Shown: piece after piece, positions 1 through 38,175 of the stretch | How the letters are laid out: every line of letters starts with the position of its first letter | Numbering within the stretch: position 1 is the stretch's first letter | Program-made: the position numbers and the translations under genes | Origin: an uncultured Collinsella sp. | GTDB taxonomy: Bacteria; Actinomycetota; Coriobacteriia; Coriobacteriales; Coriobacteriaceae | NCBI GenBank assembly: GCA_949287055.1 | Contig: CASEEY010000002.1 | Location: forward strand, 1-38,175 | Reading direction: 5' to 3' | Length of the DNA: 38,175 nucleotides | Notes under the pieces: model-generated | The model's input: the letters and a program-made list of their open reading frames with translations, nothing else | What the model was told of the DNA's origin: nothing | The model's database searches: none

Positions 1-108
1 CCGACCATCCACATGTGGACCGAGCTCGATGGGCTCATCTCCCGCTATCTGGACGGCGTGACCCTGGCGGACCTGGCCGCCTCGCCCCGAGGGATCGACT
101 GCCTCTAG
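1..108 (+). CDS. 3' end of an unidentified gene (partial)
   Basis: Frame 1 is open from the window edge to a TAG stop at 106-108 and gives 35 residues ending in SPRGIDCL. The gene begins outside the window. The residues show no motif that I recognise: a short amphipathic stretch (LISRYLDGVTLADLAA) that could be a C-terminal helix. It converges on the minus-strand membrane protein that ends 12 bases further on. Being coding is supported only by the open frame and codon use, so the function is left open. Confidence 0.45.
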   Translation, partial: PTIHMWTELDGLISRYLDGVTLADLAASPRGIDCL

Positions 109-120
109 GACCTGGGTCCC

Positions 121-495
121 TTACGCCTGCGCGTCCTGCGTCACCATGTTGAGGATGCCGCCGACGATGCTGATGACGATCGCACCGAAAAACGCCGCCC
201 AAAAGCCATCGATCGCGATGCCCGCTCCGAGCAGGTTCAGGGAGAACCAGCTCGCAAGCTCGAGCATGAGCCCGTTGATGACAAGCTGAAACACGCCGAG
301 CGTCAGGATGGTCACCGGGAGGGACACGATGGTGAGCAGGGGCTTGACGAGTGCGTTGACCAGGCCGAGGAACAGCCCGACAAACGCGAAGCACAACCAG
401 GGATCCGCCTGCCCGAAGGGCTCGATACCCGGCACGATGTAGGCCGCGATGGATATGGCGATGGAAATGAGCAACCAATTGAGGATGAAGCGCAT
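121..495 (-). CDS. Phage holin family 4 / YvlD-like small membrane protein
   Basis: A 124-residue integral membrane protein with four hydrophobic segments (about residues 7-24, 32-52, 55-77 and 88-115). The central stretch LVNALVKPLLTIVSLPVTIL followed by TLGVFQLVINGLML is the signature of the Phage_holin_4_2 family (PF04020), which includes Bacillus YvlD. Despite the name, members are ordinary chromosomal genes with no demonstrated lytic role, and nothing phage-like lies nearby. The ATG at 495 is preceded by AAAGGCGG at about nine bases. Location in the cytoplasmic membrane is inferred from the hydrophobic segments; the molecular function is unknown. Family assignment is confident. Confidence 0.85.
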   Translation of the reverse strand: MRFILNWLLISIAISIAAYIVPGIEPFGQADPWLCFAFVGLFLGLVNALVKPLLTIVSLPVTILTLGVFQLVINGLMLELASWFSLNLLGAGIAIDGFWAAFFGAIVISIVGGILNMVTQDAQA

Positions 496-586
496 GGGCG
501 CCGACCGCCTTTCTGGGGGCCTGCCGCCGCGAAGCGGGGCGTATCATGGGTGAGAAGATTGTGAGCCATGCGAAAAGGGGTTGCCG

Positions 587-1639
587 GTGCGAGACGGGAT
601 GAGTCATCAAAAACCCAGACCGCCCGCGCCCACGGTGTGTCCGGACGGCGGGCGCGAGCTCGCGTTCACGGCGTTTGACACCGAGGTGCGCCTGCGGGTC
701 TACCCGGCGCCGGCGCGCCCGGGCGCCGACGTCTCGCCTGCCGCGCTCGACGCCGCGCTCGCGACATGCCGGATGCGGTGCGCATATTTCGAGGGCATCC
801 TTTCGCGTACCCGCCCCGAGTCCGACATCGCCCGCGCCCATCGCGCGGCGCCGTGTCCGGTGCCGGTGGCGCCCGAGACCGCCGAGGTGGTCCGGCTGGC
901 GCTCGGGTACTGCGAGCGGAGCCGAGGCCTGTTCGATATCACCATGGGCACGGTGACGTCGCTATGGGACTTCCACGCCGGTCGCGTCCCGACGGCGCTC
1001 GCGCTCGCGCGCGCCCTGCCGCATGTCGACTATCGGCTTGTCGAGGTGAGTCCGCCGGGCAGCGCGCCGACCTTGGCGATCGGAGACCCCGAAACCGTCC
1101 TTGACCTCGGAGGCATCGCGAAGGGCTATATCGCCGACGACCTCGCGGCGCTGCTGGAGCGCGCGGGCGTGGGCCGCTTCGCGTTGAATCTCGGCGGCAA
1201 CGTGATGCTGCGCGGCGGACGCCCGCCGCGCGCCGACGACGCGGAGGCGGCGCCGCTGCCCTGGAGAACCGGGATCGCCGACCCCTTCGATGCGGCGCGC
1301 TTCTGCGCGGTGGTCGACGTCGTGGACGGCTCGGTGGTCACGAGCGGGGCGCGCGAGCGGAGCTTCGTCAAAGGCGGCAGGGTCTACCATCACATCTTGG
1401 ATCCTGCGAGCGGCATGCCGGCGCAAAGCGACGTGGCGAGCGCGACCGTCGTTGCCGACCGCTCGCTCGACTGCGACGGCTATTCGACGACCCTGTTCAT
1501 GCTGGGGGCACGGGAAGCCCTGGCGTTCGCCGAGGAGGTCAGCGGCATCGATGCGCTGATCGTCGACGACCGCGGGCGCCTCAGCTGGACGAGCGGGCTT
1601 GCCGGCCGCGTGCACGCTTCCGTGCGGCCGCGGCGATAG
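587..1639 (+). CDS. apbE: FAD:protein FMN transferase (ApbE family)
   Basis: ApbE proteins transfer FMN from FAD to a Thr/Ser of target flavoproteins, or bind and hydrolyse FAD. The family landmarks appear in order: GLFDITMGTVTSLWDF, the FAD-binding LDLGGIAKGYIADDLA, ALNLGGNVMLRGG, SVVTSGARERSF, HHILDPASGMPA, and the metal-binding end CDGYSTTLFMLG. In most members the last motif reads ADALST; here a Gly replaces the Ala, while the Asp and Thr are kept. No signal peptide or lipobox is visible, although many bacterial ApbE proteins are exported, so this one is probably cytoplasmic. The start is uncertain: GTG 587 lies six bases after AAAAGGGG; TTG 581 is too close to it and ATG 599 is rather far. 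No recognisable flavoprotein partner is adjacent. Confidence 0.88.
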   Translation: MRDGMSHQKPRPPAPTVCPDGGRELAFTAFDTEVRLRVYPAPARPGADVSPAALDAALATCRMRCAYFEGILSRTRPESDIARAHRAAPCPVPVAPETAEVVRLALGYCERSRGLFDITMGTVTSLWDFHAGRVPTALALARALPHVDYRLVEVSPPGSAPTLAIGDPETVLDLGGIAKGYIADDLAALLERAGVGRFALNLGGNVMLRGGRPPRADDAEAAPLPWRTGIADPFDAARFCAVVDVVDGSVVTSGARERSFVKGGRVYHHILDPASGMPAQSDVASATVVADRSLDCDGYSTTLFMLGAREALAFAEEVSGIDALIVDDRGRLSWTSGLAGRVHASVRPRR

Positions 1640-1705
1640 ACCGCCGCCCGCCAAAGGTCGCGGTGCCGCTCGCCGCCGGATACCGTGATACTTTAGCGCG
1701 GTGGT

Positions 1706-1722
1706 GTGATACACTGCATCAC
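1706..1722. promoter_or_regulatory. Palindrome GTGAT-N7-ATCAC upstream of the TrpR-like gene
   Basis: A perfect five-base inverted repeat with a seven-base spacer lies about 97 bases upstream of the YerC/TrpR-like start codon. Another GTGATAC occurs at about 1685-1691, and TACACT inside the palindrome could serve as a -10 element. The spacing suits a dimeric helix-turn-helix regulator, and autoregulation by the downstream gene is possible. This is inference from symmetry only. Confidence 0.2.
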
Positions 1723-1818
1723 GTGGCCGTGTCTTGTCGGGTGTTGGATATTTTGAGCCCCCAATACGCGTATGCCAGTATCAATCCGAGCCGATATGAG
1801 CTGATTTGGCGGTGCCGT

Positions 1819-2130
1819 ATGAATATCGAAAAGATGTATGAGCGAAGCGACGTCCAGCAGCTCGTGCGCGCGATGCTGCTGCTCGATGACGAGGACGATG
1901 TGCGGGCCTTCCTGACCGACCTGTGCACGCCGCGCGAGATCTGCGATTTCGGGCAGCGCCTTCAGGTTGCCCGCTTCCTTGACGAGGGTGAGCCCTACGT
2001 TGAGGTCCAGGCGCGGACCGGCGCGTCGTCCACCACGGTGAGCCGTGTGTCCAAGGCGCTCAACGGCGAGCACGGCGGGTATCGTCGCGTCCTTATCAAG
2101 CTCGAGGACCAGGAGCGCGGCCGGGCGTAG
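1819..2130 (+). CDS. YerC/YecD-type TrpR-like DNA-binding regulator
   Basis: A 103-residue all-helical protein of the TrpR/YerC-YecD family. The helix-turn-helix spans roughly residues 48-85: EICDFGQRLQVARFL, then VEVQARTGASSTTVSRVSKA, ending in the typical LNGEHGGYR. Trp repressor controls tryptophan operons in enterobacteria; the ligand and targets of the YerC branch are not settled, so no effector is assigned. The frame is open from 1663, but the extra upstream residues resemble no family member, and homologues begin near MNIEKMYERSD, so ATG 1819 is chosen even though its ribosome-binding site is weak. A strong hairpin follows the stop, so the gene is probably transcribed alone. Confidence 0.85.
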   Translation: MNIEKMYERSDVQQLVRAMLLLDDEDDVRAFLTDLCTPREICDFGQRLQVARFLDEGEPYVEVQARTGASSTTVSRVSKALNGEHGGYRRVLIKLEDQERGRA

Positions 2131-2152
2131 CGGCCGCAGCGAAGATGGCAAC

Positions 2153-2190
2153 GAGGCGTCCTGCATCCCATCGTCGGTGCAGGGCGCCTC
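2153..2190 (+). terminator. Rho-independent-like terminator after the TrpR-like gene
   Basis: GAGGCGTCCTGCA at 2153-2165 pairs with TGCAGGGCGCCTC at 2178-2190 (13 pairs with one G-T), followed by the moderately T-rich TTCCTGTGT. It lies 22 bases after the stop codon. Confidence 0.6.
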
Positions 2191-2251
2191 TTCCTGTGTC
2201 GCGCCTGAGCGTTTTGGCGCAAGCGGCGCGCTGCGTGTCCGCGCGGGCGTG

Positions 2252-2257
2252 TAGGAT
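2252..2257 (+). promoter_or_regulatory. Possible -10 element of the addBA operon
   Basis: TAGGAT lies 42 bases before the addB start, a distance repeated for several other genes here. No convincing -35 hexamer is seen, so this is only a candidate. Confidence 0.3.
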
Positions 2258-2299
2258 AGGTGCAAGCGAATCTGTACGAAGTCGATCCGTGGGAGGGCC

Positions 2300-5269
2300 A
2301 TGTCGGTACGAATCGTGAAGACGCACCCGGGCGTCGTCCCGGGCGATGCTGAACTCGACCTGATCCGTCGGGGCGTCTCCCAATGGGGGCGGTGCACGCT
2401 GCTTGCACCCTCGCTGGCTGAGCGCGATCAGGTGCGGCGCAGCCTCGCGCGCGCCGGCGTGGGCGTGTGCATCGACGCCACCGTTGTGCCGGCATGGATC
2501 GAGAGCCTGTGGGAGCTGCTCGGCGACGGCAGCCATCTGTGCTCAGGCGTCCAGCGCCAGCTCGTCATGGCCGAGCTCGTGCGCACGAGCGCGCCGGAAG
2601 ACCTGGCGCCCCTGCGCGCGAACCCCGGCACGGTGCGGCTGCTCGCCGCCATGGCGCGCGATCTTTTGCCCTACGCTGGCGCCTCGGCGGCGTCTGGGGC
2701 CTCGGATGGGGCGGCGGCATCCGTGCTCGCCTGTCTTCGCCGGTACGCCGACGCCCTGGCGGACCGCGGGCTTACCGAGCCCTCGTGCGCGGCGGCCACG
2801 TTGGCCGAAGCGCTCGCCGCCTCACCGGTCGCCTGCGCGCGCTTCGTCGTGCTGCGCGGTATCACGACGCTGCCTGCCTATCTGATGCGGCTGCTCGCTT
2901 CCGTCGCTGCCGCGGGGGAGGCCGTGGTGCTGCTCGCCGGCGAACAGGCCGCATGGAGCGACGAGCTTGCCGCGGCGTTTGCGAACCTTGGCTGCGACGT
3001 CGCCATCGAGGAATGCATCGACGGGCACCCCACTGCCCCGTGCGCGACGCCGACGTTCTTGGAGGTCTTCGGTCCTCATGCCCGGTCCCGCGCGTATGCT
3101 GACGCGATCGCGCGCGCCGGAGCGGACGGTGCGCGCAGCGCAGCTGTCGCCTCGGCGCATGCGAGCGAGCTGGCGGATGCGCTTGCGCCCTATCTTGCCG
3201 CGCGCGGCATCCCCTTTGAGCTCACCCGGTTCGTGCGATTCGGCCAGACGGCGTTCGGCCGGCAGCTGCGCGCCCTGTCGGACCTCGTCGCACGCATGCG
3301 CGCGGACGAGGAGCAGACGGGGTCGGCGCTGGAATGGTGGCCTGCTCCCGAGCTCACCGACTGGCTCTATTCGCCGCTGTCGGGCGCGGATGCGCTCCTC
3401 GCGCGCTCGTTTGACAAGAAGGTGCGTGCGACGCGCTCCCTGGGCGTCCAGGGTGTTCTGCGCGAGCTGCAAAGCGTTCAGTCGCGCACCGCCGCGGCGC
3501 GCCGCAAGCTCGCCGACGGCCATCCGTTTGCCCGCGTGCCCGCCGTCTGTGCCGATGTCGTGCGCTTTCTGTGGCAAGATCGGCCGGTCTCGGCCATCAA
3601 GGCGATGCTCGAGGTGCTCGAGGTGCTGCCCGCCGCATCGCTTGGCTCCGTGGCGGGAACCTGCCGCGTGACGTGCGAGCGCGCGATGGCGCGCCGTGCG
3701 CTCGAGGTCGTCGCCGACGAGGCGCGCGCCCTCGGCGTATCGCAGGCGAGCGCCGTGGAGTCCCTTGACGGCCTGTGCGTCGTCTCGCGCGAGCGCGCGA
3801 GCGCATCTCCTGCGGTCGAGAACCCTGCCATCGAGGTGTCTTTCATGACGCTCGCCGACGCCGCGGCGCTGCCGGGCGGCTCGGTCGACTTCATGCTCGT
3901 CGCCGACGTGGACGTTGCGAGCTATCCGCTCTCCCACGACGAGGGGGCGCGTGCGTCCCTGGCAGATCTCCTCGGTGCGCCGACGCTCTCCCTCGAACCC
4001 ATCGCCCGCGTCCGCGACCTTATGGGTCGCGCTCGCGCGGCGGCGCGTTCATGCACGTTGGCCCGCGTCACCCACGACCGGCAGGCCAAGGACCGCTATC
4101 CCGCCGCGATCTGGACCGAGCTGCTCGCCGCGCTCGGCGAGGGGGCCTCGATCGTGCGCGAGGGCGAGCAGGACGTTGCGGGCGATTTCGATCCTGTCGG
4201 CGCCGGCTCCTGGGCGACGGAGCGTATCGCCTGTCTGCCTCCCCAGCAGCTGGACGAGGCGGCCGCCCGCTATATGGTGCTCATGCGCCGCACCGATAAG
4301 GGAGCGCTCGAGCCGCGTCAGTTCTCGGCGTCGCAGATCGAGATGTACTCGTCGTGCCCGCTGTGCTGGTTCATGTCCTCGCGCGTGCGCCCCGCCGTCA
4401 TCGATGCCGGCTTCACCAATATGGAGAAGGGCAACTTCGTGCACGACGTCATGGACCGCTTCCATGAGCGCCTGGTGTCCGGCGGCGCGCGGCGCGTGAC
4501 GCCCGAGAACCTCGCTTCCTCGCTCGATTTGCTCGACGAGGTGTTCGCCGAGGTGCGCGCCGAGCACGCCCGCGGCAAGACGGCGAGCTCGGCGCCGCTC
4601 GTGGCGCTCGGCGCTGGCGAGGAGCGGCAGATCGACGACATCCTGCCCCAGCTGAGGAAGGTGGTGCGCTACGAGGCCGGTGCGCTCGCGCCGTTCGCCC
4701 CCGCCTACCTCGAGTACTCCTTCAACGGGCTGGGGGTTACCTACGCCGGCTACCCACTCGGCGGGCGCATCGACCGCGTCGACGTCGACGCCGCCGGCCG
4801 CGCCGTGGTCATCGATTACAAGCACCGCTCGGACGTGACGCCGTTCAAGCTCGCCGACCCGACGGTTCCCAACAAGAAGACCGGCGAGGTCGTCGCGGAC
4901 GATCCGCGGTGGCTCCCGGAGCATACGCAGACCCTCATCTACGCCCAGGCGCTGCGCCGCTCGCTCGGTCTGGACGTCCGCGGCGCGCTCTACTTCGCCA
5001 CGAAGGGCAAGGTGGCCATGCGCGGCGCCGTGGCCGACGAGCTCGCCGAGGTCGAGCCTGATGACGGGCGCGTACCCGGTCTGCGCGACGGCTTTCCCGG
5101 CGAGCGCGCAGGGGGCACCATGGGCTTCACCGAGCTGCTTGATCGCGTGGAGGGCTCGATCGCGATGCGCCTGGCCGACCTCGCCTCCGGCAAGGTCGCC
5201 GCTTCTGCCGAGCAGCGTCCCAGCTGCGTGCACAACCATCCGATCGGATTCGAACGAAGGGACGCGTGA
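2300..5269 (+). CDS. addB: AddB/RexB-like ATP-dependent nuclease subunit
   Basis: A 989-residue protein that should pair with the AddA-like helicase next to it to unwind and resect double-strand breaks and load recombinase. The C-terminal third carries a PD-(D/E)XK nuclease: entry motif SASQIEMYSSCPLCWF near residue 673, KGNFVHDVMDRFHERL, then GGRIDRVDV and VVIDYKHRS near 837, and the QTLIYAQALRRSLG helix. The N-terminal half resembles an inactivated helicase fold with no obvious Walker A, whereas B. subtilis AddB keeps one. Canonical AddB has four cysteines holding a 4Fe-4S cluster; here the first is present (SSCPLC), but the C-terminal triplet is reduced to a single Cys (PSCVHNHPIGFERR). 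ATG 2300 follows GGGAGG. The end overlaps addA. An unrelated PD-(D/E)XK repair protein is possible, but the pairing with an AddA-type helicase favours AddB. Confidence 0.8.
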   Translation: MSVRIVKTHPGVVPGDAELDLIRRGVSQWGRCTLLAPSLAERDQVRRSLARAGVGVCIDATVVPAWIESLWELLGDGSHLCSGVQRQLVMAELVRTSAPEDLAPLRANPGTVRLLAAMARDLLPYAGASAASGASDGAAASVLACLRRYADALADRGLTEPSCAAATLAEALAASPVACARFVVLRGITTLPAYLMRLLASVAAAGEAVVLLAGEQAAWSDELAAAFANLGCDVAIEECIDGHPTAPCATPTFLEVFGPHARSRAYADAIARAGADGARSAAVASAHASELADALAPYLAARGIPFELTRFVRFGQTAFGRQLRALSDLVARMRADEEQTGSALEWWPAPELTDWLYSPLSGADALLARSFDKKVRATRSLGVQGVLRELQSVQSRTAAARRKLADGHPFARVPAVCADVVRFLWQDRPVSAIKAMLEVLEVLPAASLGSVAGTCRVTCERAMARRALEVVADEARALGVSQASAVESLDGLCVVSRERASASPAVENPAIEVSFMTLADAAALPGGSVDFMLVADVDVASYPLSHDEGARASLADLLGAPTLSLEPIARVRDLMGRARAAARSCTLARVTHDRQAKDRYPAAIWTELLAALGEGASIVREGEQDVAGDFDPVGAGSWATERIACLPPQQLDEAAARYMVLMRRTDKGALEPRQFSASQIEMYSSCPLCWFMSSRVRPAVIDAGFTNMEKGNFVHDVMDRFHERLVSGGARRVTPENLASSLDLLDEVFAEVRAEHARGKTASSAPLVALGAGEERQIDDILPQLRKVVRYEAGALAPFAPAYLEYSFNGLGVTYAGYPLGGRIDRVDVDAAGRAVVIDYKHRSDVTPFKLADPTVPNKKTGEVVADDPRWLPEHTQTLIYAQALRRSLGLDVRGALYFATKGKVAMRGAVADELAEVEPDDGRVPGLRDGFPGERAGGTMGFTELLDRVEGSIAMRLADLASGKVAASAEQRPSCVHNHPIGFERRDA

Positions 5270-8200
5270 CGGACATGGACCTCTCATCGCTCATGCCGCA
5301 GCAGCGCGAGATCGTCACCACGCTCGACGGTCCGCTGTTCGTATCCGCAGGCGCGGGCTCGGGCAAGACGTTTACGCTCACGCGGCGCATCCTGTGGGCG
5401 CTCTCCGACGATTCGGGTCCGTATCTGTCGAGCCTCGACCAGGTGCTCGCCATCACGTTCACCCGGGATGCCGCCGCGGAGATTCGCGAGCGCGTGCGCG
5501 CCGCGCTCATCGAGGCGGGCATGGAGCGCGCCGCGCTGTCCGTCGACGACGCGTGGATCTCGACGATCCACGGCATGTGCGCCCGCATCCTCAGGGCGCA
5601 TGCGCTCGAGTTGGGGATCGATCCCGAGTTCGGCATCGTCGAGGACACCGACGAGCTCATCGGTGCCGCGATCGAGCGGGTGCTCGCGCGCGCCGACGAC
5701 GGCGGGGATGCAGCCGGCGAGCTTTCCGCCCTGCTCGCCTGGTATCCGCTCAAGGCCGAGGGCGGCCCTGCCGCTCGTGCGGCTTCCACAAGCGTCGAGG
5801 GCATCGTCCGGCGCCTGCTCGAGCTTGCGTGCACCCTGCCCGACGGCATGGACGGCGTACATCTGCATCGCGGGACCGATGCGGTGGCATCGCTTGCCGA
5901 TGCGTACCGTGCGTGCCTGGACGCAAGCCCCAAGGCCGCGCAGATCGCCCGCGACGCGATGGCGGCCATCGACGCCTACCTGGCAAGCGAGCGCACGGTG
6001 GGCGACGCGGTGCGCTGCATGATGAGCTGCGATATCCCGCGGCCGAGCAAGGCGCTGCCCAAAGAGCAGCTCGACCTGCTGCGCGCCGATGTCGCCAACA
6101 CCTTTACCTGCGCCCTGCTTGCATGTGGGTCCGACGCCCTCGATTCCCTCATGGCGCTCGCGCGCGACGTCGAGGCCGGGTACCGCGCGCTCAAGCGCGA
6201 GGCGTCGGTGCTCGACAACAACGATCTGCTGCGCCTGACCTATCTCGCCCTGCGCGATCGGCCCGCCATCCGCGCGGCGTACGCCGACCGGTTCCGCATG
6301 GTGATGATCGACGAGTTCCAGGATACCGACCAGCAACAGGTCGACCTCATCGGCTTTCTCACGGACGGCGGGCGCCGCCTGTGCACCGTGGGCGACGCGC
6401 AGCAGTCCATCTACCGTTTCCGCGGAGCAGAGGTGGAGGTGTTCCGCCGGCAGGAGCAGAGCATGGCGGCCCCGGCAGCAGCCGGCACCGATGCCGCTGC
6501 CGCTGGCAAGATCGTGCGCCTGGTGAAAAACTTCCGCAGCCATGCCGAGATCTTGGACTACGTCGCCCGCGTCTTCGACGGCGAGCACGGCGGTCTCATG
6601 CGCGGCTTTCTTGATCTCGAGCCCCATGACGAGCGCACCGACGCGCTCGTCGCGCCGGCGTCGCGCCGCCAGGCGCTGCTTGTCGTGGGCGGGGTGCGCG
6701 CCGAGCGCACCGAGATGAAGGCCGCCGCCATCGCCGCGCGCTTCCGAGCGCTCGCCGATGCCGGCCAGCCCGCGGGCGACATGGTGCTGCTGCTGGGCGC
6801 CATGACGCAGGCGGGCGTGTACGCCGAGGCCATTCGCGCGCAGGGACTCGACTGCGTGATCGCGGGAGGGTCCGTGTTCTCGTCGACCCCCGAGGTGGCT
6901 GCCGTGCGCGCGCTCGTGTGGACGCTCGCGAACCCCGCCGACGCCGCCCAGGGCATGGCGCCGCTGCTGACCTCGCCGCTGTTCGCGCTCGGTGCGAAGG
7001 AGCTTTTGGCGCTTGCGACCGCCTATGATCCCGCGACGGGCGAGACGCGCCGCCGCAACCTCGACGCCGGGCTGATGAGCGACGACGATGCGCCGGGCCT
7101 GGAGGGTCTCGCGCTCGTCGAACGGGCGCGCACCGTGCTGCGCGCGGCGCTGGCGCGCGTCGGCCGCGATCCTGTCGCCGACATCGTGCGCGAGGTCGTG
7201 CGCGCATCGGGATGGATGGTGCGCCTGGCCGAGCGCGGTCCCGAGGGGCGCGCCGTCGCCGCGAACGTCCTGAAGGCGCTCGATCTGATCGACGAGGCGC
7301 AGGCCGAGGTCGGCAACGCTCCGCGTGGCGTCGCGCGCGCCTTCGATGCGGCGCTGGCCGCCAAGCAGGCTCCGGGCGCCTTAAACGAGCGGGGGGCCGG
7401 AGCCGTGCGCATCATGACCGTGCACGCGTCGAAGGGCTTGGAGTTCCCCGTCGTCGCGGTCGCCGACTGCTTCACGGTCAAGCGCAGCGCCGATCGCTTC
7501 CAGACGCGCCGTTCGCGCGCGGGCGTCGAGGCGGTGGCGCTGCCCGCTCGGCTGCCGGGCACGGTGCTGGCGGACGGGCGCCATATCACCGACACGAAGG
7601 TCGAGGAGCGCTTCCGCAAGCTGTACGGCACTTGGCTTGCGCCCGATGCCCTCGACGAGGTCTGCGCCACCGGTTCAGCTGCCGAGGCGTTCGTGTCCAT
7701 GCGCGAGGAGTCCCTGAGACGCGAGCTCGAGGAGCGTGCCCGTCTGCTGTACGTGGCCATGACGCGCGCCCGCGAGGTGCTCATCCTAGCGATGGACGCC
7801 GGCATGGGGACGAGGGGGAAGCTGGAGCTCACGTTTGACGACGAGTGCGACCTGACGCGGTCGGTGCTCGAGCGGATTTTGCCCGATGAGGGCCGGCGCC
7901 TCGATGCGGATCGGCTCGTGTTCGCAGGTTCAAAGCCCGGCGACTACGAGCTCATCGCGTGCCGTGACTTCATGTTCGCGGGCGTGGAGTATCCCGCCAA
8001 CGTCGAGGTGGGTGAAAGCGCCGCTCCGGCGGACGCGTCCGCCGAGGGCCCTGACAGCTTCACCTTGGTCTGGCCGAAGCCCGTCGACTGCACCGTGATG
8101 CCCGCCGAGCGGTCCGTCCGCGATGCGTACAGCTACTCGTCGATGTCCGCGGCCCTTCACGAAGAAGGGGAGGACCGCGCCTGTGCACGGGGGCAGGACG

Positions 8201-8868
8201 GCGAGGCGCAGGCGAGCTCCTTGCGCGCCGAGACGGCGCCGGTCGCGGCGGATGGGCCCGCCGCGGCAGGGGCGGCGGCATCGGAGGTGCTCGACGTGAC
8301 CGAGGCGTCCGATTCGGCGCCCGTCGGCGAGCCCGGGGAGGACCCGACGGCTTTGGGCTCGGCGTTCCACGCCGCGGCGCAGTGGCTGATCGAGACCGGT
8401 GCCGAACGCGTGCCGACCGAGCGCATCGACGCGCAGGCGCGCTATTGGGGCACAAGCGAGGCGCAGCGCGTCCGACTCGATGCGGCGCTGCGGCGCTGGG
8501 AGGCGTCGCGGATGCGTGCCGAGCTGAGGTCGTGGCCGTGCGTACGCGCCGAGGTGCCGTTCTTCTCGCTGGGCATGGATGACGACGAGGTCCGGGAGCG
8601 GTTCGGGACGTTTGCCGAGGGTGCGATCGATGCGCTCGCGACCGATCCCGCGCGCCCCGACGAGGCGCTGGTGATCGATTATAAAACCGGCGGCAGCCCG
8701 CAGGAGACGCCGTCCCAGCTGCAGGACAAACATGCGCTCCAGGCGCGCGTCTATGCAGATGTGCTGCATCGGGCCGGCTTTGCGCGCGTGCGCCTCGCGT
8801 TTGTCCGCGTCGAGGTGCCCGATGCGGACGATCCGACGCAGCCGCAGGTCGTGACCTACGACCTCTAG
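5266..8868 (+). CDS. addA: AddA-like UvrD/Rep helicase-nuclease
   Basis: A 1200-residue superfamily 1A helicase with a C-terminal nuclease, the motor subunit of an AddAB/RexAB-type break-processing complex. Motifs in order: Walker A SAGAGSGKTFTLTRR (residues 27-41), Ia ITFTRDAAAEIRERV, IHGMCARILRAH, Walker B MIDEFQDTDQQQ (near 347), III GDAQQSIYRFRGAE, IV KNFRSHAEILDYV, V IMTVHASKGLEFPVV, VI LLYVAMTRAREVL (near 828). The nuclease motif GAIDALATD...VIDYKTGG is near 1125-1140 with its Asp and Lys intact. An Ala/Glu-rich linker of about 60 residues (near 970-1030) separates helicase and nuclease. GTG 5266 overlaps the addB stop (GTGA), implying translational coupling; ATG 5275 is the alternative start. 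Confidence 0.88.
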   Translation: MTDMDLSSLMPQQREIVTTLDGPLFVSAGAGSGKTFTLTRRILWALSDDSGPYLSSLDQVLAITFTRDAAAEIRERVRAALIEAGMERAALSVDDAWISTIHGMCARILRAHALELGIDPEFGIVEDTDELIGAAIERVLARADDGGDAAGELSALLAWYPLKAEGGPAARAASTSVEGIVRRLLELACTLPDGMDGVHLHRGTDAVASLADAYRACLDASPKAAQIARDAMAAIDAYLASERTVGDAVRCMMSCDIPRPSKALPKEQLDLLRADVANTFTCALLACGSDALDSLMALARDVEAGYRALKREASVLDNNDLLRLTYLALRDRPAIRAAYADRFRMVMIDEFQDTDQQQVDLIGFLTDGGRRLCTVGDAQQSIYRFRGAEVEVFRRQEQSMAAPAAAGTDAAAAGKIVRLVKNFRSHAEILDYVARVFDGEHGGLMRGFLDLEPHDERTDALVAPASRRQALLVVGGVRAERTEMKAAAIAARFRALADAGQPAGDMVLLLGAMTQAGVYAEAIRAQGLDCVIAGGSVFSSTPEVAAVRALVWTLANPADAAQGMAPLLTSPLFALGAKELLALATAYDPATGETRRRNLDAGLMSDDDAPGLEGLALVERARTVLRAALARVGRDPVADIVREVVRASGWMVRLAERGPEGRAVAANVLKALDLIDEAQAEVGNAPRGVARAFDAALAAKQAPGALNERGAGAVRIMTVHASKGLEFPVVAVADCFTVKRSADRFQTRRSRAGVEAVALPARLPGTVLADGRHITDTKVEERFRKLYGTWLAPDALDEVCATGSAAEAFVSMREESLRRELEERARLLYVAMTRAREVLILAMDAGMGTRGKLELTFDDECDLTRSVLERILPDEGRRLDADRLVFAGSKPGDYELIACRDFMFAGVEYPANVEVGESAAPADASAEGPDSFTLVWPKPVDCTVMPAERSVRDAYSYSSMSAALHEEGEDRACARGQDGEAQASSLRAETAPVAADGPAAAGAAASEVLDVTEASDSAPVGEPGEDPTALGSAFHAAAQWLIETGAERVPTERIDAQARYWGTSEAQRVRLDAALRRWEASRMRAELRSWPCVRAEVPFFSLGMDDDEVRERFGTFAEGAIDALATDPARPDEALVIDYKTGGSPQETPSQLQDKHALQARVYADVLHRAGFARVRLAFVRVEVPDADDPTQPQVVTYDL

Positions 8869-8879
8869 GGTGCCGAGAC

Positions 8880-8912
8880 GGTGCGGGCGGCGGGGGAGCC
8901 GCTGCCCGCACC
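8880..8912 (+). terminator. Hairpin after addA
   Basis: GGTGCGGGC at 8880-8888 pairs perfectly with GCCCGCACC at 8904-8912, eleven bases after the addA stop. The tail is only weakly T-rich, so termination may not be fully intrinsic. Confidence 0.5.
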
Positions 8913-8967
8913 GCTGTGTGTCTCAAACGTGTTCTTGCCGTCGATATGCATTTTGGCGAATGGTTTG

Positions 8968-8976
8968 TGCTAGGCT
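8968..8976 (+). promoter_or_regulatory. Possible extended -10 for the M81 peptidase gene
   Basis: TGCTAGGCT (TGn plus a -10-like hexamer) lies about 39 bases before the start codon. There is no clear -35 box. Confidence 0.3.
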
Positions 8977-9015
8977 GGCGGGCTTGAGTGACGATGTCGA
9001 TCGCAAGGAGCCGCC

Positions 9016-10473
9016 ATGAAGGTCTTTGCCGCCCATATGACCGCCGAGTGCAACGAGCACGTCTCGCGCGATGCGAGGCTCGAGGACTTCCTGCTGCTGT
9101 ACGGCGAGGAGAGCCTTGACGAGATGTGCGTCCGCGACGTGTTCGAGGATCGCGGGATCGAGGTCGTGCCGTCCATCTATGCCGCCATCAACCCGAGCGG
9201 CATGATCGAGCACGAGGCCTACGAGTTCATCGCCGGGCGCATCATCGAGGACCTCCGCGCGCATCTCGACGAGATCGATGCGATCTACCTGCAGCTCCAT
9301 GGCGCAAGCGGCGTGCGCGGCCTGGATTGCGTGTCCGGTGAGCACGACCTTCTGCGCCGTATCCGCGAGATCGTGGGCGTCCACATGCCGATCGCGCTCG
9401 CGCTCGATCCCCACGGCAACGTGACCTCCGAGCTCGCCTCGCGCGTGAACATCCTGCGCTGCTTCCGCGAGTCTCCGCATATCGACACGATCGACACCTG
9501 GCGCATCGTCGCCGAGAAACTCGTCGACCTCATGGGACATCGCCGTCCCATGCGCCCCATCGTGCGCAAGCTCCCCATCATCGTGGAGGGCGAGCGCAGC
9601 GTCTCGGCCAACGAGCCGATGCGCTCCATCAATCGCCTGCTCGACGAGGCGGAGGCCGACGAGCGCGTGTTCTCCTGCTCCTACCACGTGGGGTACCTGC
9701 GCCATGAGGACGATAAGCTCGGCGCCTCCGTGGTCGTGGTACCCAACGAGCCGGCGGACGCCGCCTGGTGCACCGAGGTCGCCGACCGCATCGCGCGCTA
9801 CGCGTGGGACCATCGCGACGAGTTCGTGTTCGGCGGCAACTACGGCGACGCCGCCGAGTCGGTGCGCCGTGCGGTCGCCTTCGAGGGCAAGACGGCGGTC
9901 ATCACCGATTCGGGCGACAACTGCGGTGCCGGGTCGTCGGGCTGCGGCACCGTGATGCTGCGCGAGCTTCTGGCGCACGATTTGGGCGGCAAGTGCGTGC
10001 TGGTCGCCGGCGTCAACGATCCTGCGGCCTGCGAGCTGCTCAGCGGCTTTCCGGTGGGTGCGCACGTCTCGTTTGCGCTGGGCGTCGGCGAGAACGAGGT
10101 CTCGGCTCCGGTGGAGATCTCCGGCACGCTCGCCGTCGTCGGCGACGCGGCCGTCGGCTCGCAGAAGGTCGTCGGCTCCAGCTATATCGTCAACGTCGAC
10201 AGCACGGGCCTCGATGTGCTCGTGATGCCGCACAACGTGCAGTACGGCCACATGGAGCAGTTCCACGCCGCCGGCGTCGAGTTCCACGATTACGACATCG
10301 TCGTGGTCAAGATGGGCTACCTGGACACCTACCTCATTCCCGAGACCGCCTTCCACATCATGGCGCTGACCCCCGGACCGACCGACCAGCTCTACGAGAA
10401 GCTGCCGTTCCGCCGCATCTTCCGCCCCATGTGGCCGCTCGACCAGATGGACGAGCTCATCTACATCGAGTAG
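9016..10473 (+). CDS. M81 family metallopeptidase (MlrC-like)
   Basis: A 485-residue protein of the M81/MlrC family (PF07364 plus PF07171), named after the microcystin-degrading peptidase of Sphingomonas; most members are of unknown substrate. Landmarks: MTAECNEHVSR at the N-terminus, IYLQLHGASGV, the metal-binding ALALDPHGNVTSEL, SPHIDTIDTW, and in the C-terminal domain ITDSGDNCGAGSSGCGT, where many homologues have a DNPGGG-type loop. ATG 9016 follows AAGGAG at six bases. The gene stands alone between two hairpins. In Coriobacteriia it could act on small peptides or cyclic amides, but no substrate can be read from the sequence. Confidence 0.87.
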   Translation: MKVFAAHMTAECNEHVSRDARLEDFLLLYGEESLDEMCVRDVFEDRGIEVVPSIYAAINPSGMIEHEAYEFIAGRIIEDLRAHLDEIDAIYLQLHGASGVRGLDCVSGEHDLLRRIREIVGVHMPIALALDPHGNVTSELASRVNILRCFRESPHIDTIDTWRIVAEKLVDLMGHRRPMRPIVRKLPIIVEGERSVSANEPMRSINRLLDEAEADERVFSCSYHVGYLRHEDDKLGASVVVVPNEPADAAWCTEVADRIARYAWDHRDEFVFGGNYGDAAESVRRAVAFEGKTAVITDSGDNCGAGSSGCGTVMLRELLAHDLGGKCVLVAGVNDPAACELLSGFPVGAHVSFALGVGENEVSAPVEISGTLAVVGDAAVGSQKVVGSSYIVNVDSTGLDVLVMPHNVQYGHMEQFHAAGVEFHDYDIVVVKMGYLDTYLIPETAFHIMALTPGPTDQLYEKLPFRRIFRPMWPLDQMDELIYIE

Positions 10474-10518
10474 CCTCTGCGCTCAAGCGCTGCACGCGAA
10501 GAGTCTTGCGATACCCGA

Positions 10519-10552
10519 CAGGCGCGCTTCCCGTGAAGGGAGGGCGCGCCTG
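10519..10552 (+). terminator. Hairpin between the M81 gene and dnaE
   Basis: CAGGCGCGC at 10519-10527 pairs perfectly with GCGCGCCTG at 10544-10552, with further TCCC/GGGA pairing inside. The tail CCGGCTTATT is short of T residues. Confidence 0.45.
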
Positions 10553-10683
10553 CCGGCTTATTCGGGCGACGGGCGGCTCCCGCCGCACCTTTCCGGGCAC
10601 GCTATCAAACGCTGCGTCGCGCGGGCGCCTGTGGGTGTTGCGCGACCGCCGCGCGGGGGCGCGGGCGCGTCTGCGCGCTGCGG

Positions 10684-10689
10684 TACAAT
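10684..10689 (+). promoter_or_regulatory. Possible -10 element of dnaE
   Basis: TACAAT, 38 bases before the dnaE start, in an otherwise very GC-rich stretch. No -35 hexamer is evident at normal spacing. Confidence 0.35.
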
Positions 10690-10727
10690 GCTTCTTGCAC
10701 AAGACGAAGGCGAGGAGTATCGCACGT

Positions 10728-13700
10728 ATGGCGTTTGTCCACCTGCACAATCACACTGAGTATTCCATGCTCGACGGGGCCACGCGTATCAGCGACATGG
10801 TCGATCGCGCCGTCGAGCTCGGCATGCCCGCCGTGGCCATCACCGACCACGGCTACATGTACGGCGTTCCCGAGCTCGGCCTTGCCTGCGATGCCGTGAA
10901 CCACGGCACGCCGGAGTACAAGACCTGGAGCCACGACAAGTCCTTCCTCCAGAAGGGCCGCCGTGACGAGCTCGAGCAGCCCGACCCCGAGAAGAACCCG
11001 CGCGGCTACGCGCAGTACATCAAGGACATGGAGGAGTGGGACCGCTCGGGCAACCTCGATGCGACCAAGCCCCCGCTCGTCATCAAGCCGATCTTCGGCT
11101 GCGAGGTGTACTTCACGCCTGACGACACGCTCGCCCGCGACCGCAAGCCCGAGCTGTACCACATGGTGCTGTTCGCGCGCAACGAGACCGGCTACGTCAA
11201 CCTCATGCAGACGGTGTCCGAGGCGGCCGTGCAGGGCTTCTACTACAAGCCGCGCGTGACGCTGGACAACCTGCGCCGCCATCGCGAGGGCCTGATCGCC
11301 AGCTCGGCGTGTATCGCGGGCATCATCCCCAAGTGCATCGACCGCGGCGACATCGATACGGCCGTCGCCTGGGCCGAGACCTTCCGCGACCTGTTCGAGC
11401 CCGGCAGCTTCTACATCGAGATCCAGGAGCACGGCATCACGACGGATTCCGGCATGACCGACGAGGAGCTCGACCGCCAGCTCATCGATATCGCCAACCG
11501 CGTGGGCGTGAAGGTGATCGCCACCAACGACTTCCACTACCTCACGCGCGACGACGCCCCGGTGCAGGACATCATGATGTGCATCGGCATGAACTCCAAG
11601 GTCGACGACCCCAACCGCATGCGCATGCAGGGCTCCGAGTTCTACATGAAGACCGAAGACGAGATGCGCGCCCTGTTCCCGTACTGCCCCGAGGCGTGCG
11701 ACAACACGGTCGAGCTCGCCGAGAAGTGCAACGTCGAGCTCGACTGGGACAGCATCATCCTGCCCAACTACCCGCTGCTCGACCCTGGCGAGACGCATGA
11801 GAGCCAGTTCCGTCGCGAGTGCGAGGAGGGCCTGGCGAAGCGCTACGGCGAGGATTGGCGCGAGCAGACGATCGGCGGCGTCAACATCCAGGAGCGCTTC
11901 GAGTACGAGTACAAGGTCATCTGCGAGAAGGGCTTCGCCGCCTACTTCCTGATCGTGGCCGAGTACGTGCGCTGGGCCAAGCAAAACGGCATCGGCGTGG
12001 GCCCCGGCCGTGGATCGGCGGCGGGTGCGCTGGTCGCCTACGCCATGGACATCACCACGTTCGACCCGCTGTCCAACGGCCTCATGTTCGAGAGGTTCCT
12101 GTCGCCCGAGCGCTCCGAGATGCCCGATATCGACATGGACTTCGACGATGAGCGGCGCCTCGAGGTCATCGAGCACGTCCGTCAGCTCTATGGCCCCGAG
12201 AAGGTCACCCACGTCATCACCTACTCGACCATCAAGGCCAAGCAGGCCATCAACGACGCCGCCCGCGTGCTGGACTATCCGGTCTACATGGGCCAGCGCC
12301 TGTCCAAGATGATCTCGAGCGATCCGTCCGTCAAGCTGAAGCAGGTGCTCACCCGCGTCGAGGGCAAGGAGGACCTGTACAACCCCGACTTCGCCGAGGC
12401 CTACCAGAAAGACGACGACGCCCGGCGCATCATCGACTCCGCGCTTGCCATCGAGGGCCTGACGCGCGGCGAGGGCGTGCACGCCTGCGCCGTGCTCATC
12501 TGCCGCGACCCGGTCAACGAGCACGTGCCCACCAAGCTCGACACCAAGGGCGGCGTGGAGATCACGCAGTACGAAGGCCATACGGTCGCGGACATGGGCC
12601 TGCTCAAGATGGACTTTCTGGGCCTGCGCACGCTCACGGTCATCTCGAAGGCCAAGGCCAACATCAAGAAGAACTTCGGCATCGACATCGACGTTGACGC
12701 CATCCCCTTCGACGATCCCAAGATCTTCGAGCTCATGCAGGCCGGTCACACGGCGGGCGTGTTCCAGATCGAGTCCGCCGGCATGACGGCGACCATCAAG
12801 AACATGAAGCCCACCGAGTACAAGCACGTGGTCGCTCTGATCGCCCTGTACCGCCCGGGTCCTCTGGGCGCGGGCATGGTCTCGTCCTACATCAACCGCA
12901 TGAACGGCAAGGAGCCTGCCGTCTCCTACGATCCGCGCCTGGACGACATCCTGGGCGAGACGTACGGCACCATGGTCTACCAGGAGCAGGTCATGAACAT
13001 CTCGGTCGAGATGTGCGGCTTCTCCAAGGGCGAGTCCGACTCGCGCATCCGCAAGCCCGTGGCCAAGAAGAAGATCAAGATGCTCACCGAGCAGGTCTTC
13101 AACTGGTCTGACGGCGAGGACGAGACCATCTACGACCACTGGATGAACGGCGCCGAGAAAAACGGCTACAAGCGCGAGACGGCGCAGAAGATCTGGGACG
13201 ACGTCTTGGAGTTCGCGTCCTACGCGTTCAACAAGTCCCACTCGGCGGGCTACGCCATCCTGGTCATGCAGACCGCGTGGCTGAAGGCCCACTATCCGCA
13301 TGAGTACATGGCGGCCGTGCTCACCTCCTACACGGGCAAGACCGAGAAGATCGTGCACTACGTGTCGGCCTGCCGCCATGACGGCATCCCCGTGCTGCCG
13401 CCTGACGTCAACGAGTCCGGTCGCGAGTTCACGGCGACCTCCGAGGGCGTGCGCTTCGGTCTGGCCGGCATCCGCGGCGTGGGCGAGGGTGTTGCCGACG
13501 CCATCATCGCCGAGCGCGAGCGCGGCGGCGCTTTCAAGAACCTGCACGACTTCGTGGACCGCGTGGACTCCTCCCAGGCCAACCGCCGCGTCATCGAGGC
13601 GCTCATCAAGGCGGGCGCCTTCGACTCGACGGGCTATCCGCGCCGCCAGCTCATGAGCTTCGTGGACAAGAACAACCCCGAGAACATCATCGACGCCGCG

Positions 13701-14534
13701 ACCAAGCGCCAGAAGGACCGCGCCGCGGGCCAGACGTCGCTGTTCGACGTGTTCGGCGACGTGGAGGGCTCGGGCTTTGAGGTCGTGGTGCCCGAGCCGG
13801 ACGGCCAGGAGTGGGACCGCCACATGAAGCTTTCCGCCGAGCGCGACGTGCTGGGCATCTACGTCTCCGACCACCCGCTGCGCCCCTTTGAGTACGCGCT
13901 CGCCAAGGCGCGCGAGTACTCCCTGTCGCAGATTGACACGGGTTTCGAGATGGCGAACCCTGCGGGCGAGGGCACGATCAACCAGGAGATCCCCGAGGGC
14001 AAGCCGTTCTGGTTCGCCGGCATGGTGGCCGAGGTCTCCAAGCGCGTGACCAAAAACGGCGACCCCATGGCCATCGTGCGCCTGGAGGACATGGAGGGCG
14101 AGGCCACGGTCGTGGTGTTCCCCAAGACCTACAAGGAGTGCGAGGGCTACCTGTACGGCGAGACCGATCCCGAGACGGGCGCGGTGCTGTCCGACGCCTT
14201 CATCCGCGTGCGCGGCAAGCTGGAGCGCTCCGACCGCGGCGACCAGATCATCGCCCAGGAGATCTTGCCGCTCGAGCTCTCCGAGGAGAACAACCGCCCC
14301 AAGGTCTTCGAGATCATGGTGCCGAGTTCGCGCTTCTCGCAGAGCAACATGGCGCGTCTGGCCACCGTGCTCGCCACCAATCCCGGCGGCGACCGCGTCG
14401 AGCTGTTCATCGAGCAGGGTGACGGCCAGACCATGCGCGCCGAGATTCCCACGCGCGTGAACGCCCGCTCCATCCCGCTTATGGCGGAGGTGCGCGGCAT
14501 CGTGGGCAACCGCGGGCGTGTGACGGTGGTGTAG
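10728..14534 (+). CDS. dnaE: DNA polymerase III alpha subunit, DnaE1 type
   Basis: The 1268-residue replicative polymerase. An N-terminal PHP domain begins HLHNHTEYSMLDG and continues with ITDHGYMYG, FGCEVYFTP, YHMVLFARNETGY, SSACIAGIIPK, FYIEIQEHG and ATNDFHYLTRDD, so its predicted metal ligands look intact, as in mycobacterial DnaE1, where this domain proofreads. The polymerase core has catalytic aspartates in MPDIDMDFDDERR (near 467 and 469) and LLKMDFLGLRTL (near 628). A helix-hairpin-helix (GLAGIRGVGEGVADAI) lies near 910, and an OB fold starts near 1094 (FWFAGMVAEVSKRVTKNGDP). The frame is open far upstream inside the previous gene, but ATG 10728, preceded by GAGGAG, matches the family start. 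A strong terminator follows. Confidence 0.96.
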   Translation: MAFVHLHNHTEYSMLDGATRISDMVDRAVELGMPAVAITDHGYMYGVPELGLACDAVNHGTPEYKTWSHDKSFLQKGRRDELEQPDPEKNPRGYAQYIKDMEEWDRSGNLDATKPPLVIKPIFGCEVYFTPDDTLARDRKPELYHMVLFARNETGYVNLMQTVSEAAVQGFYYKPRVTLDNLRRHREGLIASSACIAGIIPKCIDRGDIDTAVAWAETFRDLFEPGSFYIEIQEHGITTDSGMTDEELDRQLIDIANRVGVKVIATNDFHYLTRDDAPVQDIMMCIGMNSKVDDPNRMRMQGSEFYMKTEDEMRALFPYCPEACDNTVELAEKCNVELDWDSIILPNYPLLDPGETHESQFRRECEEGLAKRYGEDWREQTIGGVNIQERFEYEYKVICEKGFAAYFLIVAEYVRWAKQNGIGVGPGRGSAAGALVAYAMDITTFDPLSNGLMFERFLSPERSEMPDIDMDFDDERRLEVIEHVRQLYGPEKVTHVITYSTIKAKQAINDAARVLDYPVYMGQRLSKMISSDPSVKLKQVLTRVEGKEDLYNPDFAEAYQKDDDARRIIDSALAIEGLTRGEGVHACAVLICRDPVNEHVPTKLDTKGGVEITQYEGHTVADMGLLKMDFLGLRTLTVISKAKANIKKNFGIDIDVDAIPFDDPKIFELMQAGHTAGVFQIESAGMTATIKNMKPTEYKHVVALIALYRPGPLGAGMVSSYINRMNGKEPAVSYDPRLDDILGETYGTMVYQEQVMNISVEMCGFSKGESDSRIRKPVAKKKIKMLTEQVFNWSDGEDETIYDHWMNGAEKNGYKRETAQKIWDDVLEFASYAFNKSHSAGYAILVMQTAWLKAHYPHEYMAAVLTSYTGKTEKIVHYVSACRHDGIPVLPPDVNESGREFTATSEGVRFGLAGIRGVGEGVADAIIAERERGGAFKNLHDFVDRVDSSQANRRVIEALIKAGAFDSTGYPRRQLMSFVDKNNPENIIDAATKRQKDRAAGQTSLFDVFGDVEGSGFEVVVPEPDGQEWDRHMKLSAERDVLGIYVSDHPLRPFEYALAKAREYSLSQIDTGFEMANPAGEGTINQEIPEGKPFWFAGMVAEVSKRVTKNGDPMAIVRLEDMEGEATVVVFPKTYKECEGYLYGETDPETGAVLSDAFIRVRGKLERSDRGDQIIAQEILPLELSEENNRPKVFEIMVPSSRFSQSNMARLATVLATNPGGDRVELFIEQGDGQTMRAEIPTRVNARSIPLMAEVRGIVGNRGRVTVV

Positions 14535-14574
14535 GCTCGCGGGCCTTGCGGGTCCTGGCATATCGACAGCGTAC

Positions 14575-14611
14575 AAGCCGGCTGTCGCCCGGGCGGGGCG
14601 GCAGCCGGCTT
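14575..14611 (+). terminator. dnaE: dnaE terminator
   Basis: AAGCCGGCTG at 14575-14584 pairs perfectly with CAGCCGGCTT at 14602-14611; inside, a T-G pair and CGCC/GGCG extend the stem to about 15 pairs. The tail is TTGTCAT. Placed 40 bases after the stop. Confidence 0.75.
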
Positions 14612-14756
14612 TGTCATAGGGTGGGGCGCGCATGATGCGCGGCGGCATGGGCGCATCGGCTTGTCGTGCGCGGCTGCCGAAGCCCGCGCGTCTGCACGAG
14701 GCGCGCGGGCGCACGGGCTCGTTTGCGTAGATTGCCTGGAAAACGGCGCGTCTTTT

Positions 14757-14812
14757 GTGAAGGATCGGAGTGCTTGCGGCTGCCGTGGCGTTGCGGCAGT
14801 CGCAAGCTTCAC
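14757..14812 (+). other. Candidate structured RNA element
   Basis: An outer pair GTGAAG/CTTCAC (14757-14762 with 14807-14812) encloses a long stem: 14772-14785 (GCTTGCGGCTGCCG) with 14794-14807 (CGGCAGTCGCAAGC), 14 pairs with one G-T and an eight-base loop. The two stems share base 14807. There is no T-run on either strand, so it is not a normal intrinsic terminator. It lies about 185 bases upstream of the next gene and could be part of its leader; it matches no riboswitch class I know. Confidence 0.3.
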
Positions 14813-14996
14813 GGGGCTGAGCGGGGGCGTTGCCGGCTTGTTGGATGCGGTGGGGACGTGCAGCGGAATGGGGTCGGAGGACCGTCAGGATCTTTGGGAT
14901 ATCCGTATAAACCGGCGCGCTATCAATAAGGGGACCGGTCGCGCGGCGGCGCGTCTGTCGAATCTGTGATCCGTTTCGCGAGAAAGGGGATGCGCC

Positions 14997-16472
14997 ATGA
15001 GCCATGCTCAAACGACTACCCGTCCTTCCTGTGTACGTGCGGGCGGAGATCCGCTGGATTCGTCCCGTCCGACCGGTCGGGAGCTTCCCGTCGGGGTGCA
15101 CCGCGGGGAACTTGCCGGCCTGTCGCAAGAGGATCGGGCCTGGGAGCTCGGGCAGTACCGGGGTTACGACGAGAAGGAGCGCCCGCCTCGAAGGAGGGAG
15201 CCGCTCAGATGCGCCTACGGCTGCCGGGCGGTGTATCAGGCGATCAAGGAGGAGCCGCCGACCGACCTGGAAGGGTATCTTCTCGCTACGACGAAGTCCG
15301 AACTCAACGCCATCGCATCGCGGGTCGGCATCGAGAAGCCGGGAAAGATTCTCAAGGTCGATTTGGCACGCCAGCTCTCTTCTGTCCTGCCCGCTCATGG
15401 GGAGGTTCTCGAGCAGGCGCTTGTCGCCTGCGACGACGAGCAGTACGAGACGTTCAAGATGCTGCTGGATGCCCCCGGTGCCGCGATTTCGTATCGGGAT
15501 GTCAAGCGCAGCGAATGCCCCAACGTGAGCCCGATGCCCCCATTCACCAATCTGTTCAAGCGGGGAAGGGATTACGATGCGGGTATGCCGCCGCAGGTCG
15601 TGGAGATGGCGCGCAAGCTGGATCTGGCAGCCATTGAGGATACGCGCCGGCGCGATGACCATATCGTGCACACCGCGCAGGTCATGACCGACCTTGTCGG
15701 TGCCGTCACGCTGGCGGAGATCGCGGCGCGCTGCGAGGAGCTCTTCGGCTTTCGCCCGGAAGAGCATGAGGTGGAAGATGCCCTTATCGAGGCGTATCGG
15801 GATTATCGCTGCGACGTGACCTTCGTTCCGTGGGGTGCCTGGCGTGACGGCGGTCCCAATATCGTGGTCGACGCAGAACTCGACACGTTCGAGCGGCTGA
15901 GTGCTGCCAACGGGGATTCGGTGCGGCGCGCCTGGGCGCTCACGCCATGGATGACCGAGGCGAAGGCGATACCGGGCGCTTCAGGGCCGCACTTAGATGA
16001 ATATGATCGGGGCGCCCCTGCATATCGTCTGATATCCGATCAGACGTACTGGGACCGATTCGGACGACTGGAGATCGATAGCAGCTTGGCCGAGATGGAC
16101 GTCATCGATTGGGAGAAGCGTCTGCCCGAGATCGTGGCGCTGAGAGATTGGCTCGACGCTCATGTGCCCGATCGGGAGAGCGACCACCAGTTTGCCGATG
16201 ACGTTATCGACGAGCTGCTTCGCAGGCGCTCCGCGCGCGTCGACGCTACGGTCTTCGCTGCATGGTCGCAGCGATACGAGCTCTTTCGTCTCACGTCCGA
16301 TGCTGAAGAGCTTTGCTCGCTGCTGGCGAAAGCCGCCTGCGCGCTGCCGTCGTGGCGCTATGGAGGCAGATCGGCCCATGCGGTCGCTGGGCTGCTTGCA
16401 ACGGCTCGTGCGGCGAGCGAGGAGCGGCGGGGGACGGAGGCGGCTGGCACGGTGTTTGCCGCCGTCGCGTAG
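14997..16472 (+). CDS. Unidentified 491-residue protein
   Basis: Function not recognised. ATG 14997 follows GAAAGGGG at a good distance. The N-terminal ~75 residues are polar and rich in Arg and Pro (about residues 60-70, KERPPRRREPLR), followed by a short CAYGC motif. Residues ~90-135 (LEGYLLATTKSELNAIASRV, then GIEKPGKILKVDLARQLSSV) look like a short helix-extended-helix, comparable to SAP or Rho N-terminal modules that bind nucleic acid; this is a visual resemblance only. The remainder is mainly helical and acidic with no catalytic signature, membrane segment or signal peptide. Codon choice looks a little less biased than in dnaE or the ilv genes. It converges on ilvC across a shared hairpin. 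It might be a Coriobacteriia-restricted family. Confidence 0.7.
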   Translation: MSHAQTTTRPSCVRAGGDPLDSSRPTGRELPVGVHRGELAGLSQEDRAWELGQYRGYDEKERPPRRREPLRCAYGCRAVYQAIKEEPPTDLEGYLLATTKSELNAIASRVGIEKPGKILKVDLARQLSSVLPAHGEVLEQALVACDDEQYETFKMLLDAPGAAISYRDVKRSECPNVSPMPPFTNLFKRGRDYDAGMPPQVVEMARKLDLAAIEDTRRRDDHIVHTAQVMTDLVGAVTLAEIAARCEELFGFRPEEHEVEDALIEAYRDYRCDVTFVPWGAWRDGGPNIVVDAELDTFERLSAANGDSVRRAWALTPWMTEAKAIPGASGPHLDEYDRGAPAYRLISDQTYWDRFGRLEIDSSLAEMDVIDWEKRLPEIVALRDWLDAHVPDRESDHQFADDVIDELLRRRSARVDATVFAAWSQRYELFRLTSDAEELCSLLAKAACALPSWRYGGRSAHAVAGLLATARAASEERRGTEAAGTVFAAVA

Positions 16473-16484
16473 GGTCGGAATAGC

Positions 16485-16522
16485 CGTGGGCCCGCACGTC
16501 CATAGCGGTGTGCGGACCCACG
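16485..16522. terminator. Bidirectional hairpin between convergent genes
   Basis: CGTGGGCCCGCAC at 16485-16497 pairs with GTGCGGACCCACG at 16510-16522 (13 positions, one mismatched or wobble). It lies between the stop of the 491-residue protein and the stop of ilvC, so it can serve both strands; neither side has a long T-run. Confidence 0.5.
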
Positions 16523-16553
16523 AGAACGCGATGCGCAAGGGGGTGGTTGCAGG

Positions 16554-17546
16554 CTACTTGATCCAGGAGAACATGGAGCGGATCTTCTCGCCGGTCTTTT
16601 CGATCTCGTGCTCGTTGATCTTCTCGCGCTGCTCGAGCAGCCACTTGTGGCCGTTGTTGCAGTCGTCGACGAACTCCTGCGCGAAGCTGCCGTCTTGGAT
16701 GCGGGCGAGGATCTGCTTCATGGCCGCGCGGCTCTCGTCGTTGATGACCTTGGGGCCGGCGTAGTACTCGCCGTACTCGGCCGTGTTGGAGATGGAGTAG
16801 TTCATGAAGTGGATGCCGCTCTCGTACATGAGGTCGACGATCATCTTCATCTCGTGGTAGCACTCGAAGTAGGCGAGCTCGGGTGGATAGCCGGCCTCGG
16901 TGAGGGTCTCGAAGCCCGCCTTGACGAGCTCAACCAGGCCACCGCACAGCACGGCCTGCTCACCGAAGAGGTCCTCCTCGGTCTCCTCCTTGAAGGTGGC
17001 CTTGATGATGCCGGAGCGTGCACCGCCCACGCCCCAGCAGTAGGCGAGCGCGATATCCCAGGCGTTGCCGGTGGCGTCCTGCGCCACGCAGGCGAGGTCG
17101 GGCACGCCGGAGCCCTCGGTGAACTGGCGGCGCACGATGTGGCCGGGACCCTTCGGCGCGCACATGATGACGTTGACGTCCTCGGGAGCCTTGATGTAGC
17201 CGAAGTGGATGTTGAAGCCGTGGGCGAAAGCCAGCGTGTCGCCGGGCTTGAGGTACGCCTTGATGTGCTCCTCGTAGACCTTGGGCTGGGTCTCATCGGG
17301 CACGAGCATCATGATGATGTCGGCCTCCTCGGCGGCGGTGTCCATGTCGCACACCTTGAGGCCGGCCTCCTCGGCGGCGGCCCAGGACTTGGAGCCCTCG
17401 CGCAGGCCGACGCGCACGTCGCAGCCCGAGTCGAGCAGGTTGAGCGCATGGGCGTGGCCCTGGGAGCCGTAGCCGATGATGGCGATCTTCTTGTCCTGGA
17501 TGACCTTGGGATCGCAGTCGGACTCGTAGTAGATAGTCACAGCCAT
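16554..17546 (-). CDS. ilvC: Ketol-acid reductoisomerase (class I)
   Basis: This 330-residue enzyme isomerises and reduces acetolactate or acetohydroxybutyrate to the dihydroxy acid with Mg2+ and NAD(P)H, the second common step to valine, leucine and isoleucine. The Rossmann motif [13 protein letters not shown] is at residues 25-37; the cofactor loop [10 protein letters not shown] contains the serines typical of NADPH-using enzymes. Catalytic regions: [23 protein letters not shown], the metal-binding [12 protein letters not shown], and [12 protein letters not shown] with SISNTAEYG. Length matches the short bacterial class. The ATG follows AAAGGAG. It is the last gene of the ilvDBNC cluster, 112 bases after ilvN, so it could also have its own promoter. 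Confidence 0.96.
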
Positions 17547-17658
17547 TGTCGTTCTCCTTTGTTTCGTGGCCGTTGATACCGAAAGGGGGTGGTTGGGGGA
17601 CGTGTTCCGTTCAACCCATCACGCAGGATGGAGATGGGCCGACGGGTGCCGGGGCGGG

Positions 17659-18144
17659 CTACTTGTCGCTTGCGCCGCGGGACATCGCGATCTTGCCGGT
17701 GCGGGTGAGCTGGCGGATACCGTAGCCGCGGAAGAGGTCTTCCATGGCGTCGAGCTTGCTCGCCGTGCCGGTCGCCTCCACCGTGAGCGAGTTCTTGCCC
17801 ACGTCGACGATGTTGGCGCGGAAGATGTTGGCGATCTCGATGATCTCGTGACGGCGGTCGGGCGTGGCGATGACCTTGAACAGCACGAGCTCGCGCTCGA
17901 TGGCGTCGGTATCGGTGAGGTCGGAGATCTTGTACACCGAGACGAGCTTGTGCAGCTGCTTGGTGATCTGCTCGTAGCCCACCTCGTCAGCCTCGACGAT
18001 GATGGTCATGCGGCTCATGGTGGTGTCCTCGGTGGGCGCCACGGTGAGCGAGTCGATGTTGAAGCCGCGCCGCGATACCAGGCCGGTCACGCGCGACAGG
18101 ACACCGGGCTTGTTCTCGACGAGGACGGAGAGGATGTGCTTCAT
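17659..18144 (-). CDS. ilvN: Acetolactate synthase small (regulatory) subunit
   Basis: A 161-residue regulatory subunit that activates the IlvB catalytic subunit and gives feedback inhibition by valine. The N-terminal ACT domain (residues ~3-75) reads ILSVLVENKPGVLSRVTGLV, then RRGFNIDSLTVAP, as in IlvH/IlvN; the C-terminal domain contains RANIVDVGKNSLTVEATG and FRGYGIRQLTRTGKIAMSRG. The ATG at 18144 lies two bases after the ilvB stop, and its ribosome-binding site (GGAGG) sits inside the end of ilvB, so the two subunits are probably translationally coupled for balanced assembly. The open frame extends far upstream within ilvB, but only this start fits the family. Confidence 0.95.
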   Translation of the reverse strand: MKHILSVLVENKPGVLSRVTGLVSRRGFNIDSLTVAPTEDTTMSRMTIIVEADEVGYEQITKQLHKLVSVYKISDLTDTDAIERELVLFKVIATPDRRHEIIEIANIFRANIVDVGKNSLTVEATGTASKLDAMEDLFRGYGIRQLTRTGKIAMSRGASDK

Positions 18145-18146
18145 GC

Positions 18147-20009
18147 TCACTCGCCTCCCTTCTGGGCCGACTCGTCTGCGACGACATCGGCGGTGGCGCC
18201 GGCGATGCGCGTGTCGGCATCGTTGTCGGTCAGGGGCAGGGGCTCGGCGATGGCGCCGGCGTGCTCGCCGGCCGGGCTCATGCCCTTCTCGGTGACGCGG
18301 ACGCCGCCGAGCGTCACGTCGATGGCGCCGATGATGTCGTCGATGGCGGCGCCCGGGGCGACCATCGGGTAGACGGTCTGGTTGGTGGGGATGACTACGT
18401 CGAGGAGATAGGGCATCTCGGAGGCGAGCATGCGGTCGAGGGCGTCGTCGATCTGGTCGGGATGCGTGATGCGCTCGGCGGTCCAGCCGTATGCCTCGGC
18501 GAGCTTGACGAAGTCGGGGTTGGCGGTGAACTCGGTGCACGAGTAGCGCTCGCGGTAGAACAGGCGCTGCCACTGATGTACCATGCCCAGCGCGTTGTTG
18601 TCGATGAGCAGGATCTTCACGGCGGCGCCGTTGCCGATGGCGGTGGCCATCTCCTGGATGTTCATCTGGATGGAGCCGTCGCCCGCGATACAGACGACCT
18701 GGCAGTCGGGGCGGCCGATCTTGGCGCCGATGGCGGCGGGGAAGCCGAAGCCCATGGTGCCCAGGCCACCGCTCGAGATGAACGTGCGGGACTCCTCGCG
18801 GTGAACGTGCTGATGCGCCCACATCTGGTGCTGGCCGACCTCGGTGGTCACGACGCTCGCGTGCGGGTCGAGCTTGGCGGAGAGGCGCTCGAGCACGATC
18901 TCGGGTGCGATGCGGTCGGGGTAGTCGGCGAAGTCGGTGGTGTAGAACGGCCAGCGCTCGCGCCACTCGTAGCAGGTCTTCACCCACTCGCCGCTCACCG
19001 GTTCGGCGCCGGTCTTGGCGATGCGCTCGTTGATGGCCGCGACGACCGCGCGCGCGTCGCCCACGATGGGCACCTGCGGGTCGCGGACCTTGCCGATCTC
19101 GGCGGGGTCGATGTCGATGTGGATGACCTTGGCGTGCGGGGCGAACTCGGTGATCTTGCCGGTCACGCGGTCGGAGAAGCGCGCGCCCACGGCGATGATG
19201 AGGTTGCACTCCGTGACGGCCATGTTGGCGTACTTGGAGCCGTGCATGCCCACGGGGCCGAGGTTCAGCGGGTTGGAGCAGGGGATGGCCGCCTTGCCGA
19301 TCAGCGTGGTGACCACGGGGATCTGCATGGTCTCGGCGAGCTCGACCACCTCGTCGCAGGCGTGGCTCGTCACGCAGCCGCCGCCGACCATGAGCAGCGG
19401 GCGCGTGGAGGTGCGGATGAGCTCCACGGCCTGGCGGACCTGCTTGGCGTTGCCCTTGTAGGTGGGACGGTAGCTGGGGATATCGATCTTGTCGGGATAG
19501 TGGAAGACCATCTCCTCGCCTGCCAAATCGCTCGGGATGTCGATGAGCACGGGGCCGGGACGTCCCGTGGAGGCGATGTAGAACGCCTCGCGGAACGTGC
19601 GCGTGAGGTCGTCGTTGGACTGCAGCAGGAAGCTGTGCTTGACCACGGGCATGGTGATGCCCACGATATCGGCCTCCTGGAAGGCGTCGGTGCCGATGAC
19701 GCCGCGCGTCACCTGGCCGGAGATGACCACGAGCGGCACGGAGTCCATATAGGCGGTGGCGATGCCGGTGACGGTGTTGGTGGCGCCCGGTCCGCTCGTG
19801 ACGAGCACCACGCCCACGCGGCCGGTGGCGCGCGCGTAGCCGTCGGCCTCGTGCACCGCGCCCTGCTCGTGGCGGGCGAGGATGTGCCGGATCTTGGTGG
19901 AGTCGTACAGCGCGTCGTACATCTTGATGGCCTGGCCGCCGGGGTAGCCGAAGACCGTGTCGACGCCTTCCGCCTCGAGGCTGGCGATGATCGCCTGGGC
20001 GCCGGTCAT
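18147..20009 (-). CDS. ilvB: Acetolactate synthase catalytic subunit
   Basis: The thiamine-diphosphate and FAD enzyme that condenses pyruvate with pyruvate or 2-oxobutyrate, the first common step of branched-chain synthesis. From the internal ATG the protein is 620 residues, normal for the family: VFGYPGGQAIKMYDAL, the ThDP-activating Glu in RHEQGAVHEADGYARATG, VTSGPGATNTVTGIATAY, GTMGFGFPAAIGAK, the Mg-ThDP motif GDGSIQMNIQEMATA to NN, and QWQRLFY. This start has AGAGGG seven bases upstream. The same frame continues to another ATG at 20225 that overlaps the ilvD stop (ATGA) and has AAGGGGG ten bases upstream, adding 72 residues rich in Ala, Arg and Thr. The family alignment supports 20009; both starts may be used. 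Confidence 0.94.
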   Translation of the reverse strand: MTGAQAIIASLEAEGVDTVFGYPGGQAIKMYDALYDSTKIRHILARHEQGAVHEADGYARATGRVGVVLVTSGPGATNTVTGIATAYMDSVPLVVISGQVTRGVIGTDAFQEADIVGITMPVVKHSFLLQSNDDLTRTFREAFYIASTGRPGPVLIDIPSDLAGEEMVFHYPDKIDIPSYRPTYKGNAKQVRQAVELIRTSTRPLLMVGGGCVTSHACDEVVELAETMQIPVVTTLIGKAAIPCSNPLNLGPVGMHGSKYANMAVTECNLIIAVGARFSDRVTGKITEFAPHAKVIHIDIDPAEIGKVRDPQVPIVGDARAVVAAINERIAKTGAEPVSGEWVKTCYEWRERWPFYTTDFADYPDRIAPEIVLERLSAKLDPHASVVTTEVGQHQMWAHQHVHREESRTFISSGGLGTMGFGFPAAIGAKIGRPDCQVVCIAGDGSIQMNIQEMATAIGNGAAVKILLIDNNALGMVHQWQRLFYRERYSCTEFTANPDFVKLAEAYGWTAERITHPDQIDDALDRMLASEMPYLLDVVIPTNQTVYPMVAPGAAIDDIIGAIDVTLGGVRVTEKGMSPAGEHAGAIAEPLPLTDNDADTRIAGATADVVADESAQKGGE

Positions 20010-20225
20010 GGTCTTGCCCTCTTTATCGGTATGACTGCCGGGGCCGAAGGGCTCGCCGGATATGGCGCGGCGCTTGCGCTCGAGGCGCGCCTCGCGGCTC
20101 ATGTCGGTTGCGGGGCGCGCGGCGGCGGCGCCGGTGCAGACGTGCTGACGGATGTCATCGGGCATATCGGGCGTGCGCGGGCTTCCGGCGCGCACGGCTG
20201 CCGTGGTGGTGCTGGTGTCGGTCAT
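20010..20225 (-). other. In-frame 5' extension of ilvB with its own coupled start
   Basis: The 72 codons upstream of the family start of IlvB stay open. They begin at an ATG overlapping the ilvD stop codon by ATGA, preceded by AAGGGGG at ten bases. The encoded stretch (starting [14 protein letters not shown]) is polar, with a basic run ARLERKRRA, and shows no domain, signal peptide or membrane segment. It could be translated as an IlvB extension, or be a gap bridged by ribosomes after ilvD. Confidence 0.4.
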
Positions 20226-21886
20226 GAGAGGTACGCCCCCTTGTCGGCGCTCGTGACGAGCTTCGCGTAGCGCGAGAGCACGCCGGTGGTGTACTTGGGT
20301 GCAGGCGGCTGCCAGGCAGCGCGCCTCGCGGCCATCTCTTCGTCGCTCACGCGTACGTCAAGTGCGCCCGCCTCGATGTCGATATCGATGACGTCGCCCT
20401 CCTGGACAAGGGCGATCGGGCCGCCCGCTGCCGCTTCAGGGCTCACGTGGCCGATGCACGGGCCCTTGCTCGCGCCGGAGAAGCGGCCGTCGGTGATGAG
20501 GGCCACGGAGCGGTCGAGTCCCATGCCGCAGATGGCCGAGGTGGGTGTGAGCATCTCGCGCATGCCCGGACCGCCTGCCGGCCCCTCGTAGCGGATGACG
20601 ACGACGTCGCCGGAGTTGATCTTGCCGCCGAAGATGGCCTCGCAGGCCGCCTCCTCGGAATCGAAGACGCGGGCGGGTCCGGAGTGGCGGTACATCTCGG
20701 GCGAGCAGGCGCTGCGCTTGACCACGCCGCAATCGGGGGCGAGGTTGCCGCGCATGACCTTGAGGCCGCCGATGGGGGAGTAGGCGCCCTCGACCGTGCG
20801 GACGATCTCGCCGTCGGGCTCGGGGCAGGCGGCAACCCATTCGTCCACCGTGCCGTGGCAGGTGAGCGCGTCGCCGGCGAGCAGGCCGGCGCGGCCGAGC
20901 ACGCCCATGATGGCCGAGATGCCGCCCACGGCGTTCAGGTCCTCGATGTGCAGGGGGCCCGCCGGCGCGATGCGCACGATGTTGGGGGTCTCATCGGAGA
21001 CGCGGTCCCAGTCGTCCATGGTCACGGGGCAGCCCGCGGCGTGTGCGATGGCGGTGAGGTGCAGCATCGTGTTGGTGGAGCCGCCGAAGGCCATGTCGAG
21101 CACCATGCCGTTGCGGATGGACTTCTCGTTCAGGATATCGAGCGCGCAGACGTTGTCGCGCACGAGGTCCATCACCTTCATGCCCGTCTGCTTGGCCAGG
21201 CGGATGCGCGCGGAATAGACGGCCGGCACGGTGCCGTTGCCGGGCAGTGCCAGGCCGAGCGCCTCGGCCAGACAGCAGATGGAGTTGGCCGTGAACATGC
21301 CCGAGCAGCTGCCGCAGGTGGGGCAGGCGGTGTTCTCGAGCCATGCGCACTCCTCGGGCGTCATGGTGCCGGCGGTCACCTGACCCACGGCGTCGAACAG
21401 GCTGTTCAGGTCCGTCTGGCAGCCCTTCTTGTCGCGGCCGGCGAGCATGGGGCCGCCCGATACGAGCATGGTGGGGATGTTCAGGCGCGCGGCGGCGATG
21501 AGCATGCCGGGCACGATCTTGTCGCAGGAGGGGATGAGGACCATGGCGTCGAACTGGTGGCCTTGGATGGCGCATTCCACGGAGTCGGCGATGACCTCGC
21601 GGCTCGTGAGGCTGTAGCGCATACCCTCGTGGTTCATGGCGATGCCGTCGCACACGCCGATGGTGTTGACCTGCAGCGGGGTGCCGCCGGCCATGCGAAC
21701 GCCCGCCTTGACGGCGTCAGCGATCTGCTGCAGGTGGATGTGGCCGGGAATGACCTCGTTTTGGGCGGAGACGACCGCGACGAGCGGTCGCTCGAGCTCC
21801 TCGTCGGTAAGGCCGTCAGCCTTGAGCAGGCTGCGGTGGGGCGCTCTGGCCAGCCCCTTCTTGATGGCATCGCTTCGCAGTTGCAT
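20222..21886 (-). CDS. ilvD: Dihydroxy-acid dehydratase
   Basis: A 554-residue iron-sulfur dehydratase of the IlvD/Edd family making 2-oxoisovalerate and 2-oxo-3-methylvalerate. Cluster cysteines are visible in [12 protein letters not shown] and [16 protein letters not shown]; the conserved DKKGC segment carries the Lys that is carbamylated in the family; the C-terminal catalytic Ser motif is [20 protein letters not shown]. Length is typical of bacterial IlvD (about 550-560). The ATG at 21886 follows GAGGGGAT. It is the first gene of the minus-strand ilvDBNC cluster, with about 480 bases of non-coding DNA before it. The iron-sulfur cluster is expected to be oxygen-sensitive, in keeping with an anaerobic lifestyle. 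Confidence 0.96.
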
Positions 21887-22135
21887 CCGATCCCCTCGCT
21901 CTCGCAGTGTCGTGTGCTGGGAGATGCGCTGGCAAGGGAGCTACCCTGCAGGGATGCCCGTAACGGGGGCTTTCCGGCTCGGCGTACTCGCGAACGCGCG
22001 CCACGGGGATCGCCCGTGGGCCGCATCCGTGTTCGGCCTGGCTGCTCGAGGGTATGTTCCCGACCGTCCGCCGCGGGTTCTCACGCTGCCCGCTCGCTGT
22101 GGTGCGTCCGTCCGGTACTCGCCCTGTCGTCGCAT

Positions 22136-22165
22136 TTCCTCAAGTTGCTACACTATGCTATAGTG
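22136..22165 (+). promoter_or_regulatory. Candidate plus-strand promoter with embedded palindrome
   Basis: TATAGT (22159-22164) is a good -10; at 17 bases upstream lies TTCCTC (22136-22141), a weak -35. The -10 is part of the palindrome CACTAT-N3-ATAGTG (22151-22165), which could be a repressor site. It points away from ilvD toward the candidate small RNA. Confidence 0.3.
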
Positions 22166-22170
22166 CCGCG

Positions 22171-22328
22171 GATTTGCGCAAGGAGTTTATCGAGAGGAAA
22201 CACTTTACTCGGCAAAAGCGCGAAATCGCCCGGCTAGCGGCCTTGACGAGCCCTGGCGGCACCAGTGCCCCAAAAGGGGCCAGGAGATAATTGGGACATC
22301 TGGGCGCATATCCAGATGTCCCATTTTT
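22171..22328 (+). ncRNA. Candidate small RNA between ilvD and ilvA
   Basis: A possible transcript of about 160 bases from the TATAGT promoter to a hairpin that meets the criteria of an intrinsic terminator on this strand (12 perfect pairs, 22292-22303 with 22312-22323, then TTTTT at 22324-22328). Its 5' end can pair GATTTGCGC (22171-22179) with GCGCGAAATC (22218-22227, one bulge), exposing an AAGGAG. It diverges from ilvD and faces the 3' end of ilvA. No known RNA family is recognised, and the encoded frame lacks a proper start. Inference only. Confidence 0.25.
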
Positions 22329-22346
22329 CTCCTGGTCCCTTTTGGG
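22269..22346. repeat. 78-base near-perfect palindrome
   Basis: Outer arms 22269-22287 and 22328-22346 (19 positions, one G-T), a four-base internal loop (TAAT opposite TTTT), and inner arms 22292-22303 and 22312-22323 (12 perfect pairs) around an eight-base loop. Together the arms are about 35 bases long. It lies 19 bases beyond the ilvA stop. No flanking direct repeat was seen. It may be the ilvA terminator, a REP/MITE-like element, or both. Confidence 0.8.
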
Positions 22347-22365
22347 ATACGGCGCCATCTTGTCG

Positions 22366-23586
22366 CTAGAGCATCGTCTGCGAAAGCTGGGGCTCGAAGC
22401 CGGCTGCGCGGAGGGCCTCGATGATCTGCTCTTTGTGCGCGGTGCCGTAGGCCTCGATGGTCACGCGCAGCTCCACCGCCGCGTTGCGGTTCGTGCTCAC
22501 GAACTGGTTGTGCTCGAGTTTGATGACGTTGCCGTTCTGCTCGGCGATGGCATTGGCCACGCGCACGAGCATTCCCGGGCGGTCGGGCAGAAGCACACTC
22601 ACCGTGAAGATGCGGTCGCGCTGGATCAGGCCGTGCTGCACCACCGAGCTCATGGTGATGACGTCCATGTTGCCGCCCGACAGGATCGAGACGATGCGGC
22701 GGTTCTCGGCGGGCAGGTGCTTCAAGGCAGCCACGGTGAGCAGGCCCGAGTTCTCGACGATCATCTTGTGGTTCTCCACCATGTCGAGGAACGCCACGAT
22801 GAGCTCGTCGTCAGGGATGCAGATGACGTCGTCGAGGTTCTGCTGCAGGTAGGGGAAGACCTTGTCGCCGACCTCGAGCACCGCCGTGCCGTCGGCGATG
22901 GTGTTGGCGGCGGGGATCTTCACCGGATGCCCCGCCTCGAGCGCGGCGGTGAGCGAGGGGGCGCCGGCGGGCTCCACGCCGATGACGCGGATCTTGGGGT
23001 TGTACAGCTTGGCGAAGGTGGCGACGCCGCAGGCAAGGCCGCCGCCGCCCACGGGGACCAAGATCGTGTCGACGAGCGGCAGCTCCTGGACGATCTCCAT
23101 GGCGATGGTGCCCTGGCCGGTGGAGACGATCGGGTCGTTGAAGGGGTGGATGAAGGTGTAGCCCCGCTCCTCGGCAAGGCGCATGGCGTGCTCGCACGCT
23201 TCGTCGTACACGTCGCCGTGCAGGATGACCTCGGCACCGTAGCCCTTGGTGCGCTCCACCTTGATGAGCGGCGTGGTCGTGGGCATGACGACGACCGACT
23301 TGGCGCCCGCGCGCGTCGCGGCGAAGGCGACGCCCTGCGCGTGGTTGCCGGCGCTCGCGGTGATGATGCCGCGGCCGAGCTCCTCGGGCGTGAGGGTCGA
23401 GATCTTGTAGTACGCGCCGCGCACCTTGTAGGCGCCGGTGCGCTGCATGTTCTCGGGCTTGAGGTACACCCGGTTGCCGGTCGCCTGCGAGAAGTGGGGG
23501 CTCTCGACGAGCTCCGTCTTCTGCGTGACCTCCCGGACCTTCTCGGAGGCCTCCTCGAACGCGTCGAGCGTGAGCATGTCTGCCAT
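22366..23586 (-). CDS. ilvA: Threonine ammonia-lyase with ACT domain
   Basis: A 406-residue PLP enzyme converting threonine to 2-oxobutyrate and ammonia. The PLP lysine is K54 in RTGAYKVRGAYY; other landmarks are ITASAGNHAQGVAFAATRAG, the phosphate-binding VPVGGGGLACGVATF, and a single C-terminal ACT domain (about residues 326-402, VSVLLPDRPGMLVRVANAIA, then ACT-like strands). This layout is that of the roughly 400-residue form (TIGR01127), shorter than E. coli IlvA, which has two ACT-like domains. The ATG at 23586 follows AGAAGG; the frame is open upstream, but that part does not resemble the family. Placement beside ilvDBNC suggests isoleucine synthesis, although a catabolic role is also known for this form. 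Its upstream region is shared divergently with the ABC ATPase. Confidence 0.93.
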   Translation of the reverse strand: MADMLTLDAFEEASEKVREVTQKTELVESPHFSQATGNRVYLKPENMQRTGAYKVRGAYYKISTLTPEELGRGIITASAGNHAQGVAFAATRAGAKSVVVMPTTTPLIKVERTKGYGAEVILHGDVYDEACEHAMRLAEERGYTFIHPFNDPIVSTGQGTIAMEIVQELPLVDTILVPVGGGGLACGVATFAKLYNPKIRVIGVEPAGAPSLTAALEAGHPVKIPAANTIADGTAVLEVGDKVFPYLQQNLDDVICIPDDELIVAFLDMVENHKMIVENSGLLTVAALKHLPAENRRIVSILSGGNMDVITMSSVVQHGLIQRDRIFTVSVLLPDRPGMLVRVANAIAEQNGNVIKLEHNQFVSTNRNAAVELRVTIEAYGTAHKEQIIEALRAAGFEPQLSQTML

Positions 23587-23631
23587 GGTGCGCCTTCTTT
23601 CCCGTGTGCCGTCGTGCTTTTGCATGGTAAA

Positions 23632-23662
23632 GTATCGTAGCAAAAAACGAGGGTGACGATAC
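23632..23662. promoter_or_regulatory. Inverted repeat in the divergent ilvA / ABC ATPase control region
   Basis: GTATCGT (23632-23638) and ACGATAC (23656-23662) form a perfect seven-base inverted repeat with 17 bases between, and a third GGTATCG follows at about 23672-23678. The symmetrical position between two divergent starts suits an operator for a shared regulator. The A-run CAAAAAACG lies in the centre. Confidence 0.35.
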
Positions 23663-23695
23663 CGTGGGCATTGGTATCGGGGAATCGAGGATATC

Positions 23696-24493
23696 TTGGC
23701 AACAACGACCCCGCCGCTGTTCTCGCTGCGCGACGCACAGGTGGTCCGTGCCGGCCGCACGATTCTGCACGTGGACCGCTTCGATCTGGCCGAGGGCGAA
23801 CACGTCGCTCTGCTCGGTCCCAACGGCGCCGGGAAATCGACGTTCATCCAGCTGCTCACCCGCGAGGTGTTTCCGCTTCACCGCGACGAGCCGCCGGTGC
23901 GCTTCCGCGGGCAGGCGCGCCCGCTGCTCTCCGACATCAAGCAGGCGCTCGGCATCGTGAGCGCCACGATGCAAGACCAGGTCCGCGTGCACCTGCCGGT
24001 CACCGACATCGTGTGCGGCGGCCTGTTCGGCACGCTCGGCCTTCCGCGCCACGTCGAGGCGACCGCCGACGTGCGCGCCCGCGCCCTCGACGCCCTCGTG
24101 CGCTTGGGGATCGGCGAGCTTGCCGACCGCGATATCATGACGCTTTCGACCGGTCAGGTGCGCCGCGTGCTCGTGGCGCGCGAGCTCATGAGCGATCCGC
24201 GGGTGCTCATCTTCGACGAGCCCTGCACGGGCCTCGACCCGCAGGGCATGTACCATGTGCGCGACACGATGCGCATGCTTGCCGACGAGGGCCGCTCGGT
24301 GGTCCTCGTCACGCATTACCCCGAGGACATCATCCCGGCGATCGGCCGCGTGCTGCTCATCCGCGATGCGGAGGTCTTCGCCGACGGTCCCAAGGAGGAG
24401 CTGCTCGACAGCGCGACCATGAGCGAGCTGTTCGGGGTGCCGCTCGCGGTCGACGAGCGCGACGGCTGGTACTCGCTGCGCGGTCGGTACTGA
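23696..24493 (+). CDS. Orphan ABC transporter ATP-binding protein (ModF/YlmA-like)
   Basis: A 265-residue single ATPase domain: Walker A GPNGAGKST (residues 41-49), Q-loop SATMQDQVR, signature LSTGQVRRVLVAREL (the Gln keeps the LSxGQ form), Walker B VLIFDEPCTGLD, and the switch His in LVTHYPEDI. The segment PEDIIPAIGRVLLIRDAEVF resembles the ModF/YlmA branch rather than a typical uptake importer. No permease or binding-protein gene adjoins it, so the partner, if any, is encoded elsewhere; ModF/YlmA-type proteins often stand alone. The start is TTG 23696 with GAGG five bases upstream; no better start is seen. Substrate is not assigned. Confidence 0.82.
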   Translation: MATTTPPLFSLRDAQVVRAGRTILHVDRFDLAEGEHVALLGPNGAGKSTFIQLLTREVFPLHRDEPPVRFRGQARPLLSDIKQALGIVSATMQDQVRVHLPVTDIVCGGLFGTLGLPRHVEATADVRARALDALVRLGIGELADRDIMTLSTGQVRRVLVARELMSDPRVLIFDEPCTGLDPQGMYHVRDTMRMLADEGRSVVLVTHYPEDIIPAIGRVLLIRDAEVFADGPKEELLDSATMSELFGVPLAVDERDGWYSLRGRY

Positions 24494-24576
24494 GGCTTGT
24501 CCGTATCCGCTCACCTGCCCTTTCATTCCGTTTGACTGTTGTACCCGCGGCCCTGCCGCATGGCGTCGCGTACGGG

Positions 24577-24582
24577 TATATA
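24577..24582 (+). promoter_or_regulatory. Possible -10 element of the universal stress protein gene
   Basis: TATATA lies 37 bases before the start. The upstream TGCCGC at 24554-24559 is only a poor -35 match. Confidence 0.3.
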
Positions 24583-24619
24583 CGCACTAAGTCCAACCGC
24601 CATCGGAAAGGAGCAGGCC

Positions 24620-25093
24620 ATGTTGTTCAAAAACGTTATGGTCCCCTACGATGAGTCCGAGCATGCCAACAGCGCGCTGCATGCCGCATTTGGCATGGTG
24701 GGGGACAACCCCGATGCCACGGTTCACGTGGTGACGATTGTGTCGACGGGGGCGGTTCCGGTTCCCACGCTTGCCGGAGGGGCCTTCGACGACCCCTTCA
24801 ACTCCGGCAGCATGGAAGGCTACGATGCGATGATCAGCTCGATCGTCCAGCGCACGCGCAACGATATGGAGCGCGTGGTGGAGGGTGCGCGCGATGATGC
24901 CGCATGCAAGGTCGAGGTGGCCGCGATCCTTGCCGGGTCCGCCGTCGACGGCATCGCCGAGTACGTGACGTCGCACGGCATCGACCTGGTCGTCATGGGT
25001 CGCCGCGGCCTGGGCGCCCTGCGCGGCATGCTCGGCAGCGTGAGCTTCGGCGTCCTGCGCTCCGTCGACGTCCCGGTCCTCACCGTCAAATAG
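24620..25093 (+). CDS. Universal stress protein (UspA family)
   Basis: A 157-residue single Usp domain. It opens with NVMVPYDESEHANSALHAAF (strand 1 and the Asp that faces the nucleotide) and ends with the ATP-binding loop GRRGLGALRGMLGSVSFGVL, matching G-2X-G-9X-G-(S/T), so it should belong to the ATP-binding subgroup. Usp proteins accumulate on starvation or respiratory stress and usually act as small nucleotide-sensing dimers; the client is unknown. ATG 24620 follows GGAAAGGAG. The frame is open earlier, but those residues do not fit the family. The next gene is a superoxide reductase, an association consistent with stress. Confidence 0.92.
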   Translation: MLFKNVMVPYDESEHANSALHAAFGMVGDNPDATVHVVTIVSTGAVPVPTLAGGAFDDPFNSGSMEGYDAMISSIVQRTRNDMERVVEGARDDAACKVEVAAILAGSAVDGIAEYVTSHGIDLVVMGRRGLGALRGMLGSVSFGVLRSVDVPVLTVK

Positions 25094-25150
25094 CGTTACG
25101 CGGTGCATTCTGTATCTGAACGCCCCGTGTATGCAATGTTCGGCGTTGGG

Positions 25151-25156
25151 CATAAT
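25151..25156 (+). promoter_or_regulatory. Possible -10 element of the superoxide reductase gene
   Basis: CATAAT, 40 bases before the start; no convincing -35 at 17 bases. Confidence 0.35.
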
Positions 25157-25196
25157 AGGGTGGTGTCTGATATCGATAACAGCGTAAGGAGCGCCC

Positions 25197-25556
25197 ATGG
25201 CTATCTTTTATAAAGACGAGAACGGCACCATCCTGACGGCTTTGAGCGGCGGGTCCGTGCCCGCAGGGTTCGAGGCTATCGAGGCCAACACCGTCGACGC
25301 CGCGATCGAGAAGCACGTGCCCGCCGTCGAGCTTCAGCGTGACGGCCGCGTCATCCACGTTCAGGTGGGCGAGGTGGAGCATCCCATGGAGGAAGCGCAC
25401 TACATCGAGTGGGTTGCGCTCGAGACCGAGGACCGTCTCGAGGTCCATCACTTCAAGCCCGGGCAGAAGCCGGTGACCTTCTTCCCGGTCGTCGCGAAGT
25501 CCGGCACCGTCTATGCCTACTGCAACCTGCACGGGCTGTGGAGCGCCAAGTTCTAG
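25197..25556 (+). CDS. Superoxide reductase, class III-like (desulfoferrodoxin family)
   Basis: A 119-residue enzyme that reduces superoxide to hydrogen peroxide without releasing oxygen, typical of anaerobes. The active-site iron ligands are present: EKHVPAVE (the Glu-Lys-His triad of the catalytic loop), EHPMEEAHYIEW (two His) and YCNLHGLW (Cys and His). The first ~40 residues follow the length and layout of the desulforedoxin domain of two-iron enzymes (FYKDENGTILTALSGGS, then the ENTVDAA linker seen as EANTVDAAIEKH), but none of its four cysteines remains. That is the hallmark of class III enzymes such as the Treponema protein, which keep an empty domain. The electron donor is probably a rubredoxin encoded elsewhere. 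ATG 25197 follows AAGGAG. Confidence 0.93.
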   Translation: MAIFYKDENGTILTALSGGSVPAGFEAIEANTVDAAIEKHVPAVELQRDGRVIHVQVGEVEHPMEEAHYIEWVALETEDRLEVHHFKPGQKPVTFFPVVAKSGTVYAYCNLHGLWSAKF

Positions 25557-25579
25557 GGAGCCCGAAAAGCCGTCCGTAG

Positions 25580-25612
25580 GGAGGGTCGTCCGCTCGATGC
25601 GGGCGACCCTCC
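25580..25612 (+). terminator. Terminator after superoxide reductase gene
   Basis: GGAGGGTCGTCCGC (25580-25593) pairs with GCGGGCGACCCTCC (25599-25612), 14 positions with one T-G and a five-base loop, followed by TGTTTGCG. Confidence 0.75.
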
Positions 25613-25696
25613 TGTTTGCGCGTCTCCGTTTGCGCGCGAGGTAGGGGGCGGGAAGGGTATCATGTCTGGAAGACGAACGACCGAAGGGACGCTTTG

Positions 25697-27700
25697 ATGA
25701 AACTGGCGCTTGCGCAGATCGATATGCGCCTCGGCGACATTGAGGGCATCTGCTCCCGCATCGCCGACCAGGCGGCGCTTGCCGCCGCGGGCGGCGCGCA
25801 GCTGCTGTGCACGCCTGCGCCCCTGTTCGCGGGCGTGCAGCCCACGACGCTGATCGATTACGCCAACTACGAGCACGACCTCGTGGTGCATCTGCGCGAG
25901 CTCGCGGTGCGCGTCGAGGCCTCGCAGATCGCATGTCTCGTTCCCGCCGTCATCTCGATCGACCAGGTTCCCCTCATGGAGTGCTTCCTGATTCGCGAGG
26001 GGCGCGTGATTCCGCTGCGCGCCATGATGGCGGAGCGCCTCGGCCGCGCCGACGCCGCCTCGTGGGAGCCCGCTGTCTTCGAGGTCGCGGGTACCCGCAT
26101 CGCCGTCACCTTCGATTTCGCCCGCGATATCACCCAGGTTCCGCGCGGCTGCGACGTGCTCGTCTACTTCCAGGCAAGCGGTTTCGATGCGACCTGCGAG
26201 CAGACCAGCGCCGTTGCGTCGGTGGCCGACGGGCATTTTAGCGACGACGTCGCGCGAAGCGGGGTATGGCTCGCCTGCATGGCGCCGATCGGCGGGTTCG
26301 ACGAGACGGTCTTCACGGGCGGTTCGTTCGTGATGGACGACGGCGGCCGCGTCGTCGCCGCAGCGCCCTGCTTTGAGGAGGGCCTGCTGATCCAAGACGT
26401 GTGCCGCGGCGTGATGGCGCCGGGCATCGACCAATACGAGCTGCCCCGGTTCAACCGTGAGGAGTGGCTCTGGGAGGCTCTGCGTATCCATGTTCGCGAT
26501 ACGGTGACCGCGCGCGGCTTTGCCCGTGCCGTCGTGCCCCTCGAGGGCGATCTGCCCACCTCGTTGCTCGCCGCGCTCGCCGTCGACGCGCTGGGGTCCC
26601 GTAACGTCGTCGGCATCGAATTCGCGCGCTCCGACGTGTTTACCCCGCGCCAGGAGGCGCTTGAGTGCGACCGCGTCGAGCGGATTCGCGCACTTGCGGC
26701 AAACCTGAACATTCAGCTGGTCGAGCGCGACCAGGGTGATGTTTCGCGCTGGATGGACCGAGACGTGCCCGCGCGCGATGCGGGCCGGCTGCGCGTCGGT
26801 ATCGATGCCATCTATCTGGCCGATGTCGCCCATGAACTCGGCGCGTGCGTGCTGTCGCCCGTGACGAAGACCGATGCCGCCCTCATTCCCGAGGCGCTGC
26901 TCTCCGCCAGCACGCCTCGGACGCTCTGCGCGCCCTTTGGCGACGTGTACCTGACGGAGCTTGAGTTTTTGGCCCGGTATCGCAACCGTCGCTCGGCCGC
27001 GATTCCCCTCGAGACGGTCTCGCTGGCCGCCGTCGAGGAGCGCATGGAGGCCATCTGCTCCGCGGCGCTGTCTGCGTTCGAGGACGAGCCGGAGCGTGCC
27101 GCCGCAGCCGCCGCGCTGTTCGCCGAACTCGAGCCGGCGCAGCTCGACGGCATCATCGAGGGCCATGTCGATCGCAACGCGGTGTTGGACGACCTGCCCG
27201 CCGCGCGCAGCAACGGCGCTGCCGCTGCGCTCGTGTTGCTGCTGATTCGCCAGGGGGAGGGGTACCGCAGGTCGCTTCCCATGGCGCCGATCGTGTCGGC
27301 GCGCGCATTTCCGGAGCGTCTGTGGCCGGTGTCGCTCGGATGGTCCGACTTGGGGCGCGGGGGTGCTGCCGCCGAGCGCGTGTCCGACCTGGTCGAGGGC
27401 GAGCTCGAGCGCTTCGAGTCGCGCGGCGCAGAGTACGGCGAGCGCGTGCGGGGCGAGATCATGAACCTGCTGGGCAACCTGCTTGGGCTCACGCCCGAGC
27501 AGCAGGCCGAGCTTGCGAGCGAGGAGGGGCAGCGGCGGATGCGCGAGAGCGCCGAGCGCTTCGAGAGCCAGCTGCGCGAGGCCCTCTCGCATGCCGCCGA
27601 GGATGCGGATCATCATGAGGAAGGGCATGTGCCGGGCTTCCCGGGCTCTTCGACTTCAGGCCATGGCGGTGTCCATTTCCCGTACTTCTCCCAAAACTGA
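25697..27700 (+). CDS. NAD synthetase-like protein with lost catalytic motifs in both domains
   Basis: A 667-residue protein with the overall plan of glutamine-dependent NAD synthetase (NadE): a nitrilase-like domain (~1-260, opening MKLALAQIDMRLGDIEG) and an ATP-pyrophosphatase-like domain (~270-435). The expected active residues are missing. The nitrilase Glu motif (usually PE near LTGY) reads CTPAPLFAGV at 38-47; the Lys region reads IPLRAMMAER; the Cys region reads VTFDFARDI. The pyrophosphatase P-loop (SGGxDS) reads EGDLPTSLLAALAVDALG at 283-300, although the following helix VDALGSRNVVGIEF and the later FGDVYLTELEFLARYRN (414-430) keep the family pattern. Residues 440-667 are helical, with a His-rich end. 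The gene is intact and well codon-biased. It probably acts as a non-catalytic binding or regulatory protein. ATG 25697 follows GAAGGGA. Confidence 0.75.
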   Translation: MKLALAQIDMRLGDIEGICSRIADQAALAAAGGAQLLCTPAPLFAGVQPTTLIDYANYEHDLVVHLRELAVRVEASQIACLVPAVISIDQVPLMECFLIREGRVIPLRAMMAERLGRADAASWEPAVFEVAGTRIAVTFDFARDITQVPRGCDVLVYFQASGFDATCEQTSAVASVADGHFSDDVARSGVWLACMAPIGGFDETVFTGGSFVMDDGGRVVAAAPCFEEGLLIQDVCRGVMAPGIDQYELPRFNREEWLWEALRIHVRDTVTARGFARAVVPLEGDLPTSLLAALAVDALGSRNVVGIEFARSDVFTPRQEALECDRVERIRALAANLNIQLVERDQGDVSRWMDRDVPARDAGRLRVGIDAIYLADVAHELGACVLSPVTKTDAALIPEALLSASTPRTLCAPFGDVYLTELEFLARYRNRRSAAIPLETVSLAAVEERMEAICSAALSAFEDEPERAAAAAALFAELEPAQLDGIIEGHVDRNAVLDDLPAARSNGAAAALVLLLIRQGEGYRRSLPMAPIVSARAFPERLWPVSLGWSDLGRGGAAAERVSDLVEGELERFESRGAEYGERVRGEIMNLLGNLLGLTPEQQAELASEEGQRRMRESAERFESQLREALSHAAEDADHHEEGHVPGFPGSSTSGHGGVHFPYFSQN

Positions 27701-27726
27701 GTCGCCGCGTCGCCGTCGCACTGCGC

Positions 27727-27755
27727 TTGCGCGACGGCACCCCGCCTGATATAGT
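27727..27755 (+). promoter_or_regulatory. ruvCAB promoter
   Basis: TTGCGC (27727-27732), a 17-base spacer, and TATAGT (27750-27755), the best sigma-A-type match in the window, 39 bases before the ruvC start. The -35 lies in a small hairpin (GCCGTCGC at 27712-27719 with GCGACGGC at 27731-27738). Confidence 0.6.
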
Positions 27756-27756
27756 A

Positions 27757-27768
27757 GAACAAATGTTC
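27757..27768. promoter_or_regulatory. LexA-type SOS box of ruvCAB
   Basis: GAAC-AAAT-GTTC, followed by GA, matches the Gram-positive/actinobacterial LexA site (CGAACNNNNGTTCG) with a perfect inner palindrome. It begins one base after the -10 hexamer, near the expected transcription start, where a bound repressor would block RNA polymerase. SOS control of ruvCAB is established in other bacteria; here it is inferred from the site. Confidence 0.65.
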
Positions 27769-27794
27769 GAAATCGGCGGAAGGGGGTGCGCTGC

Positions 27795-28316
27795 ATGGTC
27801 ATCCTGGGCATAGATCCCGGCCTGGCGAATACCGGATGGGGGATTGTCGAGGAGCGCGGCGGCGAGGTTCGCTGCCGTGCCTATGGATGCATTCAGACAT
27901 CCGCCGGCAGCGACCTGCCTGTCCGCCTTCGTCATATCGCCGACGATCTGACGGCGGTGGTCGAGCGCTACCGTCCCCAGGAGGCGGCGATTGAGAGCAT
28001 CTATTTCGGCGCCAACGCGCGCTCGGCCATCCCGACGGCGCATGCGCGCGGCGCGGCGCTGGTCGCTGTGTCCCTGGCGGGCGTCGAGGTGGGCGAGTAC
28101 ACGCCCATGCAGATCAAGCAGTCCGTGGTGGGCACGGGCGCGGCAGACAAAGGGCAGGTCATCTACATGGTGCGCAACCTTTTGCGCCTCGATCACGACC
28201 CGCGTCCCGACCATGCCGCCGACGCGCTTGCGTGCGCGATCTGCCATGCCCACCTGCGACGCACCGGGGCGCTGAGCGGGGGCGCGTTCGTCCAGAGGAG
28301 AGGAAACGGCTACTGA
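27795..28316 (+). CDS. ruvC: Holliday junction resolvase RuvC
   Basis: The 173-residue endonuclease that cuts Holliday junctions symmetrically, working as a dimer with RuvAB. Catalytic acidic residues are visible: D in ILGIDPGLANTGWG near the start, E in AAIESIYFGANARSA, and the paired Asp at the end (DHDPRPDHAADALACAI). Length equals the family norm. ATG 27795 lies eight bases after AGGGGG; a GTG at 27786 is possible but too close to that site. The stop shares a base with the ruvA start (TGATG), so the genes are coupled. Promoter and LexA box lie immediately upstream. Confidence 0.96.
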   Translation: MVILGIDPGLANTGWGIVEERGGEVRCRAYGCIQTSAGSDLPVRLRHIADDLTAVVERYRPQEAAIESIYFGANARSAIPTAHARGAALVAVSLAGVEVGEYTPMQIKQSVVGTGAADKGQVIYMVRNLLRLDHDPRPDHAADALACAICHAHLRRTGALSGGAFVQRRGNGY

Positions 28317-28936
28317 TGATCACCTTGCTCCATGGAACACTGGTAGAGGCCACGCCGAGTGTCGCCGTTCTCGATGTCGGCGGTGTCGGCTTCGAGGTCG
28401 GCATCTCCGGCACGACGGCCGCATCGCTCCCCGCGCTCGGGGGCGACTGCCGGCTGTTTTGCCGCCTGCAGGTGCGCGAGGACGCGATGACGCTGTTCGG
28501 GTTCTCCACCAAGGAGGAACGGACGATGTTCGATCGCCTTGTCGCCGTATCGGGCGTGGGACCGCGCCTGGCGCTCGCCGTCCTCTCCACGTTTACCGTG
28601 TCCCAGCTCTATACCGTGGTGATGGCAGATGATGATAAGGGCATGGCGAAGGTGCCCGGCGTGGGCAAGAAGACCGCCCAGCGCCTCATCCTTGAGCTGA
28701 AGAGCGTGTTCGCCAAAGACCACGGCCTGCTTGCCGCGGACGTTCCCGCTGCCGGTCAGCTTCCCCTGGCCGCAGCGCCTGCGCCCTCCGCGCTGGACGA
28801 TGCCCGCACGGCGCTGCTCTCCATGGGCTTCAGTCCGCAGGAGGCGGAGCTGGCGCTCGACGGGTATGATGGGAGCGGTATGCGCGTCGAGGAGCTGCTT
28901 GCCGCGGCGCTTAAGCGACTCGGGATGGATGCATGA
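28316..28936 (+). CDS. ruvA: Holliday junction branch migration protein RuvA
   Basis: A 206-residue DNA-binding subunit that holds the four-way junction and loads RuvB. Domain I is the OB fold ([20 protein letters not shown] and on to ~62); domain II has two helix-hairpin-helix motifs ([14 protein letters not shown] and [17 protein letters not shown]); after an Ala/Pro linker, domain III ([20 protein letters not shown]) contacts RuvB. ATG 28316 overlaps the ruvC stop by one base and its Shine-Dalgarno-like AGAGGAGAGG sits in the end of ruvC. It ends in an ATGA overlap with ruvB. Confidence 0.96.
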
Positions 28937-30018
28937 TGTGGGAAGCAGATGATTCGGTCGACCTGTGGGCGGATGCCACCCGCACGCATCGCCCCGCACC
29001 GGGTTCCGGCCACGAGACGGACCGCTTCGTCACCGGCGACCTGACCTCCGAGGACCTCGACGTCGAGCGGACGTTGCGCCCGCAGCGCTTGGATGACTAT
29101 TGCGGCCAAGATCATATCCGCCAGAGCCTGCGCATCCTGATCCAGGCGGCGCAGAGTCGTGGCGAGTGCCTCGATCACGTGATCTTCTCCGGCCCTCCGG
29201 GCCTGGGCAAGACGACGCTCGCCGCCGTTGTCGCCAACGAGATGGGCGCTCAGATCAAGACGACGTCCGGTCCGGCCATCGCGCGCACCGGCGACCTCGC
29301 CGCGATCCTTACGAACCTTCAGCCCGGCGACGTGCTCTTCATCGATGAGATCCATCGCCTCAACCGTTCGGTCGAGGAGATTCTCTATCCGGCGATGGAG
29401 GATTTCGCGCTCGACATCGTGATCGGCAAGGGTCCGGCTGCGCGCTCGATTCGCCTCGACATCCCGCGCTTCACGCTCGTGGGCGCCACGACGCGCTCGG
29501 GCATGCTCACCGGTCCTCTGCGCGACCGCTTCGGCATCTCGTTCCGCCTCGATTACTACTCCATCGAGGACCTGGCGGAGATCGTGATTCGCTCCGCGAC
29601 GATCCTGGGCGTGCAGATCGACCGCGATTCGGCGCGCGAGATCGCCTCCCGGTCCCGTGGTACGCCTCGTCTGGCCAACCGCCTGCTCAAGCGCGTGCGC
29701 GACTACGCGCAGGTGCGGGGTAGCGGCCCGATCGAATACGGCATCGCGCGCGAGGCGCTCGAGTTCTTCGAGATCGACGAGCTCGGTCTCGACTGGATGG
29801 ACATCCGCATCCTCGAGACGCTCGTCAAGACCTTCCGCGGTCGTCCTGTCGGACTCACGACGCTGGCGAGCGCAGTGGGCGAGGACCCCAACACGCTCGA
29901 GGATGTGTACGAGCCCTATCTGCTGCAGCGCGGTCTCATCGTGCGCACACCGCAGGGGCGCGTCGCGACGCCGGTGGCCTTCGATCACCTCGGTATGGAG
30001 CCGCCGACCAACGCGTAG
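28933..30018 (+). CDS. ruvB: Holliday junction branch migration ATPase RuvB
   Basis: A 361-residue AAA+ motor that drives branch migration as hexameric rings on either side of RuvA. After a variable N-terminal tail of about 40 residues comes [18 protein letters not shown], Walker [13 protein letters not shown], Walker [17 protein letters not shown], the RuvB beta-hairpin region, sensor 1 [19 protein letters not shown] with its arginine finger region, and sensor 2 [20 protein letters not shown]; a C-terminal winged helix ends with [18 protein letters not shown] 28933 overlaps the ruvA stop (ATGA); another ATG follows at 28936. A strong hairpin follows the gene. Confidence 0.97.
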
Positions 30019-30095
30019 GCTGCGGTGGAATGTGAAGGTGTCGTGCGGACGGGGCGTCTCGAGGTTTCGCGCCGTTTGCATAGATGGCCTTTCGA

Positions 30096-30126
30096 GCCGG
30101 TCGCGGACGATATCCCCGCGACCGGC
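30096..30126 (+). terminator. ruvCAB terminator
   Basis: GCCGGTCGCGG (30096-30106) pairs perfectly with CCGCGACCGGC (30116-30126), nine-base loop, tail CTTATTCGTT. Confidence 0.7.
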
Positions 30127-30137
30127 CTTATTCGTTG

Positions 30138-30143
30138 TATGCT
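30138..30143 (+). promoter_or_regulatory. Possible -10 element of fhs
   Basis: TATGCT lies 38 bases before the start, just behind the ruvCAB terminator. No -35 match is evident. Confidence 0.3.
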
Positions 30144-30181
30144 AAAGGTCTGTTTTGCCATGCGCGTTTGGGAGGTTCGCC

Positions 30182-31849
30182 ATGATGACAGACATCGAGA
30201 TCGCACATTCCGTCAAGCCCTTGCCCATCACCGAGGTCGCCCGGAATGCCGGCGTCGACGAGAAGTACCTGATCCCGTACGGTTACGACAAGGCGAAAGT
30301 CGACTACTCGCTGCTGAGTGAGCCGACCGATCATGCCGCCAAGCTCGTCCTCGTGACGGCCATCAACCCCACGCCCGCGGGCGAGGGCAAGACCACGACC
30401 ACCATCGGCCTCGCTGACGGTCTGCGCCGTCGCGGTATCAAGAGCACCGTTGCGCTGCGCGAGCCTTCGCTCGGCCCGGTGTTCGGCGTGAAGGGCGGCG
30501 CCGCGGGCGGCGGCTGGGCCCAGGTTATTCCCATGGAGGACATCAACCTGCACTTCACGGGTGACTTCCACGCCATCGGCGCGGCGAACAACCTGCTCGC
30601 AGCCATGCTCGATAACCACATCCAGCAGGGTAACGCCCTGGGTATCGACCCTAAGCGCATCACCTGGAAGCGCGCTGTGGACATGAACGACCGCCAACTG
30701 CGCCACATCGTGGACGGCCTGGGTGGCCGCGCGCAGGGCGTGCCGCGCGAGGACGGCTTCGACATCACCGTCGCCTCCGAGATCATGGCGATCTTCTGCC
30801 TGTCCACGTCGGTCACCGACCTTAAGAACCGCCTGGGCGAGATCGTGGTCGGCTACACCTACGACGGGCGTCCCGTGCGCGCCGCCGAGCTCAAGGCCCA
30901 GGGCGCCATGGCCGCCCTGCTCAAGGACGCGTTGAAGCCCAACCTCGTGCAGACGCTCGAGCACACCCCCGCGTTCGTGCACGGCGGTCCCTTCGCCAAC
31001 ATCGCGCACGGCTGCAACTCCATCATGGCCACCCGTATGGCCATGCGTTTCGGCGACATCGCCATCACCGAAGCGGGCTTCGGCGCCGACCTGGGTGCCG
31101 AGAAGTTCCTCGATATCAAGTGCCGCATGACCGGCCTCAGGCCCGATGCCGTCGTCATCGTCGCCACCGCCCGCGCCCTTAAGTACAACGGCGGCGTGGC
31201 CAAGGCTGACCTTAACGAGGAGAACCTTGACGCTCTGCGCGCCGGCCTGCCCAACCTGCTGCGCCATGTGGGCAACATCCAGGATGTCTACGGCCTGCCG
31301 TGCGTCGTGGCCATCAACCGCTTCCCGTCCGACACCGAGGCGGAGCTCGCGCTCATCGAGGACGAGTGCAAGAAGCTCGGCGTGAACGTCAAGCTGTCCG
31401 AGGTCTGGGCCAAGGGCGGCGAGGGCGCGCTCGAGCTCGCCGACGAGGTCATGCGCCTGGTGAACGAGCCCAACGACTTCCGCTACTCCTATGAGGACGG
31501 CACCGACATCGCCGAGGCCATCGAGGCCGTGGCCACCAAGATCTACCACGCCGACGGCGTCGACTTCACCCCGGCAGCCAAGAAGCAGATCGCGCAGCTG
31601 CGCGAGAACGGTTTCGGCAATCTGCCCGTGTGCATCGCCAAGACCCAGTACTCGTTTACCGATCAAGACAAGGTCCTCGGCGCGCCGACGGGCTTCCGCA
31701 TCACGGTGCGCGAGGTGAAGGTGTCCGCCGGCGCGCACTTCGTGGTCGCGCTCACCGGTCAGGTCCTCACCATGCCGGGCCTGCCCAAGGTGCCGGCCGC
31801 CGAGAACATCGACGTCGACGACAACGGCGTGATCACCGGCCTGTTCTAG
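30182..31849 (+). CDS. fhs: Formate-tetrahydrofolate ligase
   Basis: A 555-residue enzyme that activates formate with ATP to give 10-formyltetrahydrofolate, feeding purine, fMet and C1 interconversion. The ATP-binding loop is [18 protein letters not shown] near residue 63; the family landmarks [56 protein letters not shown] and [10 protein letters not shown] are all present, and the end matches [15 protein letters not shown]. The length is normal (about 555). GGGAGG lies six bases before ATG 30182; the neighbouring ATG 30185 is equally possible. With folD downstream, it forms the one-carbon pair, although the two are separated by a terminator and are probably transcribed separately. Confidence 0.97.
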
Positions 31850-31880
31850 GCTTTCGGGCTATCTCGACCGGCGTGCTTTG

Positions 31881-31916
31881 CAGCCCGTGTCTCTTATGGG
31901 GCGCGGGCTGTTTTTT
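31881..31916 (+). terminator. fhs: fhs intrinsic terminator
   Basis: CAGCCCG (31881-31887) pairs with CGGGCTG (31904-31910), extended inward by wobble pairs, then six T (31911-31916). It is one of the few in the window with a full T-run. Confidence 0.85.
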
Positions 31917-31974
31917 GCGGCGGTGACGGCCGGCGTCTCGCTCTTGCGGCGCGCAGGCAGGCAGCTCGATTCCC

Positions 31975-32061
31975 GCGTGTCCCTCGCGCACGGAGGCAAA
32001 GCCTGCGCGAGCTTCTCGTAGTCCGCCATGCCGCCGCGTGCCCCTTGCGCACGGCGGTAAA
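31975..32061. repeat. Two imperfect direct copies of a 26-base unit
   Basis: Units at 31975-32000 and 32036-32061 agree at about 22 of 26 positions (core GCGCACGG), 61 bases apart. The second runs straight into the arm of the 32058-32129 palindrome, suggesting a partly degraded repetitive element. Confidence 0.55.
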
Positions 32062-32129
32062 AGGTTTACCCGGTCGGTTGTGACAGAATTCGCCAGAAAC
32101 CTGTCACAACCGACCGGGTAAACCTTTTA
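32058..32129. repeat. 72-base palindrome with 29-base perfect arms
   Basis: Arms 32058-32086 and 32101-32129 are exact reverse complements (29 of 29; they begin TAAAAGGTTTACCCGG and end CCGGGTAAACCTTTTA), with a 14-base loop. It lies 140 bases after the fhs terminator and 170 before folD. No target-site duplication was seen. It is too long and perfect for a normal terminator and resembles an insertion of REP/MITE type. Confidence 0.9.
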
Positions 32130-32232
32130 TCAAGATGGATGGGGTCGCTCTGCCGAATCTTTTCGAACGTGCAGGTCGAGCTGGCGTTCCGTTGAATAGG
32201 GAGGCGGCGACGCGGGCTCTTTCTTGTTACGA

Positions 32233-32261
32233 TTGGCGCCGTATCGGCGGTTTTGTAGTAG
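32233..32261 (+). promoter_or_regulatory. folD: Candidate folD promoter
   Basis: TTGGCG (32233-32238), 17-base spacer, TAGTAG (32256-32261), 39 bases before the folD start. Confidence 0.4.
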
Positions 32262-32300
32262 CCTGTACGAATCAAAGGACTTTTGGAAGGGAACGGCGGC

Positions 32301-33158
32301 ATGGCGACGATTATCGATGGCAAGGCGTTGGCGGCAAAGGTGCGCGAGCGCGCCGCGGCCGATGTGGCAGCGCTGGCCGAGCAGGGCATCTCATGCGGTC
32401 TTGCGGTGGTCCTCGTGGGCGACGACCAGGCGTCGGCCACCTATGTCCGCTCCAAGCTGCGCGACTGCGAGCAATGCGGCATCCGCTCCTTCGATTACAA
32501 GCTGCCTGCCGAGACCTCGCAGGATGAGCTCATGGAGCTCGTCTGCCGCCTGAACGAGGACCCCGAGGTCGCGGGCATCCTCGTGCAGATGCCGCTGCCG
32601 GCACACCTCGACACCGAGGAGGTCGTGGCTGCCATCGACCCGGACAAGGACGTCGATGGCTTCCATCCGATGAACATGGGTCGTCTCGTGCGCGGCCTAC
32701 CGGGCCTTCGCCCCTGCACGCCGGCGGGCATCATGGAGATGCTCGACGAGTACGGCATCGACCCGGCGGGCAAGAACGCCGTGATCGTCGGTCGCTCCTC
32801 GATCGTGGGCAAGCCCATGAGCCTCATGCTGCTCGCGCGCCATGCGACGATCTCGGTGGCCCATTCCCGCACCGATCCGCATGAGCTTGCGCGCATCTGC
32901 CAGAGCGCCGACATCCTGGTGGCGGCCTGCGGCGTGCCGAAGATGATCAAGGGCACGTGGCTGAAGCCGGGCGCCACGGTCATCGACGTGGGTATGGACC
33001 GCGACGAGAACGGCAAGCTCTGCGGCGACGTCGACTTCGATTCGGCTGAACCCGTCGCCGGTGCCATCACCCCGGTGCCCGGCGGCGTCGGCCCCATGAC
33101 GCGCGCCATGTTGATGAGCAACGTGGTCCTGGCCGCGAAGCTGCAAAACGGGCTGTAA
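32301..33158 (+). CDS. folD: Bifunctional methylene-THF dehydrogenase / methenyl-THF cyclohydrolase
   Basis: A 285-residue enzyme interconverting 5,10-methylene-, 5,10-methenyl- and 10-formyltetrahydrofolate with NADP+. The active-site lysine is K52 in [14 protein letters not shown], with Y48 four residues before; other landmarks are [41 protein letters not shown], the Rossmann [35 protein letters not shown] and [19 protein letters not shown] stands eight to nine bases before ATG 32301. Its product links to that of fhs. The gene is followed after eight bases by a 96-base palindrome. Confidence 0.96.
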
Positions 33159-33166
33159 GCGCACTT

Positions 33167-33262
33167 CGCTTTGGAAAACGGAAGGCCCTCACCCTCCCTC
33201 GCTGGTCCTCGCTTTGCTGTGGAATCGCTCGGGAGGGTGAGGGCCTTCCGTTTTCCAAAGCG
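33167..33262. repeat. 96-base palindrome with 32-base perfect arms
   Basis: Arms 33167-33198 and 33231-33262 are exact reverse complements (32 of 32; outermost bases CGCTTTGGAAAACGGAAGG), with a 32-base loop. It starts eight bases after the folD stop. No flanking duplication was seen and there is no T-run. It may aid folD 3'-end formation or be a mobile palindromic element. Its sequence differs from the other two long palindromes. Confidence 0.92.
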
Positions 33263-33368
33263 GATTTGCTCGCCGCCCGTTTTGCGGCTCGAAGGCCGAT
33301 GGGCCCACGTGGGGTGCTCTGGCTGGAGGGTTTGGTTGGAATGTTCGGCGCGCTTCGCGCTGAATGGG

Positions 33369-33374
33369 TACACT
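33369..33374 (+). promoter_or_regulatory. Possible -10 element of the C69 peptidase gene
   Basis: TACACT, 54 bases before the start; no clear -35. Confidence 0.25.
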
Positions 33375-33428
33375 GAGGGCTGACGTCTTATCGGTGCGCC
33401 TTGGGCGCGATGCGAGAAGGAGGAGCGC

Positions 33429-35066
33429 ATGCCCTGCACGACGATTCTGGTGGGCAAGAACGCGAGCTATGACGGGTCGACGATCGTGGCGCGCAACGAG
33501 GATTCCCCTGGCGGGCAGTTCGAGCCCAAGCGGATGGCCGTGATCAAGCCAGAGGACCAGCCGCGTACCTACACGAGCGTCGAGACGCACCTGACCATCG
33601 AGCTCCCTGACGACCCCATGCGCTACACGAGCGTGCCCGATGCCCTGCCCGGTCACGGCATCTGGGCCGCCGCCGGTTTCAATACCGCGAATGTGGGCAT
33701 GTCCGCCACCGAGACCATCACGAGCAACGAGCGCGTGCTGGGCGCCGATCCGCTCGTGGAGTACATTCCCGCCCAGGGCAAGGAGGGAGAGGAGGGCTAT
33801 GTCCCCGCTCGCCCCGGCGGCTTGGGCGAAGAGGACTTCGTGACCGTCGTGCTGCCCTATATCCGCTCTGCCCGCGAGGGCGTCGAGCGTCTGGGCGCCC
33901 TGCTCGAGCAGTACGGTACCTACGAGATGAACGGCATCGCGTTTTCCGACGCGGATGAGATCTGGTGGCTCGAGACTATCGGCGGGCACCATTGGATCGC
34001 CAAGCGCGTGCCCGATGACGCATACGTGACCATGCCTAATCAGCTGGGCATCGATTACTTCGACCTGGCGGATGCCGAGGGCGAGCAGGTCGAGCATATG
34101 GCGAGCGCCGATCTGCGCACGTGGATGGAGGAGAACCATCTCGATCTCACGATGTACCGCGGCGATGCGATCGACGGCGTCCTCGATGAGCTGTACGCGG
34201 GTGCGCCTGCAGACGCGTACGACGACGAAGAGGATCAGGAATACTTCGATGAGTTCGAGGAGCTAATCGAGGACGTGCGGACGAGCCTGCTCGCGGGGGA
34301 TATCTTCAATCCGCGCGAGGCCTTCGGTTCGCATTCCGACTCCGATCACGTGTACAACACGCCGCGTGCCTGGTACATGCAGCGCTGCCTGAACCCGCAC
34401 GACGGATGGGACGGCCCGCACGCCGCCTACGGCCCCGAGTCCGACGATATCCCCTGGAGTCGCGTGCCCGAGCGGAAGGTGACCATCGAGGACGTCAAGT
34501 ACGTGCTGTCCGCCCACTATCAGGGCACGCCCTACGATTGCTATGGACGGCGCGGTACCGAGGCGTCGCGCAACGCGTACCGTCCGATCGGCATCAATCG
34601 CAACGGCCAGCTCGCCGTGCTGCAGATTCGCCCCTATGTCGCACCGGAGCACGCCTGCATCCAGTGGATGGCGTTCGGTTCCAACCCGTTCAACGCGCTC
34701 GTGCCGCTCTACGCGAACGTGGATGCGATGCCCGCGTACCTTGAGAACACGACGGATCGCGTGACGAGCGAGAGCTTCTACTGGGAGAACCGCATCATCG
34801 GCGCGCTCGCCGACGCCCGCTTCCACGACAACGCGGCGCATATCGACCGCTATCAGCTCAAGATGGGCTCCCTTGCCCATCGGATGCTGCGCGAGACCGA
34901 TGCCGCCGTGGCGGACCTGCCCGCCTCCGAGGTGCCCGTCGCCCTCGCAGACGCCAACCAGCGCATGGCCGACGATCTGCGACGCGAGACCGACGCGCTG
35001 CTCGGTCGCGTGCTGCACACCACGAGCCTTGCGATGAAAAACGCCTTCTCGATGTCGGACAATTAG
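33429..35066 (+). CDS. C69 family dipeptidase (PepD-like)
   Basis: A 545-residue peptidase of family C69, an N-terminal-nucleophile hydrolase. The nucleophile is Cys3 in MPCTTILVGKNASYDGST, exposed by removal of the first residues; the second strand reads IVARNEDSPGGQFEPKR. Other family features: GIWAAAGFNTANVGMSATET, EIWWLETIGGHHWIAKRVPD, AYVTMPNQLGI, GRRGTEASRNAYRPIGI. No signal peptide is present, so it is expected in the cytoplasm, cleaving dipeptides with broad preference as in Lactobacillus PepD. Residues ~115-135 (QGKEGEEGYVPARPGG) are an insert-like acidic loop. GAAGGAGGAG lies before ATG 33429. It seems monocistronic, with a hairpin after it. Confidence 0.92.
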   Translation: MPCTTILVGKNASYDGSTIVARNEDSPGGQFEPKRMAVIKPEDQPRTYTSVETHLTIELPDDPMRYTSVPDALPGHGIWAAAGFNTANVGMSATETITSNERVLGADPLVEYIPAQGKEGEEGYVPARPGGLGEEDFVTVVLPYIRSAREGVERLGALLEQYGTYEMNGIAFSDADEIWWLETIGGHHWIAKRVPDDAYVTMPNQLGIDYFDLADAEGEQVEHMASADLRTWMEENHLDLTMYRGDAIDGVLDELYAGAPADAYDDEEDQEYFDEFEELIEDVRTSLLAGDIFNPREAFGSHSDSDHVYNTPRAWYMQRCLNPHDGWDGPHAAYGPESDDIPWSRVPERKVTIEDVKYVLSAHYQGTPYDCYGRRGTEASRNAYRPIGINRNGQLAVLQIRPYVAPEHACIQWMAFGSNPFNALVPLYANVDAMPAYLENTTDRVTSESFYWENRIIGALADARFHDNAAHIDRYQLKMGSLAHRMLRETDAAVADLPASEVPVALADANQRMADDLRRETDALLGRVLHTTSLAMKNAFSMSDN

Positions 35067-35092
35067 AGCTGTCGCTTGACGCGTCTTTGATT

Positions 35093-35128
35093 CCGAGGGG
35101 CTCGGGCCGTGCCGCCTGAGCCCCTCGG
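35093..35128 (+). terminator. Hairpin after the C69 peptidase gene
   Basis: CCGAGGGGCTC (35093-35103) pairs perfectly with GAGCCCCTCGG (35118-35128). It lacks a T-run. Confidence 0.6.
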
Positions 35129-35155
35129 TGCATGTCGGCGCCATCGGGAGCGACA

Positions 35156-35164
35156 TGCTAGGAT
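35156..35164 (+). promoter_or_regulatory. Possible extended -10 of the phasin-like / ABC1 operon
   Basis: TGCTAGGAT, a TGn-extended -10, 53 bases before the phasin-like start; no clear -35. Confidence 0.35.
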
Positions 35165-35217
35165 GTGGGTACAAGGGTAGAAATGTTGTCTGCAACCCTC
35201 GTTCTAAGGAGCAAGCG

Positions 35218-35655
35218 ATGGCCACGTCTTTCGAGAAGATCGTCAACAACATGGTCAACATCGGTTTCGGCGCCGCGGCGCTCACCGCCGAGAAGGGCAA
35301 GGAAGTGCTCGACAGCCTTTCCGCCAAGGGCGAGGAGGTCCGTGCCGATGCCGAGACGCCGGATTTCGCCCGCTCGATGTCCGATGTGTTCGAGCGTGCC
35401 GGCGGCATGTTCAGCGACGTGACCGACCGTTTGAGCAACCAGGGCGAGTCCGTCGCCGAGCGTATCCTGGACGAGCTGATCTTGGCCCGTGTCCGCCCCA
35501 TGACCGCCGCCGAGCGCAGTGAGTTCGTGAACCATGTGACCGAGCTCGTGAGCAAGGTCGACGACGCGACGGTCAGCGTCAAGGTGGAAGCTGTCGAGGT
35601 CGAGGCCGACGCCGACGCCGAGCCCGTCGCCGAGGACGAGCAGACGGCCGAGTAG
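35218..35655 (+). CDS. Small acidic helical protein, phasin-like
   Basis: A 145-residue protein predicted to be mostly helix: an amphipathic N-terminal segment (FEKIVNNMVNIGFGAAALTA), charged coiled-coil-like heptads (EKGKEVLDSLSAKGEEV, RVRPMTAAERSEFVNHVTEL) and an acidic tail rich in Glu, Asp and Val. This is the layout of phasin-type and related lipid-surface proteins. No polyhydroxyalkanoate synthase is near, so a storage-granule role is not indicated. The gene starts nine bases before the ABC1 kinase-like gene ends the gap, so they are almost surely co-transcribed. AAGGAG stands six bases before ATG 35218. A short accessory partner of the kinase, comparable to UbiK or UbiJ in proteobacteria, is possible by analogy only. 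Confidence 0.7.
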   Translation: MATSFEKIVNNMVNIGFGAAALTAEKGKEVLDSLSAKGEEVRADAETPDFARSMSDVFERAGGMFSDVTDRLSNQGESVAERILDELILARVRPMTAAERSEFVNHVTELVSKVDDATVSVKVEAVEVEADADAEPVAEDEQTAE

Positions 35656-35664
35656 CATCGAACC

Positions 35665-37434
35665 ATGGCAGCCGATACCCCGAACAGCACGCGCCGCGAT
35701 CGACTCGACCCCGATGACACGCTCGTCTTCGACAACGAGGAGGAGCTCATCGCGCATGGCCTTCATCGTCGTCCGCGCGCCAAAGACGTCGTTCCGGACG
35801 AGCCCGAGGTCATGGCTCCCACCGAGGAGTACCAGCTCACGGCGAAGGGCCGCCGCAAGCGCATCGCGGAGATCTTCGCCATCGTGCGCAAGTACGAGGC
35901 GTGGCACGACCTGACGCCGGTGCGCTTGCGCCGCATGCTCGAGGAACTCGGCCCCATGTTCGTCAAGATGGGGCAGATCCTGGCCAACCGGTCCGAGATC
36001 TTGCCCCAGCGCTTCTGCGACGAGCTGCGTCGGTTGCGCACCGACGTGGAACCCGTGCCGTTTTGGGTCATCCGCGACTGCCTCGAGGCCGAGTACGGCC
36101 GCAAGGTATCCGAGGTGTTCGAGTGGATCGATCGCAAGCCGCTCGGCAGCGCCTCGCTCGCGCAGGTCCACCGTGCGCGCCTGCTTTCGGGCGAGGAGGT
36201 GGCCATCAAGGTCCAGCGCCCCGGTGCCCAGCAGGTGATGGCGCAGGACATCGACATCATGCGGTCGATCGTGCGGACCGCGTCGCGCTTCGTCAAGACC
36301 GACCAGTTCGTGGACCTACACGGGGTCGTCGAGGAGCTGTGGCAGTCCTTCCGCGAGGAGACCAACTTCATCATGGAGGCGCGCAACCTGAGCGACTTCC
36401 ATGAGTTCCATAAGGATACGCGAGGGATTTCGTGCCCGCGCTCGTATCAGGAGCTGTGCACCGAGCACATCGTCGTCATGGACTACGTCGACGGCATCTC
36501 CATCGCCGATCCCGAGGCGCTCGTTGCGGCTGGCTACGACTTGGAGAAGCTCGGCGCCCGCATCGTGGAGGACTATTCCACGCAGGTGCTCGACGACGGC
36601 TTTTTCCACGCCGACCCGCATGCGGGCAACATCATCTGCAAGGAGAACGTCATCTACTTCATCGACTTGGGTATGGTCGGGCGCATGTCCAACCATGATC
36701 GCTCGATCGTGAAGGACATCATCTTCTCCGTGGCCGAAAACGACGTTCCCAAACTCAAAGATTCGCTCATGCGTTTCGCGGTGACGCGCGGTGACTCCTC
36801 GGAGCTCGACCATTCGACGTTTCTGTCGGACCTCGACTTCATCGTCGCCGATTTCGCCGGCTTGGACTTGAAGGATCTCGATATCGGCGAGTTCTTGACC
36901 TCGCTGGTGAGTTTGGCGCGCAAAAACGACGTCGAGCTGCCGAGCGTGGTGACGATGTTCGCCCGCGGCATGGTGACGCTCGAGGGCCTGCTTTCCGAGT
37001 ACATGCCCGACGTGAACATGGTCGAGATCATCTCCGCCCATATCAAAAACGAGAAGAGTTCGTTTGCACGCGCGGCGGATACCGCGGGCGAGATGGCCCA
37101 TGCCTCGGTGCGGGCGGCAAAGGGCCTGCTCGAGGCAGCCGACCAGCTGGGGCTCGCCTCGCGTATGCTCACGCGCGGCCAGCTCAAGATCAACACGCAG
37201 GTGCTCGGCAGCGAGCGCGTCTTGCGCCGCGTGGGCGGCATCGTGGACCGCATGTCCATGGCCATCGTGATCGCGGGCCTGTTCATCGGTTCGTCGGTGG
37301 TGTACTACGCCAAGATCGAACCGGTCATCTTCGGCATTCCGGTCATCGGGTTTTTGGGGTACCTATCCGCGCTCGTGCTCGCGCTGGCCCTCGGCCGCGA
37401 GATCTGGCGCAACTCCCACGGTAAGCACGAGTAG
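35665..37434 (+). CDS. ABC1/AarF/UbiB family atypical kinase-like protein
   Basis: A 589-residue membrane-anchored member of the ABC1/UbiB family. The KxGQ motif is FVKMGQILANRSEILP, the Ala-rich nucleotide loop PLGSASLAQVHRARLL, the ATP lysine K182 in EVAIKVQRPG, the catalytic-loop region DDGFFHADPHAGNII (~314-321), and the metal Asp in FIDLGMVGRM. Two C-terminal transmembrane segments occupy about 530-580. In E. coli, UbiB supports ubiquinone synthesis with UbiJ and UbiK; elsewhere ABC1 proteins act in isoprenoid-lipid handling. Coriobacteriia are expected to use menaquinone or none, so a quinone or prenyl-lipid role is an inference. ATG 35665 has no strong ribosome-binding site; translation may be coupled to the phasin-like gene nine bases upstream. 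Confidence 0.9.
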   Translation: MAADTPNSTRRDRLDPDDTLVFDNEEELIAHGLHRRPRAKDVVPDEPEVMAPTEEYQLTAKGRRKRIAEIFAIVRKYEAWHDLTPVRLRRMLEELGPMFVKMGQILANRSEILPQRFCDELRRLRTDVEPVPFWVIRDCLEAEYGRKVSEVFEWIDRKPLGSASLAQVHRARLLSGEEVAIKVQRPGAQQVMAQDIDIMRSIVRTASRFVKTDQFVDLHGVVEELWQSFREETNFIMEARNLSDFHEFHKDTRGISCPRSYQELCTEHIVVMDYVDGISIADPEALVAAGYDLEKLGARIVEDYSTQVLDDGFFHADPHAGNIICKENVIYFIDLGMVGRMSNHDRSIVKDIIFSVAENDVPKLKDSLMRFAVTRGDSSELDHSTFLSDLDFIVADFAGLDLKDLDIGEFLTSLVSLARKNDVELPSVVTMFARGMVTLEGLLSEYMPDVNMVEIISAHIKNEKSSFARAADTAGEMAHASVRAAKGLLEAADQLGLASRMLTRGQLKINTQVLGSERVLRRVGGIVDRMSMAIVIAGLFIGSSVVYYAKIEPVIFGIPVIGFLGYLSALVLALALGREIWRNSHGKHE

Positions 37435-37458
37435 GGGAGCTGAGCGCCCGCCCGATGC

Positions 37459-38010
37459 CTATACGAGCTTTTCGTAAGCGATGCGGGTCAGATCGGTCTC
37501 GGTGCCGCCTTTTTGCGTGAGTTCGAAGGCGGAGAGCTCGGCGTAGCCCTGCTTGGCAAGGAACGCGCGCATGGCACGGTTGCCCGGATGGGTATCGATG
37601 CGGATGCTTTGCTTGCCGGCGTCTCGCGCGATGGCCTCAGCTTGGTCGAACATGAAGCCCATGACACCGCGTCCGAGCGCTTCGGCGGCGGTGGCGCAGC
37701 GATGGATGGCCAGATAGGGCGCCTCGCCGGCGATGGGGTTATCGGTGAGCCAGCCGACGTGCGCGCGACAGTACTCGGCATCGATGCCGCCGAGCAGCGC
37801 GAGCGATCCGAGTGGGCGGTCGGTATCGTCGGCGGCGACGTAGCAGGCGCCCGCGGCGATGTCGCGCTCGACGGCTGCCAAATCGGGATAGCCGTGCTGC
37901 CACTGCTCGATGCCGAAGCGGGCGATCGAGCGCTTACCGTCCTCGAGGATCTCCATCACACGCGTCGCCTCATCGGCTCGCGCCAACCTCATCTCAAGAT
38001 TGAACGCCAT
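37459..38010 (-). CDS. GNAT family N-acetyltransferase
   Basis: A 183-residue acetyl-CoA-dependent transferase of unknown substrate. It opens with MAFNLEMRLARADEATRVME, continues with RSIARFGIEQWQHGYPD, a motif B/C-like stretch, and the acetyl-CoA pyrophosphate-binding turn AEALGRGVMGFMFDQAEA in the middle; the end has RIDTHPGNRAMRAFLAKQGY, the family's typical GNxxxxxxxxxxGF/Y pattern. The ATG at 38010 follows AAGGG. It converges with the ABC1 gene across only 24 bases, with no evident terminator. Substrate could be a small amine or a protein amine; not assigned. Confidence 0.86.
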   Translation of the reverse strand: MAFNLEMRLARADEATRVMEILEDGKRSIARFGIEQWQHGYPDLAAVERDIAAGACYVAADDTDRPLGSLALLGGIDAEYCRAHVGWLTDNPIAGEAPYLAIHRCATAAEALGRGVMGFMFDQAEAIARDAGKQSIRIDTHPGNRAMRAFLAKQGYAELSAFELTQKGGTETDLTRIAYEKLV

Positions 38011-38129
38011 GTCAACCCTTCATGTCCGTAACCATCGCAACCTGAATGCGCCTTCATGCTGAACCCAAGTCTGGAGTCATCGACCGACCCAAGCGGCGAG
38101 TGCTGTCCGCCCCCTCTCCGGCCGGCATC

Positions 38130-38175
38130 CGCCGCGAAGCGTTTGAGGAGCTTGCGCGACGATCGCTTCGCGGCG
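38130..38175. repeat. Inverted repeat at the window end (possibly longer)
   Basis: CGCCGCGAAGCG (38130-38141) and CGCTTCGCGGCG (38164-38175) are exact reverse complements with a 22-base loop, ending on the last base of the window. It may extend beyond. It could be a terminator of a neighbouring gene or another palindrome of the type seen at 32058 and 33167. Confidence 0.45.

Follow-up and report, generated by a model that had tools for sequence, protein, structure and literature searches.

A putative pseudoenzyme derived from NadE, with an invariant C-terminal FSxN tail, is retained in two families of Coriobacteriales

The stretch of DNA analysed here (the window) comprises 38,175 nucleotides from an uncultured Collinsella sp. 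and carries, at positions 25697-27700 of the + strand, an intact open reading frame, complete with its stop codon, for a 667-residue protein related to the glutamine-dependent NAD synthetases (NadE). Judged by motif loss, an open frame and selection, this protein is a fixed pseudoenzyme, and we infer that it is biochemically inactive. Its ancestor appears to be the order's own NadE, and it likely works as a non-catalytic adaptor or regulatory subunit that would dock a partner protein through its C-terminal tail, a reading to which we give a probability of roughly 60%. Annotation as an "NAD+ synthase" on the basis of homology would be an error.

The frame opens with an ATG at the point where the orthologues begin with a conserved MKLALAQ, and the protein is 99.6% identical to its counterpart in C. 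tanakaei ET30. The NCBIfam profile NF010588 (PRK13981) matches residues 1-549 (profile positions 5-542) with an E-value of 1.5e-32, so that homology spans both domains, in agreement with an earlier note on this DNA that had proposed a full-length, two-domain NadE homologue; the score of 112.7 bits lies below the curated cut-off of 479, and the equivalog threshold is thus not reached. In Pfam, CN_hydrolase is above its cut-off and NAD_synthase scores 19.9 bits against a cut-off of 21. A single-sequence search with the protein matches the PDB entries 3n05, 4f4h and 5kha, and a profile built from ten divergent orthologues matches 5kha with an E-value of 1.6e-57 over profile positions 2-547. By these comparisons the window protein is a genuine two-domain NadE relative whose fold may be retained, to judge by sequence profiles; AlphaFold2, run on the window protein with an alignment of six close homologues only, gave a mean pLDDT of 42 in two runs. 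Pfam and alignment delimit a nitrilase-like (glutaminase-like) domain (residues 1-245; 25697-26431), which is followed by an NAD-synthetase-like domain (residues 246-555; 26432-27361) defined by the NCBIfam profile and the PDB matches, and then by a C-terminal extension made of a helical segment and a variable linker (residues 556-663; 27362-27685) that leads to the terminal tetrapeptide FSQN (27686-27697), all on the + strand. Antisense to the gene runs an open frame of 691 codons (25553-27628, - strand), which looks like a by-product of base composition, long antisense frames being found all over the window. Around the gene, scans for promoters and terminators and a search of Rfam yielded nothing informative.

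Both active sites have been erased. In an alignment with ten intact actinobacterial PRK13981 NadEs, the nitrilase Glu, Lys and Cys correspond to A41 (25817-25819), M110 (26024-26026) and D140 (26114-26116), respectively; the SGGIDS ATP loop has become E283 G284 D285 L286 P287 T288 (26543-26560), and NKSE has become TKTD (residues 390-393; 26864-26875), in which the clade-invariant Lys391 is the sole residue kept. The erasure of both sites had been claimed in the earlier note, whose reading of the loop as EGDLPTS has the letters right. SGGxDS is absent from all 91 copies of the dead clade that were read, namely 48 from f1, the family of the window (Collinsella and five other genera), and 43 from a second family, f5. 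Since the catalytic losses fall at homologous positions and are common to all these copies, they reflect neither misalignment nor sequencing error. Lost across the clade are, among others, positions 283, 285, 287, 366, 368, 370, 404, 406, 419 and 523 (window numbering), which we take, from NadE structures, to be the expected ATP, Mg or NaAD contacts; the sets of residues lost are those for ATP (S, G and D of SGGxDS), NaAD (Q, R, R and N; Y-G-D) and glutamine (E, K and C). Of the residues invariant in active enzymes, to which these lost positions belong, framework positions Q7, G13, G46, G199, G208, A298, G300, V304, D484, R524 and P544 are kept. A move of the catalytic residues to nearby positions, which the earlier note had named as grounds for refutation, was looked for and rejected: the residues invariant across f1 and f5 include no Cys and one Lys only, and with no Cys invariant in the clade there is no support for a nitrilase triad that has moved elsewhere.

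A strain-specific or decaying gene was likewise rejected, both by distribution across genomes and by dN/dS, and with the relation to NadE established none of the three grounds for refutation given in the earlier note applies. The sample consisted of 199 genomes of Coriobacteriales, 50 of them from f1, 49 from f5 and 100 from elsewhere in the order (f5 is probably Atopobiaceae and f2 probably Eggerthellaceae). A clade-profile search found an open-frame dead copy in 50/50 genomes of f1 and in 48/49 of f5, the copies of the two families being just 24-33% identical. The dead copy is under strong purifying selection. Its dN/dS within a set of 17 close Collinsella genomes is 0.066, compared with 0.085 for the active nadE; by region, the nitrilase-like part gives 0.047, the synthetase-like part 0.055, and the helix and linker about 0.08. 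Deeper pairs, which are near saturation in these Nei-Gojobori estimates, give 0.36-0.45 for the dead copy versus 0.18-0.30 for the active nadE. The lineage-wide keeping of the protein that had been envisaged from the window is thereby borne out. The pseudoenzyme is dispensable in some members: it is absent from genome G141, which belongs to genus g87 of f5, and reduced in that genus (L173, L174), the active NadE being present in both cases; here nature has supplied a knock-out that could help to sift candidate partners.

The neighbours are those recognized in the earlier note. A superoxide reductase (SOR) of the desulfoferrodoxin family (25197-25556, + strand) lies upstream and ruvC, ruvA and ruvB (27795-30018, + strand) lie downstream. 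SOR precedes the gene at every f1 locus and at 32/40 newly read f5 loci; ruvC follows it at 39/40 f5 loci and wherever an f1 locus has a flank that is long enough. This order may reflect a functional link or an inherited gene arrangement. Upstream of SOR, the window also has a universal stress protein gene (24614-25093). By tblastn this gene turns up in the closest relatives of the window, but at most of the other Collinsella loci read it does not adjoin SOR.

The erosion proceeded in two steps. The 21 synthetase-intact copies read from other families of the order keep SGG[IL]DS and NKSE and have no nitrilase Glu and Cys. Indeed, a degenerate nitrilase domain is seen in all synthetase-intact Coriobacteriales NadEs read (L049-L063, L175-L183), a two-domain NadE devoid of glutaminase residues being the norm outside f1 and f5 among these copies, and genome G226 has two of them (L181, L182). 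Set against the 21 copies, the residue patterns of f1 and f5 indicate that the glutaminase was lost first, order-wide, and the synthetase later, in the lineage of f1 and f5. The tree agrees with this sequence of events: f1 and f5 together are monophyletic (support 0.988), lie nested within the NadE clade of the order beside the synthetase-intact f3 copy and join f3 (L049, L058) and the long-branched f8 sequence L063 at a node with support 1.0, and all Coriobacteriales NadEs group together (0.967). In the f3 genome G046 (L058/L185 and L186, on contigs C50 and C60; L188), LAGDLDSS and CDKTARAL are read at the synthetase motifs and the tail is PLFSKN; the genome carries a separate NH3-type NadE with SGGKDSS. 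With the fragments at two contig ends taken as one gene, G046 seems to have lost its synthetase site in a second, independent event, in which the FSKN tail was likewise kept and another NadE took over.

Neither the earlier loss of the glutaminase site nor the tail had been picked up in the earlier note; among the new features of the protein, the tail is under the tightest constraint. F-S-x-N stands at the very C-terminus of 47/47 complete f1 copies (L035, cut by a contig end, was left out of this count) and of 43/43 f5 copies, and it is invariant in both families behind a linker that varies in length and sequence. The synonymous codons used for F and S differ between close genomes, and thus the constraint acts on the protein. 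L049, a synthetase-intact copy of f3, ends in IFSKN and has SOR 99 bp upstream, in a genome without a PRK02628-type NadE; since a synthetase-intact copy beside SOR already bears the tail, the tail predates the loss of catalysis. Asn is also the last residue of the eight synthetase-intact f6 copies that were read, most of which have a hydrophobic residue at -4 or -3. A role of FSxN as a general sorting signal was rejected, as FSxN followed by a stop codon is as frequent in six genomes as the reversed-pattern control and so at chance level; the other FSQN-stop in the window's own genome (L199) ends no reading frame of at least 60 amino acids in the ORF listing.

In the explanation that we favour, Coriobacteriales as a whole first lost the glutaminase site and were left with a synthetase that presumably worked on ammonia; the lineage of f1 and f5, where a complete glutamine-dependent NadE of the PRK02628 type is also present, then lost the synthetase site and kept the protein. 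These two steps can be read from the sequences, and the third would be that retention is due to a second, non-enzymatic job that existed beforehand. The two folded domains would form an inert body bearing the helix, a flexible linker and the F-S-x-N docking peptide, and the first places to look for a partner would be redox/NAD homeostasis, with SOR adjoining, or RuvCAB-linked repair. This adaptor function is favoured by the loss of catalytic and substrate residues in 91/91 copies, by purifying selection, by an invariant tail behind a variable linker and by the keeping of the tail in the apparent second loss of G046. Against it, invariance persists at Lys391 and at a few residues of the loops, which may mean that the protein binds some ligand or has acquired a novel chemistry. 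The dispensability in some members also speaks against it, as does the chance that adjacency to ruvCAB is merely inherited order, and the support from G046 depends on two contig ends belonging to one gene.

It is unlikely that the protein tunes NAD production as a dedicated regulator of the active NadE or as its partner in a mixed oligomer. The intact enzyme that the earlier note had supposed elsewhere in the genome does exist: at G000:C84 (L001/L088) there is a complete PRK02628-type NadE (827 bits) with LPEL, Lys, CED and SGGLDS intact. Enzymes of this type score over the cut-off in 50/50 f1 genomes, 49/49 f5 genomes and 2/100 other genomes of the order (G159 and G160, in neither of which the clade profile finds a copy), and the dead copy is always accompanied by one, in 98/98 sampled f1 and f5 genomes that carry it. 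A dissociable protein partner controlling NadE is also known, in the form of PII (PMC7196632). However, the two genes lie far apart or on different contigs, the dead copy falls within PRK13981 and not within the PRK02628 branch that assembly would need, and G046 kept its dead copy alongside a different active NadE. In particular, L049 bears the tail in a genome without the PRK02628 enzyme, so that regulation of the active NadE is not favoured.

That other residues give the protein a novel enzymatic activity is quite unlikely. K391, D416, R429 and R524 are nearly invariant in f1 and f5, and in the ATP loop about 80% retain the second Gly and the final Ser, but the invariant residues offer no Cys and only one Lys, and the positions that once contacted Mg, ATP and NaAD change without restraint, inside each family as well as from one family to the other, which a shared active site in that pocket would forbid. 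A sensor that binds ATP, NaAD, NAD or glutamine without turnover could draw on the fold, retained by profile, and on some kept loop residues; it is very unlikely, given that the residues holding ATP, NaAD and glutamine have gone along with the catalytic ones, a loss that also weakens the binding of NAD, NaAD or glutamine suggested in the earlier note and makes NadE-like ligand binding by the window protein improbable. A redundant copy drifting towards loss, as its reduction or loss in part of g87 might suggest, is hardly credible and is contradicted by the selection data, with the frame open in all f1 copies at a dN/dS of 0.066, the tail invariant and the gene persisting across two families at only 24-33% identity.

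Starting from the non-catalytic adaptor, a more specific history can be put forward tentatively: NadE might have been moonlighting before catalysis was lost, with FSxN-COOH as an undescribed docking peptide for a conserved partner, and takeover by two different NadEs might have left the adaptor function alone. If true, this would be a new non-enzymatic regulator in two bacterial families, built from an essential enzyme. In two whole families an essential enzyme has turned into a pseudoenzyme that is fixed and under strong selection, which represents a natural experiment on moonlighting. The intermediate states are readable in living genomes (the protein first without a glutaminase site, then accompanied by a second NadE, finally without a synthetase site and still retained), and the invariant four-residue C-terminus is a simple handle for a partner search.

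Among known systems, the PRK13981/NadE2-type glutamine-dependent NadEs (3n05, 4f4h, 5kha) share with the window protein their domain order, core length, framework residues and descent, whereas the window protein lacks the glutaminase triad, SGGxDS, GNKSE and the NaAD residues, falls far under the family cut-off and has the helix, linker and FSxN tail in addition. Its closest relatives in the tree are the NadEs of other Coriobacteriales families (for example L049, L051 and L060), which also have no glutaminase triad; one of them, L049, resembles the dead copies in lying next to SOR and in its FSKN tail. Unlike the window protein, these NadEs keep SGG[IL]DS and NKSE intact and are presumably active ammonia-dependent synthetases. 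The PRK02628 (M. tuberculosis/NadE1) type belongs to the same superfamily and is present intact in the same genome, but it forms a separate branch that, unlike the dead copy, has LPEL, Lys, CED and SGGLDS and is the working enzyme. A literature search found neither a NadE pseudoenzyme nor this gene in Coriobacteriia described, an absence that is no proof for elsewhere. Pseudoenzymes are a known kind, of which a case in the NadE family is undescribed in the literature searched, and the window protein probably has another, undescribed role; with pseudoenzymes in general (reviewed in PMC10211241) it shares the loss of catalytic motifs under continued selection and, going by sequence profiles, probably a retained fold.
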